Assembly (NCBI RefSeq): GCF_033100135.1
Contig: NZ_CP136920.1
Coordinates: 5,079,001-5,143,000 of the forward strand
Reading direction: 5' to 3'
From: Rubellicoccus peritrichatus
GTDB lineage: Bacteria > Verrucomicrobiota > Verrucomicrobiia > Opitutales > Cerasicoccaceae
DNA: 64,000 nt
Shown in pieces: positions 1 to 64,000 of this stretch; position 1 is the first letter of the stretch; the number at the start of each line of letters is the position of its first letter. The notes below the pieces were generated by a model that saw only the letters and a program-made list of their open reading frames with translations, ran no database searches and had not been told where the DNA came from. Position numbers and translations under genes: made by a program.

Positions 1-213
1 ATGCCCGAGATGGATGGTTTTCAGGCAACTCAACAAATTCTCGAGCGTAACCCCGAAGCCAATATCGTTATTCTGTCTCAATCCGACCATGATTCCATCC
101 ATGAGCAGGCAACCATGATTGGCGCTGCTCAAAGCCTTTGTAAGTTTAATATCAATAAGTTGAGGCCCATTTTGAAATCAATCCTCAGCGAACAAAAGGC
201 GATGGCCTGCTAA
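1..213 (+). CDS. Response regulator receiver domain, C-terminal part (truncated by window edge)
   Basis: Only the last 70 residues are in the window. The first residues, MPEMDGFQATQQIL, are the stretch that directly follows the phospho-acceptor aspartate in CheY-like receivers, so the acceptor and the N-terminal half lie upstream of base 1. The conserved beta-4 segment is visible as NIVILSQSDHD. No DNA-binding domain follows the receiver before the TAA at 211-213, so this is either a single-domain receiver or a protein whose output domain is N-terminal. It lies 173 bases upstream of a NarX-type kinase on the same strand and is a plausible partner of it. Methionine 1 is an internal residue, not the start. 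Confidence 0.75.
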   Translation: MPEMDGFQATQQILERNPEANIVILSQSDHDSIHEQATMIGAAQSLCKFNINKLRPILKSILSEQKAMAC

Positions 214-291
214 AATCAAACAAAGCCTAATGGATAAAATCCTTTGGCTATAAAATGAATTTCTACGAAAGTAGTAGTGGTAGTGAGTATG

Positions 292-324
292 AGGGCGAGG
301 CTTGTAGTAGGCCTCGCCCTTTCT
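292..324 (+). terminator. Hairpin after the receiver gene
   Basis: A perfect 10-bp stem (AGGGCGAGGC at 292-301 pairing with GCCTCGCCCT at 311-320) encloses a 9-base loop and is followed by TTCT. It lies between the receiver gene and the kinase, so it would separate their transcripts or attenuate read-through. The T-tract is short, which weakens the case for strong intrinsic termination. Confidence 0.55.
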
Positions 325-386
325 ACGCCCCCTTTGCAATTAACTTGAAGTGAGGGTTAGCCGCTTTTCCCCTTACCAACCCCATC

Positions 387-1118
387 ATGGATGCAACCTG
401 GACAGTTACCTTCATCTCTATTGCGGGTATTGTCGTAATCGGACTGCTTATTGTCTCAAAGCGCATGAAAGCACTTGAGAAGAAGGAAAATGATCAGCAT
501 CAATTTTCCCAACAGCTTTTAATCGCACAGGAAGATGAGCGCAAAAGAATTGCCAGCGAACTCCATGACAGTCTTGGCCAGGAACTTCTCGCTGTGAAAA
601 GTCGCCTCGAAGTCATTAGTACTAAATACAGTATCAAAAAGTCAGACCTCGATGAGCTATCGAATCAAATGACGTCAGCCATCGAGAGAACCCGTAATCT
701 CTCGCATGATTTGAGACCACCTCACCTGGAACGTTTCGGACTCCCATCATCTCTCACGACACTTGCAGAGGAAATCTCAGAAAGGAGCGGGATTCCCATA
801 TTAACGAAAGTTCAGCAGCATGGCTTGAGTCTGCCTCCTGAGGCAGAGATTACTCTATTTCGTATCGCTCAAGAAGCCTTGATCAACATGGTTGAACACT
901 CTGACGCTGGCGAAGCCTCCCTTTATCTCGAGAAAACAGGAAGCTACGTCAAACTCAGTATCAGCGATGACGGTCGCGGTTTCCATTCAAATGGCGTGAG
1001 CAAAGGAATTCACTCCATGCAAGAACGCGCCCAGATCATAGGAGCAACTTTTGAATGTAACTCTCAATTAGGCCAAGGTACTCAAATCACAGTGGAAGTA
1101 GAAGCGAAGCTGGACTGA
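387..1118 (+). CDS. NarX/DegS-type sensor histidine kinase (HisKA_3 + HATPase_c)
   Basis: The 243-residue protein has one N-terminal membrane helix (about residues 7-24) and a short coiled coil. The HisKA_3 dimerisation segment has its H-box in ERKRIASELHDSLGQE, with the probable phosphorylated residue at His60. The ATP-binding domain (about 150-243) shows the N-box with Asn167 and His171, the G1 motif in ISDDGRGF, and a C-terminal GTQITV strand. There is no obvious extracellular sensing loop, so the signal is probably sensed in the membrane, in the cytoplasm or through a partner. It would phosphorylate a receiver protein, possibly the one truncated at the left edge of the window. Confidence 0.85.
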   Translation: MDATWTVTFISIAGIVVIGLLIVSKRMKALEKKENDQHQFSQQLLIAQEDERKRIASELHDSLGQELLAVKSRLEVISTKYSIKKSDLDELSNQMTSAIERTRNLSHDLRPPHLERFGLPSSLTTLAEEISERSGIPILTKVQQHGLSLPPEAEITLFRIAQEALINMVEHSDAGEASLYLEKTGSYVKLSISDDGRGFHSNGVSKGIHSMQERAQIIGATFECNSQLGQGTQITVEVEAKLD

Positions 1119-1130
1119 AGCACCCTGAGC

Positions 1131-1715
1131 CTACTTCACCTTCTTCGATGCACGCTTGGTCGACTTCTTCTTCCTGGTTGCTTTCTTCGATCCCTTTTTT
1201 GCCGCCTTACTTTTCTTCTTTGCTGCCTTCTTAGCAGCTTGTTTCTTTAAGATCGAAAGCAGTTTCTTACGGCGACTTTTGGCCACAATATAGCCTACGC
1301 AATTCTCCGAACCACAAAGACAAGGATGATCAATGAAATGCTCTAAAGCGTAACCATAATCAAAGAAGAGTTCATCTCCTTTTTTGATATCTCGTGATGC
1401 GTAAATCCAAATATTATCGTCCTCATTAATCGCCTCACAATTCTCATCACAAGAATGATTAATGTATTTGGCCGGGTTATTTGGAATATTCCCATCAAGG
1501 TCATACTTTTCATTAAGGTCGAATATGTAGACCAGACCTTCTCCTGTTTTTCGGGCTGATGCTTCCCACTCAGTACAGCGTTTCAGAGACTCTTTCTTCT
1601 TAATTTTCTCACCGACGTATTCGATGATTGCAGCCCCGGATTCAATGTCGGTTGCAGCATAAAGCCCATTCCCATGAATCTTCGACTTCCTTAGTTTCCA
1701 AAGTTTTTTTGCCAT
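1131..1715 (-). CDS. SET-domain lysine methyltransferase-like protein with histone-H1-like tail
   Basis: The protein has 194 residues. Residues 1-145 form a SET domain: an N-terminal GNGLYA motif, the pseudoknot motif NHSCDENC (Asn86, His87, Cys89) that binds S-adenosylmethionine, the ELFFDYGY motif with the catalytic tyrosine region, and a post-SET cysteine group (Cys132, Cys134, Cys139) which with Cys93 could bind zinc. Residues 150-194 are almost entirely Lys, Ala, Arg and Ser in AKKAAKKK-type repeats, as in histone H1 and bacterial H1-like proteins. Such a tail should bind DNA. Bacterial SET proteins of this small size occur in Chlamydiae and other bacteria; the substrate here is unknown. 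It lies between the kinase gene and rpoC, converging on the kinase gene. Confidence 0.85.
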
Positions 1716-1765
1716 ACTTAGATCAACGTTATAAGGGAGTTCATCATTCTTCTTTCATCCAGCAA

Positions 1766-1798
1766 TAAAAAAGACCGGCCCATTGCTGAACCGGTCTT
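1766..1798 (-). terminator. Intrinsic terminator of the rpoBC operon
   Basis: An 8-bp stem (AAGACCGG at 1771-1778 with CCGGTCTT at 1791-1798) and a 12-base loop. Read on the minus strand it is followed at once by a T-rich run (TTTTATT). It lies just downstream of the rpoC stop codon and upstream of the SET gene, so it should end the long ribosomal/RNA polymerase transcript. Confidence 0.75.
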
Positions 1799-1829
1799 GA
1801 AATTGTTTGCGAAGTAAGAAAACGAAAAC

Positions 1830-6011
<4,182 letters not shown>

Positions 6012-6034
6012 GGTTGTTGCTTTCCCTGTTAAAT

Positions 6035-9844
<3,810 letters not shown>

Positions 9845-9902
9845 AGGTGATGCTCGGTTGATTGTTGGTTACGCCGACTTGCTTACTGCTCCTGCAGAAT
9901 CA

Positions 9903-9938
9903 CGGAAAACGCTGGCTGTTTATGGGCAGCGCTTTCCG
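9903..9938 (-). promoter_or_regulatory. RNA hairpin in rplL-rpoB intergenic region
   Basis: An 11-position stem with one mismatch (CGGAAAACGCT at 9903-9913 against AGCGCTTTCCG at 9928-9938) with a 14-base loop, about 60 bases upstream of the rpoB start. In other bacteria the rplL-rpoB gap often holds a partial attenuator or an RNase III processing site. This hairpin has no T-run after it on the minus strand, which fits processing better than termination. The role is inferred from position. Confidence 0.45.
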
Positions 9939-10006
9939 GGACTCTCCTACTGACAATTGCTGACTGGCTATCGGTTAATTGGTTCGGATTTGGTGTTGGT
10001 ATATGA

Positions 10007-10055
10007 AAACGCGGAGACCGGGCCCACCATTTGGCAGACCCGGCACTTCACGTTT
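10007..10055 (-). promoter_or_regulatory. Nested hairpin downstream of rplL
   Basis: A nested inverted repeat: an outer stem of AAACG (10007-10011) with CGTTT (10051-10055) and an inner GC-rich stem of CCGGG (10018-10022) with CCCGG (10039-10043). On the minus strand the structure ends in GCGTTTTC, a weak U-tract. It lies about 57 bases after the rplL stop codon and is a candidate partial attenuator that lowers rpoB transcription relative to the ribosomal genes. Confidence 0.4.
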
Positions 10056-10111
10056 AAAAAAGGTTAATTGATGCAATTTCCTTGCTATGTAATAATTGGT
10101 TTCGGGGAAAG

Positions 10112-10495
10112 TTACTTGACTTCGACTTCGGCACCAGTCGCCTTGAGCTTTTCTTCCAGCTCCTTGGCTTCGTCCTTGGAGACGGCTTCCTTGATAGGCT
10201 TTGGTGCGCCTTCAACAAGATCCTTGGCTTCCTTGAGACCCAAGCCAGTGATGGCGCGGACTTCTTTAATGACAGCAATCTTGTTGCCGCCAGGAGCTTT
10301 AAGGATGACGTCGAATTCGTCTTTTTCTTCTACAGCTTCAGCAGCTCCGCCAGCAGCTGGACCAGCGGCAACAGCCACAGGAGCAGCGGCAGAAACGCCC
10401 CACTTTTCTTCCAGGTCCTTAACGAGACCTGCTACTTCTAATACTGACTGGCCTGAAAGCCACTCGATTACTTGATCTTTGGTGATATCGCTCAT
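10112..10495 (-). CDS. rplL: Large ribosomal subunit protein bL12 (L7/L12)
   Basis: The 127-residue protein has the N-terminal dimerisation helices, an Ala/Gly/Pro-rich hinge (about residues 37-54) and the C-terminal domain ending in the conserved [14 protein letters not shown], with the factor-binding helix [18 protein letters not shown]. It is the flexible stalk protein that recruits translation GTPases to the ribosome. It lies downstream of rplJ, its partner in the stalk, with a 142-base gap that contains a small GAGATG/CATCTC hairpin near 10538-10552. Confidence 0.98.
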
Positions 10496-10637
10496 GATGT
10501 TTCCTTGAATGACAGGCTACCGGGAATCGGTGTTTAAGAGATGTTTCATCTCCCTGCGCGGTTCTTTGGATACAATTTTTATTTATCCGTATGTATTGTT
10601 TATGAATCCCAGAATAAAAGTCTTACTCTGGAAAAGT

Positions 10638-11159
10638 TTACGCCTCGCCCCCGTCTGCACGGACCTTGGCTTGAAGCACGTTGAGGAAGTCTTGTGGACC
10701 AGCAACAAGCACGCGAACCGTGGAGGTTGCAGGCTGGCTGAGAAGACTGAGAAGTTGCGCACGAAGTGAGTCCAGGCTTGGTAGTTTGGACAAGGCTTCG
10801 ACTTCATCCTTGGTCAGGCTCTTGTCGCCAAGAACACCCGTCTTCACCTCGACCTTTTCAGTGTCCTTGAAGAACTTGAAAAGAACCTTGGCTACTTCTG
10901 AAGGATTAGGCCCGCCAACGACGATTGCGGTTTGGCCACCCAATACGCTGGCATCCAATTGCATTTCGCGCTTATCCGAAGCGACTTTGAGGATGCTGTT
11001 TTTGACAACGTGGAACTCAGCGTCGTGCTTGGCCAGCAAACCACGAAGATCTGCCGTATCCGTCACGGTGAGGCGGTTGAAATCAGTCAAAAAGACGTAT
11101 TCAGACTTGTCGAGGTGACTATTGACCTCATCGACTAGGAATTGTTTTTCCGGTCTCAT
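10638..11159 (-). CDS. rplJ: Large ribosomal subunit protein uL10
   Basis: The 173-residue protein is the base of the L7/L12 stalk. It shows the N-terminal RNA-binding domain (MRPEKQFLVDEV, then LTDFNRLTVTDTADLRGLL) and the C-terminal helical part that binds L12 dimers. An AAGGAG ribosome-binding site lies ahead of the ATG at 11159. The gap to rplA is only 15 bases, so the long L10 leader known from E. coli is absent and any autoregulation must act elsewhere. Confidence 0.97.
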   Translation of the reverse strand: MRPEKQFLVDEVNSHLDKSEYVFLTDFNRLTVTDTADLRGLLAKHDAEFHVVKNSILKVASDKREMQLDASVLGGQTAIVVGGPNPSEVAKVLFKFFKDTEKVEVKTGVLGDKSLTKDEVEALSKLPSLDSLRAQLLSLLSQPATSTVRVLVAGPQDFLNVLQAKVRADGGEA

Positions 11160-11174
11160 TGTAAATTACTCTCC

Positions 11175-11870
11175 TTAGTTGGACTCGAGTTGCTTGATAT
11201 CGAGGCGAAGACCCGGCGTCATGGTGCCGCTGATGGTCAGACTCTTAATGAATGCCCCACCCTTGAAGGCTTCAGGCTTTGACTTTACAAGCGCTCCAAT
11301 AGCGGAACGGGCATTCTCTTCCAGCTGTTCGTTGGAGAAAGAACGTTTGCCGACGACGACGGCAAGATTTGCGGTCTTGTCCATCTTATACTCAACACGT
11401 CCGGCCTTAACTTCCTTAATGGCCGCAGCAATGTCATCAGTGACTGTGCCGGTCTTGGGATTAGGCATCAAACCACGTGGTCCGAGGACACGGGCGACTT
11501 TACGGACTTCCTTCATTGCTGAAGGCGTGGCAACAGCGACGTCGAATTCGAGCCAGCCATCCTGCACCTTGGCAATGAGGTCAGCGAGACCGACATGGTC
11601 TGCGCCTGCTGCTTTTGCCTCATCCGCATTCTCAGTGAAAACTGCGACAACCACTTCCTTACCACTACCGTTGGGCAATGAAACGGTGCCACGAACCATC
11701 TGCGAAGACTGCTTCGGATCAACACCAAGGCGAGCTGACAACTCGACGGTTTCGTCGAACTTGGCTTTGGGAAATTTGGCCAGGTGCTGAACTGCGTCCT
11801 GAAGTGAATAAATTGCTTCTGCTTTGACCTGCTCAAGGGCGGTGCGCATGCGTTTGCTAGTTTTTGACAT
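11175..11870 (-). CDS. rplA: Large ribosomal subunit protein uL1
   Basis: The 231-residue protein has typical L1 sequence: ETVELSARLGVDPKQSSQMV near residue 40, the GPRGLMPNPKTGTV signature (about residues 130-143) and a C-terminal SLTISGTMTPGLRLD. It forms the L1 stalk at the tRNA exit site. The start has a good AAAGGAG ribosome-binding site. It lies 20 bases downstream of rplK, the usual L11-L1 pair. Confidence 0.98.
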   Translation of the reverse strand: MSKTSKRMRTALEQVKAEAIYSLQDAVQHLAKFPKAKFDETVELSARLGVDPKQSSQMVRGTVSLPNGSGKEVVVAVFTENADEAKAAGADHVGLADLIAKVQDGWLEFDVAVATPSAMKEVRKVARVLGPRGLMPNPKTGTVTDDIAAAIKEVKAGRVEYKMDKTANLAVVVGKRSFSNEQLEENARSAIGALVKSKPEAFKGGAFIKSLTISGTMTPGLRLDIKQLESN

Positions 11871-11890
11871 AATGCGTGCTCCTTTCTTGA

Positions 11891-12316
11891 TTAATCGACT
11901 ACTTCGATGCCCATTGAACGTGCAGTTCCCTCAATCATGCGGGCTGCCTGCTCTGGGTCCGAGGCGTTCAGGTCGTTCTTTTTGATTTCTACGATTTCCA
12001 GAACCTGCTTCTTGGTCACTTTACCAACCTTGTCGCGATTTGGAACTCCGGAACCCTTAGCCAATCCAGCTGCTTTTTTAAGCAAAACCGGAGCGGGCGG
12101 GCTCTTCAAAATAAAGGTAAAAGACCGGTCGGCGTATACCGAAATAACCACAGGCAGAATCATACCTGCCTGGTCTTTGGTCTTTGCGTTAAACTCTTTA
12201 CAGAATGCCATAATGTTGACGCCCTGCGCACCGAGCGCGGGTCCAACAGGCGGGGCGGGATTCGCCGAGCCGGCAGGCAACTGTAACCTGATTTGTCCTA
12301 CTACTTTTTTTGCCAT
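11891..12316 (-). CDS. rplK: Large ribosomal subunit protein uL11
   Basis: The 141-residue protein has the proline-rich N-terminal motif [20 protein letters not shown] and the C-terminal 23S rRNA-binding domain ([20 protein letters not shown]). It belongs to the GTPase-associated centre of the large subunit. It starts 34 bases after nusG ends, in the conserved secE-nusG-rplK order. Confidence 0.98.
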
Positions 12317-12350
12317 TGTTATAATGCGGTATTAACGAACCCTGCAATAA

Positions 12351-12932
12351 TCAGGACTCTTCCGCTCTTTCTACTTGCCAGTATTCCAGCTCAACCGGAG
12401 TAAACCGGCCAAAGATGGAAACAGAAACTTTGAGTTTGCCGCGCTCTGGATCGATCTCGTCGATCCGGCCGGTAAGATTGAGAAATGGTCCGTCGTTGAT
12501 TTTGACTTCTTCGCCAACCTCGTATTCGACCTTGGGTTTCTCAATACCTTCAGCGGCACTGACCTGGTCCTTAATGCGAGTCATTTCCTCTGGCTTCAGA
12601 GGTGTTGGACGGTCTCCACCGATAAAGCCGATGATTCCCTGAACGCCGCGAACGAAATACCAAGGCTTTTGGTGAACCTTATCGTTTTCATCATAGAGGC
12701 GCATCTGGATGAACACATAACCTGGATAGAGCTTGCGTTCTTTGGTGTATTTTTTGCCGTTCTTGACCTCGGTAACGGTCTCTGTCGGCATCAACACTTC
12801 TTCTACGTACTCGCCCATCTCCTCGATATCGATAAATTTATCGAGGTAGCGTTTAACTTTCGCCTCCTGATTGGAAAGCGTTTGAACGGCATACCACTGG
12901 AGTTCGGTAAGGGCTGTCGGGCTATTGGACAT
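12351..12932 (-). CDS. nusG: Transcription termination/antitermination factor NusG
   Basis: The 193-residue protein has the NGN domain (LQWYAVQTLSNQEAKVKRYL, about residues 9-28; PGYVFIQM) and a C-terminal KOW domain (VGEEVKINDGPFLNLTGRI). NusG binds RNA polymerase and links it to Rho or ribosomal protein S10. It is immediately downstream of secE, as in most bacteria. Confidence 0.98.
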   Translation of the reverse strand: MSNSPTALTELQWYAVQTLSNQEAKVKRYLDKFIDIEEMGEYVEEVLMPTETVTEVKNGKKYTKERKLYPGYVFIQMRLYDENDKVHQKPWYFVRGVQGIIGFIGGDRPTPLKPEEMTRIKDQVSAAEGIEKPKVEYEVGEEVKINDGPFLNLTGRIDEIDPERGKLKVSVSIFGRFTPVELEYWQVERAEES

Positions 12933-12977
12933 CTAGCGTGGTGAAGGTTATTCCTGGTAAAGAGATGAGATGGTGAA

Positions 12978-13196
12978 TCAGAGGGCTGTATCCGGGCGAA
13001 CCAACGAGGTGAAAAGGTCAACCACATTGAAAAGCGCAAAGTCTGATACGGTAATAAAAACTCCGAGAGCAATGATGGCCACGATAGTGACAATGGTCAT
13101 GTCGCGGAGTTCCTTACGATTAGGCCAGGAAGATTTTTTCAGCTCCTGAACAGTTTCGCCGTAAAAAATGCCAACTTTGCGGAATGGATTAGCCAT
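12978..13196 (-). CDS. secE: Preprotein translocase subunit SecE
   Basis: The 72-residue protein is the short single-helix form of SecE. It has the conserved amphipathic segment VQELKKSSWPNRKELRDMT followed by one membrane helix (about residues 33-55). SecE clamps SecY in the Sec translocon. It lies between tRNA-Trp and nusG, the conserved position. Confidence 0.96.
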   Translation of the reverse strand: MANPFRKVGIFYGETVQELKKSSWPNRKELRDMTIVTIVAIIALGVFITVSDFALFNVVDLFTSLVRPDTAL

Positions 13197-13294
13197 CAGA
13201 AATTTGTAAATTAAAAGTGAAAAACGCCAGACACTGAAGACAGCGAATGGCAGGAAAGTGGATTATGTAAGTAACTAAGCTAAAAGGATTTAAG

Positions 13295-13370
13295 TGGCAG
13301 GACGGGAGGGATTTGAACCCCCAACTTGCGGTTTTGGAGACCGCTGCTCTACCAATTGAACTACCGTCCT
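13295..13370 (-). tRNA. tRNA-Trp (CCA anticodon)
   Basis: A complete 76-base cloverleaf on the minus strand, running from 13370 to 13295, with the 3' CCA encoded. The acceptor stem is AGGACGG pairing with CCGTCCT, the D-loop is present, the anticodon stem GCGGT/ACCGC encloses the loop CTCCAAA (anticodon CCA), and the T-loop reads GTTCGAATCC. It sits between tuf and secE, a position shared with many bacteria. Confidence 0.97.
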
Positions 13371-13432
13371 ACAATAAAAAGAACCTGAGAAGCTAGCAGA
13401 GAATATAGATAATGCGATCACTAAATGGCGAT

Positions 13433-13460
13433 GCCGGGAGCCCGAAAATCGGGTCCCGGC
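13433..13460 (-). promoter_or_regulatory. Strong hairpin downstream of tuf
   Basis: A GC-rich stem (GCCGGGA at 13433-13439 plus CCCG at 13441-13444, pairing with CGGGTCCCGGC at 13450-13460, one bulged G) with an AAAAT loop, 26 bases past the tuf stop. No T-run follows on the minus strand, so it may stabilise the tuf mRNA end or mark the processing point before tRNA-Trp instead of terminating transcription. Confidence 0.5.
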
Positions 13461-13486
13461 CACTGCCAAAAAAGAGATTGCGAGTC

Positions 13487-14677
<1,191 letters not shown>

Positions 14678-14720
14678 GGATGGTTATTTGGTGAAGGATT
14701 TGATATGTTTGTCTATAAAA

Positions 14721-14796
<76 letters not shown>

Positions 14797-14845
14797 AAAG
14801 ATTAAAGCGACGGAGAACCGTCCTGTGAAAAAACGAAAGCGCAGG

Positions 14846-14874
14846 AATCTGCATCCATGAGTTTACCCCGTCAA
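14846..14874 (-). promoter_or_regulatory. Candidate sigma-70-type promoter of the tRNA-Thr/tuf operon
   Basis: On the minus strand TTGACG (14874-14869) lies 17 bases from CAGATT (14851-14846), about 50 bases upstream of the mature 5' end of tRNA-Thr. The -35 box matches consensus at five of six positions; the -10 is weak (three of six). The spacing and place are right for a stable-RNA promoter, but the call rests on inspection alone. Confidence 0.5.
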
Positions 14875-15063
14875 TACCTTTTTTAGGCAAAAATCTCTTT
14901 TTTTCACTCAATGCTATAACTCTCTATTTAATCCTCATCCCAATCTCCATCTTTATAATCATCTTTTCCTTTCCTAAAGAGGCTGAAATGGACTTGGTTC
15001 GCAAAATTTCAGATGAACCTGCGAATTATAAAAACAGGAAGCAACAAGAGTAGTATCGGCAAC

Positions 15064-15951
15064 CTACTCCAGCAACTTTCGGCGATAATCACGGGCAGAC
15101 TGCCCCGTTTCGCGACGCATAAAGCGACTGAATGCCTGAACGGACTGAAAACCGCTCAATTCAGAGATTTGCCCAAGCGTGAGATCCGTATCGCGCATCA
15201 AGGAAATGGTTCGGTGCAGTTGATAGTTGGCCTTGTAAGCACGAATTGTCACCCCGGTCGCCTGTTGAAAGCGATTCCGCAAGTGGCGCTCAGATACTCC
15301 AGCCTCCGATGCAACCTCTGCGACAGAGCGCCCGTCAATCGCGGACTCCTGCAATGAAGCCCTGACCCTGGCCAGCCATTGGTCCGCTGAGGAAATACTT
15401 TTCCCGGAAATTGACTTCACTGAGCTCGCTTTTGTTGTTTCGGCCAACAAGGTCAGGCCAAGATTGAGTAGCGCAAGAAGGTGCGCTTTTCGCTCTCCAA
15501 GCTCTGGAGACTGCCAAAGCTGCACAATTTCCCCAAAGACACTGAGACAATCCTTGCTCGGCCTTAGGCGCCGATGGCTGAGCTCTGACAGTCGCGATGC
15601 CCCTTCTTGAAGATCGAATGTAAAAAAGAGCCAGCGCAAATCCCGGGAAGCCAATTCCACGTAGTGGTGAAATTGATAAGGCTGAACCAGAAGCGCCTCC
15701 CCCGGGACAAGTGGAATCGATGCACCATCCAGATTGATCGAGCCACCTGTCTTTAGAACAAATAGAAGAACATTTCGGTGATGAGATCGATTATTGAAAT
15801 GCTGCTGCTGTAGATCCTCCTGTGTGCGACGCAGGAATACAATAAGGTTCCTGGCCTGAATGCACTCAGCTTCATCTACTCCTATTTGGAAGCTTTCCGG
15901 CTCAGACAAAGCCTCTGAAGCAGCAAGCAACGCATCCATACCATCTTTCAT
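15064..15951 (-). CDS. AraC-family transcriptional regulator of the amino-sugar module
   Basis: The 295-residue protein has an N-terminal cupin-like sensing domain (about residues 45-140, including SINLDGASIPLVPGEALLVQ) and a C-terminal AraC DNA-binding domain (about 195-295) with two helix-turn-helix motifs: SVAEVASEAGVSERHLRNRF, then TLGQISELSGFQSVQAFSRF. The sensing domain probably binds a sugar. It is transcribed divergently from the NagB/PIG-L gene with a 72-base gap, so it probably controls that operon and itself. The effector is unknown. Confidence 0.9.
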   Translation of the reverse strand: MKDGMDALLAASEALSEPESFQIGVDEAECIQARNLIVFLRRTQEDLQQQHFNNRSHHRNVLLFVLKTGGSINLDGASIPLVPGEALLVQPYQFHHYVELASRDLRWLFFTFDLQEGASRLSELSHRRLRPSKDCLSVFGEIVQLWQSPELGERKAHLLALLNLGLTLLAETTKASSVKSISGKSISSADQWLARVRASLQESAIDGRSVAEVASEAGVSERHLRNRFQQATGVTIRAYKANYQLHRTISLMRDTDLTLGQISELSGFQSVQAFSRFMRRETGQSARDYRRKLLE

Positions 15952-15982
15952 AGTTCCGAAATAGTTAACTTTTTGGCCCTTT

Positions 15983-16011
15983 TTGGCAATACTTTGATTT
16001 ATCGGTTATGA
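15983..16011 (+). promoter_or_regulatory. Candidate promoter of the NagB/PIG-L operon
   Basis: TTGGCA (15983-15988) and TTATGA (16006-16011) are 17 bases apart, ending 12 bases before the start codon at 16024. The short distance implies a very short leader. It lies in the gap shared with the divergent AraC gene, so regulator binding here would touch both promoters. Confidence 0.4.
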
Positions 16012-16023
16012 GACAATGAAAAC

Positions 16024-17937
16024 ATGAAACATTTTGACATCTCAGAAAGCAGCCAGCGGGAACGCATTCAAACCGTTATATATGATGGCGCGGAAGGAGC
16101 CTCAATGGCGGTGGCCAATGAAATTCGCGACATAATTAAAGAACGCCAGAAGTCCGGTAAAAATGCCGTTCTTGGACTCGCCACCGGCTCAACTCCGGTT
16201 CGACTCTATCGCGAATTAATCAGAATGCACCGGGATGAGGGGCTCTCGTTCGCCAACGTCATCACCTTCAACCTCGACGAATACTACGGCCTCTCTGGCG
16301 ACCATCCTGAGAGTTATCGTCGTTTCATGCAGGATCAGCTCTTCGACCATGTTGACATCCCTGAAGCAAATACCCATGTGCCCGACGGATTGGTCGCGCG
16401 GGAAGAGGTCTTCGCATCCTGCTCAGCTTATGAGGAAGCAATCAATGCAGCAGGAGGTATCGACATCCAGATTCTCGGGATTGGTCGCACAGGCCACATC
16501 GGTTTCAACGAACCCGGCTCCGGACCGGACTCGCGAACCCGCCTCGTCACACTCGACAGCCTGACTCGACGTGACGCCGCTCGTGACTTCCTCGGCGAAC
16601 AGAATGTCCCGCGCCACGCTATCACGATGGGAGTCGGTACGATCCTCGATGCGAAAAAGGTCTTCCTCCTCGCCTGGGGCGAAGCCAAAGCGGAAGTCAT
16701 TGCTCAGGCGGTTGAAGAAACACCGACGGACATCATCCCGGCAAGCTTTCTCCAGTCGCATGCAAACTGTGTCTTCAATGTCGATCGATCCGCTGCCAGC
16801 CAACTGACACGTGTGCTCCATCCCTGGCTGGTCGGCCCGGTCGAATGGTCAGCACCGATGACCCGCAAGGCCGTCCAATGGCTTGCCCGCAAAGTCAATA
16901 AACCTCTGCTCAAACTCGTCGATGAGGATTACAGTGAGAATGGCATGGGCGATCTATTGACTGAGAAAGGCTCATCCTACGACCTCAACATCAATCTCTT
17001 TAATATTACCCAGCACACCATCACTGGCTGGCCGGGAGGCAAACCCGGCGCCGACGACAGTCATCGCCCGGAGCGGGCAACGCCCCATCCCAAACGTTCG
17101 CTCATCCTAAGTCCTGAACCATTGGACGATGTGTTCTGCCTCGGAGGCACCATGCACCGTCTGGCAAACCAAGGCCACGAAGTGACAATTGCCTATCAGA
17201 CTTCAGGGAACCTGGCAGTGCCCGATACCGAAGTGCGCCGTGCGATTGAGCTCATCATCGAACTCGGCGAAGAACGTCAGGCAGACACCGAGGCTAAGTT
17301 CGCCCGTACGGTTGAAAAGCATCTCGACGCCAAAGGCCAGTTCGGAGCAGACACCGCCGAGGTTCGTCACCTCAAAGGGCTGATACGCCGAAGCGAAGCA
17401 CGATCCTCCGCCCGCCTGCTTGGCCTAGATATCAGTCATTTAAGCTTTCTCGATCTACCTTTCTACGAAAACGGACGTTACCGCCGCTTCTCCATGACTG
17501 CCGAAGATGTCTCCATCATGAAAGCACTGCTGGAAAAGATTCAGCCGCACCAGATCTTTGCAACCGGACTTGGCCACGATCCGCTTTCCGTTCCGGCAAT
17601 CAGTTTCGAAGTCCTACGTGAGGCCCTCAAACAATGCGAAGGCTCGGACTGGCTCAAAGAGTGCAACATCTGGTTGTATCGCGGTTTAGGTACAGAATGG
17701 GAGGCACATGAAATCGACATGGCCGTCCCTCTCTCACCAGATGAATTGAAAAACAAAATCCAGGGCATTTACCAGCACCAGACTCAGCGTAGCCAATCGC
17801 CCTCCTCTTCACAAAAAGGGCCAAGCGACGCCTGGAATCTTGCCGAACAAGTCAACCGTAACACCGCAGAAATCTACGATGCCCTCGGCCTCGCAGAATA
17901 CGAAGCGATCGAGGGATTCAAACTTTGGAATGCATAG
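16024..17937 (+). CDS. nagB: Long-form glucosamine-6-phosphate deaminase fused to a degenerate PIG-L domain
   Basis: The protein has 637 residues. Residues 1-290 are a NagB domain: the phosphate loop LATGSTPVRLY (about 52-62), the catalytic-base motif FNLDEYYGL (Asp85) and GRTGHIGFNEPG with His158. In E. coli NagB the residue before GH is Asp141; here it is Thr156, as I recall for the long NagB-like family of Bacteroidetes. Residues 355-637 form a PIG-L/LmbE-like domain. Its metal motifs are broken: the usual SPHPDDE is SPEPLDD (Glu365 and Leu367 replace His and Asp), and the usual HxxH is LSVP (521-524). The second domain is probably a non-catalytic pseudo-deacetylase. It is the first gene of a set with a ROK kinase and an intact PIG-L protein, pointing to amino-sugar use. 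Confidence 0.88.
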   Translation: MKHFDISESSQRERIQTVIYDGAEGASMAVANEIRDIIKERQKSGKNAVLGLATGSTPVRLYRELIRMHRDEGLSFANVITFNLDEYYGLSGDHPESYRRFMQDQLFDHVDIPEANTHVPDGLVAREEVFASCSAYEEAINAAGGIDIQILGIGRTGHIGFNEPGSGPDSRTRLVTLDSLTRRDAARDFLGEQNVPRHAITMGVGTILDAKKVFLLAWGEAKAEVIAQAVEETPTDIIPASFLQSHANCVFNVDRSAASQLTRVLHPWLVGPVEWSAPMTRKAVQWLARKVNKPLLKLVDEDYSENGMGDLLTEKGSSYDLNINLFNITQHTITGWPGGKPGADDSHRPERATPHPKRSLILSPEPLDDVFCLGGTMHRLANQGHEVTIAYQTSGNLAVPDTEVRRAIELIIELGEERQADTEAKFARTVEKHLDAKGQFGADTAEVRHLKGLIRRSEARSSARLLGLDISHLSFLDLPFYENGRYRRFSMTAEDVSIMKALLEKIQPHQIFATGLGHDPLSVPAISFEVLREALKQCEGSDWLKECNIWLYRGLGTEWEAHEIDMAVPLSPDELKNKIQGIYQHQTQRSQSPSSSQKGPSDAWNLAEQVNRNTAEIYDALGLAEYEAIEGFKLWNA

Positions 17938-17965
17938 TAAACGAAACTTGATACGACCTTATTAT

Positions 17966-18086
17966 AACCGCAGAGAACGCTAAGTGCACAAAGAAAAAGC
18001 CTGAGGCGAGTCTGCTCAAGAAGCTATTAATTAAACATAAATATTTCACTTTAGTAAACTCTGCGAGCTCCGTGCTCTTTGCGGTT
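17966..18086. repeat. Long imperfect palindrome (ACCGCAGAG / CTTTGCGGT arms)
   Basis: The left arm starts AACCGCAGAGAACGC (17966) and the right arm ends CTCTTTGCGGTT (18086). The arms pair imperfectly over about 28 bases and the centre is AT-rich. It fills the gap between the NagB/PIG-L gene and the ROK kinase. Two other full members of this family occur in the window (29342-29452, 42620-42712). It may be a mobile palindromic element that also acts as an RNA hairpin. Confidence 0.6.
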
Positions 18087-18106
18087 AAACAATCAAGACA
18101 TTCAAA

Positions 18107-19510
18107 ATGAAGATCAGCCCACAATTTACACCGAAACTCGATCCTGGATTCGTTCCTGCAGCACTCTGGAATCGCGCTTACGCCAAAGCAGTCGCCAGAA
18201 CACCCGACTCACGTGATGTAACACTCGCAATACGCCGACCAGATGCAACTTGCTGGCATCACCATACAAAGCTGCTTCCCCATAAACCTGAATTCACTAT
18301 TGATAACTGGCGTTACACGGAACGCCTCGCAAAGTTCCTCCTCTGGGCGCTGGGCGGCAACGAACTCTATGTTGCCGGCGCGCCCGAACTCGCTGAGCAG
18401 TTATCGGCTTATTATGCAACTTCCGACCTGGGGTGCTTTGACCATAACTTCCTCGGCGACACCGTTTTTGGGAAAACATTCGAGGTTATCGCCTGCAGCA
18501 GGGAGGCCTTACCCAAGGAAAGCAAAATTGCGAAAGAGCTCGGGCGCAATCTTGACGGTTATCGAATCGGCTTTGATCTCGGTGGCAGTGACCGCAAATG
18601 CGCAGCACTTATTAACGGCGAGGTCGTCCACTCGGAAGAAATCAAATGGGCTCCTTACTTTGAGAAAGAACCTTATTATCACGTTGCCGGCATTCGTGAT
18701 ACTCTGGAACGTGCTGCCAAACATTTGCCGCGGGTCGATGCCATCGGCGGAAGTGCTGCCGGTATTTATATTGATAACGAAGTCCGCGTCGCTTCCCTTT
18801 TTCGTGGCATTGAAAAGGATGACTTCGAGAAATCAGTCCGTCCTATTTTCAAGGAGCTGGCCAAAGAGTGGAATGTCCCAATGGATATTGCCAACGATGG
18901 CGATGTTACCGCTCTGGCCGGTGCAATATCACTGAACGAAAACGGTGTTCTCGGTATCTCGATGGGCACCAGTCTGGCCGCAGGTTACATTGATGAGCAT
19001 GGACACATAACCGGCGCCATCAACGAACTCGCTTTTGCCCCGGTTGACTACCGTGAAGACGCACCCGCCGATGAGTGGAGCGGCGACCGTGGTTGTGGTG
19101 TGCAATATTTCTCTCAGCAAGCAGTAGGCCGCCTGATTCCAAACTCAGGAATCGAAGTACCCGCTGACCTTGCCTTGCCTGAAAAACTTGAAATTGTTCA
19201 GGAGAAAATGATACGTGGAGATGAACGCGCTGCAGCCATCTACGAAACGATCGGCACCTACTTCGGCTACTCCATCGCGCACTATGCTGAGCACTACACT
19301 TTCAAACACCTGCTCGTCCTTGGCCGCGTTTCCTCAGGAGCCGGTGGCGAAATCATCAATGAGCAGGCCAAACAGGTTCTCAAAAGCGAATTCCCAGAAC
19401 TGGCCGAGAAAATAAAATTGCAGACACCAGACGAAAAAATGAAGCGTCATGGTCAGGCAGTCGCCGCCGCCAGTCTTCCACCAATCCCTGTAAGACAAAA
19501 AGTATATTGA
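18107..19510 (+). CDS. ROK-family sugar kinase with N-terminal extension
   Basis: The 467-residue protein carries a ROK-type actin-fold kinase from about residue 150: the phosphate-1 motif GFDLGGSDRKCA (Asp157), IGGSAAGIY, the NDGDVTALAG motif expected to hold the catalytic Asp, and GVLGISMGTSLAAGY for phosphate 2. The classic ROK zinc motif (CxCGxxGC) is not seen. Residues 1-145 have no motif I recognise and are longer than in typical ROK kinases. Its place between a NagB fusion and a PIG-L deacetylase suggests phosphorylation of glucosamine, N-acetylglucosamine or a related sugar; the substrate is inferred. Confidence 0.8.
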   Translation: MKISPQFTPKLDPGFVPAALWNRAYAKAVARTPDSRDVTLAIRRPDATCWHHHTKLLPHKPEFTIDNWRYTERLAKFLLWALGGNELYVAGAPELAEQLSAYYATSDLGCFDHNFLGDTVFGKTFEVIACSREALPKESKIAKELGRNLDGYRIGFDLGGSDRKCAALINGEVVHSEEIKWAPYFEKEPYYHVAGIRDTLERAAKHLPRVDAIGGSAAGIYIDNEVRVASLFRGIEKDDFEKSVRPIFKELAKEWNVPMDIANDGDVTALAGAISLNENGVLGISMGTSLAAGYIDEHGHITGAINELAFAPVDYREDAPADEWSGDRGCGVQYFSQQAVGRLIPNSGIEVPADLALPEKLEIVQEKMIRGDERAAAIYETIGTYFGYSIAHYAEHYTFKHLLVLGRVSSGAGGEIINEQAKQVLKSEFPELAEKIKLQTPDEKMKRHGQAVAAASLPPIPVRQKVY

Positions 19511-19517
19511 CTCCATT

Positions 19518-19598
19518 AACAGAAAGAACGGGAAGACCGGTAAGTTTTACCAACTAGTTTTTCAAGCATTGCTCCCCGTTCTCCCCAACCTTCCTGTT
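19518..19598. repeat. Imperfect palindrome between kinase and PIG-L genes
   Basis: The left part (AACAGAAAGAACGGGAAGACC) resembles the reverse complement of the right part (CCCGTTCTCCCCAACCTTCC then TGTT). Pairing is partial. It lies just after the ROK kinase stop and may act as a terminator-like hairpin or be a remnant repeat. Confidence 0.35.
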
Positions 19599-19610
19599 AT
19601 CTTTTTTAAA

Positions 19611-20462
19611 ATGAAATTATCACAGCCCAACCACGACATTTGCATTCCGGACGAAGACACATCGAGCAATGCATTCTCACGGACCACGCACCTTGGCATT
19701 GGTGCGCATCAGGATGATCTCGAATTCATGGCGCTCCACGGCATTCTGGAGTGTTTCCAGAAAAACGATAAATGGTTCGGCGGGATAACCTGCACCGATG
19801 GAGCAGGAAGTTCACGTACGGGTCCTTACGCTGATTTCACCGATGAAGAAATGAAGCAAATCCGGGTGGGCGAACAACGCACTGCGGCGCAGATTGGCAA
19901 ATTCTCATTCATGGCCCAACTCGGTTACGCAAGCTCGTTTACCAAATCTCCCGATGGACGCAAGGGCCTCGTCGATGACATTTTCAGCATCCTCGAAGCC
20001 TCCGCCCCGGATGTCATTTACACTCACAACCCAGCCGACAAACATGCCACGCATATCGGTGTTTTCCTCGCTACTCTTGAAGCCATACGCAGGCTCCCCC
20101 AAGACAAACGCCCAGGCAAACTTCTCGGCTGCGAAGTCTGGCGCGGGCTCGATTGGCTGCCGGACAGCAGAAAGGTCATTCTCGACGTCAGCGCCCGTCC
20201 CAACCTGACCGCTGCCCTCAACGGCGTCTTTGATTCACAGATTGCCGGAGGCAAACGCTACGACCTCGCTATCGTTGGACGGCGAAGAGCAAACGCCACC
20301 ATGCTTGACGCACACGCCGTCGACGACGTAACGGAGGTCACCTACGCAATCGATCTGACCGAACTGATAAAAGACGAAAGCATCGATCCTCTCGCCTTCA
20401 TCTCCGAGGTCTACAATGAGTTCGTCGAAGAAGCGACCGTGCAATTCAAAGCGGTGAGTTAA
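19611..20462 (+). CDS. PIG-L/LmbE-family zinc-dependent deacetylase (intact)
   Basis: With the ATG at 19611 the protein has 283 residues; an in-frame TTG at 19569 would add 14 residues but has no better ribosome-binding site. The metal motifs of the family are present: AHQDDLEF (His33, Asp35, Asp36) and the downstream KHATHIG (His145, His148). Family members remove acetyl groups from N-acetylglucosaminyl substrates. It closes a gene set with a NagB fusion whose own PIG-L domain has lost these residues, so it may supply the deacetylase activity in trans. No signal peptide is seen, so a cytoplasmic substrate is likely. Confidence 0.82.
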   Translation: MKLSQPNHDICIPDEDTSSNAFSRTTHLGIGAHQDDLEFMALHGILECFQKNDKWFGGITCTDGAGSSRTGPYADFTDEEMKQIRVGEQRTAAQIGKFSFMAQLGYASSFTKSPDGRKGLVDDIFSILEASAPDVIYTHNPADKHATHIGVFLATLEAIRRLPQDKRPGKLLGCEVWRGLDWLPDSRKVILDVSARPNLTAALNGVFDSQIAGGKRYDLAIVGRRRANATMLDAHAVDDVTEVTYAIDLTELIKDESIDPLAFISEVYNEFVEEATVQFKAVS

Positions 20463-20478
20463 GCAGGCCGACACCATC

Positions 20479-20531
20479 GGCTCAAAGGCGCAAAGGAAAA
20501 AAGACTATTCAATACTTGGCGCCTTTGCTCC
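20479..20531. repeat. Short palindromic repeat, family B (copy 1)
   Basis: The left arm GGCTCAAAGGCGCAAAG and the right arm CTTGGCGCCTTTGCTCC are near reverse complements. The middle (AAGACTATTCAATAC) closely matches the middle of the copy at 21289-21352 (AAGCCTATTCCATGC). The two copies therefore share both arms and loop, which argues for common descent, not chance. Confidence 0.6.
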
Positions 20532-20658
20532 AGCCAGCCTGTGATCAGGCCATCTCTCAAAAAATGAGCCGATTCTATTTGCGTTTCCTTATGACATGAT
20601 TTTCGTGAGTTACGTTTCGCATCAAGCGCAGCGATAAACCAACATATGAACTAATTCC

Positions 20659-21219
20659 ATGAAAAAACTCACCGTATTATTAGTCACCTTCATTTCAGCT
20701 CTCTCACTATCTGCGGCTCCATTAGCCCGCCATGTGGATAGATTACCCTCTGGACCGGAAATTACCGAGGCAGATGTCGCCGCAGCCCAGAAAATGTGGG
20801 GTGATGCCGTCGTCGCCATTGGCGCGGCTGGCGATCAAGCACACAAAGTCGCCGAAGATGCTGCCCGCAGGGCCTACGCCTTTGACCACGGTCAGATTCA
20901 ATTCAAACCGACTCTGGCGTCTGAGCAGCCTTTCCGCTCAGACCTTGAAGGAACCCTTTCTTACTTTGTCGCCGGCAACAAGAAATACCCGGAAGACAAG
21001 GGCTTTGCCTTGAAGCCATGGACGAAGGTACGTTTTGAGAACGACGTGGTGTTCTTCGACGGAAATCTGGCCATTGCCATGGGCCACTACTTCTTCACCG
21101 ATACCAATGGTAAGGAAACCAAGGTCGAGTACACCAAAGGCTATGTGAAACTGTCTGACGGAACGGTTCGCATCTTCCTCCAGGACTCTTCCCTTCCATA
21201 TCAGCCTCCTGCCAAATAA
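20659..21219 (+). CDS. Secreted NTF2-like protein of unknown function
   Basis: The 186-residue protein has a signal peptide (MKKLTVLLVTFISALSLSA, cleavage near residue 20). The mature part has an N-terminal helix (EITEADVAAAQKMWGDAV), then FKPTLASEQPFRSDLEGTLS, DKGFALKPWTKVRFEN and a C-terminal LQDSSLPYQP. This pattern recalls a small periplasmic family in marine bacteria that is often mislabelled phosphoribosyl-AMP cyclohydrolase and probably has an NTF2/SnoaL fold. No catalytic residues can be assigned. It stands alone and is followed by a clear terminator. Confidence 0.7.
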   Translation: MKKLTVLLVTFISALSLSAAPLARHVDRLPSGPEITEADVAAAQKMWGDAVVAIGAAGDQAHKVAEDAARRAYAFDHGQIQFKPTLASEQPFRSDLEGTLSYFVAGNKKYPEDKGFALKPWTKVRFENDVVFFDGNLAIAMGHYFFTDTNGKETKVEYTKGYVKLSDGTVRIFLQDSSLPYQPPAK

Positions 21220-21250
21220 TCCGAGCAGAGGCAGAGTCATTTTTTATCGC

Positions 21251-21284
21251 ATTGCCTTGGGATTCATTTCCCAAGGCAATTTTG
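21251..21284 (+). terminator. Intrinsic terminator of the NTF2-like gene
   Basis: A perfect 11-bp stem (ATTGCCTTGGG at 21251-21261 with CCCAAGGCAAT at 21270-21280), an 8-base loop and a short following T-run (TTTG). It lies 32 bases past the stop codon. Confidence 0.8.
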
Positions 21285-21288
21285 TATC

Positions 21289-21352
21289 TGACGCAGAGAC
21301 GCATAGACTCAAAGGAAAGAAGCCTATTCCATGCTTGGCGTCTTTGCGTCTT
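21289..21352. repeat. Short palindromic repeat, family B (copy 2)
   Basis: The arms are GACGCAGAGACGC on the left and GGCGTCTTTGCGTCTT on the right, with a centre (AAAGGAAAGAAGCCTATTCC) closely similar to that of the copy at 20479-20531. It lies just past the terminator of the NTF2-like gene and at the edge of the AT-rich gene island. Confidence 0.6.
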
Positions 21353-21422
21353 AAGTGATGCGAGCGAGATTTATAAAGTATACATCATGTCGGTTACCTT
21401 AAAATTGAGCGCGTCCTTTCCA

Positions 21423-21824
21423 CTACTTTACTCGCTTAACCTTATAGTGGCTCATTTCTTTGGAAACAATCTCGACCTGTTCTCCTGATTCCAAAGCTCC
21501 AGAGAGACTGTAAGCATCTATGACCTGACCATTGACCTTCACTTTTCCTGCAGGCAGCATTTGTGTTTCAGTTACACCTCGTTCTCCAATTGTTGTCTTT
21601 TTCTTCGCCTGTTGTACCTCCTTTTTCTTTTCGGTCGGCATGGCTAATTCAGCTTTTGCGACAATTACAAAAACAGGCCACAAGGCAAACCAAGCCAACA
21701 TGCCCCAAACATCTCCTCCAAATATTAGAAATGGCGACGTCTCACCTTTCTTATCTGACTCATAAACAAAATAAAGTGTGGAGATAAAACCGACAGCGAT
21801 ATAGATAAGGAAAAGAACTAACAT
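21423..21824 (-). CDS. Small membrane protein with NfeD-like C-terminal domain
   Basis: The 133-residue protein has two membrane helices (about residues 1-20 and 36-57) and a cytoplasmic C-terminal domain. That domain has the NfeD-type OB-fold pattern: GERGVTETQMLPAGKVKVNG, then a G-E-Q-V-E-I-V strand. NfeD proteins usually act with SPFH/stomatin-like proteins or ClpP-class proteases; neither is nearby. It starts 8 bases after the upstream START-domain gene, in the same direction. Confidence 0.65.
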   Translation of the reverse strand: MLVLFLIYIAVGFISTLYFVYESDKKGETSPFLIFGGDVWGMLAWFALWPVFVIVAKAELAMPTEKKKEVQQAKKKTTIGERGVTETQMLPAGKVKVNGQVIDAYSLSGALESGEQVEIVSKEMSHYKVKRVK

Positions 21825-21832
21825 GTCTTTAC

Positions 21833-22312
21833 TTAATCAGTCACGTTAAGTTCCCCACAAGGAGGTCCATCCGGGAACTGGTCCTGAATTAGATTTAGCT
21901 CCACCCCTTGTTCCAATAGTGCCTTTGCTCCAGCCAGGACCATGGTGAAACCTCCTTTGAGATCAACGGCAGTAGCGATCAACACATCACCTTTTCCTTC
22001 TGCGTAGGTTTTTATTTTAACAAGCGTTTGATCCACACCACGCGACTCAAATTCCCATATCACCTTGGCAGCAGGCTCCCCCCATTCGATCATTAACGTT
22101 TTGTTATCTATAATTTCTAACACTCTCACTTTGGTCGAGAGGTTGAACATTTCCCAGTACCAAGTAACTATCGCTCCCGGGATTAACTTACCACTACTCT
22201 TGGTAAACCAAAACCTCGTGGTCAACTCGGGATTAATAAAAGCCTCAAATGCTCGGCCAACTGCAACCCTTATCAGCATCTGCGATTCAATTTCAAACTG
22301 CGGTGTTTGCAT
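21833..22312 (-). CDS. SRPBCC/AHSA1-type (START-like) domain protein
   Basis: The best start is the ATG at 22312 (159 residues); an upstream in-frame start at 22381 would add 23 residues that do not look like this family. The sequence fits Activator-of-Hsp90-ATPase-like proteins: an IRVAVGRAFEAFINPELTTRFWF opening, a WYWEMF strand, and a C-terminal helix (LKGGFTMVLAGAKALLEQGVE). The fold forms a hydrophobic ligand pocket; the ligand is unknown. It ends 8 bases before the NfeD-like gene, so the two are probably co-transcribed. Confidence 0.7.
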   Translation of the reverse strand: MQTPQFEIESQMLIRVAVGRAFEAFINPELTTRFWFTKSSGKLIPGAIVTWYWEMFNLSTKVRVLEIIDNKTLMIEWGEPAAKVIWEFESRGVDQTLVKIKTYAEGKGDVLIATAVDLKGGFTMVLAGAKALLEQGVELNLIQDQFPDGPPCGELNVTD

Positions 22313-22410
22313 GATCAGTATTCTTAGCAGAATGCTTCGGTTTTCTGCGAGTATGAAGCAACGAAGGAAAGCAACTTCCATTAAGAATGGTCTACTGACT
22401 AGGCTACTTT

Positions 22411-22824
22411 TTATTGCGAATCATCATAACACTCCCTCGTCTTCCAACAGCCTTTCACTATTTCTATGTGATCCGCCTCCTCAGCAACCCACCACTTGTC
22501 AAAAAAGCAGATTAAAGTATCCATATTTTCCAGTAGCCCTTCTGGTTTTTCAATCTCGCAAAGCGGAAACTCATTAATGTTTTCTCTCAAATAAGCTTCC
22601 TTGCATTTGTTCTTAAGAGGAATTCGCCAACCTTCCAAATCTTGCTCAAAGGGAACTGCTTCAGTCATAACAGCTGTTGGTATCCTGAAGTAATTCAAGT
22701 TCTCATTGGCACCAGGCCTTAGCTTAAGAATAAAATCAATTAATTCTTCTTTTGGACGAATCACATAGACACAACGATCATAAATGTCCTGCGTTCCATC
22801 TAAAAACTGTGGTTCTTTTATCAT
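22411..22824 (-). CDS. Hypothetical protein in AT-rich island
   Basis: The 137-residue, acidic, soluble-looking protein is rich in aromatic residues and contains three cysteines (one near residue 91 and two in GCWKTREC near the end). I do not recognise the family. The frame is open with an ATG start, and base composition is lower in GC than in the flanking metabolic genes. It lies in a same-strand series of small genes (21423-24846). Confidence 0.55.
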   Translation of the reverse strand: MIKEPQFLDGTQDIYDRCVYVIRPKEELIDFILKLRPGANENLNYFRIPTAVMTEAVPFEQDLEGWRIPLKNKCKEAYLRENINEFPLCEIEKPEGLLENMDTLICFFDKWWVAEEADHIEIVKGCWKTRECYDDSQ

Positions 22825-22888
22825 TTTCAGAATTTCTGGATTAATAAATCTAGCAAGAACGATTCACAGAGCTATATAATTTGATTTA

Positions 22889-23386
22889 TTACGAGTCATC
22901 TGCTTCGTATTCCTTCCTTCTTTTACTGGAATAAGGTTCTCCCCTTTGGCAATAAAAGCACCAGCAGGGTTTTCTTGAATTAGAATCAGGCCTATATCGC
23001 CACCCTACATTTTCATTAGGCTTATAAAACTGCATTAATTCCTTAGGCTTAACAGACCGTGGAAGAATTACTTCTAAGCCACCAGGCGCTTTATGGTTCA
23101 GGGCAATTTTTATAGCCTCAGAAGCGCTGACTTCGATATGTTCTTCATTGTATTTTCCAACAAAGACTTTTTCATCGTCGTGTAATCGAACTCTAACAGC
23201 CAATTTCGGCACGTTTTGCCAACGCTTCAGCTCTCTTTTCCATTGGTGAGTATAGTAATAATTCCCTGTCACAGGGCTTAGAAAAACACCATTAATTTTA
23301 CGCCATGAGACTTTTGCTACAGTAATCCCATTCTTAGCGATCTTTACCCGGTCATCAGCCGAAAATATATGAGTAAATGTAGCCAT
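22889..23386 (-). CDS. Hypothetical protein with basic C-terminal Cys motif
   Basis: The 165-residue protein begins MATFTHIFSADDRVKIAKNG. The middle has short strands (KVFVGKYNEEHIEVSASEA) and the end has a compact motif, CWCFYCQRGEPYSSKRRK, whose three cysteines and basic residues could bind a metal or nucleic acid. No family is recognised. It is AT-rich relative to the surrounding genome and belongs to the same-strand small-gene island. Confidence 0.55.
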   Translation of the reverse strand: MATFTHIFSADDRVKIAKNGITVAKVSWRKINGVFLSPVTGNYYYTHQWKRELKRWQNVPKLAVRVRLHDDEKVFVGKYNEEHIEVSASEAIKIALNHKAPGGLEVILPRSVKPKELMQFYKPNENVGWRYRPDSNSRKPCWCFYCQRGEPYSSKRRKEYEADDS

Positions 23387-23462
23387 TCGTTTTTTGATAA
23401 TACGGAATTCTGGTGATGGTGATCGGCATTAGTCAGTAGTAACCCGACTGTCGCTTCGCATA

Positions 23463-23765
23463 CTAAACAAATAACCTGTAGAGCATGAACGCAACAATAG
23501 GAATCGCGATAAGCCAAAGCAAAGGCATTCTTAAAAACCAAGTTCGAGACAGCAACTTGTAACAAGAGTTACACCATGCTCCCGTATATGGAACTGGTCC
23601 CGGATAATGCCTTGTATGGCCTGGCTTTCCACATCTTTCACAAATCCCGCAATATCCTTCAGGAATATTTTGTTTCTTATACAAGTCCGGGTTCTTTTCC
23701 CACAAAGAGCAATAACACGAAAGCCTCGTCGCCCGTTCACTTGCCGTTTCACTTTCGTTGTGCAT
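23463..23765 (-). CDS. Small zinc-ribbon protein with C-terminal membrane anchor
   Basis: Starting at the ATG at 23765 the protein has 100 residues; an upstream TTG at 23777 is possible. It carries a CxxCxxCGKPGH motif and a second pair, WCNSCY, which together look like a four-cysteine zinc ribbon. A hydrophobic C-terminal helix (WLIAIPIVAFMLYRLF) would anchor it in the membrane with the ribbon on one side. The start context AAGAAAATG recurs in other genes of this island. Confidence 0.6.
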   Translation of the reverse strand: MHNESETASERATRLSCYCSLWEKNPDLYKKQNIPEGYCGICERCGKPGHTRHYPGPVPYTGAWCNSCYKLLSRTWFLRMPLLWLIAIPIVAFMLYRLFV

Positions 23766-23818
23766 TTTCTTAATCAACGTCTAGCGATGGTACACAGTAT
23801 GCCTTACCACACCTTGAC

Positions 23819-24361
23819 TTACTCGCCTATTTCGCTCCAAGCTTGTCCGAAATTTTCCGATACCTCAAGAAGCTTTAGATATTCTTTTTCATCATTACAG
23901 ACAATACAGAATTCACCCAAGGCCCCAGTATCAACCTGAGATAAAATCCTATCACAAATTTCAATAAATTTTGATAGCTTCAAATCACCATACCCGGCTC
24001 CTAAAGCACTAGTAACAACTTTCTTTATTCTTTCATCCGAAGCACAGCGCTTGATACAAAACTTCAGAATTGTCTCAACATCATCTGGCGATGTGTAATA
24101 AAATTCATCAGTTGCGATTGTATGGAATACAATCTTCCATGGCATATAATCAAAGGAAGTCTCAATAACTTCTCCTACACCAGCCATCTGCCTGCCAGTT
24201 CCAAGAGAACTGCTTTGAAGACCAATCTGTAACTTCACTCCAAATTTTTCTTTCAATGATGCGCCGACTCCCCCAGTCAAAGCCAAATTAATATTCGTAG
24301 AATAAATCAGTGCATCACTCTCGACTTAAACTATGTTGGCTTTCTGCAAGCTTTTATTCAT
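23819..24361 (-). pseudogene. Macro-domain (ADP-ribose-binding-like) gene with in-frame stop
   Basis: From the stop at 23819 back to 24325 the frame encodes a macro-like domain: SDALIYSTNINLALTGGVGA (the ligand-loop region), a G-rich loop near GTGRQMAGVG, KIVFHTIATDE, and SALGAGYGDLKLSKF. The only ATG in this frame that gives a normal N-terminus is at 24361 (MNKSLQKANIV), but a TAA at 24326-24328 interrupts it after 11 codons. No ATG or GTG lies between that stop and the conserved core; the first TTG (24286) would remove the first strand. So the gene is broken, uses a rare start, or has a sequencing error. The domain would bind ADP-ribose or a related ligand. Confidence 0.6.
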
Positions 24362-24399
24362 TTTCTTTAACTGAGCTTAGACGTGTAGCGACGGTGGCG

Positions 24400-24846
24400 T
24401 TAGCCAGCATTGCCACTACCGATTGGTTGAGTTTGAGTCGCCTGAAAGATTTCGCCTAATGTGACGTGCTCATCCTTCCATGGTTCTGCAAGTTTATCTG
24501 TTTCCATTTTAAACTCCTGGCTTAGACCTAATATGAACCTCTCGCATTCCATCTCATCGCTTAATGGGGTCTTGCCACCATAGAATGAACGATAAATTTC
24601 GATTAGCTCATCTTCCGGACTAAACTTCAGTTTGTCTTCCTCGAGGAAATCCATGCCCTGAACTAGGCATGTGAGAAACCTTCTGATGTTTTCTTTTTTA
24701 GCATTTGGAAATTTTTTCTTCCATTTACGTCCTTGGCAGGGACGAAGTTCGTATTGGCCAACATAGTCGAACCTTTTTGAAGAGACCCACGCTCCCCATA
24801 GAATTATGGCCAGAGTGACTAATATGATTGAAATTATGAGAGTCAT
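24400..24846 (-). CDS. Membrane-anchored protein of an uncharacterised family
   Basis: The 148-residue protein has an N-terminal membrane helix (about residues 3-22) and a soluble part with the recurrent pattern CQGRKWKKKFPNAKKENIRRFL, then KLKFSPEDELIEIYRSFYGG. I recall the same pattern in unannotated proteins found beside other small accessory genes, but no function is known to me. It is the most upstream gene of the same-strand island, and its stop (TAA at 24400) is close to the next gene. Confidence 0.6.
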   Translation of the reverse strand: MTLIISIILVTLAIILWGAWVSSKRFDYVGQYELRPCQGRKWKKKFPNAKKENIRRFLTCLVQGMDFLEEDKLKFSPEDELIEIYRSFYGGKTPLSDEMECERFILGLSQEFKMETDKLAEPWKDEHVTLGEIFQATQTQPIGSGNAG

Positions 24847-25457
24847 TTTCTTCGTCCAGCAATAATTTTTAAGTGGCGAAAACGTCGCTTAACAGATGTG
24901 TGCTAAACAGGCGTAGACGGATTTCAGTTTGAGAGGACATTTTGGATATGAAGGCGGTTTTGTAAGGATATCACTAACGAAGCTATCCTTAAGCATTGAA
25001 AAGTACTTTACAGCAATTTCCGGCAAATGTGACAAGGCTAAAAGCGGCAGGAGCACTCGACAGGACTCCTCCGCTTTGCGGCTTGGCGAGAGATAAACAC
25101 AGTGTCTATTCAGGATTCTAGGATTCAACACACCGAGAGGTATTGCTCGCGCCTCACTCAAAAATGGTCAGCGGGGACGCTGACCGCTACCTATTTCGTA
25201 GTAAAATATCTAGGCATGATGAAATAAGCAAAGGCATCGCACGGCAAGCCAATGTCTTATCTCGCGGAACGACGTCGTGAACAAGGAACGAAAACATGGA
25301 TCCGTTTTTTTATTAACCACAGAATACGCAAAAAGGGCTGACCAATATCCATGTGACGGCGCCCTACCCTATAAAAAGCCAATCAGGCCAGCGTAATGTC
25401 TCTAAACTTTGTAAACTGCTTACAGCCACAAAAAAACACGAAGCTTGAAACTTACGC
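24847..25457. other. 611-base stretch without a convincing gene
   Basis: This region separates the AT-rich island from the oxidoreductase gene. It holds an imperfect stem-loop at 24869-24892 (TTAAGTGGCG, AAAA loop, CGTCGCTTAA), a perfect hairpin at 25166-25185, and two isolated arms of the ACCACAG palindrome family (near 25313 and 25424). An open frame at 24889-25161 on the minus strand has no family features and I do not call it. Confidence 0.6.
25166..25185. repeat. Perfect REP-like hairpin
   Basis: GGTCAGCG (25166-25173), a GGGA loop and CGCTGACC (25178-25185) form a perfect 8-bp GC-rich stem, followed by GCTACC. It lies in non-coding DNA with no adjacent gene end, which fits a REP-like element better than a terminator. 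Confidence 0.5.
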
Positions 25458-26792
25458 TTAGCTCCAGAGGTCTTCCCCGTAGCTCCAGCCTTCGCGGACG
25501 GGCTGCTTAATGATCGAATTAAGTTCCGAGTGACCAGGCACGTTCATGTTGGCTTCGTCCCAGGCGATGCTATGTCCAGCTCGCTGTGCAAGCACACCAA
25601 GAAGAATCATTTCGTTCAGCTTGGTTGAAACTTCGAAATTCGAGCACGGAGTTGTTCCGTCGGTAATTCCGCGCGCCCAGTCATCCTGAATAGACCCTTT
25701 GATACGAGGGATCGTACGTTTGGGTAGCGTCTGGCGAAACTCCCGCCATTCTTCTTTTGGCATCAACAGCTTAACACTGTTTGGCCGCATATCAAAATGA
25801 TAGAAGGTCTGCTTGGAGCCCACCATGATAAGGCCACCTTCACTCTCAGCCCCCGGTTTTGGCTCAGGCAGATAATCAACCGGCGGCCTGGACAGTCCTT
25901 CATACCATTTGACTTTGACTGGCGATTGTTGGCCACGGGCAGGAAAATGGTAAGTGACCAGCGAGTTGGGCTGATCTCCTTCATCGTGGAAACCAACATC
26001 TATTTTGCTTGGCATGCCCAGCCCCAGAGCCCAGATAGCGGTGTCCAGAGTGTGGCAGCCAATGTCACCCAAGGCACCGGAACCGAAATCGAAACGCCAC
26101 CGCCAATGCCCCGGAGCATACCATTTCGAATAGTAGCGAAAATCGGTTGGTCCCAACCAAAGATCCCAATCCAGCGTATCTGGGATTATTTCCTTTTCTG
26201 TCGTATGGATAATGTTTGAGTTATAGATCGCTGATGAAGGTCGATTCGTCCAAGCAATCACTTCGCGGACTTCTCCAATGACGCCAGCATCATACCACTC
26301 TTTGGCAAGGCGAATGCCTTCAGTAGCGTGACCCTGATTTCCCATTTGAGTTACAACATCATAGTGGCGTGCCGCCTTGAGCAGTGTACGGCTCTGCCAG
26401 ATATCATGGGTTGCGGGCTTTTGAACGAACACATGAATTCCGCGCTCCATCGCCGCGATACTAGCCGGGAAGTGAGTGTGGTCCGGCGTGTTAATCACCA
26501 CACCGTCAATCTGCTTACCGAGCTTATCAAACATGACCCGGAAATCACGAAACTTTTCCGCATTAGGGACTTCAGCATAAGCAGGGGCGGCGCGTTCCTG
26601 ATCCACATCGCACATGGCAATCACGTTGTGTTTCCACGCCCACGGGTTGGTCCATTTGGCCACACCACCGACGCCAACCAAGGCCAGATTCAATTGACTG
26701 TTTGCAGACGGCCCAGACTTGCCAATCGCAAACGGACTGATGGCGGCCGCGCTGCTCGCTATAATAAAATCACGCCGGGTTAGCTTTTTCAT
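25458..26792 (-). CDS. Tat-exported Gfo/Idh/MocA-family oxidoreductase
   Basis: With the ATG at 26792 the protein has 444 residues and begins with a Tat signal peptide (MKKLTRRDFIIASSAAAISP, with RRDF as the twin-arginine motif). An in-frame start 72 bases upstream would bury this signal. The Rossmann domain follows (LNLALVGVGGVAKW), then DGVVINTPDHTHFP and the EKP-like motif VQKPATHD, typical of Gfo/Idh/MocA enzymes. Such periplasmic enzymes act on sugars or polyols with bound NAD(P). It is divergent from an AraC regulator and next to a sulfatase, suggesting a role in using sulfated glycans. Exact substrate unknown. Confidence 0.88.
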   Translation of the reverse strand: MKKLTRRDFIIASSAAAISPFAIGKSGPSANSQLNLALVGVGGVAKWTNPWAWKHNVIAMCDVDQERAAPAYAEVPNAEKFRDFRVMFDKLGKQIDGVVINTPDHTHFPASIAAMERGIHVFVQKPATHDIWQSRTLLKAARHYDVVTQMGNQGHATEGIRLAKEWYDAGVIGEVREVIAWTNRPSSAIYNSNIIHTTEKEIIPDTLDWDLWLGPTDFRYYSKWYAPGHWRWRFDFGSGALGDIGCHTLDTAIWALGLGMPSKIDVGFHDEGDQPNSLVTYHFPARGQQSPVKVKWYEGLSRPPVDYLPEPKPGAESEGGLIMVGSKQTFYHFDMRPNSVKLLMPKEEWREFRQTLPKRTIPRIKGSIQDDWARGITDGTTPCSNFEVSTKLNEMILLGVLAQRAGHSIAWDEANMNVPGHSELNSIIKQPVREGWSYGEDLWS

Positions 26793-26888
26793 TACCAGAT
26801 TATGCCATAACACAACCAACAGACAAAGTGTGATTTTCTGGACTTTTCCGAAAGAATAGCACAAATCTTACACAATTATGTACTTGGT

Positions 26889-27755
26889 ATGGCCCAAAAG
26901 ATGAAAGATTTATTGCCATTGTGCTTGAAGACGATGGAGGCGGCATTTGAGGGAAGCCGTTTACCTGAAATCTGGATTCCCTCACCAGGTATACCTTTTA
27001 AGCACAGCCCGGGAGCACTGTTTCATGCCTTTCCGGAAATCTTCTTTCAACTGTCAGCCACCAATCAGTTTGAATGTCCCGGGCATTCCCATGGACTGAA
27101 AGCAGGAGAAATCTGCATCATGCCAGCGGGAGTTCCTCATAGAGAAACGGGTCATGGGCATCCGTTTTCCGCCTTCGTGATTGTTCATGACGCGCGACGA
27201 TTTGTGCTGCTTGAAATGCGTTGCGCCGAAGGCCAAAAACCATGGGTAATTCCGGTGGGCACTTATCCGGTTGCGAATGGCAGACAGCTTGCCGATCTAC
27301 TGAGTGAAACCGCCAACAGCTTTTTGCGAGAAAGCCTTGTCGCGGAACACTTGTTCCGCTCCTACCTGGGCCTTGTTATAGAAACGATCTATGCCTCAGA
27401 CGGAGCCGATGATTCCGGAATTTCACCAATTGTATCAAAATGCATGAGCCTTTTGTTTGCGGAAATGACCTCCGAAGACTTGACCCTTGGGGGCATCGCT
27501 CAGCGATTGAATTGCAATGCCGACAGTTTGTCAGCGCGTTTTTCTCGAGAGGTGGGTCAGACGGCGATGGAGTATCTCGCCAATCTTCGTATCGAGCGCG
27601 CCCGCGGCCTTCTCGAAGAAGGCGTCATGACCATTTCAGAAATCGCCTGGTCTTGTGGTTATCGTGATCCCAACTATTTCTCCCGCCTGTTCAAAAAGCG
27701 AATCGGTATCACACCAAGTCAGTTTAGAAATCAGTCGGCTGCGAAGTTAGCTTAA
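26889..27755 (+). CDS. AraC-family transcriptional regulator of the sulfatase locus
   Basis: The 288-residue protein has an N-terminal cupin-like domain (about residues 25-110, with FECPGHSHGLKAGEICIMPA) and a C-terminal AraC DNA-binding domain with TLGGIAQRLNCNADSLSARF and the second motif TISEIAWSCGYRDPNYFSRL. It starts 96 bases from the divergent oxidoreductase gene and lies 181 bases upstream of the sulfatase, so it is well placed to control both. The effector is presumably a sugar and is not known. Confidence 0.9.
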   Translation: MAQKMKDLLPLCLKTMEAAFEGSRLPEIWIPSPGIPFKHSPGALFHAFPEIFFQLSATNQFECPGHSHGLKAGEICIMPAGVPHRETGHGHPFSAFVIVHDARRFVLLEMRCAEGQKPWVIPVGTYPVANGRQLADLLSETANSFLRESLVAEHLFRSYLGLVIETIYASDGADDSGISPIVSKCMSLLFAEMTSEDLTLGGIAQRLNCNADSLSARFSREVGQTAMEYLANLRIERARGLLEEGVMTISEIAWSCGYRDPNYFSRLFKKRIGITPSQFRNQSAAKLA

Positions 27756-27936
27756 TTACTTATGAAACTATTTAGCCACAGAGTCACACTATGCCGTGTC
27801 TTCAAGCGGAGATTTCTGCCATTGGAATTCATACCAGAATGATCTCATAAGTCTTGAAAATCAGAATTATTCGGCTGAACCTTGAACACTGCTGACCAAC
27901 TCAATGCTGCCAGAATAAACGAATCAACCACTATCC

Positions 27937-29310
27937 ATGAGCAACAAGCCTACCCGCAAACCAAACGTCATTGTATTTTTCACCGACCAGCAGCGCTGGG
28001 ATACCGTGGGCCTGCATGGTAATCCTCTCAACCTGACACCCAACTTTGACCGATTGGCGTCGCGTGGCACCTTTGCGGCAAACTCAATCACCTGTCAGCC
28101 GGTTTGTGGTCCGGCAAGGTCTTGCCTGCAAACCGGGCAATATGCAACCACGACGGGTGTCGTCCATAATGGTCTCCCTTTGAAAGAAGATGCAGTCACG
28201 CTGGCGAAGTGTTTCAACGAGGCTGGTTACGACACGGGCTACATTGGTAAATGGCACCTTGCCGGCGATGGCTATCGCGATGATCCCGTGCCGGAAGAAA
28301 AACGCGGCGGTTACAAGAGCTGGCTAGGAGCAGACGTTCTTGAAATGTCCTCACGACCGTACGACACCGTGCTCTGGAATACAGAAGGCGAAAAAGTAAA
28401 ACTCCCGGGCTATCGTGTGGACGCAATGACCGATGCTGCGATTCGCTACGTCGATGAGCATCAGGACAATCCATTCTTTCTTTTCATCTCCTATTTAGAG
28501 CCTCACCACCAAAACAATGCCGACAGCTATCCGGCCCCGGATGGTCACACCCTGCCCTACGTTGACAAATACACTCCGCCCGATCTTCAGGCACTTGGCG
28601 GCACATCGGCACAGCACCTCCCAGGTTATTACGGAATGATCAAACGGCTGGATGATGCCTTGGGCCGCCTGCAGGATTCTCTCAAGAGCCTTGGCCTGGA
28701 AGACGATACGATCGTGATGTTCACCTCCGATCATGGTTGTCATTTTAAAACGCGAAATGCGGAATACAAACGGAGCATCCATGATGCCTCTGTTCATGTG
28801 CCGACCGCATTCTGGGGCGGACCGTTCAACAGCGGCGGACGCATTGAGGAAATGGTCAGTCTGGTTGATTTGCCACCAAGCTTACTCGATGGTGCAGGCC
28901 TTGATGTTCCGCAAACAATGGAGGGCCGTTCCATCCTGCCACTGACTCGCGGCCAACGCGAAGACTGGCCGCAAGAGGCATTCATCCAAACGAGCGAGGT
29001 GCAAATCGGGCGCAGCATTCGAACCCAACGCTGGAAGTATGGCATTGAAACCAAATCACGTGATGATTGGAACGACGACTGCGGAACCGCGAAGTGCTAT
29101 TACGAGACTCACCTTTATAATCTGGAAGTCGATCCCTACGAGTTGAATAACCTGATCGAGAGCGAAGGCCACCTGCCAGTCATCAATGAGATGCGAAACC
29201 GCCTGATAAAAAGAATGAAAGCAATCGGCGAATCAGAACCCAATATTATCAAAGCAAAGTACAATCAACAAGGCCAACTGCATCCGGATGCAGGAGAAGA
29301 AATGCTCTAG
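27937..29310 (+). CDS. Formylglycine-dependent sulfatase
   Basis: The 457-residue protein is a type I sulfatase. The CxPxR motif appears as CGPAR (residues 57-61), where Cys57 would be oxidised to formylglycine by a maturase not found in this window. Metal-binding residues include Asp17-Gln18 in FFTDQQR and SDHG in the C-terminal half of the alkaline-phosphatase fold. No signal peptide is seen, so either the sulfatase acts inside the cell on imported sulfated oligosaccharides or it is exported in an unrecognised way. It is downstream of an AraC regulator and near an exported oxidoreductase. Confidence 0.92.
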   Translation: MSNKPTRKPNVIVFFTDQQRWDTVGLHGNPLNLTPNFDRLASRGTFAANSITCQPVCGPARSCLQTGQYATTTGVVHNGLPLKEDAVTLAKCFNEAGYDTGYIGKWHLAGDGYRDDPVPEEKRGGYKSWLGADVLEMSSRPYDTVLWNTEGEKVKLPGYRVDAMTDAAIRYVDEHQDNPFFLFISYLEPHHQNNADSYPAPDGHTLPYVDKYTPPDLQALGGTSAQHLPGYYGMIKRLDDALGRLQDSLKSLGLEDDTIVMFTSDHGCHFKTRNAEYKRSIHDASVHVPTAFWGGPFNSGGRIEEMVSLVDLPPSLLDGAGLDVPQTMEGRSILPLTRGQREDWPQEAFIQTSEVQIGRSIRTQRWKYGIETKSRDDWNDDCGTAKCYYETHLYNLEVDPYELNNLIESEGHLPVINEMRNRLIKRMKAIGESEPNIIKAKYNQQGQLHPDAGEEML

Positions 29311-29341
29311 CGCTTTGAACTGTTGGTTTCCTATCCAATTT

Positions 29342-29452
29342 ATTTAACCACAAAAAGCACAGAAGACACAAAAACGAAACATGCATTTCTAATTTTATAA
29401 GAAATATAGAATCGAACAAGTTTTGTGAATTATGTGTTTTTTGTGGTTAAAT
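29342..29452. repeat. Long imperfect palindrome (TTAACCACAAA / TTTGTGGTTAA arms)
   Basis: The left arm ATTTAACCACAAAAAGCACA (29342) and the right arm TGTGTTTTTTGTGGTTAAAT (29452) pair over about 20 bases with an AT-rich centre. It lies between the converging sulfatase and aminotransferase genes, where it could end transcripts from both sides. It belongs to the same family as 17966-18086 and 42620-42712. Confidence 0.65.
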
Positions 29453-29483
29453 AATGAGATATCTCCAGCAAAGGAATCGATCA

Positions 29484-30644
29484 CTAGCCTAGCACTGCTC
29501 GTATTGCCGCAACGACGCGGTCTTGTTCGCCTTCCGTCATGGTTGGGAAGAGCGGCAGGCTCAGGATACCGTCGGAAATACGCTCTGCCTGTGGGAACAT
29601 TCCACGACGGAAGCCCCATTCGTTTTCATAGTAATCACTAAGGTGTGGTGCACGGTAGTGAATGCCTGTGCCGATATTATGTTCTTTGAGCTTTGCGATA
29701 AGGGTATCGCGATCCATGCCTGCCTTCTCCGCATCCAGGACAGGTGCAAACAAATGCCAGGCATGAAGTGCATCGTAGGGGACACTTTGTGGGTTTGGAA
29801 GAATGAGTGCATCGACGTCATCGAGCAGCTCGAAATAGCGTTTGGCAAACTCAGTCCGCCGCGCAATAAATCCATCCAATGCAGGCAATTGGTGAAGACC
29901 GAGTGCCGCCTGCATATCCATCATATTGTATTTAAAACCAGCAGTGGCGATATCATAGTGGGGTGACCCCTGCTTGCCAAACCGTGCCCAGGCTTCACGA
30001 TCAATCCCGTGGAAGCGAAGCTGCTCGACGCGCCTCCGCAAGGCCTCATCACGTGTCGTGATGCAACCACCCTCACCTGTCGTCATGTTTTTGTTCGGGT
30101 GAAAGCTGAATACCTGCGTATCTCCAAAGCTTCCGATCTTGCGTCCCTTATATTCCGAACCAATCGCATGGGCTGCGTCTTCTATCACACGTAATTCTTT
30201 CTTCAGAGCAAAACCGTAAAGCCGGTCCAGATCGACTGACAAACCAGCGAAGTGTACGGGAATGATCGCACGCGTGCGTTCGGTAACGGCAGCCTCAACA
30301 GCAGCGAGGTCGAGATTGTATGTCGCCGGATCAACATCAACGAGAACTGGCTTACCACCAGCCAGAACGATTGTGTTGAGCGTAGCCACAAAGGTCATCG
30401 ACGAAGTGATGACTTCATCGCCCGGCTTTAGATCAAGCCCCAGTAAAACCATGTGCAACCCAGCAGTGGCCGAAGAACAGCATTGAGCCACTGATGAACC
30501 AAGGTATTCCGCCAGCATCGACTCGAACTTTTTTGTGCGCGGACCTGTTGTAATCCAGCCACTTTCGAGACAGGCAACAACCTCAGCAATGGCCTCAGGC
30601 GAGATGGATGGTTTGGCAAATGGAAGAAACGGTTCGTCGCTCAT
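29484..30644 (-). CDS. DegT/DnrJ/EryC1/StrS-family sugar aminotransferase (ArnB-like)
   Basis: The 386-residue PLP enzyme shows the family motifs EVITSSMTFVATLNTIVLAG, EDAAHAIGSEYKGRKIG and the PLP-lysine motif FHPNKNMTTGEGG. These enzymes transfer an amino group to a nucleotide-activated ketosugar. The sequence and its overlap with an ArnT-like glycosyltransferase (the stop of that gene overlaps this start by 4 bases on the minus strand) suggest an ArnB-like role in making an amino-sugar for an envelope lipid. The other genes of the aminoarabinose pathway are not in the window, so the true sugar is unknown. Confidence 0.85.
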   Translation of the reverse strand: MSDEPFLPFAKPSISPEAIAEVVACLESGWITTGPRTKKFESMLAEYLGSSVAQCCSSATAGLHMVLLGLDLKPGDEVITSSMTFVATLNTIVLAGGKPVLVDVDPATYNLDLAAVEAAVTERTRAIIPVHFAGLSVDLDRLYGFALKKELRVIEDAAHAIGSEYKGRKIGSFGDTQVFSFHPNKNMTTGEGGCITTRDEALRRRVEQLRFHGIDREAWARFGKQGSPHYDIATAGFKYNMMDMQAALGLHQLPALDGFIARRTEFAKRYFELLDDVDALILPNPQSVPYDALHAWHLFAPVLDAEKAGMDRDTLIAKLKEHNIGTGIHYRAPHLSDYYENEWGFRRGMFPQAERISDGILSLPLFPTMTEGEQDRVVAAIRAVLG

Positions 30645-32347
30645 GAAGATTCGTCAGTCTGGTAAGGAGGAGGTCGATTGGAAAACAAAATAAAACGGTC
30701 CGTGGCCAGCCAAAGATAAATTGGGGTATCTCCGGCCAAGCGAACATGGTGTTGAAACTGTTTCAAATGGTCATCCTTAGCCATACCAAAGATACGCGTC
30801 GGCCCATCCCAGCGGGCAGCGACATCAACCTGCCCGGGATAGCGCACTTTTTGCTCCGGCTCCCATTCCACACCATAGCTTTGCTCGTTGGGTAAGTTTT
30901 CAGCAACACCGATTGGGCGCTCCAGATAAACCGGCAGGTCCTGATAGTAATCCTGGAAAGTATAGATCTCATCTTCGGCCAATAGATGCGGCTTTAGGAA
31001 GTCAGCCAAAGGCTTTGTCGATGGACGCTGGAATTTCGAAGCAAGCGGATTGAAGACCAGTAGAAAAAGTGAGACGCCAATGAATATCCCAATCAGGCCT
31101 TCGCGGATTTTGTTTCTTTTGAACAGCCAATAGAAAACGACGGCAAGCGCAGCCAAAAGAATCATCGCGGCAACAACTGGAGTCATCACACCGGGATCGA
31201 CCTTGTGAGCACGAGCGAAAGCCAGCACAGGCAGCGCAATGGCACCAAGCAGGGAAAGGATCGCAAAAGCCAGAAAGGACCAGCGAATGCGAAAACGCTC
31301 TGGTGACTTCCAGGCCAGGGCAAGAAAGTAACCAACGATCACGGCCATCGCCGGATAGGTCGGCAGAATGTAAGGAATCAGCTTTGACTTCGAGATGGAG
31401 AAAAAGAACAAGATAAACAAGGCCCAGACTGCCAGGAACCACATGTCCAGATGCTGATGGCGCGCTTTCCATCCACCAGCGAAACCTTGCTTAATTGCCT
31501 GTGGTAAAAAGAAAGCCCAGGGAAACAAACCCGCCGGCATGATCACGAGAAAAAACCAAAAGGGCTTGGAACGTTCGCTGACATCGGTGAGGTAGCGAAG
31601 GAAGTGTTCCTGGACGATATAGAAATCAAACCACTCCGGGTTACGAATCCCCACCAGAATATGCCATGGCAAGGCCACAATCAGGAAAAGCAAAGAGCCG
31701 GTGATCAGGTTTAAATCTCGTAGTTTTTTCCACTGATTAAAAATCAAAAACCAGAGAAAGATAACCGCTCCGGGAATCAATAATCCCATTAATCCTTTTG
31801 ATAAAACCGCTAGGGCTACAGACACATAGAACGCCCAGAATAACCAGCGACGTTTCGACTTTTCCTCTTCATGCAGGGCAGCATAAAAGAGAAACAATGA
31901 CAATGCCATGAAGACAGAGACGGCCATATCCAACAATATGATTTGACCAAGGCCAAAATAAAGCAGCGACGTTCCCAGGACTCCGGCAGACATCAACCCG
32001 GTGATTCGATCAAACTGTCGACGGGCAAAGAGGTAAGTTCCCAATATCCCAATGAGCGAGAAAGCCATTGGCCAGAAGCGTAAAGCGAAAAGGTTGAACC
32101 CACCAACCGATATGGCAATCGCCTCCGCCCAGTAAAACAATGGTGGCTTATAGAAATAAAGCACACCATTCAACCGAGGCGTGATCCAATCACCCGACTC
32201 CACCATCTCGCGCGGGATTTCAACATACCTCCCTTCATCCGGGTGAGCCAGAGGACGCGTCCACGTCATTGCAAGATAGAGCACACCCAAAAAGAGCGTC
32301 AAAAGCAGGAGATCGCGTGCCAGGCTATTCTGTCGGGAAAGAGTCAT
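30641..32347 (-). CDS. ArnT/PMT-type integral membrane glycosyltransferase (GT39/83-like)
   Basis: From the ATG at 32347 the protein has 568 residues; a TTG at 32386 would add 13. It has about a dozen membrane helices and the signature of lipid-linked sugar transferases in the first periplasmic loop: PLAHPDEGRYVEIPREMVES with the catalytic acidic pair, and later NGVLYFYKPPLFYWAEA. The C-terminal 130 residues are a soluble periplasmic domain. It would transfer a sugar from undecaprenyl phosphate to a lipid or protein acceptor. Its end overlaps the aminotransferase start (ATGA), implying translational coupling. Confidence 0.85.
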   Translation of the reverse strand: MTLSRQNSLARDLLLLTLFLGVLYLAMTWTRPLAHPDEGRYVEIPREMVESGDWITPRLNGVLYFYKPPLFYWAEAIAISVGGFNLFALRFWPMAFSLIGILGTYLFARRQFDRITGLMSAGVLGTSLLYFGLGQIILLDMAVSVFMALSLFLFYAALHEEEKSKRRWLFWAFYVSVALAVLSKGLMGLLIPGAVIFLWFLIFNQWKKLRDLNLITGSLLFLIVALPWHILVGIRNPEWFDFYIVQEHFLRYLTDVSERSKPFWFFLVIMPAGLFPWAFFLPQAIKQGFAGGWKARHQHLDMWFLAVWALFILFFFSISKSKLIPYILPTYPAMAVIVGYFLALAWKSPERFRIRWSFLAFAILSLLGAIALPVLAFARAHKVDPGVMTPVVAAMILLAALAVVFYWLFKRNKIREGLIGIFIGVSLFLLVFNPLASKFQRPSTKPLADFLKPHLLAEDEIYTFQDYYQDLPVYLERPIGVAENLPNEQSYGVEWEPEQKVRYPGQVDVAARWDGPTRIFGMAKDDHLKQFQHHVRLAGDTPIYLWLATDRFILFSNRPPPYQTDESS

Positions 32348-32402
32348 CAAAGCGGCTAATGATCGTGCCCGACCGCTGACGCGCAAGGGCTAAATCATAA
32401 CG

Positions 32403-32495
32403 AATCCTCATCCTCACCTGATGAGCTGTGATTTAAGAGAAGGCTTATCCACAATAAACGTGATGAAGATGAAGATTAGGATGAAGATGCGGATT
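32403..32495. repeat. Imperfect palindrome of the AATCCTCATCCT type
   Basis: The left arm AATCCTCATCCTCACC (32403) resembles the reverse complement of the right arm (GATGAAGATTAGGATGAAGATG, then CGGATT ending at 32495). A related run, ATCCTCATCCCAATCTCCATC, occurs near 14932. It lies between two divergent genes. Function unknown; it may be a dispersed palindromic element. Confidence 0.4.
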
Positions 32496-32558
32496 TGTTG
32501 TGAAATAGAAATGCTATTTTCTTCCAAAAGCTGATCGATATCGCATAGCCTTCAAGAA

Positions 32559-33560
32559 ATGAAAGACACACTTGCCGTCCGATACCATGAACATGGAAAA
32601 GCTTCTGAGGTTCTGAAGCTGGAAACTATCCAAATGGAGGAGCCTCGCCCTAGCGAAGTCGTAATCGCGATGAGAGCCGCTGTCATTCACCCCTCGGACT
32701 TTGGGATGATTGCCGGAAGTTATGGGCGCCTGAAAGAATTACCTGCCGTCGCTGGACGGGAAGGTGTCGGCGAAATTGTCCAAGTTGGCAGTGCGGTTTC
32801 AGAAGATCTCTTGAGGAAAAAAGTGCGCATGCCCGAGCAAGCAGGCGTCTGGAAACAGGTAGCTCTCGCTCTAACCGACGAACTGACTTTCATTCCGAGC
32901 GAAATCGACGCACAGGTTGCCGCTCAGGCTTTTGTTAATCCTCCAACGGCCTACCGTTTGCTGAATGACTTTGTCGATTTGAGTTTTGGCAACTGGATCA
33001 TTCAGAATGCTGGGAATTCGGCAGTCGGATTTTGTGTTGCCGGCTACGCGAAGCACCTTGGCATCAACTGCATATCCGTCGTGCGGGACGTTGAACGATG
33101 GGAACAACCATTGAAAGACGCAGGATCGACTGCGGTTATTGCCGAAGGGACTGACTATTTCAAATCCATCAAGGACATCACTGACGGTGTCCCGATCAAG
33201 CTCGCTCTCAACTCCATTGGGGGCGACAGTGTGATGTCGCTGATCAAAGCAGTCGATGAAGGCGGAACTGTCGTAACATTCGGAGGCATGGTTGGCGATA
33301 AAGTCCGCTTCCCCACTCGTGAACTGATCTTCAAGGATATTGCATTACGCGGGTTTTGGATGGATCGCTGGTACCGCAATCATGCAGACCATGAAGCAAA
33401 CTCAATGATGACTGAGATCTATAAGCTCTTGAAGAAAGACGTGATGCAACTACCAGTCGATCAAGTCTTCGCCTTCGAAAATGCCTTGGAGGCGATCCAG
33501 CGTGCATCTGAAGGCAACCGACAGGGCAAGGTACTGATCACCTCCGACTGGCAACCTTAA
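32559..33560 (+). CDS. MECR/ETR1-like 2-enoyl thioester reductase (MDR superfamily)
   Basis: The 333-residue protein belongs to the zinc-free branch of medium-chain dehydrogenases/reductases. Diagnostic stretches are AVIHPSDFGMIAGSYG, PAVAGREGVGEI, the NADPH-binding region NWIIQNAGNSAVGFCVAGYA and INCISVVRD. These match mitochondrial-type trans-2-enoyl-CoA/ACP reductases, which complete fatty-acid elongation. A more general quinone-reductase role cannot be excluded. It is a single gene, convergent with the beta-lactamase-like gene 10 bases away. Confidence 0.82.
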   Translation: MKDTLAVRYHEHGKASEVLKLETIQMEEPRPSEVVIAMRAAVIHPSDFGMIAGSYGRLKELPAVAGREGVGEIVQVGSAVSEDLLRKKVRMPEQAGVWKQVALALTDELTFIPSEIDAQVAAQAFVNPPTAYRLLNDFVDLSFGNWIIQNAGNSAVGFCVAGYAKHLGINCISVVRDVERWEQPLKDAGSTAVIAEGTDYFKSIKDITDGVPIKLALNSIGGDSVMSLIKAVDEGGTVVTFGGMVGDKVRFPTRELIFKDIALRGFWMDRWYRNHADHEANSMMTEIYKLLKKDVMQLPVDQVFAFENALEAIQRASEGNRQGKVLITSDWQP

Positions 33561-33570
33561 GTCTAATAAC

Positions 33571-35550
33571 TTACTCGATCCTGGCAACGTAGTCGATTGC
33601 TTCGAGGAAGTAGCGCTGCCATTCGTCTTCGTAACCGTATGGCGTAGCCAAGTATTCAATCTCAGCCGCTTTGCTTAAACCATAGTTATTTTCCTTGGCG
33701 TAAGTGTCCTGAAAAGATTCCCAGGAACCAGTGTTGGCAAAGTATATCCACCAGGAGACAAAATCATTGTCTGGCCCGGATCGATCCACACTGATGCCAC
33801 CGACATAAGTCCAACTCTCATCAATGGTGCTATACATCCAAGGATAAAAGTCTTCCGTAGCCCAAAGCCACTCACTCCAGTTATCGCGTTCAGCCCAGAA
33901 CCAGGCTGATGGGCCACTTCCTTCCAATAAATCAGGAACAACATAAGCGTAAGCCAGCTCAAAGATGCGAACCCAACCGGTGTAATCCAGCCATGATTCC
34001 TTTCTGACAAAAGAACCGTCTCGCTCGACATCATAGTATTCGATCAAAATATCACTCGCCACCTCATCACCAACCTCCGCAAACTGAAAAGTAAACTTGC
34101 TGACGGGGCCGGCACTTTCACCAATCGGCTGAAAAAGGAATTCATCGCCATCCCAATGCGTCAGCTCAAAAGTCTGTGGCAAGGGTCCGATGTCAAAGAC
34201 AAGATTTCCATTTGCCTCATAGACAGTAACGTCTCCCCAGTATTCGCTGGTGAAAGTACCGGTATAAGCACGGTTAGCCTTTGCGGAGATTGGGTTTTCG
34301 GGCGGAGTTGAATAATCACCACCATAGCCATAGGATTCAGCCGATATTTGCTCAAACTGCTCGTTTGCGAAAGCAACCCAATCACGTGTTAACTCTCCAC
34401 GAAATACGTAGTCAGCAAAAGAGAACTGCAACCCTTCAGGAATGCCGTTTACGCCACCGTTCACAAAGACAGCAATCCCAAGATCAATATCCGGATAAAG
34501 CCGCACACCCGTTCTCACTCCCAGGTCGAAGGCCCCGGAATGGCTAATCATTAAACCACCATCCGTATTATTCTGAACATTCCAACCAAGTGCATAGTAA
34601 GATGCCTGTCGAGTGTCGGGATTGAATCCTGTTTGAGCATGAGGACGCCATGTCTCAATCAAGGCATCAAGATCCAGAAGACGCTCACCATTAAACTCGC
34701 CTTCGGCCAGCTGAAGCCTCATCCACTTTGTGTAGTCTGAAATGGTGGTACTGAGACTGCCAGCAGGTGCCTGCGCATCAGGATCACGGGTATAAAGGGC
34801 TTCCCAAACTCCTGGTGAAACCTGAACATGGATCAAAGATTTATTCTCCGCATCCAGATAATCCTGATAACGGTAGCTGGTTGATCCCATCCCAAGGGGA
34901 TCAAAAATATATTGCTCGGCAGTGGCCTCCCATGTCATTCCTGCCGCACGGGCAATGGCAACACCAGCCTGGGTGAATCCAAAATTGGTGTATCGATAGC
35001 CGTCTCGAAATGCGTAGGCCGGAGCCAGGAAACGCTGTTGAACGAGCACATCATGCCGATTGAATCCCATGTCTTCCAGCTTATCACCCGATTGTGCGGG
35101 CAAACCACTCCGATGTGAGAAGAAATCCGCAATTGTCACATCTGATGAAAGGAAGTCGTTCGAAAGACGGAAGCCAGGGTCGTATTTGACTACAGGATCA
35201 TCCCAATCGGCCATTCCTTTCCCAACAATAGCGGCACCTACCGTAGTGGCCATTGGTTTGGACAAAGAGGCGATCTGAAAAACAGTATTCAAATCAATCG
35301 CATCGGCGGTCTCCGCTTCCTTGACTCCATAGCCTTTGATCAGAACAACCTCATCCTTGTAAACAACCGCCATCGCAATGCCTGGAATACCGGTTTGTGT
35401 TAAAGTGTTTTCAGCCAGTGCATCAATAAGCGGCAATGCGTTATTTACCTTATCATCCAGTGATTCATCTTGAGCGAGGCCGATCAAAGGTGCAAAGGCA
35501 GTTGCGAGGAGAGTATTTACATTACGGAGAGTCAGAAGCTGTCTAAGCAT
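33571..35550 (-). CDS. Secreted class C beta-lactamase-like serine hydrolase with C-terminal aromatic module
   Basis: With the ATG at 35550 the protein has 659 residues and a signal peptide ending near LIGLA (about residue 25). The serine-hydrolase domain (about 30-370) shows SxxK (Ser95, Lys98 in ASLSKP), YxN (Tyr187, Asn189 in YTNFGF) and the third motif HSG in ISHSGAFD. A DUF3471-like strand domain follows (about 400-510). The last ~140 residues are rich in Trp and Tyr (for example AWFWAERDNWSEWLWATEDF, then YPWMYS), as in C-terminal modules I recall on many secreted Opitutae proteins. The catalytic domain could be an esterase, D-amino peptidase or beta-lactamase. Confidence 0.85.
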   Translation of the reverse strand: MLRQLLTLRNVNTLLATAFAPLIGLAQDESLDDKVNNALPLIDALAENTLTQTGIPGIAMAVVYKDEVVLIKGYGVKEAETADAIDLNTVFQIASLSKPMATTVGAAIVGKGMADWDDPVVKYDPGFRLSNDFLSSDVTIADFFSHRSGLPAQSGDKLEDMGFNRHDVLVQQRFLAPAYAFRDGYRYTNFGFTQAGVAIARAAGMTWEATAEQYIFDPLGMGSTSYRYQDYLDAENKSLIHVQVSPGVWEALYTRDPDAQAPAGSLSTTISDYTKWMRLQLAEGEFNGERLLDLDALIETWRPHAQTGFNPDTRQASYYALGWNVQNNTDGGLMISHSGAFDLGVRTGVRLYPDIDLGIAVFVNGGVNGIPEGLQFSFADYVFRGELTRDWVAFANEQFEQISAESYGYGGDYSTPPENPISAKANRAYTGTFTSEYWGDVTVYEANGNLVFDIGPLPQTFELTHWDGDEFLFQPIGESAGPVSKFTFQFAEVGDEVASDILIEYYDVERDGSFVRKESWLDYTGWVRIFELAYAYVVPDLLEGSGPSAWFWAERDNWSEWLWATEDFYPWMYSTIDESWTYVGGISVDRSGPDNDFVSWWIYFANTGSWESFQDTYAKENNYGLSKAAEIEYLATPYGYEDEWQRYFLEAIDYVARIE

Positions 35551-35682
35551 AGAACAAATAGAACTTTGGGAATGAGAATATATTCCCAAACAGATACATG
35601 CGAAGAGAACGCAAGGCAAGATTTCCTGAGCCTACGAAGCAGTGGAACGCAATTACTCAAATAGGACAGCTAACAATAAAAG

Positions 35683-35853
35683 CTATCTGGTGGGGTCGAT
35701 CGTACTGACAACGACACTTTCCGGGTTTTGCTTTGCTTCCGTGGCAGAACTACCGGCTTCTGTGCTAGTGCTAAAAAAACAGCCACTGATGACAAAGATC
35801 GTTGCAACTGAAATAGCTAAAATAGCGTTCTGTCCCTGATGAGATTTAAACAT
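35683..35853 (-). CDS. Small lipoprotein
   Basis: A 56-residue frame starting with ATG at 35853. It has a basic N-terminus (MFKSHQGQN), a hydrophobic stretch (AILAISVATIFVISGC) and a lipobox, ISGC, with the lipidation cysteine at residue 25, then a short Ser/Thr/Glu-rich tail ending DPTR. It begins 14 bases after the HAD-like gene on the same strand, so the two are probably co-transcribed. The only longer frame here runs antisense to it and lacks features. Confidence 0.6.
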   Translation of the reverse strand: MFKSHQGQNAILAISVATIFVISGCFFSTSTEAGSSATEAKQNPESVVVSTIDPTR

Positions 35854-35867
35854 ACACAATCGAAAAA

Positions 35868-36323
35868 TTAGTTCTCAGCAAGAGATGGGCGGTTTTCGTG
35901 AGGAAATGCTTCTTCCAGTAATGGCACCTTTGGTCGGGCCATAACGGATGGACTACGGATTGGTTTGCCAGAATTCGTTACCACCTGAATGCAACGGTCA
36001 TCCCAGAGCTCAACCATAAAAAAGTCTTTGCGATTCGTTACCTCGAGACCGGCCAATTTATGCTTTTTGAGCCATTTCTCTACTGGCGGAATGGCATCAG
36101 GAATCGATGCACGTGCAGTAAATATTTTAACTTTGTAGCCTTCTTTCTGCCAATTGCGAACCCGCTCCATCATAGACTTGATTGGCTTTCCAATATGTCC
36201 GAATCCTCGCCAGGTGGAAAAGCGAGCTAAAGTGCCATCTAAATCAACACCGATCCATGGAACGTCGTCGGAAAAATCGCCGTCCGTAGAAGGTTGAATA
36301 TTACTAAGTGTCGGGGAAGACAT
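35868..36323 (-). CDS. HAD-like phosphatase-type protein
   Basis: The 151-residue protein shows HAD motif I in IGVDLDGTLARF (catalytic aspartates), a motif II-like threonine in KIFTARAS, and a motif IV-like acidic pair in LWDDRCIQV. The cap is minimal, as in small HAD phosphatases or phage-type nucleotidases. The first 20 residues look disordered. The substrate is unknown. It is followed by a small lipoprotein gene on the same strand. Confidence 0.75.
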   Translation of the reverse strand: MSSPTLSNIQPSTDGDFSDDVPWIGVDLDGTLARFSTWRGFGHIGKPIKSMMERVRNWQKEGYKVKIFTARASIPDAIPPVEKWLKKHKLAGLEVTNRKDFFMVELWDDRCIQVVTNSGKPIRSPSVMARPKVPLLEEAFPHENRPSLAEN

Positions 36324-36483
36324 ACGAAGTGGCCAGTGAGTGCGGCCGATTTGCTAGATTAAGGAAGGATTAAGATACTAGAGACTTTCTACAGTATGAC
36401 AAGCCATTATCTAGGGGATATGCCGGGTTTTTTCGCGTTTTGCATTTTTTTTACAATTCAGCAACCTACTAATAATCATTACC

Positions 36484-37425
36484 TTACGCACTCCTTAAAA
36501 GTTGTATCCCCTTGATTATCAAGCCCTGTCGAGGACTCACAATCCAAAGTAAACCGAAGATCAAAGTGGCGACGACAACCATGGCGCCGGCAATGCTGGT
36601 ATCCAGCCAAAGAGCAAGGTGATAGCCTGCGACCGAGTAGACAAAAGCAAGCGGAAGGGTCAATACCAGGATGAAAGGCAGGCGATCCGTCACCATACTG
36701 GCAGTCACAGCCGGGAAGATTAGCATCGCAATGACAAGAATCGCTCCAACTGCTTCAAATGCACTGACAACAGAGAGCGAAAGCACGGCCATCAGCCCAT
36801 AGTGATAAAAATTGACGCGAATTCCAAGTGACAGAGCCAGGGCCGGGTCAAACGAAGTCACGAGCAGGCCTTTGTAGAAAACGATGGTCAGGACAGCCGC
36901 AATGAGAAAAACGCTTCCCATTAACACGACAGGTCGTGGCCCAAGTTCCATCCCCCCCAACGAAACGGTGTCCATGAGCGGGATGAACCCGATTTCTCCA
37001 TAAAGAACACAATCGGGATCGAGATCTACGCGGTCGGCAAACAAGGCGAGCATGATCACCCCGACGGCAAAGAGAAACGAGAAGACAATACCAAGGGCAG
37101 CATCGGGCTTAACCCGTGAACTGCGATGAATCGCCTCAATCAAAAATACTGTAAACGCCCCTGCAATAATCGCACCGATCATCATGGGAAATGAATCACG
37201 CGAACTTGTAATCAGAAATGCGAGAACGATTCCGGGCAGGAGACTGTGGCTAATCGCATCACCAACGAGTGCCATCCGGCGGTAAACAAGAAAAGTCCCA
37301 ACAATCCCACAGGTTGCATTTGCAAGGAACCCCATAAGGATAATCCAGAAGACACCGCCCGCATCAAAGGTCCATGGCTCAACCACGACACTTTGAAAAT
37401 CAAAAGCTGGAATGAAGTCGTTCAT
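36484..37425 (-). CDS. Metal ABC transporter permease (ABC-3 family), YtgD-like
   Basis: The 313-residue permease has about eight membrane helices and the ABC-3 family pattern (VYRRMALVGDAISHSLLPGI near residue 47, TSFDPALALSLGI in the cytoplasmic loop, a C-terminal GLLWIVSPRQGL). It overlaps the end of the permease-repressor fusion gene by 4 bases (ATGA), so the two are translated together and should form a heterodimeric channel. It is the last gene of a four-gene operon with the same order as chlamydial ytgABCRD. Confidence 0.92.
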   Translation of the reverse strand: MNDFIPAFDFQSVVVEPWTFDAGGVFWIILMGFLANATCGIVGTFLVYRRMALVGDAISHSLLPGIVLAFLITSSRDSFPMMIGAIIAGAFTVFLIEAIHRSSRVKPDAALGIVFSFLFAVGVIMLALFADRVDLDPDCVLYGEIGFIPLMDTVSLGGMELGPRPVVLMGSVFLIAAVLTIVFYKGLLVTSFDPALALSLGIRVNFYHYGLMAVLSLSVVSAFEAVGAILVIAMLIFPAVTASMVTDRLPFILVLTLPLAFVYSVAGYHLALWLDTSIAGAMVVVATLIFGLLWIVSPRQGLIIKGIQLLRSA

Positions 37426-38918
37426 GTCTGCGGTTGTCGATAGCCGGAAGGTGAAACATCGGATGTGCCCTGTCCGAGGTTGCGCGCCATATCGTCAATG
37501 CTGGGAATCAATTTCCCATGCGGATCTTTTCTTGGAAAATCGAGCTTCCGCTCAATTGCCCTGACCGTTGACTCACCAAGCAGGTGCTCGACCCGCTCAG
37601 CATCATCATGAACATGATCAGCCGGATAGTCTGCCGCATTGGTCAGGTAGAGTTCCCAAAGTCTATGATTACGAACAATCTCGCAAGCCCGCTGCCACCC
37701 AGTTGGGGTTAAAGCAATTTCCTTGCGAAAACCGGCGAGCTTCTCATCCCGTATCTCCGATATCGAAGCCATGTGTTTTTTCGTAAGCTGCTCAACGCGT
37801 TGGCTCGCTTCAGGGGCTGACTCGTTTAACTGGTTGGCCAGCTGGGCAAGCTCAACAACCTGTGATTCAAAACCGCCCCTTTCCAGAACATGGTAAAGCG
37901 CCTTGAGTGTGTTTTCATCCTGAATACGAATACGACGCGAGCGCTCGCGAAAACGACGCGGAACCAGCCCATGACGCGGCCCGAGCATGAAGGCTAGGGC
38001 AAAGACTAAACTCGCCCCCAGCACCATAAATGGCCCGGTTGGCAAACTATTGCCCAGGAAGGAAAGGAACGCGCCCAGCACCGCGCTGAAGACACCGAAG
38101 ATCATCGCCAACACCAGCATCCACCCCATGCGATCCGTCAGCAGGTAAGCTGCAGTCGCGGGCGTAATCAGCATGGCAGAAACCAGAACAATCCCCGTGG
38201 CTTGCAGAGAAACCACAACGGCAAAAGCCAATAGCATCATCAGCAGATAATGAAAGAAACCGGCGGCGATACCTGAGCTTTTTGCAAAACCTGCATCGAA
38301 ACTCGTTGTCAGTAGTTCTTTGTAAAAGAAAGCCACAATGATAACCGAGATCAGGGTGACACCGGCCATCAGCCAGATATCTGACGCAGAGAGTGCAGCA
38401 GCCTGACCGAAGAGGAACTTATCGATGCCGGACTTATCCCCTGTGCCCATCCTCTGTATCATAACAAAGAGACAGATGCCGATCGCGTAAAAACCTGCCA
38501 GAACCATTCCCAGAGCACTGTCTTCCTTAATCCGGGTGGTTTGCTTGATCAGATTCACTCCGCCAACACCAATCAACCCGGCAACAGTTGCCCCAATGAA
38601 GATTGCAACCGGATCTTTGGTTGCCGACCAGAGGAAACCAAGAGCCACGCCTGGCATGACAGCATGCGAAAGTGTATCACCAACCAGTGAGAGCTTGCGA
38701 ACAACAAGAAAAGCTCCGAGTAAACCGCAACAAATCCCCATAAGGATAGACCCCATCACAGCGTATTGAACCGCAACATCCTGAAAGGTCCAAAAGCGCA
38801 AAGCCTGCTCAAAGGCATTCGTATCACGAATGTCTCCGATCTTTGCTCCATGCGCACTCGGTTGAAAAACCAAGGCAAGCGGCAGCAAAAGCCGTAGACT
38901 CTTCCCGATTCTATTCAC
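37422..38918 (-). CDS. ABC-3 metal permease fused to a DtxR-type metalloregulator (YtgCR-like)
   Basis: From a GTG at 38918 the protein has 498 residues; a TTG at 38945 is less likely. It opens with a signal-peptide-like helix, then an ABC-3 permease (to about residue 315; VVRKLSLVGDTLSHAVMPGV, TSFDAGFAKSSGI). After a basic linker (RRFRERSRRIRIQDEN) comes a winged-helix segment (about 335-415) and a DtxR/MntR dimerisation domain (NHRLWELYL, then HDDAERVEHLL, FPRKDPHGKLIP). The likely metal ligands are kept: His of NHR and Glu, Glu, His of DAERVEH. In Chlamydia trachomatis the same fusion, YtgCR, is cleaved to release the repressor YtgR. Whether that happens here is inference. The start overlaps the ATPase end by 8 bases. 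Confidence 0.9.
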   Translation of the reverse strand: MNRIGKSLRLLLPLALVFQPSAHGAKIGDIRDTNAFEQALRFWTFQDVAVQYAVMGSILMGICCGLLGAFLVVRKLSLVGDTLSHAVMPGVALGFLWSATKDPVAIFIGATVAGLIGVGGVNLIKQTTRIKEDSALGMVLAGFYAIGICLFVMIQRMGTGDKSGIDKFLFGQAAALSASDIWLMAGVTLISVIIVAFFYKELLTTSFDAGFAKSSGIAAGFFHYLLMMLLAFAVVVSLQATGIVLVSAMLITPATAAYLLTDRMGWMLVLAMIFGVFSAVLGAFLSFLGNSLPTGPFMVLGASLVFALAFMLGPRHGLVPRRFRERSRRIRIQDENTLKALYHVLERGGFESQVVELAQLANQLNESAPEASQRVEQLTKKHMASISEIRDEKLAGFRKEIALTPTGWQRACEIVRNHRLWELYLTNAADYPADHVHDDAERVEHLLGESTVRAIERKLDFPRKDPHGKLIPSIDDMARNLGQGTSDVSPSGYRQPQT

Positions 38919-39681
38919 CCGCTTCGATTCGCTCCTTCTCGACAACCTCGGTCAGGATGTTGAGTCTGCCGCCGTAGGTCTTTTGAAGATTATCGAGAGT
39001 AAAAACTTCCTCGGTTGGGCCGTAGGCCATCATGCGCATGTTCAAGAGCAAGAGACTGTCGAAATATTTTTGCGCGGTTGGGAGATCATGATGAACGACA
39101 AAGATGGTTTTGCCGCGCTGCTTGAGTTCGGTCAGCAACTCAATAATCGCTGCCTCTGTTGCCGCATCTACTCCAGCAAAAGGCTCGTCCATAAAGTAGA
39201 GGTCACTTTCCTGGGCCAGAGCACGTGCCAGAAAAACACGTTGCTGCTGGCCTCCTGAAAGATTCGAAATCTGTCGTTTGGCAAAGGGCAGCATCTTGAC
39301 CCGGTCAAGACACTCCATCGCCACTTCACGGTCTGCTTTGCTGGGACGACGAAAGGCACCAAGCCTGCCGTAGCGCCCCATCAAAACCACATCGAAGACG
39401 TTAACCGGGAAGTCCCAATCGACGGACTCCCGCTGCGGAACATACCCTACGCGATTAACGGCCTTCTTAAACGGCTTGCCGAAAATTTTAACCCAGCCAC
39501 CGCTCTTGGGCACAATGCCCATAATCGCTTTGATTAAGGTCGACTTCCCTGCCCCGTTCGGACCAATCACGCCGATCAACTTCCCCTCCTCCGCCACGAG
39601 ATCGATACCGTAAAGAACCGGTCGCTTGTGATAAGCGACGGTCAGATCATGGATCTCAAGCGGTGGTGATGTATTCGGCAT
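38911..39681 (-). CDS. Metal ABC transporter ATP-binding protein, YtgB-like
   Basis: The 256-residue ATPase has Walker A GPNGAGKST (about residues 40-48), the ABC signature LSGGQQQRV, Walker B DLYFMDEPFAG and the H-loop histidine in VVHHDL. It resembles ZnuC/MntB-type ATPases. It starts 9 bases after the substrate-binding protein ends and overlaps the permease-repressor gene. Confidence 0.95.
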   Translation of the reverse strand: MPNTSPPLEIHDLTVAYHKRPVLYGIDLVAEEGKLIGVIGPNGAGKSTLIKAIMGIVPKSGGWVKIFGKPFKKAVNRVGYVPQRESVDWDFPVNVFDVVLMGRYGRLGAFRRPSKADREVAMECLDRVKMLPFAKRQISNLSGGQQQRVFLARALAQESDLYFMDEPFAGVDAATEAAIIELLTELKQRGKTIFVVHHDLPTAQKYFDSLLLLNMRMMAYGPTEEVFTLDNLQKTYGGRLNILTEVVEKERIEAGE

Positions 39682-39690
39682 TCGAGTGGG

Positions 39691-40611
39691 TTACTTCAAA
39701 GCATCAACAATAGTGTTCACATTATGCTTCACCATCCCGGGCCAGGTTCCAACATCATAAGTTTCGCCATCGGACCCTTGTTCCATTTCGCCAGGTGTTC
39801 CCATGGCATCCGAGAAAAGTTCTCCTCCAATGACAGCGCCGGAGTCTTCACTGATACGCTTGATGGTGGCTGGAGACACACTGGTCTCAACAAAGATTGC
39901 CGGTACTTTTTTTTCCTTAATAAAATCGACTGTCTCGGAGATGTCAGCAAGCCCTGCCTCAGTCGCTGTGGAAATCCCCTGCACACCAACAACCTCAAAG
40001 CCAAAGGAACGGCCAAAATAATTGAAAGCATCGTGGCTTGTAATGAGGACACGTTTCGCCTCGGGGATTTCCGCGACACGCATTTGAGCCCATTCACCAA
40101 TCTTCTGATAAGATGCCGCCAGTTTCTTACCACGCTCTTCATAAATCTTGGCATGTTCTGGATCAGCGTCTGAAAGCCCCGTCACAACAACCGGGATACA
40201 CTCCGCCCAAAGCTCAACGTCAAACCAGACATGCGGATCCCAATGCCCTTCAAACTCAGGAGGCTCCAACAGGGAGGTTTCCTCGATTTCTTCCGTCACA
40301 GCGTAAACCTTGGCTCCGCGACGTGCCATCTTGGCAAAAACATCCGCCATTCTTCCTTCCAGCATCAGTCCATTGTAAAAAATGACATCTGCCTTGCGCA
40401 GAAGCGAAATATCGCGGGCCGATGGTTTATAAAGATGCGGGTCCACTCCAGGGCCCATTAAGGCAACGATTTCGATATCGTCACCGCCAACATCCTTGAC
40501 CATATCGGTCACCATGGTCGTAGTGGTAACTACAATCGGCTTTTCCGCCAGCAAAGACGCACAAATCCCCAAGACCGAAGTCCCAACAAGAAGAATACTT
40601 TTTAGTTTCAT
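39691..40611 (-). CDS. Mn/Fe-type metal-binding periplasmic protein (cluster A-I), YtgA/TroA-like
   Basis: The 306-residue protein has a signal peptide (MKLKSILLVGTSVLGICASL). Four likely metal ligands are visible: His in GVDPHLYKPS, His in HWDPHVWFDV, Glu in IFVETSVSPATI and Asp in ELFSDAMG. A His-His-Glu-Asp set is typical of Mn/Fe binders such as PsaA, whereas zinc-binding ZnuA has a third His and a His-rich loop, absent here. It is the first gene of the operon, reading away from the divergent DtxR-family gene. Confidence 0.93.
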   Translation of the reverse strand: MKLKSILLVGTSVLGICASLLAEKPIVVTTTTMVTDMVKDVGGDDIEIVALMGPGVDPHLYKPSARDISLLRKADVIFYNGLMLEGRMADVFAKMARRGAKVYAVTEEIEETSLLEPPEFEGHWDPHVWFDVELWAECIPVVVTGLSDADPEHAKIYEERGKKLAASYQKIGEWAQMRVAEIPEAKRVLITSHDAFNYFGRSFGFEVVGVQGISTATEAGLADISETVDFIKEKKVPAIFVETSVSPATIKRISEDSGAVIGGELFSDAMGTPGEMEQGSDGETYDVGTWPGMVKHNVNTIVDALK

Positions 40612-40648
40612 AAAAATACATATATTTCATGCATACAAAAACAAGACT

Positions 40649-40660
40649 TTGACAAGTCAA
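40649..40660. promoter_or_regulatory. Candidate metalloregulator operator TTGACAAGTCAA
   Basis: A perfect 12-bp palindrome in the 78-base gap between the divergent transporter operon and the MntR-like gene. TTGACA inside it also works as a -35 box for the regulator (16 bases to TAGACA at 40671), and its complement gives TTGACT for the transporter side. A dimeric DtxR-type repressor bound here would block both promoters. The assignment is inferred from symmetry and place. Confidence 0.45.
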
Positions 40661-40689
40661 AATTAAGTTTTAGACATACCTCATTAAGC

Positions 40690-41355
40690 ATGGCAAGCAG
40701 CACAGTAGAAAATTACGCCAAGGAAATCTTCCTCAGCTCACAGCGAACCGGGGACAAAGTGGTGCCCATGGGCACGGTCTCTGAGGCACTTGGCGTCTCT
40801 CCTGGCACCGCAACCGCGATGGCCAAGAAACTGGAAAGCGACGGCCTTGCCGTTTACAAACCAAGAGCCGGAGTCAGTCTGACCGATAAAGGACGCGACC
40901 TCGCTGTGCAGATGGTTCGACGTCACCGGCTTGTTGAATATTTTCTTTTTGAGATTCTGAAGATGGATTGGTCAGAAATCCACGAAGAAGCCGAATCCCT
41001 GGAACACGCAATTTCCGACCGACTCCTGGCCCGACTCGACACCTTCCTCGGTCACCCAAGCTCCGATCCACATGGCGATCCAATCCCAAGCGCCGATGGC
41101 TCCTTTTCCACGCCCAAAGTTATTCCACTCGGAGAATGCACCGACGGACAAAGTGTTCTCATCAGCCGTATCACCGATCAGGATAGTGCGTTTCTCCATT
41201 ACGTTTCCCAAAACGAACTCCGCCCTGGCTCGGAGATCAAGGTGATCCGTCACGACAAGGCCGGACAAAGCGTTGAAGTCCAACTCGGCTCCGGCGCAAC
41301 CAAAACCCTCGGCGGACCCGCCGCTGACAAGATTCTCGTTTGCGTGCAGCCCTAA
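40690..41355 (+). CDS. DtxR/MntR-family metal-dependent transcriptional regulator
   Basis: The 221-residue protein has all three DtxR domains: a winged helix (about 1-65; VSEALGVSPGTATAMAKKLE), a dimerisation/metal domain (about 66-140; RHRLVEYFLFEIL, HEEAESLEHAI, HPSSDPHGDPIP) and a FeoA/SH3-like C-terminal domain (about 150-221). It is transcribed away from the metal transporter operon, and its second domain is clearly related to the one fused to the operon's permease. It should repress transport when Mn or Fe is plentiful. Confidence 0.93.
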   Translation: MASSTVENYAKEIFLSSQRTGDKVVPMGTVSEALGVSPGTATAMAKKLESDGLAVYKPRAGVSLTDKGRDLAVQMVRRHRLVEYFLFEILKMDWSEIHEEAESLEHAISDRLLARLDTFLGHPSSDPHGDPIPSADGSFSTPKVIPLGECTDGQSVLISRITDQDSAFLHYVSQNELRPGSEIKVIRHDKAGQSVEVQLGSGATKTLGGPAADKILVCVQP

Positions 41356-41519
41356 GGATTTGATCAAAGCTGAAAGAGAATCACTGTCACCGGGATCAAA
41401 CCAACAGGCACCAGATTCGATGCGGTGCACTGAATACAAAAGATATCCTGAATAAACTGGTATGAGTAAGCTGGTAGATCACACTTCTCCGCTTGTAAGT
41501 TTAGTCCCAAAACTGAATC

Positions 41520-42593
41520 ATGTATTCAATGAGCAAATCCCCATCCAAGAGCAAAAAAGACCTTCAACCAGCGACGGAACTGTGGTCGATGTATCATCCC
41601 GACCAGGCACAGTATTCTTTCAATGCGACAGACGCAGCCAGTGCTAGAAAATGGCAGACCAAAACCCGGCAGGCTCTTGCGAAGCAGATTGCTCTTGATA
41701 CGATTCCTTTGGTAGCGCCGCAGCCTCAAGTCATTGAGGAAGTGGATAAGAAAGATTACATCCGGCAAAAGATCGTTATCCGAACGGGGCCGCATAGTCT
41801 GATGCCTGTCTACATACTTCTCCCTAAGGATCGTCCCGGCCCCTTGCCCGTTGTTCTGGCATTTCATGGGCACGGATATGGCGTCAAAGATATCGTTGGA
41901 TTGTGGGAAGACGGAAAAGAAAGAGACACGCCCGATGGTTATCATAAGGATTTTGCAGTCGACTTATGCCGGGCTGGATTCGCGGTTGCTGCTCCGGAAA
42001 TATCATGCTTCGGGGAGCGGCAAACGGACTTTTCCTATTTAAACGAAGTGCCAGGCCAACCTGCCCCAACCACCTGCACGCACTCGTCTATGCTCGCGTT
42101 TCACCTCGGTCTCTCCGTCGTCGGAATCCGAGTACATGATGGCCTACGACTGGTTGATTATCTGGAAACAAGAAAGGACATGGATATCAATCGACTCGGC
42201 GCGATGGGTATCTCGGGAGGTGGAATGCATACCTTCTTCTCAACTTGCCTTGATAACCGTATCAAAGCATGTGTTGTCAGTGGATATTACTCCACATTTC
42301 AGGATAGTATTTTGGGAATGTCGCACTGCGCCTGCAACTTCGTTCCTGGACTAGCGAAGTTTGGAGAAATGTATGATCTTGTTGGCTTGATTGCGCCTCG
42401 CCCAATGTTGATAGAAGCTGGCACCTACGATCCGATTTTCCCGATTCGCTCTGTTCGCTCCAGCGTGAAAAAAGCACGCTCAGTTTATAAAGTATTCAAT
42501 GCCTCAAACCAAATCGTAACAGACTACTTCGAAGGTCGACATCAAATCAGCGGGCGAAAGTCATATGATTTCCTCAAACAGGAACTTGTGTGA
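41520..42593 (+). CDS. Alpha/beta hydrolase (Abhydrolase_7/acetyl xylan esterase-like)
   Basis: The 357-residue protein has an alpha/beta-hydrolase core: PLPVVLAFHGHGYGVKD (oxyanion region), the nucleophile elbow GISGGG (MGISGGGMHTFF), a late acidic residue in AGTYDPIFPIRS, and a C-terminal His in GRHQISG. Residues 1-90 form an N-terminal segment typical of the Abhydrolase_7 group found in polysaccharide loci. There is no signal peptide, so it is probably cytoplasmic. A second ATG at 41529 is possible. It may remove ester groups from imported oligosaccharides. Confidence 0.82.
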   Translation: MYSMSKSPSKSKKDLQPATELWSMYHPDQAQYSFNATDAASARKWQTKTRQALAKQIALDTIPLVAPQPQVIEEVDKKDYIRQKIVIRTGPHSLMPVYILLPKDRPGPLPVVLAFHGHGYGVKDIVGLWEDGKERDTPDGYHKDFAVDLCRAGFAVAAPEISCFGERQTDFSYLNEVPGQPAPTTCTHSSMLAFHLGLSVVGIRVHDGLRLVDYLETRKDMDINRLGAMGISGGGMHTFFSTCLDNRIKACVVSGYYSTFQDSILGMSHCACNFVPGLAKFGEMYDLVGLIAPRPMLIEAGTYDPIFPIRSVRSSVKKARSVYKVFNASNQIVTDYFEGRHQISGRKSYDFLKQELV

Positions 42594-42619
42594 CTAGAGT
42601 AAAGTCCGTGCTGCATTTT

Positions 42620-42712
42620 TAGCCACAAGAAGGCACAAAAATTCACAAAAACAATTCAATAAAACCGGAGGCAATTCTGCCTTTGTGTCTTTTCGTGCCT
42701 TTTTGTGGCTAT
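42620..42712. repeat. Long imperfect palindrome (TAGCCACAA / TTGTGGCTA arms)
   Basis: The left arm TAGCCACAAGAAGGCACAAA (42620) and the right arm TTCGTGCCTTTTTGTGGCTA (42712) pair over about 20 bases with few mismatches, with a second internal pair (GAGGCAATTCTGCCTTTG). It lies between the converging alpha/beta hydrolase and GH172 genes. It is a third member of the family at 17966 and 29342. Confidence 0.65.
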
Positions 42713-42740
42713 AGATATCTTATGAAAAAGTATAGCAAAG

Positions 42741-43889
42741 CTATATAATCTCGAGGAAGTCGCGATCCGGTAATTCAGGGAAAGCTGGAGTTGGTAGTGC
42801 CTGATACCAGTAAGCAACAGATGAAAGATCATCCTGTAAGGGCATGTAACGTCCTCCACTCCGCCAACCAAGGGCCTGGATAGTCACTGCAATGTCCTCC
42901 TGAAAATGAATCGGATCGGGGATGTGCCAGCGATAAAGGCTGAAGCGGGTTTGAGATTCATAAACGCCATCCGGGCGCACGATGTGAGGCAAGCCCGCAT
43001 AAGGCGTTGTGTATTCCTGGTATTGCTTGGTCGCCTTGTTCTCAAAGTTATATGAGCCACAGAAGTAGTCTTCCGTTCCCGTTCCACAGATTGTCGGAAA
43101 ACGGGAACCTCCATGTTCAGCAACAGCTTCATCGGTCGCCTCACCTTCAGGGATATCACCATCGAGATAGAATTTGATTTCTCCCTCGCCCCACCAGCCA
43201 TTGTTATTAACACCCCACGCCATGTAGGTTCCGGCATAATGGCCACGGCCTCGAACGCCGTCGAGAATCGTATGCACTTTGCCATATTCCAAAGGATTTG
43301 TCCGACGAAATTGAGCATGAAAATAACCGGTATCTTCTGGAACATCCTGCAGGACATAGTTGACCTGATAGAAAAGCAGCAACGACTCTTTGGGGTCGCG
43401 ATTTTCAATCGTCATACGAAAGCCCTTACGAAAAGGCATTGGCCAGTAGCAATTGAAGGCGTTGCCGGGATTCACACAGACAGCGAGTGAACTGATTTGA
43501 GCAAAGACATCGAACTTGGTATAAGCTGAGGCAAAGAAATCTCCTACCGGACATTCCACTGAAGGCAGATCCTGGCCATCATAATAGATACGGAGAATGA
43601 GATTTCGATAGGGAACACCAGCTGGCGTCATCCAAATCGATTGAACACAACCGGATTCATTGATCTCTGCCACAGTGTAAGTTTCCCCCGGCGCAATGTA
43701 CTGGTTTGGCTTTACCTTCCAGCCGCGACCCAGCTCACGTGAACATCCAGTGCGTTCACCAGTATCCGGGCAAACAGGAATATCAGCACGGCCGCCGCCA
43801 CTCTTTTCTCCGGTCTGGTTTTCAGAAGAAATCGATCGACTCTTCGCGTTAGAAAGCACACCGAGACTGCTGTAGGGTCCGTTAATCAT
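42741..43889 (-). CDS. GH172-family (DUF2961) glycoside hydrolase
   Basis: The 382-residue protein matches DUF2961, now glycoside hydrolase family 172 (alpha-D-fructofuranosidase and D-arabinofuranosidase activities are known). Recognisable blocks are INESGCVQSIWMT, RIYYDGQDLPSVECPVGDFF, WWGEGEIKFYLDGD (Glu235, Glu237) and GTGTEDYFCGSYN (Glu273); the family catalytic glutamates should lie in the last two blocks. No signal peptide is present. Residues 34-48 look like a short insertion relative to the family pattern as I recall it. It sits downstream of a LacI gene and near a beta-mannosidase. Confidence 0.85.
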   Translation of the reverse strand: MINGPYSSLGVLSNAKSRSISSENQTGEKSGGGRADIPVCPDTGERTGCSRELGRGWKVKPNQYIAPGETYTVAEINESGCVQSIWMTPAGVPYRNLILRIYYDGQDLPSVECPVGDFFASAYTKFDVFAQISSLAVCVNPGNAFNCYWPMPFRKGFRMTIENRDPKESLLLFYQVNYVLQDVPEDTGYFHAQFRRTNPLEYGKVHTILDGVRGRGHYAGTYMAWGVNNNGWWGEGEIKFYLDGDIPEGEATDEAVAEHGGSRFPTICGTGTEDYFCGSYNFENKATKQYQEYTTPYAGLPHIVRPDGVYESQTRFSLYRWHIPDPIHFQEDIAVTIQALGWRSGGRYMPLQDDLSSVAYWYQALPTPAFPELPDRDFLEII

Positions 43890-43951
43890 AATGGTAAAAT
43901 CGTTTGAGAATCTTCGTATTAGCTAAAAAGCTTCAACTTGTATATAAACGC

Positions 43952-43963
43952 TTAACTAGTTAA
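43952..43963. promoter_or_regulatory. Palindrome TTAACTAGTTAA upstream of the GH172 gene
   Basis: A perfect 12-bp palindrome in the gap between the LacI gene (upstream on the minus strand) and the GH172 start, flanked by AAACGC and AAAGCG. LacI-family operators are short palindromes of this kind. An ATGCTAAA element lies about 20 bases away (43983). Either could be the regulator's site. Confidence 0.4.
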
Positions 43964-44068
43964 ACAAAAGCGTCCATCAAAAATGCTAAACCAATTGAAT
44001 AAACTGATATGAGTTAGATCAATTTAGCAATACAACGCTTAAAATGACTGATGCCTTTACTGAAAGGC

Positions 44069-45088
44069 TTAATCCTTAGATGGTGGACCAAGAGACTGTC
44101 GCATAACAAGCTCGGAGCGGAGAGACTGACGCTGAATTGGAGAATCAAAGTCGCGCATCCGGTTCTTCAACATGGAAAAGATCTTTGATGCCATCTCTCT
44201 GCGATCATTGCGAATCGTTGAAAGGCCGATCAACTCGGCATCACGAACATCATCCCCTCCCAGGAGCGAAAGATCTTTGGGAATTTGAAGGCCGAGATAA
44301 CGGGCTTCGCAATAAATGGATGCGGCCGTTTCATCATTGAAAGCCACCACAGCCGTTGGGCGTCGACCAAGAGTCTGCCACTGCTCAAACGAGGCTCGAC
44401 CGGCTTCAGCACCGGATGCATGCATGACAGAAAGCTCTTCATCAAAGGCCAGGCCAACGTCTTCCAACGCCTTAACCAAGGTCCCATGCTTTCCATACGC
44501 AACAGCGGCTGGAGGCACAAAGCCAACATAAGCAACCTTCTTGTGACCGACATCCTTGAGATAGCTGAGTGCCTGCCTGAGGCTTTGATTGTAATCGACA
44601 GTCAAACAATCGAATTCGTTACCGAAGCTCAAGTAGATGAATAGAAGAGGATATCCCCAGGACTTCAGTTTGCGATATAAATCCAGATTCACTCCCTTCG
44701 GGATCGGATTTATAACCAATGCATCTGTCTCCCCGGCAGACCAATGCAGGATCGTATCAGCCTCACGCTCAGCACAATAGTGAGTCAGCGCCAAACTGGT
44801 TGCAGTCCCACCGCTGGACATAACGGTGTCCAAGTGCTCATAAATCTCACTGTAATTGGCGTTCTGAAGGTTAGGCAGAATGATACCTACACGGCCACTG
44901 TATCCACGCTTAAAGTTCCTAGCCGAAGGGTTCGGATGATAGCCGATCTCACGTGCCGCTTTTAAGATCTTTTTGCATGTTGCATCGCTAATTCCACCAT
45001 TTCCATTGAATGCACGAGATATAGCCCCTTGAGAAAATCCAGTTTTCTTGACCAAGTCGGCCAGTGTTGGTCTTTTTTCGCGAATCAT
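44069..45088 (-). CDS. LacI-family transcriptional regulator
   Basis: The 339-residue protein has an N-terminal LacI helix-turn-helix (TLADLVKKTGFSQGAISRAF), the hinge (YHPNPSARNFKRGYSGRVGI) and a periplasmic-binding-protein-like effector domain (about 60-330). It lies between the GH172 gene, in the same direction, and the divergent GH2 mannosidase, so it probably controls both. The effector is probably a mannose- or arabinose-containing sugar; this is inference. Confidence 0.93.
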   Translation of the reverse strand: MIREKRPTLADLVKKTGFSQGAISRAFNGNGGISDATCKKILKAAREIGYHPNPSARNFKRGYSGRVGIILPNLQNANYSEIYEHLDTVMSSGGTATSLALTHYCAEREADTILHWSAGETDALVINPIPKGVNLDLYRKLKSWGYPLLFIYLSFGNEFDCLTVDYNQSLRQALSYLKDVGHKKVAYVGFVPPAAVAYGKHGTLVKALEDVGLAFDEELSVMHASGAEAGRASFEQWQTLGRRPTAVVAFNDETAASIYCEARYLGLQIPKDLSLLGGDDVRDAELIGLSTIRNDRREMASKIFSMLKNRMRDFDSPIQRQSLRSELVMRQSLGPPSKD

Positions 45089-45535
45089 TACTTATTTTAA
45101 GTGGAAATATTTATATCGATTAACATTTTTTCAGAGTTTTAAGCTGAAAGCTCATATTATGACTCTTAAATCTTATTTCTGTCAAGCAGTCAAATTCAGC
45201 TCTATCAAAGCCATTGAAGCGATTAAAACAGTATCAAGAAGGTGATTTTCCAATCACCCATGATCGACTATAACGTTTTAATCTATTGGCATTTTTATAA
45301 ATGTGATATTAATGCTAAAGCATTTGAACCAATCCTAATTAGAGAAACTTGACCGGATCGAGCCAGAAAAGGCCACGAAATCCAATTCATAGCCACTTGA
45401 TCAACTGATTCAAAATTAAATGATGAGAGAAAAGGCTTGCAGCTTTGAGCGGTATTGAATTTCTCATCAGACCCGAAGATCTACTACCAGATTCGCTCGA
45501 CCATCCCCAATCCAACACATCGAACATAGAATACA
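45089..45535. other. 447-base divergent control region between lacI-type and mannosidase genes
   Basis: AT-rich non-coding DNA holding promoters for two divergent genes. It contains an inverted repeat AATGCT-AA-AGCATT (45311-45324) that includes the ATGCTAAA element also found upstream of the GH172 and PEP-CTERM genes, and a TAACGTTTTAA run near 45271. I see no gene or RNA here. Confidence 0.5.
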
Positions 45536-48007
45536 ATGGCACATTCAAATAACAATTGCATCAATTTAGGGTCATGCTCCTGGGAATTCAGCCAGGCAGG
45601 TAAAGAGACCTGGGCACCTGCCTCAGTCCCAGGCACGCTGCATGAAGATCTTCGCCAAACCAAACAAGCCCCTGATCCTTTCTGGGCCGATAATGAGAAG
45701 CGCTATGAATGGATCGAGCACGAGAACTGGGAGTACCGCACATCATTTGACTGCGATGAGGCATTTCTGGAAAATTCACATATCGAACTGTATTTTGAAG
45801 GCCTTGATACCCTTGCTGAAATCACGCTCAACGGAGAAAAGATTGGCACCAGCAGCAATATGTTCACTCCTCTTTCGATTGATGTTCGCTCAAGACTAAA
45901 AGCCAAGAACAACGAGCTTCATATTCTGTTTTCAAGCTTCTGGCCATTATTCCGCAAGCAGGCTGAAGTCCACAAGGGCACCGAATGGTGCGACCCGGTT
46001 GGCGGTTCCTCCAACATCAGAAAACAGCAATGTTCCTTCGGATGGGACTGGGGCCCTCGCCTGCCCTCCTGCGGTATCTGGAAGGATGTTGAGCTACGCG
46101 GCTGGTCCGATAACCGCATTGAGAATGTCCGCATCAAGCAGTGCCATGAGAGTGGTTCCGTGAAACTTTCATGCGAAGCAACACTGGCCGAAGATAGTCC
46201 AGCAGAACTAACATTTCAGTTAGCAGGCCCAGATGGGAGTATCCTAGGCACATCTAAAGACGGACAATTTGAGATCACAGAACCGAAACTATGGTGGCCA
46301 GCTGGTCATGGTGAGCAGCCACAGTATAAAGTCACAGTCGAGCTGGTATCATCCGGCCAGTTAATAGAGCAACAAATTGGTTTGCGCACGCTGGAACTTG
46401 ACCGCCATGACGACGAGTATGGCGAATCATTCCAATTTGTAGTCAATGGCAAGGCCATTTTCGCAAAGGGCGCAAACTGGATCCCAGCACACAGCTACCC
46501 ATCATCGGTTCCTGATTCTGATTATGACCAACTGCTCAATGCAGCCGTGGCTGCAAACATGAACATGCTCCGAGTCTGGGGCGGAGGCATCTACGAAAAT
46601 GACCTTTTCTACGACTTGTGCGATCAGTTGGGTATCCTTCTTTGGCATGATTTCATGTTCGCCTGCTCAACCTACCCTGGAGATGAAGAATTTCTTGGTC
46701 TGGCCGAAGCGGAAGCCGAGTATCAGGTAAAGCGCTTGGCTAACAGGGCATGCCTGGCGCTCTGGTGCGGTAATAATGAGCTGGAACAAAAAGTAGAAGA
46801 TCTCGTTGAAACCGAGGCAACCAAGGCTGCATACGAAAACTTATTCTACGGCATTCTACCCAAAGCAGTGGAGCAATACGATGGCGTAACTCCGTACTGG
46901 CCCTCATCCCCTCACAATCCCGAAGGTTATGAAAAGGGATTCAACAATCCCAAGGCAGGCGATGCTCATTACTGGGGAGTCTGGCATGGCGGACGCCCGG
47001 TTAAGAACTACGAGAATCAAATCTTTCGTTTCTGCTCGGAATTCGGCATGCAATCCTACCCATCAAAAGAGACAGCACTCACTTTTTGTCGGGAAGAAAA
47101 CCTCAATATATTTGCGCCAGAATTGGAGACTCATCAAAAACATCCAGCAGGCAATGGCATCATCCTCGACTACATCTCCAAGCGCTATCGTTTTCCAGTG
47201 GACTATGTCGCACTAGCTTACCTCTCACAGCTAAATCAAGCTTACACATTGCAAATCGGTGTAGAACACTTCCGTCGCCTGAGTCCCTGCTGCATGGGTG
47301 CTCTCTATTGGCAGCTCAATGACTGTTGGCCGGTTGTCTCATGGAGCAGCATTGAATATGGTGGCAAGTGGAAAGCTCTGCACCATGAAGCAAGACGTTT
47401 CTTTGCACCGTTGTTGATCACTGCAAAAGTGCATGGTGACATTGAGCGGACCAAATCCAACGGTCTTGTCAACACCCACGAAGGCGCTGATATACACATC
47501 ATCTATGATGGTCGGGAAGACGGCCTTGAAGCACTTGCCCAATACACTCTCCTTGATGCACACACTGGTGAAATCTACGAAGAAAACAGTCAGGCGATAA
47601 CACTTCGTTATGGGATGAATGACATCATATGGAAACTTGCCATTAAAGACCTTCTTGATCGAGTCGGAGCTGAAAATGTCGTGCTCAAAATGTTTGTCAC
47701 ATCGAAGAATAGCGATCAGACATTGGCTCGAAACACCGCACTATTCAGTGCGCCAAGACTGATGTCTTTCGATAGAAGTCCAATCAAGCTGACTCACAAA
47801 GAAAATACCGACGGCTTAGTCCAAATCACACTGGAAGCATCCGAATATAAACATCGAGTCAGCCTGTTCGGCGATGATGACAATTGGTACTTCTCAGATA
47901 ATTGCTTCGACCTGCTTCCTGGTGAAGCATACACTGTCACAGCGAAGCCATTGGCCCAAAACAGTAATCCATCATTTCGAACCTACGCCTACGACGATAC
48001 TTACTGA
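45536..48007 (+). CDS. GH2-family beta-mannosidase
   Basis: The 823-residue protein has the GH2 layout: an N-terminal jelly-roll (WEFSQAGKETWAPASVPGTL, YFEGLDTLAEITLNGEKIGT), Ig-like domains, a TIM barrel and C-terminal beta domains. The acid/base motif is WCGNNELE (Glu415) and the nucleophile motif is FCSEFGMQS (Glu502). The RVWGGGIYE and LYWQLNDCWPV blocks are typical of beta-mannosidases instead of beta-galactosidases. No signal peptide is present, so it would cleave imported manno-oligosaccharides. It is divergent from the LacI gene. Confidence 0.92.
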   Translation: MAHSNNNCINLGSCSWEFSQAGKETWAPASVPGTLHEDLRQTKQAPDPFWADNEKRYEWIEHENWEYRTSFDCDEAFLENSHIELYFEGLDTLAEITLNGEKIGTSSNMFTPLSIDVRSRLKAKNNELHILFSSFWPLFRKQAEVHKGTEWCDPVGGSSNIRKQQCSFGWDWGPRLPSCGIWKDVELRGWSDNRIENVRIKQCHESGSVKLSCEATLAEDSPAELTFQLAGPDGSILGTSKDGQFEITEPKLWWPAGHGEQPQYKVTVELVSSGQLIEQQIGLRTLELDRHDDEYGESFQFVVNGKAIFAKGANWIPAHSYPSSVPDSDYDQLLNAAVAANMNMLRVWGGGIYENDLFYDLCDQLGILLWHDFMFACSTYPGDEEFLGLAEAEAEYQVKRLANRACLALWCGNNELEQKVEDLVETEATKAAYENLFYGILPKAVEQYDGVTPYWPSSPHNPEGYEKGFNNPKAGDAHYWGVWHGGRPVKNYENQIFRFCSEFGMQSYPSKETALTFCREENLNIFAPELETHQKHPAGNGIILDYISKRYRFPVDYVALAYLSQLNQAYTLQIGVEHFRRLSPCCMGALYWQLNDCWPVVSWSSIEYGGKWKALHHEARRFFAPLLITAKVHGDIERTKSNGLVNTHEGADIHIIYDGREDGLEALAQYTLLDAHTGEIYEENSQAITLRYGMNDIIWKLAIKDLLDRVGAENVVLKMFVTSKNSDQTLARNTALFSAPRLMSFDRSPIKLTHKENTDGLVQITLEASEYKHRVSLFGDDDNWYFSDNCFDLLPGEAYTVTAKPLAQNSNPSFRTYAYDDTY

Positions 48008-48035
48008 GTTAAGGCGTCACACCTTACTTTGCATC

Positions 48036-48070
48036 AAAAAGGCCGCAACACATCGAAGTGTTGCGGCCTT
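48036..48070 (-). terminator. Bidirectional intrinsic terminator
   Basis: A perfect 13-bp stem (AAGGCCGCAACAC at 48039-48051 with GTGTTGCGGCCTT at 48058-48070) and a 6-base loop. On the minus strand it is followed by TTTTTG, fitting the PEP-CTERM gene; read on the plus strand it closes the mannosidase transcript, though with a weaker T-run. Confidence 0.85.
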
Positions 48071-48090
48071 AAAAGTGAAAGGAAACCCTC

Positions 48091-49248
48091 TTACTGCTTA
48101 CCGCTCTTCCGGCGACGAATGGCACCTAGAGCAAGACCAACCATACCAAACAGGGCAGCATAAGTTGTCGGCTCAGGAATAACCGTAAATGTAATGGAAT
48201 CACCGGTTCCAGATCCATAATCAATTGTTCCTGCCCCACCAATTACATTGATGCTACCAAAAGTCCCAACCAGAGTTCCATAGCTTGCGAGTGTAATAGT
48301 GCCAGCTCCACCTGTGTAAGCGGTGAGGTCGAGGTTAAGGACTGCGTCATCTTGTGTCGCATTACCAACCAAGTCGAGTTCGCCTATGGAATTGATAGCA
48401 CTCACACCAGCCGCATCGGCAACGAAGCCAAGGGTAAATGTGCTACTGACACCATCGACACCGAACGCATCAATGGCTTTAAAGTCGGCCTTGGCAATGT
48501 TACTGCCAGTAAGCTCGATTAGAGCGCTTGAACCTGCAATACCAACATCCTTAAGAGCAGTTAAATTCTGTCCGTCGAAGTCGGCGGTACCGGAAAGTAG
48601 GATTTGCGAATCATATGTTCTCATAAGGATACTACGATTTCCTCCTGAAGTAAAAGTCCCAGCATTCATCTGAAAAACTGCGATCGCGTCTGCACCACGG
48701 TCAGATCTCATTTCGAACTGACCACCACCAGTCATATTAAAAGAACCGCCATTGATACTCAAAGTGGAGGTACCATCGTCACGCGCTAAACGAATTTGGC
48801 CAGCTTCCACGCTTCCACCAGTGTTTACATTAAGTCGGGCAACGGCTCCTGAATTGTTTGAGCCCCCTTCATTGATGCTCAGTAGTGTATTGCCTGCATT
48901 GTTTGCATTCAAAACACCACCACTATTAACATTAACTACGGTAGAAGCCGTAGCACCCTGGCCCGCATCGAAACGAAGATTACCAGTGGAAACAGGCAAA
49001 TTGCTACCAAGGTTCACCGTTATGTCCAAGTTCTGTGCTACTGCAGATGGACTAATATTCGCTACCTCACCAGCAGCTGATCCGGTCACGCCAGGCGCTG
49101 GGTCCGTGTCCCAGTTGGCGGCATCTGTCCAATCATAAGTTCCGGTAACGTTATTCGTCCAAGTCGCCGCAGAAAGCGGTATAAGTGAAGTGATCGTGGT
49201 TGCGGCCGAAAACAAGGCCAGCTTCCTTACATTGCTGAGTGTAGTCAT
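48091..49248 (-). CDS. PEP-CTERM-sorted beta-solenoid surface protein
   Basis: With the ATG at 49248 the protein has 385 residues. It has a signal peptide (KLALFSAATTITSLIPLSAA), an N-terminal WTNNVTGTYDWTDAANWDTD segment typical of autotransporter-like solenoids, then repeated Gly/Asn/Thr/Ser strands (STLSINGGSFNMTGGGQFEM). The end is a PEP-CTERM sorting signal: VIPEPTTYAALFGM, a hydrophobic helix, then RRRKSGKQ. An exosortase, not in this window, would cleave it and attach it to the cell surface. Repeats like its NGGSF/MTGGG strands also occur in the protein at 50783-54772. Confidence 0.88.
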   Translation of the reverse strand: MTTLSNVRKLALFSAATTITSLIPLSAATWTNNVTGTYDWTDAANWDTDPAPGVTGSAAGEVANISPSAVAQNLDITVNLGSNLPVSTGNLRFDAGQGATASTVVNVNSGGVLNANNAGNTLLSINEGGSNNSGAVARLNVNTGGSVEAGQIRLARDDGTSTLSINGGSFNMTGGGQFEMRSDRGADAIAVFQMNAGTFTSGGNRSILMRTYDSQILLSGTADFDGQNLTALKDVGIAGSSALIELTGSNIAKADFKAIDAFGVDGVSSTFTLGFVADAAGVSAINSIGELDLVGNATQDDAVLNLDLTAYTGGAGTITLASYGTLVGTFGSINVIGGAGTIDYGSGTGDSITFTVIPEPTTYAALFGMVGLALGAIRRRKSGKQ

Positions 49249-49353
49249 AATTTTGTGGGGGATTTTTTTAGGAGGTTTGAAATTTAAGTAGACATGTGGC
49301 TGTAGCATAAACACCACAACCAATATAGCATGCATAATACACTAATATTCTTT

Positions 49354-49370
49354 TTTAGCAAGATGCTAAA
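49354..49370. promoter_or_regulatory. Inverted repeat TTTAGCA-AGA-TGCTAAA upstream of the PEP-CTERM gene
   Basis: A perfect 7-bp inverted repeat with a 3-base spacer, about 106 bases upstream of the start codon. A candidate promoter (TTGCTA, 16 bases, TATTAT on the minus strand) overlaps it. The ATGCTAAA half-site recurs upstream of the GH2 and GH172 genes, suggesting one LacI-type regulator for all three. Confidence 0.45.
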
Positions 49371-49485
49371 TTGAAGCACAGAGGGTGACTTTTTGAATCA
49401 CATTCTTCTGGCATACTATAGCAGCACTATAAAGCTCCCAAATCCGTACATGGATCGATGCGCCGCCTCACTGCGAGAGCCCCCA

Positions 49486-50631
49486 TCAATCATCTCCTTC
49501 TCTCCAGGATGCAGGAGATTGTTTTTTAATCCGCTGGAACACCTTATTAAACCGATTGCGATCCGTAAAACCGCATATTTTTGCCACACGCGAAAGGCTC
49601 ATGTCCGGCTCTGCCCGTAGAAGTTCCGCAGCACGATCGACACGCACTTGACAAAGGTAAGCATAAGGCCCCATCGAGAAACAATCGCGAAAATGGCGGG
49701 CCAAAGTTGCAGGAGCAATTGAGATTGCCTCTGCAATAATGGCAGCATTGATGGGCTCGTGTGCATGCTTTCGAATAAAGTCTATGGCTCGGGCAACCGT
49801 ACGATCCTCAATCAGCTCAATGTTCGTTGAATCCTTTTCAACAACACCAATCGCAGGTATGCGACGGATCAATGGCTCGACACGCTCTCCTCTCATCAAA
49901 CGATCAAGAAGCTCTGCAACAGCATAACAACAACTCTCCTCATCTGGGTCTACATAACTGAGTGAAGGTGATACCTGAGAATAAGCAGTCGGTTCCTGAA
50001 TGACAGATATCGGAGCGACATCCAATGGGATACTAAGATCAGCCTCCTCCAGCACATTATAAACGGTACGCGCCTGTGAACTATCCGATAGCAGTAGCCC
50101 CGATGGCAATGGACGTTCCTTCATCCATCGCACCATCTTTGAGAATTCATCCTCAGGCAGATTGAGCGAAGGCATATGATAAATTTCCCAAGTCACCTGG
50201 TGTTGGCGAAGCGTTTCAATAAAACCGGCAATTCTCTCTTTGATTAACCAACCATACTCAGTATCAATAATGATGAAGTGCTTGAACCCTAATTCCAATA
50301 AATGCTCAACGGCCATATTGCCCATGACACGGTCATCACGCAAGACACTCGGCACTCCAGGATTTTCAAGCCAGGAAGAGTTATTAACGACCGGAAATGA
50401 AGCTCGTTGCGCTGCAGCACGAATTTCAGGGCTAGTTATCCGAATGATAGCGCCGTCACAACCAACGTCTTCCAAAGCATGAAGTATATCAACGGAAACA
50501 ACGGTGCTGGCAATCATTTCCCATGGGCTATGATTCCTCGAATATTCAAGTAAGGTTTGATTAAATATGGATTGACCGGGTTGAGCGACCTCGAACCCCA
50601 TCATGGCGATTCGCTTCGGCTTATGATTCAA
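49486..50631 (-). CDS. XylR-like transcriptional regulator (sugar-binding domain + AraC HTH)
   Basis: The 381-residue protein joins a LacI-type sugar-binding domain (about residues 5-265; RDDRVMGNMAVEHLLELGFK, LLLSDSSQARTVYNVL) to a C-terminal AraC DNA-binding domain (about 280-380; INAAIIAEAISIAPATLARH and SLSRVAKICGFTDRNRFNKV). This is the architecture of XylR of E. coli. The start is a TTG at 50631, supported by a GGAAAGGA ribosome-binding site 7 bases upstream (50639-50646). It lies between the PEP-CTERM gene and the giant lyase-like gene. Confidence 0.9.
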   Translation of the reverse strand: MNHKPKRIAMMGFEVAQPGQSIFNQTLLEYSRNHSPWEMIASTVVSVDILHALEDVGCDGAIIRITSPEIRAAAQRASFPVVNNSSWLENPGVPSVLRDDRVMGNMAVEHLLELGFKHFIIIDTEYGWLIKERIAGFIETLRQHQVTWEIYHMPSLNLPEDEFSKMVRWMKERPLPSGLLLSDSSQARTVYNVLEEADLSIPLDVAPISVIQEPTAYSQVSPSLSYVDPDEESCCYAVAELLDRLMRGERVEPLIRRIPAIGVVEKDSTNIELIEDRTVARAIDFIRKHAHEPINAAIIAEAISIAPATLARHFRDCFSMGPYAYLCQVRVDRAAELLRAEPDMSLSRVAKICGFTDRNRFNKVFQRIKKQSPASWREGDD

Positions 50632-50782
50632 TGTCCATTCCTTTCCAAAGCTTTTACTATACGATACTCAGACGTAATTTTCAATTTTTTGAATGAGCTA
50701 CTAAAATGACCAGGACCGGAAAGATATAACGCAAAGGATTTCTTGCGATATCAATCCGGCCCATGGGCATTGGATTATAAGT

Positions 50783-53700
50783 TTAATTCGACGTCGCTGT
50801 CACCGTTGTCTTACCAGGATTCAAATTATTGTAATCTACTTGAACGGTTCCGGAACCACCGTAAGCAGTAATTCGATTATTGTTAATGAGAGTGTTGATT
50901 GAAGAAACGCGGTTTCCATTAATGATCAAGGTGCCTGTTGTAATATCCATATCACTGTAATCATTAATTGAGAAGTAATTACAGGAGATCGTACCGCCAT
51001 GCAGATCCAGATGCCCAATGGCAGAAGCAATATTGTAACGCCCGATCTTGAAGTTTGTCGCAACATTGACCGTCCCTCCAGTCATTGACATCGTCCCCTT
51101 TCCAGATACGGCAACAGCCATTTCACTTCCGGCCGTAACTGTGCCCGCAGACAAGTTCAAAGTGCCATGTGCCGTCCCATATTGACCAATAAAAAACACA
51201 TTTGATGTCGTCACGGTTCCGCCGGATACATCCATGCTTATTCCCGTTTTCCCATCATGACGTGCCAAAATGAAATCTTTTGCCAAGGCATCAACACCAT
51301 TGGAGACATTAACATAATCGCCAGTTGTATTGACCCAGGCATCATCAATAATTCTCGGCGCAAAATCCTGATTCCAATTATCTCCTGAACTCCATAGCGA
51401 ATCAGAGGCATCATCATTCCATACGAGTGTCGTCGCTGGAACTTGCGGACCTCTCACAAACGTAAAATCCGTCCGTCCATTAGTAACACTCATATTATAA
51501 GTATCCGTTTGAGATCCGATTTGAACAGTAAGCTGGTTTCCATTCCAACTTGTTACCGGCAGTGAATCACCGACATTAAATGCGTAAATCAAGACCTTGA
51601 AATTTGGCGTACTGGCAGTATTAGCTTCAACAACCAGAGCCGGCCAGTTATCCACTTCATTACGAGGCTCAATACGATTCAGAATGTAGCCCGACGTCCC
51701 GGTGTAGCCATCGTTCTGCAAGACACGAACCAGCAGACGGCGATTACCAGCGGCAGTCGGTTCTTTAAGGACAATGTCATTACGGTAATCTGAATTCACA
51801 AAGTTAACATCTGTATAATCAATCTCCAAGTCATCAGGAATCTGCATCTGCCACTTATAGTTGTGGCTTTGCCCATCACTCAATGCCACATCATCAATGA
51901 TCAGGGCGTAAGGCGACACTCCCCTAACTAAACTCGCCTTACGATAAATGTAACTCATGGGAAGCCAAGGTCGCTTCACCATACGTTCGACAAAGGGGAA
52001 CGTATGCCACGAAGCATAATCGTAGAAACGTATATCGTGAAACGGTTCAGTTCCCGGCGTATAACGAAAATCATTGAGCGTTTCCTCAACCATGGTCCAA
52101 CCATTATTAAGATTACTATCAGGTGCTCCCATGACATTGGCATTCCAGTTATACTCCCATGTATATGCGTAAGTGGCATCACCAGTTACACTCGTGATGT
52201 CTGACTGATCACTGAAGTCGATGACCGAACCAGGCTGACGTGCTTTCACACCATCCTTGGAGTTCACCTGAACGCCCTTATCATCAATCAAAATACATGA
52301 ATGGTATTTCATCTCATGAGGATTTCCGGTTGGACCACCATTAACCTCAGTACGATAACAACCCCACACACGGCCTAATGCACTTAAATTGAAATTTAAG
52401 CGGTCAGCATTGGTATGTCCCCCAAAATCCTGACGACAATGAAACTCCAGGGACATCGCATTCTCGGTGGTGTCACTACGTGTATGCATCAAGCCACGAT
52501 CACCGGCAAAGTAAGTCAATGGGACAATAGACGAATCCCAGTTGCTGGTATCCGCAATATCAGAGCAAAAAATAGCTGCAACCAATAGCGGATTATCATA
52601 ACCGCGTGGTTCCAAAGGTCGATAATCATAGTCATCTCCAATGTAATTCCGCCATACAAAATCCACTTCAGGACTATTTGGAAAAGCCCATTTTAAACCA
52701 ATCACATCCTGTGCATTGGGTTTCCAGAACAGAGCATTAATCGGGTCTGGCTTTCTTCCACTTCCCGCTAGCGAATCATAGCCACTGAATGCATAACCAA
52801 ATGGCTGTATCAGCGCTGGAAGAAACTTCTCCGCATAAGCGCGAAGGTGAGGATGTCCCAGATAACTTTGGCCACGTTTTGCAAAAGCAATCAGGCTTGT
52901 CGCAAAAACATAGTTCTTACCAAGCCCTTCATAACCAGCTCCAGTTGGATACCAGCCATAAGTCAGGAAGTTGTAAGTTGCACGAACAGCCCCCTCATAA
53001 GCAATCGCATCCAGCTGCGGACTTTCACCTTCGATTGCCATGTATGTCAATGGATAGAAAGAATTCAGAGTAGTCCAGTTACTCGTCGAAGCATAAGCCT
53101 CTTCATAGGTTCCATAATGAATGTAACCTTCCAAATGATCAGCAAGCTCTTGAACAACTGTCGAACGCTGCGCAGACGTCATCTGATTGTAAGCCATATC
53201 ATAGGCATAAGCCAAATGTACATAGCATTGAAAGTCATTGCCATAGACATCCAGCTCTGGAGCACAATTGGCAATTGCTGTCCCAACCTCAGCCAGAACA
53301 GTAGTATTGTCATCTATAAGTGCATCAAAAGCCCGAATAGCCATCATACCACAGAGCAATATGCGTCTCGTGGCATCAGTGCCCGCAAGCGGATCCGAGG
53401 CCCCAGAAACAAGGTCATCGTAGGTACTCTTAATATTAAAAAGACCTGGATTACTGATACGGGCACGCCCTTGACTATCGAGAGCATATGGTGCTGATCG
53501 ACAGTATTTACCAGTGCTACAGCCGCCATCGTAGCCTAGTTCCATCAAGGTCATATATGCATCAATCTGTGCACTGACTTCCTGCCCGGAATTTGTATTT
53601 TGAAGACGTGACTTGATATCAGCAACATCACTCTGATTAAAGAAAATCCGTGGGTGCACCCCGCTCGCTGGGGCTGGAGTGATCGTCCTTACATCAGTAA

Positions 53701-54772
53701 AATCATAATTAACCGTCATGGTTCCAAGGTCATTGATATCAAAAGCCTTTGTAGTGAATGACCAAACCGGACCAGTAGAAATAACCTGATTGGATCCATC
53801 CAACTCATCCACTCTCCAGTAGTATACAGAATCCCGGTCAAGGTTGCTTAAATCAGCCGAAGGACCATTCGAAGTTCCCAGATATTCAGGCGATGACACG
53901 GTAGCATTTTGAACAGCTGAAAATGTCGTGCCGATATATACATCGAATGAAGCGCCAGAGCCAGCAGACCAACTCAAGTCAGAGAGAATTGAAATCTCTT
54001 GAGCACCGTTGGCAGGTACTGGATTCGATACCGTAGAACTGACTGTCGCCGTTGTTGTAACTGTCGTCTTGCCTGCATTCGTGACATTATAATCGACATC
54101 CACTGTGCCGCTACCACCAGCTGCGGTAATTCGTCCGGCAGCAACATGGCTATTCACATTTGAAGACTCGTTACCATCAATGATCAGGACACCACCATTC
54201 GCAAAATCCAAACTACTATAGGTGTTCATTCCAAAACTCAGACAGTTAATACTACCACCATGAAGCGTAACCTGTCCAACGGCAGTTGCATTGGAGTATC
54301 TACCGATTTTAAAACTTGTCGCCACATTGATGGTGCCACCAGTCATAACCAGACTCCCAGCTCCGGTAACAGCAATCGCCAGTTCCGTCCCTGCATTAAT
54401 CGTTCCTCCTGACATCAACAAAGTACCATTCGAACCGGCATACTGGCCAACAAAAAGCACGTTGCCAGTGGTCAGAGTTCCACCTGTCATCTCCAGAGTA
54501 ATACCCGTCGCGCCGGAATGCCGCGCCACAATCAATTGAAATGCTTCCGCTGTCGTATTAGCATCAATTTGTGCAAAATCGCCTGCGGTATTTAGCCAAG
54601 CACTGTTAGCCAAATCAGGAATTGTATCACCTGACCAATTCTGCGCCGTACTCCAAAGGTCATTACTGCCTCCAGAGTCCCAGATTGCTGCATTGAGATT
54701 ATTTAGAGTTAGAAGGATTAGGACAAGGGATGTGGCAATGGATATGTTAATGCGGGGTATATTAATGAACAT
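50783..54772 (-). CDS. Giant secreted heparinase II/III-like protein flanked by two beta-solenoid modules
   Basis: With the ATG at 54772 the protein has 1329 residues and a signal peptide (SIATSLVLILLTLNNLNA). Order: solenoid module N (about 29-242), a fibronectin-III-like domain (about 250-343; YYWRVDELDG, VWSFTTKAF), an alpha-barrel plus beta domain of the heparinase II/III/alginate-lyase type (about 355-1100), and solenoid module C (1116-1329), clearly a copy of module N. In the lyase part HPRIFFNQSDVADIKSRL is the usual entry, and GGHTNADRLNFNL (near 780) holds the family's conserved His/Asp. No PEP-CTERM end is present. It would attack an acidic polysaccharide outside the cell. Start at 54838 is possible but hides the signal peptide. 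Confidence 0.8.
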   Translation of the reverse strand: MFINIPRINISIATSLVLILLTLNNLNAAIWDSGGSNDLWSTAQNWSGDTIPDLANSAWLNTAGDFAQIDANTTAEAFQLIVARHSGATGITLEMTGGTLTTGNVLFVGQYAGSNGTLLMSGGTINAGTELAIAVTGAGSLVMTGGTINVATSFKIGRYSNATAVGQVTLHGGSINCLSFGMNTYSSLDFANGGVLIIDGNESSNVNSHVAAGRITAAGGSGTVDVDYNVTNAGKTTVTTTATVSSTVSNPVPANGAQEISILSDLSWSAGSGASFDVYIGTTFSAVQNATVSSPEYLGTSNGPSADLSNLDRDSVYYWRVDELDGSNQVISTGPVWSFTTKAFDINDLGTMTVNYDFTDVRTITPAPASGVHPRIFFNQSDVADIKSRLQNTNSGQEVSAQIDAYMTLMELGYDGGCSTGKYCRSAPYALDSQGRARISNPGLFNIKSTYDDLVSGASDPLAGTDATRRILLCGMMAIRAFDALIDDNTTVLAEVGTAIANCAPELDVYGNDFQCYVHLAYAYDMAYNQMTSAQRSTVVQELADHLEGYIHYGTYEEAYASTSNWTTLNSFYPLTYMAIEGESPQLDAIAYEGAVRATYNFLTYGWYPTGAGYEGLGKNYVFATSLIAFAKRGQSYLGHPHLRAYAEKFLPALIQPFGYAFSGYDSLAGSGRKPDPINALFWKPNAQDVIGLKWAFPNSPEVDFVWRNYIGDDYDYRPLEPRGYDNPLLVAAIFCSDIADTSNWDSSIVPLTYFAGDRGLMHTRSDTTENAMSLEFHCRQDFGGHTNADRLNFNLSALGRVWGCYRTEVNGGPTGNPHEMKYHSCILIDDKGVQVNSKDGVKARQPGSVIDFSDQSDITSVTGDATYAYTWEYNWNANVMGAPDSNLNNGWTMVEETLNDFRYTPGTEPFHDIRFYDYASWHTFPFVERMVKRPWLPMSYIYRKASLVRGVSPYALIIDDVALSDGQSHNYKWQMQIPDDLEIDYTDVNFVNSDYRNDIVLKEPTAAGNRRLLVRVLQNDGYTGTSGYILNRIEPRNEVDNWPALVVEANTASTPNFKVLIYAFNVGDSLPVTSWNGNQLTVQIGSQTDTYNMSVTNGRTDFTFVRGPQVPATTLVWNDDASDSLWSSGDNWNQDFAPRIIDDAWVNTTGDYVNVSNGVDALAKDFILARHDGKTGISMDVSGGTVTTSNVFFIGQYGTAHGTLNLSAGTVTAGSEMAVAVSGKGTMSMTGGTVNVATNFKIGRYNIASAIGHLDLHGGTISCNYFSINDYSDMDITTGTLIINGNRVSSINTLINNNRITAYGGSGTVQVDYNNLNPGKTTVTATSN
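50786..51427 (-). repeat. C-terminal copy of the duplicated solenoid module
   Basis: Encodes the last 214 residues of the lyase-like protein. It aligns along its whole length with the module at 54047-54688: shared landmarks are LWSS/LWST, ARH, TGI, GGT.TT, GQY, NVAT.FKIGRY and GSGTV.VDYN. The copies have drifted, so this is an old duplication within the gene. Confidence 0.8.
54047..54688 (-). repeat. N-terminal copy of the duplicated solenoid module
   Basis: Encodes about residues 29-242 of the lyase-like protein. It contains the NW/DLW opening, repeated MTGGT, MSGGT strands, the FKIGRY element and a GSGTVDVDYN end, each matched in the C-terminal copy. Equal length (214 residues) in both copies suggests the module folds as one unit. 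Confidence 0.8.
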
Positions 54773-55415
<643 letters not shown>

Positions 55416-55444
55416 GTAAAAAAGAAGCGGCAAGAAAAACGAGT

Positions 55445-56326
55445 CTACTCTCCTATGTCAAGCCCTAGAAGTGTTCTTTTTCTTACATTTTCTGAAAGAG
55501 GGACGAAGCCAGCTTTTTCGAGAACAGAGGCCACTTCATCGGATAGTAAAAATGCAATGATCTCACGCTGCTTCGGTAAATCACCTGTCGGAACTGCAAT
55601 ATAGAAAGGCAGTCGCAATGGATAATCTCCATAGTAGATATTCTCTGGGGTAGGACCAAAAGCAAAACTACCAGCTTCCCCAGTTGATATGGAAATCGAT
55701 TTTGTTTCAGAGCCAGAAGCCGGCCGATTGGACACCCCAATTGCTCCAAGATCAGCTGAAATCAGATCTATCAACTCAGAAGAGGAAGTAAGCATGGCAA
55801 CCGATGAACCAATCGATCGGCTCGAAAGAGCCTCAGATTTAAAAAGCTCAGTAACGACACTGCCCTGTGGACTTGAAATGAAGGGTTGAACCGTCCGTGT
55901 CATTAAAGCCCCTCCTGCATCCAGCTGCCCCCAACGATCAATGTGGGGAGATGCATTTAACGCATAGATACGGGCAAGTTCAGGTATACTGAGCTCACTC
56001 AGTGGATTATTCGCATTAAATAGAACAAAGGCGACTTGATAGGCAAATGGAATTAAGCGCAAACGGTCTTCAGGCAGTGGATCACCTTGAGGGATAGCAA
56101 TGAGGCCAATTGTCGCATCCCCATCATGTAGGGCATTAATTGCCGGAAGACTGCCAATAAAATCGAGGCTCAACTCGATTTCCGACTTCTTAGCAAACTC
56201 TTCAAGAGGGCCAATTAGTGGCTCAGACAAGAGATCAGAGCCTACCAAGGCATCCTCGGCACCCTTTTCGGCCCGTAGTCCAATAGCAATTAGAAGAAAT
56301 CCTGTAAGCAAAAGAGGTAGATACAT
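55445..56326 (-). CDS. PstS-like periplasmic binding protein
   Basis: From the ATG at 56326 the protein has 293 residues; a GTG directly before it is also in frame. It has a signal peptide (YLPLLLTGFLLIAIGLRA) and the PBP-like pattern of the phosphate-binding family: VGSDLLSEPLIGPLEEFAKK, then SIPELARIYA, ISSPQGSVVTELFK and DLGAIGVSNRP. The usual phosphate-binding Ser/Gly residues cannot be assigned surely. No pst transport genes are nearby, so it may be a sensor or an orphan binding protein. It lies downstream of the Wzc-like gene in the same direction. Confidence 0.75.
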   Translation of the reverse strand: MYLPLLLTGFLLIAIGLRAEKGAEDALVGSDLLSEPLIGPLEEFAKKSEIELSLDFIGSLPAINALHDGDATIGLIAIPQGDPLPEDRLRLIPFAYQVAFVLFNANNPLSELSIPELARIYALNASPHIDRWGQLDAGGALMTRTVQPFISSPQGSVVTELFKSEALSSRSIGSSVAMLTSSSELIDLISADLGAIGVSNRPASGSETKSISISTGEAGSFAFGPTPENIYYGDYPLRLPFYIAVPTGDLPKQREIIAFLLSDEVASVLEKAGFVPLSENVRKRTLLGLDIGE

Positions 56327-56410
56327 CACAAATCACACAAACATAAAGGCCAGCAGTAGAATGAGTTCAAACACAAACTTGCATTGATAAACATAGATCA
56401 TCCATTAGCC

Positions 56411-58543
56411 CTACTCGACCATGGAAAAGCCTTCTGGTTCCTTATCAACTCCAGACTTGCGAACATTTTTCTTTGTGCCGTAGTAATTATAGTTTGAGGT
56501 GTAGTAGGAATAATCTGCTCCACCCCCGACTGGGACACGGTTTAGGACGACTCCAAGAACCCTTGCCTTGTTCTTGCGCAACAACTCCCGGGCACGAATC
56601 GTCATTGCTTTAGGATTTCGTCGATGCTGGACCACCAGTATGACATCATCAACCACTCCGCCAACAACTGATGCATCGCTAACACCAATGACTGGAGGCG
56701 AATCCAACAGTATTTTGTCATACTGGCTTGAAAGGTCATTCAAAACCTCACGCATGCGCTTGGCCTGGAGTATGGTTAGCTGAAAAGTTCCCTTACCGCT
56801 TGGCATAACGGACAGCCCTGGGATTTTCGTAGACCTGACACATTCGCTGGCAGTCGACGCCCCGCTCATGAGCTCGCTCAGGCCGGGAGATTTCTCACAG
56901 CCTATATGCTGGTGAATGGTCGGACGGCGCAGATCGGAGTCTATTAAAAGGATTCGGTGCCCGGAAAGCGCCATAGCGGTCGCAAGATTGACCAAGGTTG
57001 TTGACTTGCCCTCACCGGGGCCAGCGGACTGAACTGCGAGAATTCCTGCGTCATTTCCATCACTGGCCAAATCAATATTGGTCTGCATGACACGGTATGG
57101 CTCAGCCATTGGTCCGGAGAAATTAGCTTCACTGACCGAAGCATTATCTCGTGGGATCACTCCAAGAATCGGTAAGCCCAACTCCTGTTCAAGATCCTCA
57201 ATCGAACGAAAACTGGTATCAAGTAACTCAACCAGAAGAGCCGTCCCAATCCCGAGGGCACCTCCGGCAACCAATGCAAGCAGCATATTCAAAAGCCAAC
57301 TGGGACGGCCAGGAAAGGCAGTTGGCTCTGCTGGGTTGAGAATTTCGATGCTTTTCTTCGGAGCCTGAAAATCGATTTCCCGCTGCCTCAATGTAAGCTT
57401 CAAGGTCTGATATATTTGCTCCTCTTCTCGAAGAATTTCAACAGCATCTTCAAAAGGCCTCATTATATCCCGGGCTGAGGAAATTTGAGCCGCACGTGCT
57501 GACAAAAGCTGACCTTCCAATTCCTTGACTCGTGCTTGCGACTCAAGCCATCCCATTTCCAAGGACTTGGCATATCCATCAAGCAAATTGTCCAACTGCT
57601 CTTCAATTGTAACCAAATTTCGCTGCCCTGAACGCAATTCCGGATGCGCTTCGCCTAATTGGCTTCTAAGTCGCTCCTGTTGTTGCTGGGCCAACAAATA
57701 AGCCTGGAGAAGACTTTGAATATTCTGATCCAAAATGAGCTCCGAATTCACCAGATTGATCCGTTCCTCCCTTGGAATAGCCGCAAAATTCTCCCATCGG
57801 GATTTTCGCCCGATCGCCTCAACACGAAGCGAAATGAGCGTTCGCTCGAGTGCTCGAAGATTTTCAATATCCTGGCTAAGCGCCTCAACACTGATATCCA
57901 CGCCCGAAACCCCCAGCTCGGACCTCAATGCCTCAACAGTGTCTCTTTGTTCAGCAACAGTCTGTTCCTGCTGGGACAACTCGGACTTGAGCCGCTCAAT
58001 GCCCTCCATCTGGTCGGATACAGCAAAAGCTACGCGATCCTCCGCATATATTTGTGCAATCGCGTTTGCAACCGCTGCAGCAAGCTGAGGATCCTCACGA
58101 GCCCAGACGCCAATATCAATCAATGTTGTTCCCGGTTTCGCACTTTCGATGTCCAGCATCTTGTAACGCAGAATGCGATAAGCCATCTCCAGGGTCAGCG
58201 TCTCTCCCTCTGCAAATACATTGCCCAACTCCTGACGCAAATCCAGTGCCTCAATTACCTGATAGAGAATTTGTTTGCTGCGTAAAATCTCCAACTGCTC
58301 CTGTGTAAAATAAGGGTCGTAGAAGCCGGAACTTTCCGCCTGAAAAAGAGCCACCTTCTCCTCAGGCTTCTGAACACGAATCATCGCCGTGGAAAGATAC
58401 CATCTCGGCATGAAGGCCGTAACGATGGCAGCGGTAACCAAAACAAGCAGCATCAACGTGGCGATGAGCGACTTGCGTGCACTTAATACACTGAGAATTT
58501 GTCCGAGCGAGAGCCCGTCTGCGACCGAGGAGGAAGACACCAT
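56411..58543 (-). CDS. Wzc-type exopolysaccharide chain-length protein and tyrosine autokinase
   Basis: The 710-residue protein has an N-terminal Wzz domain between two membrane helices (about 27-50 and 425-447), a long periplasmic coiled coil (about 200-370), and a cytoplasmic BY-kinase domain. The kinase shows Walker A GPGEGKST (near 503), Walker A' LLIDSDLRRP and Walker B KILLDSPPV. The C-terminus has a tyrosine cluster (DYSYYTSNYNYYG) that would be autophosphorylated. It controls capsule or exopolysaccharide polymer length. No glycosyltransferase cluster is adjacent, but exosortase/PEP-CTERM systems are often tied to exopolysaccharide genes. Confidence 0.92.
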   Translation of the reverse strand: MVSSSSVADGLSLGQILSVLSARKSLIATLMLLVLVTAAIVTAFMPRWYLSTAMIRVQKPEEKVALFQAESSGFYDPYFTQEQLEILRSKQILYQVIEALDLRQELGNVFAEGETLTLEMAYRILRYKMLDIESAKPGTTLIDIGVWAREDPQLAAAVANAIAQIYAEDRVAFAVSDQMEGIERLKSELSQQEQTVAEQRDTVEALRSELGVSGVDISVEALSQDIENLRALERTLISLRVEAIGRKSRWENFAAIPREERINLVNSELILDQNIQSLLQAYLLAQQQQERLRSQLGEAHPELRSGQRNLVTIEEQLDNLLDGYAKSLEMGWLESQARVKELEGQLLSARAAQISSARDIMRPFEDAVEILREEEQIYQTLKLTLRQREIDFQAPKKSIEILNPAEPTAFPGRPSWLLNMLLALVAGGALGIGTALLVELLDTSFRSIEDLEQELGLPILGVIPRDNASVSEANFSGPMAEPYRVMQTNIDLASDGNDAGILAVQSAGPGEGKSTTLVNLATAMALSGHRILLIDSDLRRPTIHQHIGCEKSPGLSELMSGASTASECVRSTKIPGLSVMPSGKGTFQLTILQAKRMREVLNDLSSQYDKILLDSPPVIGVSDASVVGGVVDDVILVVQHRRNPKAMTIRARELLRKNKARVLGVVLNRVPVGGGADYSYYTSNYNYYGTKKNVRKSGVDKEPEGFSMVE

Positions 58544-58787
58544 GCTAATAGCTTAGAGCAAAACCAATACATCTAGCCCAGCTCATCGCAGTAGGCAAGC
58601 GCAGTATTCAAAACCGGATTTAGTAGAGTAATGCCAACTGGCAGTTGCTTGACTTAGGCTTCTCAAAGCCGTTTGTTCGTTCGCTTTAGACTAAACTCTT
58701 GTTACCAGTTTTTTTGAAGTCGTGCAAAAAGGCCAAGAAACTTTAGCCCTAAAACAGAAACACACCTTTTAACCAAAATCATTCATT

Positions 58788-60332
58788 ATGCCTTTAACAC
58801 TTGGAATAGACGCTTCAACTCAAAGTTGCTCAGCTATCGTAATCGATAGCGATGCTGGAAATATTGTTGCCGAAGCTTCCGTTAACTTTGGAGCAGACCT
58901 ACCACAATACAATGCTCCAAGCGGTTTCATCCCTGGAGGAAAGGATGGCGAAGTGCATTCCGATCCTCTGATGTGGCTGGAAGCTCTCGAATTGTGCATC
59001 ATTCGATTAAAGGAAGAAGTCGACCTCAGTCAAATTGATGCAATTTCCGGAGCTGGCCAGCAACACGGTACCGTTTACCTGAACGCATCCTGGCCGAATA
59101 CCCTTAGCTCTCTTAATTCTAGCAGCACACTCGCTGCGCAACTCAAGCAGTGCCTGTCTCGTAAAACGTCGCCAATATGGATGGATACCTCAACAGGCAC
59201 TGAATGTCAGGAAATTACTGAGTCAGTCGGAGGAGACGAATCTGTTTGTCAAAAAAGCGGTTCCATCGCAATTGAGCGCTTCAGTGGCCCTCAGATCCGT
59301 CGTTTTTTCAAGACAGAACCGGAAGCCTATGAAAAAACTCACCGCATTCACATGGTCAGCTCTTTTCTTTGCAGTGTTCTCATTGGAGCAGACGCTCCGA
59401 TTGACCATGGTGACGGTGCTGGAATGAATTTACTCAATATCAACACTTGGGAATGGGATTTGGACCTGCTCAAGGCCACAGCATCAGATCTCAGCGAAAA
59501 ACTGCCTCCTGTCAGAGCAAGTGACACAATTGCAGGAAAGATTTCAGACTACTTCTGCAAAAAGTATAGCTTCAAACAAGGCACCCCTGTCGTGACTTTC
59601 ACAGGAGACAACCCAAGCAGCCTCGTCGGAATGGGTGCGAGCTCAGCCGGAAAAGTTGTCATCAGCCTCGGCACATCAGACACCTTTTTTGCAGCGATGC
59701 CCGAAACTGCTACCGACCCGAGAGGCTACGGGCATGTCTTTGGTAATCCAAGTGGCGGCTGCATGACCCTGCAATGCTTCCTCAATGGCTCACTTGCCAG
59801 AGAAAAAGTGAAAGACCATTTCAACATGGACTGGGATACCTTCACCACAGCATTAAGTGAAACTCCCGCTGGCAATGATGGAAATCAAATGGTTCCTTTT
59901 TTCGGGCCGGAAATCAGCCCGCGAGTTACTATGGAAAAACCTCTTTTAAGAGGCACTGAAAGCTTCACACAATGGCAGGACGCAAATGCCGCCATCCGAG
60001 CCTGTGTTGAAGGTCAGTTCCTGAACATGCGTGAACGGACAGCATGGATGAAACTTCAGCCATCCGTAGTCTTTCTGACAGGTGGTGCATCTCAGAATGA
60101 TGAAATAGCGAAAATCGTAGCCAATGTTTTTAAGGTTCAGGTACAACGTCTTTCTGTCAGTGGTTCCGTAGCACTAGGTGCCGCAATGCGGGCTGCTGTT
60201 ACCGCAAACGGAACATCTCTCAATGATCTCGAATCAAAGTTCAGCCAACCTGAATCTGGCAAAACAATTCAATTTGATCCAGCTTCAGCTCAAGCTTATG
60301 ATGGAAATCAATCTCTTTTCGCAGAGCTATAG
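58788..60332 (+). CDS. FGGY-family carbohydrate kinase (xylulokinase-like)
   Basis: The 514-residue kinase begins with the phosphate-1 motif LGIDASTQSCSAIVID (Asp7 region), followed by ISGAGQQHGTVYL, the sugar-binding WMDTSTGTEC and the ATP-binding GKVVISLGTSDTFF with FLTGGASQNDEIAK near the end. The pattern is closest to xylulokinase, but the family also contains kinases for other pentitols and ketoses. It is monocistronic by position; a 244-base gap separates it from the divergent Wzc-like gene. Confidence 0.88.
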   Translation: MPLTLGIDASTQSCSAIVIDSDAGNIVAEASVNFGADLPQYNAPSGFIPGGKDGEVHSDPLMWLEALELCIIRLKEEVDLSQIDAISGAGQQHGTVYLNASWPNTLSSLNSSSTLAAQLKQCLSRKTSPIWMDTSTGTECQEITESVGGDESVCQKSGSIAIERFSGPQIRRFFKTEPEAYEKTHRIHMVSSFLCSVLIGADAPIDHGDGAGMNLLNINTWEWDLDLLKATASDLSEKLPPVRASDTIAGKISDYFCKKYSFKQGTPVVTFTGDNPSSLVGMGASSAGKVVISLGTSDTFFAAMPETATDPRGYGHVFGNPSGGCMTLQCFLNGSLAREKVKDHFNMDWDTFTTALSETPAGNDGNQMVPFFGPEISPRVTMEKPLLRGTESFTQWQDANAAIRACVEGQFLNMRERTAWMKLQPSVVFLTGGASQNDEIAKIVANVFKVQVQRLSVSGSVALGAAMRAAVTANGTSLNDLESKFSQPESGKTIQFDPASAQAYDGNQSLFAEL

Positions 60333-60420
60333 TCGATTTATTAAAATGCGATAAAACAGCATTGAGATCTTTCCTACTCATCTGAAGATAATTGGATACA
60401 TATTTGTACTAGATCACCCA

Positions 60421-60466
60421 AAAAAACAGGCGACTGGATCGTTCCAAGTCGCCTGTGCTGTTTTTT
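60421..60466 (-). terminator. Bidirectional intrinsic terminator
   Basis: A 9-bp stem (CAGGCGACT at 60427-60435 with AGTCGCCTG at 60447-60455), extended by GG/CC with one bulge. On the minus strand TTTTTT follows at once; on the plus strand TGCTG and TTTTTT follow. It lies between the FGGY kinase and the ribbon-helix-helix gene and serves both. Confidence 0.88.
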
Positions 60467-60488
60467 AAAACGTTTTGAGTGGTAGCAG

Positions 60489-60689
60489 CTATCGGCCCTC
60501 AACCTTGTCCAAAAGAACATTGGAGATAAAATTGGAGCGATTACGATTTTCCTTCGCTGCCATTTTATCAATACCCTTAACCAAGCTCTCAGAGAGACTG
60601 ATGGATATTTGAGTTTTTCCTGCAGCACGTCCGTGAGTACTCTTTGCTGCCTTTTTTGCTGCTTTCTTTGCTACTTTTTTGCGAGCCAT
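60489..60689 (-). CDS. Ribbon-helix-helix protein with lysine-rich H1-like N-terminus
   Basis: From the ATG at 60689 the protein has 66 residues. The first ~24 residues are basic repeats (ARKKVAKKAAKKAAKSTHGR) like histone H1 tails. The rest is a ribbon-helix-helix domain of the CopG/Arc type: TQISISLSESLVKGIDKMA, then RNRSNFISNVLLDKV. It should dimerise and bind DNA through the beta ribbon, with the basic arm adding non-specific contacts. No toxin gene is adjacent, so a toxin-antitoxin role is not supported. Confidence 0.8.
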   Translation of the reverse strand: MARKKVAKKAAKKAAKSTHGRAAGKTQISISLSESLVKGIDKMAAKENRNRSNFISNVLLDKVEGR

Positions 60690-61012
60690 AGCCGACAAGA
60701 CATAACGCCTTCATTTAGGAGGGAAAGCAAATAATTCATAAAAATCACGAAATTTTCGATATCATCATAACTACTGTTTGCGCCAAGTAAATGTAAGCAA
60801 AATAATCCAGAAAAAATTAAGCTGATTTTTGATCAAAATCCATTTCTTGCTTGTGGAATTTATCAAAAAAAATTGCACACATTTTGGCATTAACGAATGA
60901 TCAAGATACTGCTTAAATTATCAAAGCGAATATAAAAAAGAGGCAAGAATGCGGGCTTTTCAAATGATTGCCCATACGCCATCATTACTTTTTTCACACC
61001 AAATAAGATCAG
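60690..61012. other. 323-base AT-rich divergent intergenic region
   Basis: Promoter region between the ribbon-helix-helix gene and the prepilin peptidase. It contains a perfect 12-bp palindrome, TTTTGATCAAAA (60827-60838), which could bind a small dimeric regulator such as the neighbouring ribbon-helix-helix protein. I see no gene or RNA element. Confidence 0.4.
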
Positions 61013-62020
61013 ATGCTCCAGAACTTAGAAGCAGTTAATAATGAATTCCCGTGGTTCTTCGCCACGGTTGTTTTTATCTTCGGATGCTGCTGGGGCAGCT
61101 TTCTCAATGTTGTCATCTATCGTGTTCCGAAAAAATTGTCAGTCGTTACTCCACGATCATTCTGCACAACCAGTAAGAAACCAATACCATGGTACGACAA
61201 CATTCCAATACTAAGCTGGATCATACTTGGAGGAAAATCACGATTTGATCGTCAGCCTATCAGCATTCGCTACCCTGCAGTCGAACTCCTTACGGGAATC
61301 CTTTTTCTCTGTGCCTGGCTACTCCTTCCTCCTGTTGTCGCCCTGGTTGGCTTTCCATTTATCGCAATCCTCATCGCAGGGACATGGATTGATCTCGATC
61401 ATATGATCCTACCGGACTTCTCGACAATAGGTGGCATGCTGCTTGGCGTCCTTCTCTCTTTTTTATTTCCGGCATTGCATGACTACGCCACAGGAGAGCC
61501 CTTTTTAGTGGAAGGAATACGCTCAATGATTGTGGCAGTCATTGGTATTTTTGTCGGTTCCGGAGTCATCCTATGGATAGCAATTCTGGCTGAATCCATT
61601 CTGAAAAAGGAGGCCATGGGCTTCGGTGATGTTCTCTTCATGGGATGTATTGGTGCCTTCTGTGGCTGGCAAGGGGCACTCTTTGCAGTCTTCGGCGGTG
61701 CTTTAATAGGAACCATCGTCGTGATTCCTCTCATGATCATGGAAAAACTTTTCGGTATAAAAATCCCGGCCCTTGGTAATGTTGAAAACAGCCAAAGTGA
61801 GGAAAGCGCAGGTAAAGATACCTCAAAAGAAACGAAAGAACCGACATCAGAAGACAAAGCTGACGATTCAAAGGAAGACACCGATCTTAAAATGGGCACA
61901 GCAATTCCCTTTGGGCCATGGCTGGCACTAGGTGCAGTCATTTACTACATATTCCTACGCGGACCTGTAGATAACTATTTCTACACCCTGCAAGAGCTGC
62001 TCTTTGGCCAAACCTGGTAA
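61013..62020 (+). CDS. Prepilin peptidase (A24 family, PilD/GspO-like)
   Basis: The 335-residue membrane protein shows GCCWGSFLNVVIYRVP near the N-terminus and the two catalytic aspartate motifs of A24 peptidases: GTWIDLDHMILPD and the GxGD-type MGFGDVLFMG. The cytoplasmic loop that normally holds two CxxC zinc pairs keeps DNIPILSWIILGGKSRFDRQ but has only one cysteine (RSFCTTSKK), so zinc binding is lost. Between the last helices is an acidic insert of about 40 residues rich in Glu, Asp, Lys and Ser. It processes type IV pilin-like prepilins; the GspF gene nearby supports this. Confidence 0.9.
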   Translation: MLQNLEAVNNEFPWFFATVVFIFGCCWGSFLNVVIYRVPKKLSVVTPRSFCTTSKKPIPWYDNIPILSWIILGGKSRFDRQPISIRYPAVELLTGILFLCAWLLLPPVVALVGFPFIAILIAGTWIDLDHMILPDFSTIGGMLLGVLLSFLFPALHDYATGEPFLVEGIRSMIVAVIGIFVGSGVILWIAILAESILKKEAMGFGDVLFMGCIGAFCGWQGALFAVFGGALIGTIVVIPLMIMEKLFGIKIPALGNVENSQSEESAGKDTSKETKEPTSEDKADDSKEDTDLKMGTAIPFGPWLALGAVIYYIFLRGPVDNYFYTLQELLFGQTW

Positions 62021-62053
62021 TAAACCGCTGGTTCGAGGGCTCCGTACTAAAAG

Positions 62054-62608
62054 CTAGTCGATTCTTTCAACAGGGATGTCCAATATCCTCGCTGCTTCTT
62101 CGCGATTACCAGCGACCGCATTCAGGACCGTTTGAATATAAGCACGCTCTTTCTCTTCGAGGTGTTTGGCCAAACTAATGCAATTTTTAGGATTAATGAC
62201 ACGTGGTTTTTGTGCGCTACTCGCCTGTTCAACCGATCGCTCAATCACCTGCTTGAGTGATTCCAACTGAAATGGTTTTTCAACCACCGCAAAAGCACCA
62301 GCCTTCTTTGCCGCTTCCCGTAGATCATCATCCACGAATCCGCTCATAAGCAGGACGACAGCATCCGGATCACGTGCCAATAGCTCGTGAGTAAGCGTGA
62401 GACCGTCCATTGTATCCATCGAGTAATCAACGAGAGCGACATCAAAACGAGTCTGCTCAATACACAGGAGAGCTTCCTCACCACTAGCAGCCCCGGCACA
62501 TAGATAACCAGCTGGACCAATCAGATTTTTAATCATTTCGTGAATGGCCGGAAGGTCATCCACAATCAAAAGCGAGGGTGATGTGCCGGTCTGGGGAAGC
62601 TGTGTCAT
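62054..62608 (-). CDS. Response regulator with a short Fis-type helix (PrrA/ActR-like)
   Basis: The 184-residue protein has a receiver domain (about 13-125): LLIVDDLPAIHEM, the acceptor aspartate in VALVDYSMDTMDG, the conserved Thr/Ser in LLMSGF and Lys in VEKPF. After a linker comes a Fis-like segment, EEKERAYIQTVLNAVAGNRE, then EAARILDIP, but the protein stops at PVERID, before the usual recognition-helix end. DNA binding may be reduced. It is downstream of gspF in the same direction, separated by 123 bases. Confidence 0.8.
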   Translation of the reverse strand: MTQLPQTGTSPSLLIVDDLPAIHEMIKNLIGPAGYLCAGAASGEEALLCIEQTRFDVALVDYSMDTMDGLTLTHELLARDPDAVVLLMSGFVDDDLREAAKKAGAFAVVEKPFQLESLKQVIERSVEQASSAQKPRVINPKNCISLAKHLEEKERAYIQTVLNAVAGNREEAARILDIPVERID

Positions 62609-62731
62609 ACAAAATAAAGCGATCTATCCTCATCAATCCCTGATGGAAACCCTTCAGACAGACAATAAAATAAGTCCAAAAGGCAGGACAAAATCAAGCC
62701 TTAGTCTGAAATACTTCAGGATTACGCCGTC

Positions 62732-63886
62732 TTAGCCAACTACGGAAGAGAGCTGGAAGATCGGCAAGAACATCGCCATGACGATACCACCGATAACGAC
62801 ACCAAGAACACAAATCAAAATCGGCTCCATCAATGAAGTTAGCGATTCAACAATATTATCGACTTCAGTATCGTAGAAGTCAGCGATCTTATTCATCATG
62901 CCATCAACATTACCGGTCTGTTCGCCAGCCTTTGCCATGTGCTTGACCATGGATGGAAAATACGGTGTTGCAGCAAGCACTTCTGACAATTGTCCCCCTT
63001 GGGAGATATGCTTGATAATATCGCTACACGCGGTTTCAACATAGGTATTGTTTGACGCACTGGAGCAAATCTCAAGTGCACGCAAAATCGGAACACCTGA
63101 TTTTAGCAGGATGGCGTAAGTGCGGCAAAAGCGTGAAATATTCACCTTCTGAGTTAGGTTCCCGATAATCGGAAGCTTACTGAAGAAAACGTCTTTGGCG
63201 CGTCTACCTTTAGGTGTTGCAGTGATCTTGCCTAATGCCCACCAAGCAGCAACACCTCCAGCTATCAGGAAAATGATGTAACTCTTAAGAAAGTCACTCA
63301 AATCGATCAGCAATTGGGTCGGCTTGGGCAGTTCTGCTCCAAAATCCGCAAACATCTCCGAAAAAACAGGAATAACAAAAATCAGGAGAACATTAACCAG
63401 AATGACAGCCAAACCGATAACGGCGATCGGGTAAGTCATCGCACTCTTCACTTTCTTGATCAGCTTGAGCGAGTCTTCGAAGTAAAGAGCAACCTTTCCC
63501 ATGATATCGGCAAGCGCACCGGATGCCTCACCTGCCTCAACCATGCTGATAAAGAGATTGGGGAAAGCTTTCGGAAATTTTCTAACTGCATCGGAAAACG
63601 CCGTTCCCCCGGCAATGTCGTTACGAACATCACGTATAATAATCTTAAAAACCGGATCTTCCGTCTGATCCTGCAGAGCTTCAAGAGCACCCACCAGTGG
63701 CAAACCTGCCTGCAACATGGATGAGATTTGTTGTGTGAAAACCGTCAACGCATCCAGCTTGATCTTTTTTCGCTTAGCCGACTTTTCATACGATTTCTGT
63801 TTAGCAAGCCGCTGAGACTCTGCGAAACTTGGTTTTTTCTTTCCACCAGCGGTTGGAGCTGGCGCACTCTGTGTCAACATCGACAT
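62732..63886 (-). CDS. Type II secretion/type IV pilus inner-membrane protein (GspF/PilC family)
   Basis: The 384-residue protein has a short basic N-terminus, then two homologous GspF domains: LTVFTQQISSMLQAGLPLVG, ALEALQDQTEDP and, after the first helix pair, NISRFCRTYAILLKSGVPIL with RALEICSSASNN. Three membrane segments are visible (near 150-180, 200-225 and 355-380). It is the polytopic platform on which pseudopilin assembly occurs. The prepilin peptidase gene is about 0.7 kb away on the other strand. Confidence 0.93.
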   Translation of the reverse strand: MSMLTQSAPAPTAGGKKKPSFAESQRLAKQKSYEKSAKRKKIKLDALTVFTQQISSMLQAGLPLVGALEALQDQTEDPVFKIIIRDVRNDIAGGTAFSDAVRKFPKAFPNLFISMVEAGEASGALADIMGKVALYFEDSLKLIKKVKSAMTYPIAVIGLAVILVNVLLIFVIPVFSEMFADFGAELPKPTQLLIDLSDFLKSYIIFLIAGGVAAWWALGKITATPKGRRAKDVFFSKLPIIGNLTQKVNISRFCRTYAILLKSGVPILRALEICSSASNNTYVETACSDIIKHISQGGQLSEVLAATPYFPSMVKHMAKAGEQTGNVDGMMNKIADFYDTEVDNIVESLTSLMEPILICVLGVVIGGIVMAMFLPIFQLSSVVG

Positions 63887-64000
63887 GATTAAGAAGCTGA
63901 TTTAGGTTGTTCGATTTCCCGACAGCACGACACAGTAAAACAATTAATTAGAGCAAGTAATGAAATTCGTAGAAAAGCTTGACCCAGCTTGAACCTTCCG

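Follow-up and report, generated by a model that had tools for sequence, protein, structure and literature searches.

Does a DtxR-type domain that is fused to a metal importer permease in Rubellicoccus peritrichatus become a free repressor, as in the chlamydial YtgCR system, or does it serve another end while still attached to the transporter? The window analysed here, a stretch of 64,000 nucleotides (positions 5,079,001 to 5,143,000 of contig NZ_CP136920.1), carries on its minus strand at 36484-40611 a four-gene operon for a metal ABC importer, as judged from Pfam matches and the positions of the open reading frames, and the features that matter are these:

36484..37425, minus strand: permease D (YtgD/TroD position), without a fused domain in the window (PF00950, E 1.7e-48)
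37422..38918, minus strand: permease C with its fused DtxR module (open reading frame, Pfam, AlphaFold2 model)
37983..38774, minus strand: ABC-3 permease domain of permease C (PF00950, E 2.7e-65)
37878..37967, minus strand: single predicted helix from the membrane exit that continues into the winged-helix domain as its first helix (model residues 326-355)
37485..37934, minus strand: fused DtxR module of two domains, a winged helix and a metal-binding/dimerisation domain (DtxR, Z 18.6)
37503..37709, minus strand: metal-binding and dimerisation domain with the full ligand set (PF02742, Fe_dep_repr_C, E 1.5e-22; ligand table)
38911..39681, minus strand: ATP-binding subunit (MntA/YtgB type), 256 aa (PF00005, ABC_tran, E 1.1e-26)
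39691..40611, minus strand: substrate-binding protein (ZnuA/MntC/YtgA type), 306 aa (PF01297, ZnuA, E 2.4e-76)
40648..40661, no strand: candidate operator, the palindrome TTTGACTTGTCAAA, in the 78-bp region that separates mntR from the binding-protein gene (conserved motif)
40690..41355, plus strand: standalone MntR-type repressor, divergent from the operon (PF01325, PF02742, PF04023)

The original prediction, made from the letters of the DNA, had described a chlamydia-like order of binding protein, ATPase, permease-DtxR fusion and second permease with overlaps or gaps of under 10 bases, and this arrangement is indeed present: 9 bases separate the binding-protein gene from that of the ATPase (40611-39691, then 39681-38911), permease C, with a probable GTG start at 38918 and its stop at 37422, is 498 aa long and overlaps the ATPase gene by 8 bases, and permease D, starting at 37425, overlaps permease C by 4. 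The mechanical list of open reading frames begins permease C at a TTG at 38945, giving 507 aa. The interval of the prediction extended to 41355 and takes in the standalone MntR gene, which stops there and was left undescribed. A ZnuA-type binding protein, an ATPase and two ABC-3 permeases are all found, as in the Mn/Zn/Fe class of ABC importers (ABC-3), and the ABC-3 and Fe_dep_repr_C matches fall in one open reading frame within the binding protein-ATPase-C-D operon. The top NCBIfam models for the ATP-binding subunit are Mn/Fe ABC ATPases, with scores under their equivalog cut-offs; the imported metal is most likely Mn(II), and possibly Fe(II) as a second candidate. The Mn(II) importers PsaBCA, MntABC and TroABCD share with the window a binding protein, an ATPase and an ABC-3 permease and, where a separate MntR or TroR serves them, the window likewise has a DtxR-family repressor adjoining the operon; it differs from them in that permease C bears an additional DtxR module.

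The AlphaFold2 model of permease C (pLDDT 89.9, pTM 0.83) finds its best structural match in PsaC (Z 36.1, rmsd 2.5, 282 residues), and residues 337-488 of the model match DtxR (Z 18.6, rmsd 1.7, 137 residues aligned) and the DNA-bound Mn repressor DR2539 (Z 18.4). Winged helix and dimerisation domain are both intact in the model, and all six ligand positions (H79, E83, H98, E102, E105 and H106 in DtxR numbering) are present, so the winged-helix segment and His/Glu/Glu/His ligand set that had been predicted are borne out. The expected match of the C-terminal segment to DtxR-family profiles held for PF02742 and failed for PF01325, the N-terminal DNA-binding family (E 0.062; 14 bits, under the cut-off of 26, as against 40.9 bits for the window's standalone MntR). 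A broken winged helix, suggested by the absent Pfam match, was considered and dropped, the modelled fold being intact; a loss of the MntR D8/E11 ligands from the fused domain was also dropped, as standalone MntRs too have N/D and K/R there. Of the fused DNA-binding part we would claim only that it appears diverged and poorly conserved. Compared with standalone regulators (Deinococcus DR2539, 5zr4, DtxR and IdeR), the fused copy has the same fold and metal ligands but is attached to the membrane, has no SH3/FeoA domain and shows divergence in the recognition helix. Structure prediction of the linker, named as a check in the original prediction, gives one continuous helix (residues 326-355) that joins the membrane part to the fused domain, and the model of the chlamydial fusion shows an equally unbroken helix between the two parts; because the two are alike, the helix is silent on cleavage, and it was dropped as evidence for it.

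It had been supposed that such a fusion would be new outside Chlamydia, a view that does not survive: a review credits Thompson et al. 2012 with orthologous permease-DtxR fusions in 11 phyla (PMC5599777), and the fusions are widespread in Verrucomicrobiota and Planctomycetota, so that their occurrence outside Chlamydia is already known and not new. The predicted link to YtgCR fares better. In a DtxR-domain tree, which is unrooted and whose standalone rows come only from the genomes studied, 102 fused and 35 standalone domains lie on opposite sides of one branch with support 99; leaving out the linker gives this branch a support of 98, and restricting the tree to the metal domain one of 84 (not starred). 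The fused domain thus appears to have its common ancestry with chlamydial YtgR and not with the standalone regulators, and since the two group together, the tree does not give an independent fusion with no link to YtgCR.

Whether the fusion predates the split of the PVC lineages, as had also been proposed, is a different matter. A single origin would fit these sequences, but the permease tree departs from that of the organisms, with the Verrucomicrobiota fusions split into separate groups, the chlamydial permeases joined (support 86) to planctomycete, Poribacteria, Sumerlaeota and BRC1 rows, and related permeases carried by lineages outside PVC, and transfer may have taken place. The window permease is not sister to chlamydial YtgC. 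The fused permeases of loci L276, L316, L317 and L331, which show a single permease per locus, fall outside the 84-row C group and beside the unfused L277 (support 90); in the DtxR tree their domains nevertheless group with the other fused ones. This placement, which runs against one simple fusion history, could go back to a fused ancestor of greater age followed by losses, to a fusion that took place twice or to transfer of the domain. Permease D also bears the module in 27 fetched loci, and the permeases of Poribacteria, Sumerlaeota and BRC1 keep a winged-helix-like tail in which the metal domain is absent.

The wide distribution of fusions has been read, in the same review, as a sign that the mechanism by which a transporter yields a repressor may exist throughout bacteria (PMC5599777). 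A standalone DtxR protein is, however, present in 43 of the 43 fusion-bearing Verrucomicrobiota and Planctomycetota genomes checked, whereas 71 of 80 Chlamydiota have no DtxR-family match besides the fusion; both counts were read from match rows with open frames shorter than 400 aa taken as standalone, except that one chlamydial match in a 313-aa frame was scored as a fusion in the latter. The window genome, unlike those 71, has the divergent MntR and a third DtxR protein elsewhere. Because the fusions of Verrucomicrobiota and Planctomycetota appear normally to coexist with a standalone DtxR-family regulator, which in the window would be a dedicated MntR with its own operator, they cannot be assumed to be repressors.

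That MntR is complete, with HTH (PF01325, E 2.5e-10), metal-binding (PF02742, E 2.4e-31) and FeoA (PF04023, E 3.2e-13) domains and a match to the solved metal-dependent regulator 5zr4 at E 2.7e-48. The operator reads TTTGAC-TT-GTCAAA, relaxed across relatives to TTTGA-N4-TCAAA, and the genome holds two copies of its strict form TTTGACNNGTCAAA; the second copy (G000, 3681594-3681607) lies among open reading frames read as PEP-CTERM type, with no metal gene seen, and is probably there by chance. The motif was sought at 89 of 92 loci (three have no binding-protein hit), in a stretch from 300 bases before the called start to 60 bases after it. At least one standalone regulator, from the fetched region or from a genome DtxR search covering part of the genomes and proteins, was available for 53 loci: 29 of these have a PGT-type MntR, and the motif occurs at 23 of them, whereas it occurs at 0 of the 24 others. 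Shared ancestry of the loci makes the Fisher p of this association too small. Of 12 additional loci for which no regulator was available, 5 have the motif. The MntR types were defined after the sequences had been inspected, and an independent check is given by 30 genomes picked for having no full-length fusion match: here all 5 genomes with a strong full-length match to the window MntR have the operator beside MntR, and the 25 remaining regulator loci that were fetched lack it. The 13 loci that have both the operator and an MntR next to it give an identity across the recognition helix of 0.69 in MntR and 0.26 in the fused domain. By these comparisons the operator tracks the standalone MntR type, not the fusion.

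This bears directly on the released, YtgR-like repressor of the original prediction. On such a reading the domain would be cleaved off the permease and, with or instead of MntR, would repress its own operon as a soluble protein in a metal-dependent way. The gene order and the fused permease C are those of chlamydial ytgABCD/YtgCR loci, both modules have a complete metal site and fall on the same side of the DtxR tree, that of the window has the full DtxR fold, and the chlamydial fusion is cleaved and represses, as three papers describe (PMC5599777, PMC7755916, PMC6504234), one of them presenting the C-terminal 139 residues of YtgR as an iron-dependent repressor (PMC6504234). The absent PF01325 match proves little here, because YtgR lacks it too (0 of 19) and yet represses. 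We nevertheless consider a released repressor fairly unlikely in R. peritrichatus: the window, in contrast to the chlamydial system, has a divergent MntR with an operator that goes with it, the recognition helix is variable even within the window's own group of six fusions, and the mean charge of the winged helix is -2.2 in that group as against +4.0 in Chlamydiota. Moreover, the fragments reported from Chlamydia measure 28-30 kDa, which in five chlamydial fusions would put their first residue at about 187-213, inside the permease; the DtxR domain being ~17 kDa, those fragments, gel mobility aside, do not correspond to cleavage between the two domains. Of 20 chlamydial fusions 5 have a WWW (Trp-Trp-Trp) motif, which is absent from all proteins read from window positions 33001-45000.

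The best conserved part of the fused module is the metal-binding and dimerisation domain. PF01325 at E 0.01 matches 19 of 19 standalone proteins (from 21 region MntRs, two overlong reads being left out) and 0 of 91 fused ones (19 of 20 chlamydial fusions, one having an unknown residue, 51 C fusions, and 21 of 27 D tails, those of at least 110 residues in two main groups), whereas PF02742 matches all 110. Among classes with more than four rows (102 fused domains and 18 of 21 standalone), the ratio of winged-helix to metal-domain identity is 0.44-0.59 in six fused classes versus 0.74-0.75 in two standalone ones, and winged-helix length is 41-94 versus 56-59 residues. H79, E83 and H106 are invariant in 102 of 102 fused domains and E105 is kept in 101. 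A domain that is vestigial, with no present function, would account for the variable winged helix and for the loss of module parts from some D permeases and Poribacteria-type permeases, but ligand conservation of this kind across phyla needs selection, and we regard such decay as very improbable.

We think there is about an even chance that MntR represses the importer operon while the fused DtxR module senses metal on behalf of the transporter, bringing about feedback inhibition. The operon, the fold, the ligand residues, the grouping of the fused domains, MntR and the operator are supported by computation. From these we infer that the divergently encoded MntR would bind TTTGAC-TT-GTCAAA in the shared promoter region and repress the operon, and that the module on permease C would remain on the transporter, most likely not as the operon's repressor. 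Cytosolic metal would be bound by its intact DtxR site, and metal-dependent dimerisation of modules, or their docking against the ATPases, would then throttle further import. A transporter could bring two modules together where D is also fused or where a single fused permease forms a homodimer; in the window there is one module per C+D transporter, and pairing would therefore need a second transporter or another partner. The added sensing domain of MetNI belongs to its ATPase subunit. In two ABC importers, MetNI and ModABC, fused domains are known to bring about feedback; to these, as in the window fusion, a cytosolic ligand-sensing dimerisation domain has been added, although that of ModABC is on the ATPase subunit and the window's is on the permease and has a DtxR fold (PMC10710835). 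Literature listings, drawn from a collection with few subscription papers, include no report of a separate MntR with such fusions or of a feedback role.

Several observations count against a sensor: YtgR represses with no PF01325 match and the window's winged-helix fold is intact; 23 of 24 distant Verrucomicrobiota fusions have their own conserved R-x-W-[ST] motif in the recognition-helix region; and the operator is absent from 6 of the 29 PGT-type loci. A pure metal-sensor role also leaves the Poribacteria-type tails unexplained, because these keep the winged-helix-like part without the metal domain. The fused domain might instead act on MntR and not on DNA, pairing with it through the DtxR dimerisation face so that MntR is held at the membrane or released according to transport. 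The co-occurrence of standalone DtxR proteins in all 43 genomes, an MntR-like gene (>100 bits to the window MntR) within the fetched region at 21 of 92 loci, the conservation of the dimerisation domain and the dimer face left free by a single fused permease in the window would all suit such pairing, but the regulators in hand for some fusion genomes are only distant short types, so that a matched dimer face is not general, and we find the idea quite unlikely.

If the module is a sensor for the transporter, the history of the family may be read accordingly, and we offer this reading tentatively, as somewhat less probable than not: the DtxR domain would have begun as the importer's metal sensor and Chlamydia would have turned it into the repressor YtgR, making the pathogen system derived. 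The ancestral importer would have had two fused permeases, at first perhaps as a homodimer (compare the fused loci with a single permease) and then as a C/D pair, with two modules dimerising beneath one transporter while a separate MntR regulated the genes; the window would represent a state in which the module is retained on permease C, and in Chlamydia the standalone regulator would have been lost in most lineages and the transporter-bound sensor made into a repressor. Were this true, the characterised chlamydial system would be a derived exception, not the rule, and would illustrate a possible route by which a reduced genome gains a repressor from part of a transporter. For the fusions at large, metal feedback inside an ABC importer by way of a DtxR domain is offered as an alternative to repressor release, and TTTGA-N4-TCAAA as a candidate operator for an MntR group in poorly studied lineages.

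The importer operon comprises four genes arranged head to tail, and a regulator gene starts 78 bases from it on the opposite strand:

40611-36484, minus strand: metal ABC importer operon
first gene, minus strand: ZnuA-type binding protein (Pfam)
second gene, minus strand: ATPase
third gene, minus strand: permease C, the first ABC-3 permease, with a DtxR module as its C-terminus
fourth gene, minus strand: permease D, the second ABC-3 permease
40648-40661: palindrome TTTGACTTGTCAAA, in the divergent region between mntR and the operon
40690-41355, plus strand: complete standalone MntR-type regulator with HTH, metal and FeoA domains

The first junction is a gap of 9 bases; the next two are overlaps, of 8 and 4 bases, when permease C is started at GTG 38918, a choice that agrees with its overlap of the ATPase stop. 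The permease-DtxR fusion of the original prediction is real and was correctly identified, and it belongs to a fusion family already known; the interval given there reaches the MntR stop codon, but MntR is absent from its text. The N-terminus of permease C (38830-38918, minus strand) is a signal-peptide-like stretch ahead of the first membrane helix, unusual for an ABC permease, and the four closest fusions carry similar extensions. The genome also encodes a third DtxR-family protein, of 160 aa and the short SHVSV recognition-helix type (G000:C1:990968-991141, L035).

The AlphaFold2 model of the fusion is confident (mean pLDDT 89.9, pTM 0.83). Its residues 43-339 resemble PsaC, the permease of a Mn importer (Z 36.1, rmsd 2.5, 282 residues), while the stretch 337-488 resembles both DtxR (Z 18.6, rmsd 1.7, 137 residues) and, in its DNA-bound form, the Mn repressor DR2539 (Z 18.4). 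A single predicted helix (residues 326-355) leaves the membrane and continues into the winged helix. The metal-binding domain is matched by Pfam (E 1.5e-22), and all positions equivalent to DtxR H79, E83, H98, C102 (here E), E105 and H106 are kept, whereas the DNA-binding domain has no Pfam match over the cut-off; at E 0.01, PF01325 matches none of 91 fused proteins as against 19 of 19 MntR proteins. The absent match does not exclude DNA binding, because chlamydial YtgR, likewise unmatched, represses through its C-terminal 139 residues (PMC6504234). Among the classes tabulated, winged-helix charge is highest in Chlamydiota (+4.0) and lowest in the window's group (-2.2). An R-x-W-[ST] motif, unlike DtxR, occupies the recognition-helix region in 23 of 24 distant Verrucomicrobiota C fusions (L009-L032), and their winged helix is therefore conserved for something.

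Within the window's phylum (288 genomes), the matches listed that extend past residue 467 of 507 include at least four close relatives of the fusion, at 55-58% identity over the match, and at least 32 further genomes. Beyond it, searches that started from named loci gave fusions in Chlamydiota (116 genomes searched) and in Planctomycetota (149 genomes), where 27 of the best 30 matches reach beyond position 445 of 464. This wide distribution was already known, since a 2017 review credits orthologous fusions in 11 phyla to Thompson et al. 2012 (PMC5599777). The order binding protein-ATPase-C-D holds wherever all four were found among 91 fetched regions and the window; at one locus, L321, the ATPase lies ~3 kb from the permeases. 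Permease D has a long tail of the fused-module kind in 11 of 30 Verrucomicrobiota and 16 of 20 Planctomycetota D permeases of the tree set, and four fused loci (L276, L316, L317, L331) show a single detected permease, which may preserve an older homodimeric form. Several oddities were also seen: winged-helix-like tails of ~90-105 residues without a metal domain on the C and D permeases of Poribacteria, Sumerlaeota and BRC1 (L321, L322, L323); a 236-residue tail on the fused permease of Planctomycetales bacterium 10988 (L316 5716-7281); a FeoA match in one C-fusion set member, possibly that same permease; and, in Abditibacterium (L324), a metal operon that looks interrupted, with several frames where the permease genes lie, unless the assembly has frameshifts.

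An unrooted tree of 175 permease domains has one group of 84 rows with most of the C permeases (support 99) and another of 80 rows with most of the D permeases (97). The window and five relatives are a separate branch (99) inside the C group, and chlamydial C permeases group with planctomycete, Poribacteria, Sumerlaeota and BRC1 rows (86). The four fused single permeases belong to neither group but stand beside the unfused single permease L277 (90), and they cut both ways: against one simple fusion history, and for paired modules. In the DtxR-domain tree, also unrooted, a branch with support 99 (98 without the linker, 84 with the metal domain alone) has every one of the 102 fused domains, on C or D and from any phylum, on one side and all 35 standalone regulators on the other. 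The sequences favour a single origin of the fused domain. Vertical descent from a PVC ancestor, as the original prediction proposed, is not shown, because the trees are unrooted, the standalone rows are limited to these genomes and the branching departs from that of the organisms.

Comparison across loci links the palindrome of the divergent region to the separate regulator. TTTGA-N4-TCAAA occurs around the start of the binding-protein gene at 28 of 69 non-chlamydial loci (200 dinucleotide shuffles give a mean of 0.1 and a maximum of 2) and at none of 20 chlamydial loci; its spacer is four bases long in 28 of 29 cases. When standalone regulators were classed by recognition helix, the motif was present at 23 of 29 loci for which a PGT-type MntR was available and at 0 of 24 for which none was (Fisher p 8e-10, a significance inflated by relatedness), and in the window's fusion group it accompanies both PGT-type MntR members and none of the four that have another type. 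A second palindrome, TAGC-N4-GCTA, tends to go with the short SHVTV type (5/10 versus 3/43). An independent check used 30 genomes with no full-length fusion among the matches listed: five hold strong full-length matches to the window MntR (at least 279 bits; next 118), all five with the motif ~50 bases upstream, and three with a putative NRAMP/MntH transporter ORF nearby, while the motif is at none of the 25 other regulator loci fetched. At the 13 loci that have both the motif and an adjacent MntR, recognition helices of MntR share an identity of 0.69, those of the fused domain 0.26.

In the best-supported reading, the separate MntR would repress the operon at its candidate operator, a part that rests on the comparisons above, and the fused domain would sense metal and throttle the importer. 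This sensor role is an inference, suggested because the metal domain is the conserved part, because the predicted model shows a rigid connection between the module and the membrane part, because a transporter could carry two modules where D is also fused or the permease single, and because feedback through added domains is known in MetNI and ModABC (PMC10710835). A rival is that the fused domain is released as a YtgR-like repressor. Chlamydial fragments are reported at ~28-30 kDa (PMC5599777 and PMC7755916), versus ~17 kDa for the DtxR domain, and would start at about residues 187-213 of the chlamydial fusions, well within the permease; the chlamydial cut is therefore not shown to fall in the linker, with gel mobility as a caveat. 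In another rival, the fused domain would be a partner holding MntR; in a third, it would be a vestige.

The Chlamydiota differ in their standalone regulators. All 43 full-fusion genomes (46 genomes searched for PF02742) hold at least one further match, in an open frame shorter than 400 aa. Of 90 Chlamydiota genomes searched, 80 have a PF02742 match, in a frame of at least 413 aa except one of 313 aa, and nine have a second, in frames of 141-182 aa. Compared with the characterised chlamydial system, the window's setting adds a separate MntR and a candidate operator, and it questions the assumption that permease-DtxR fusions are repressors.
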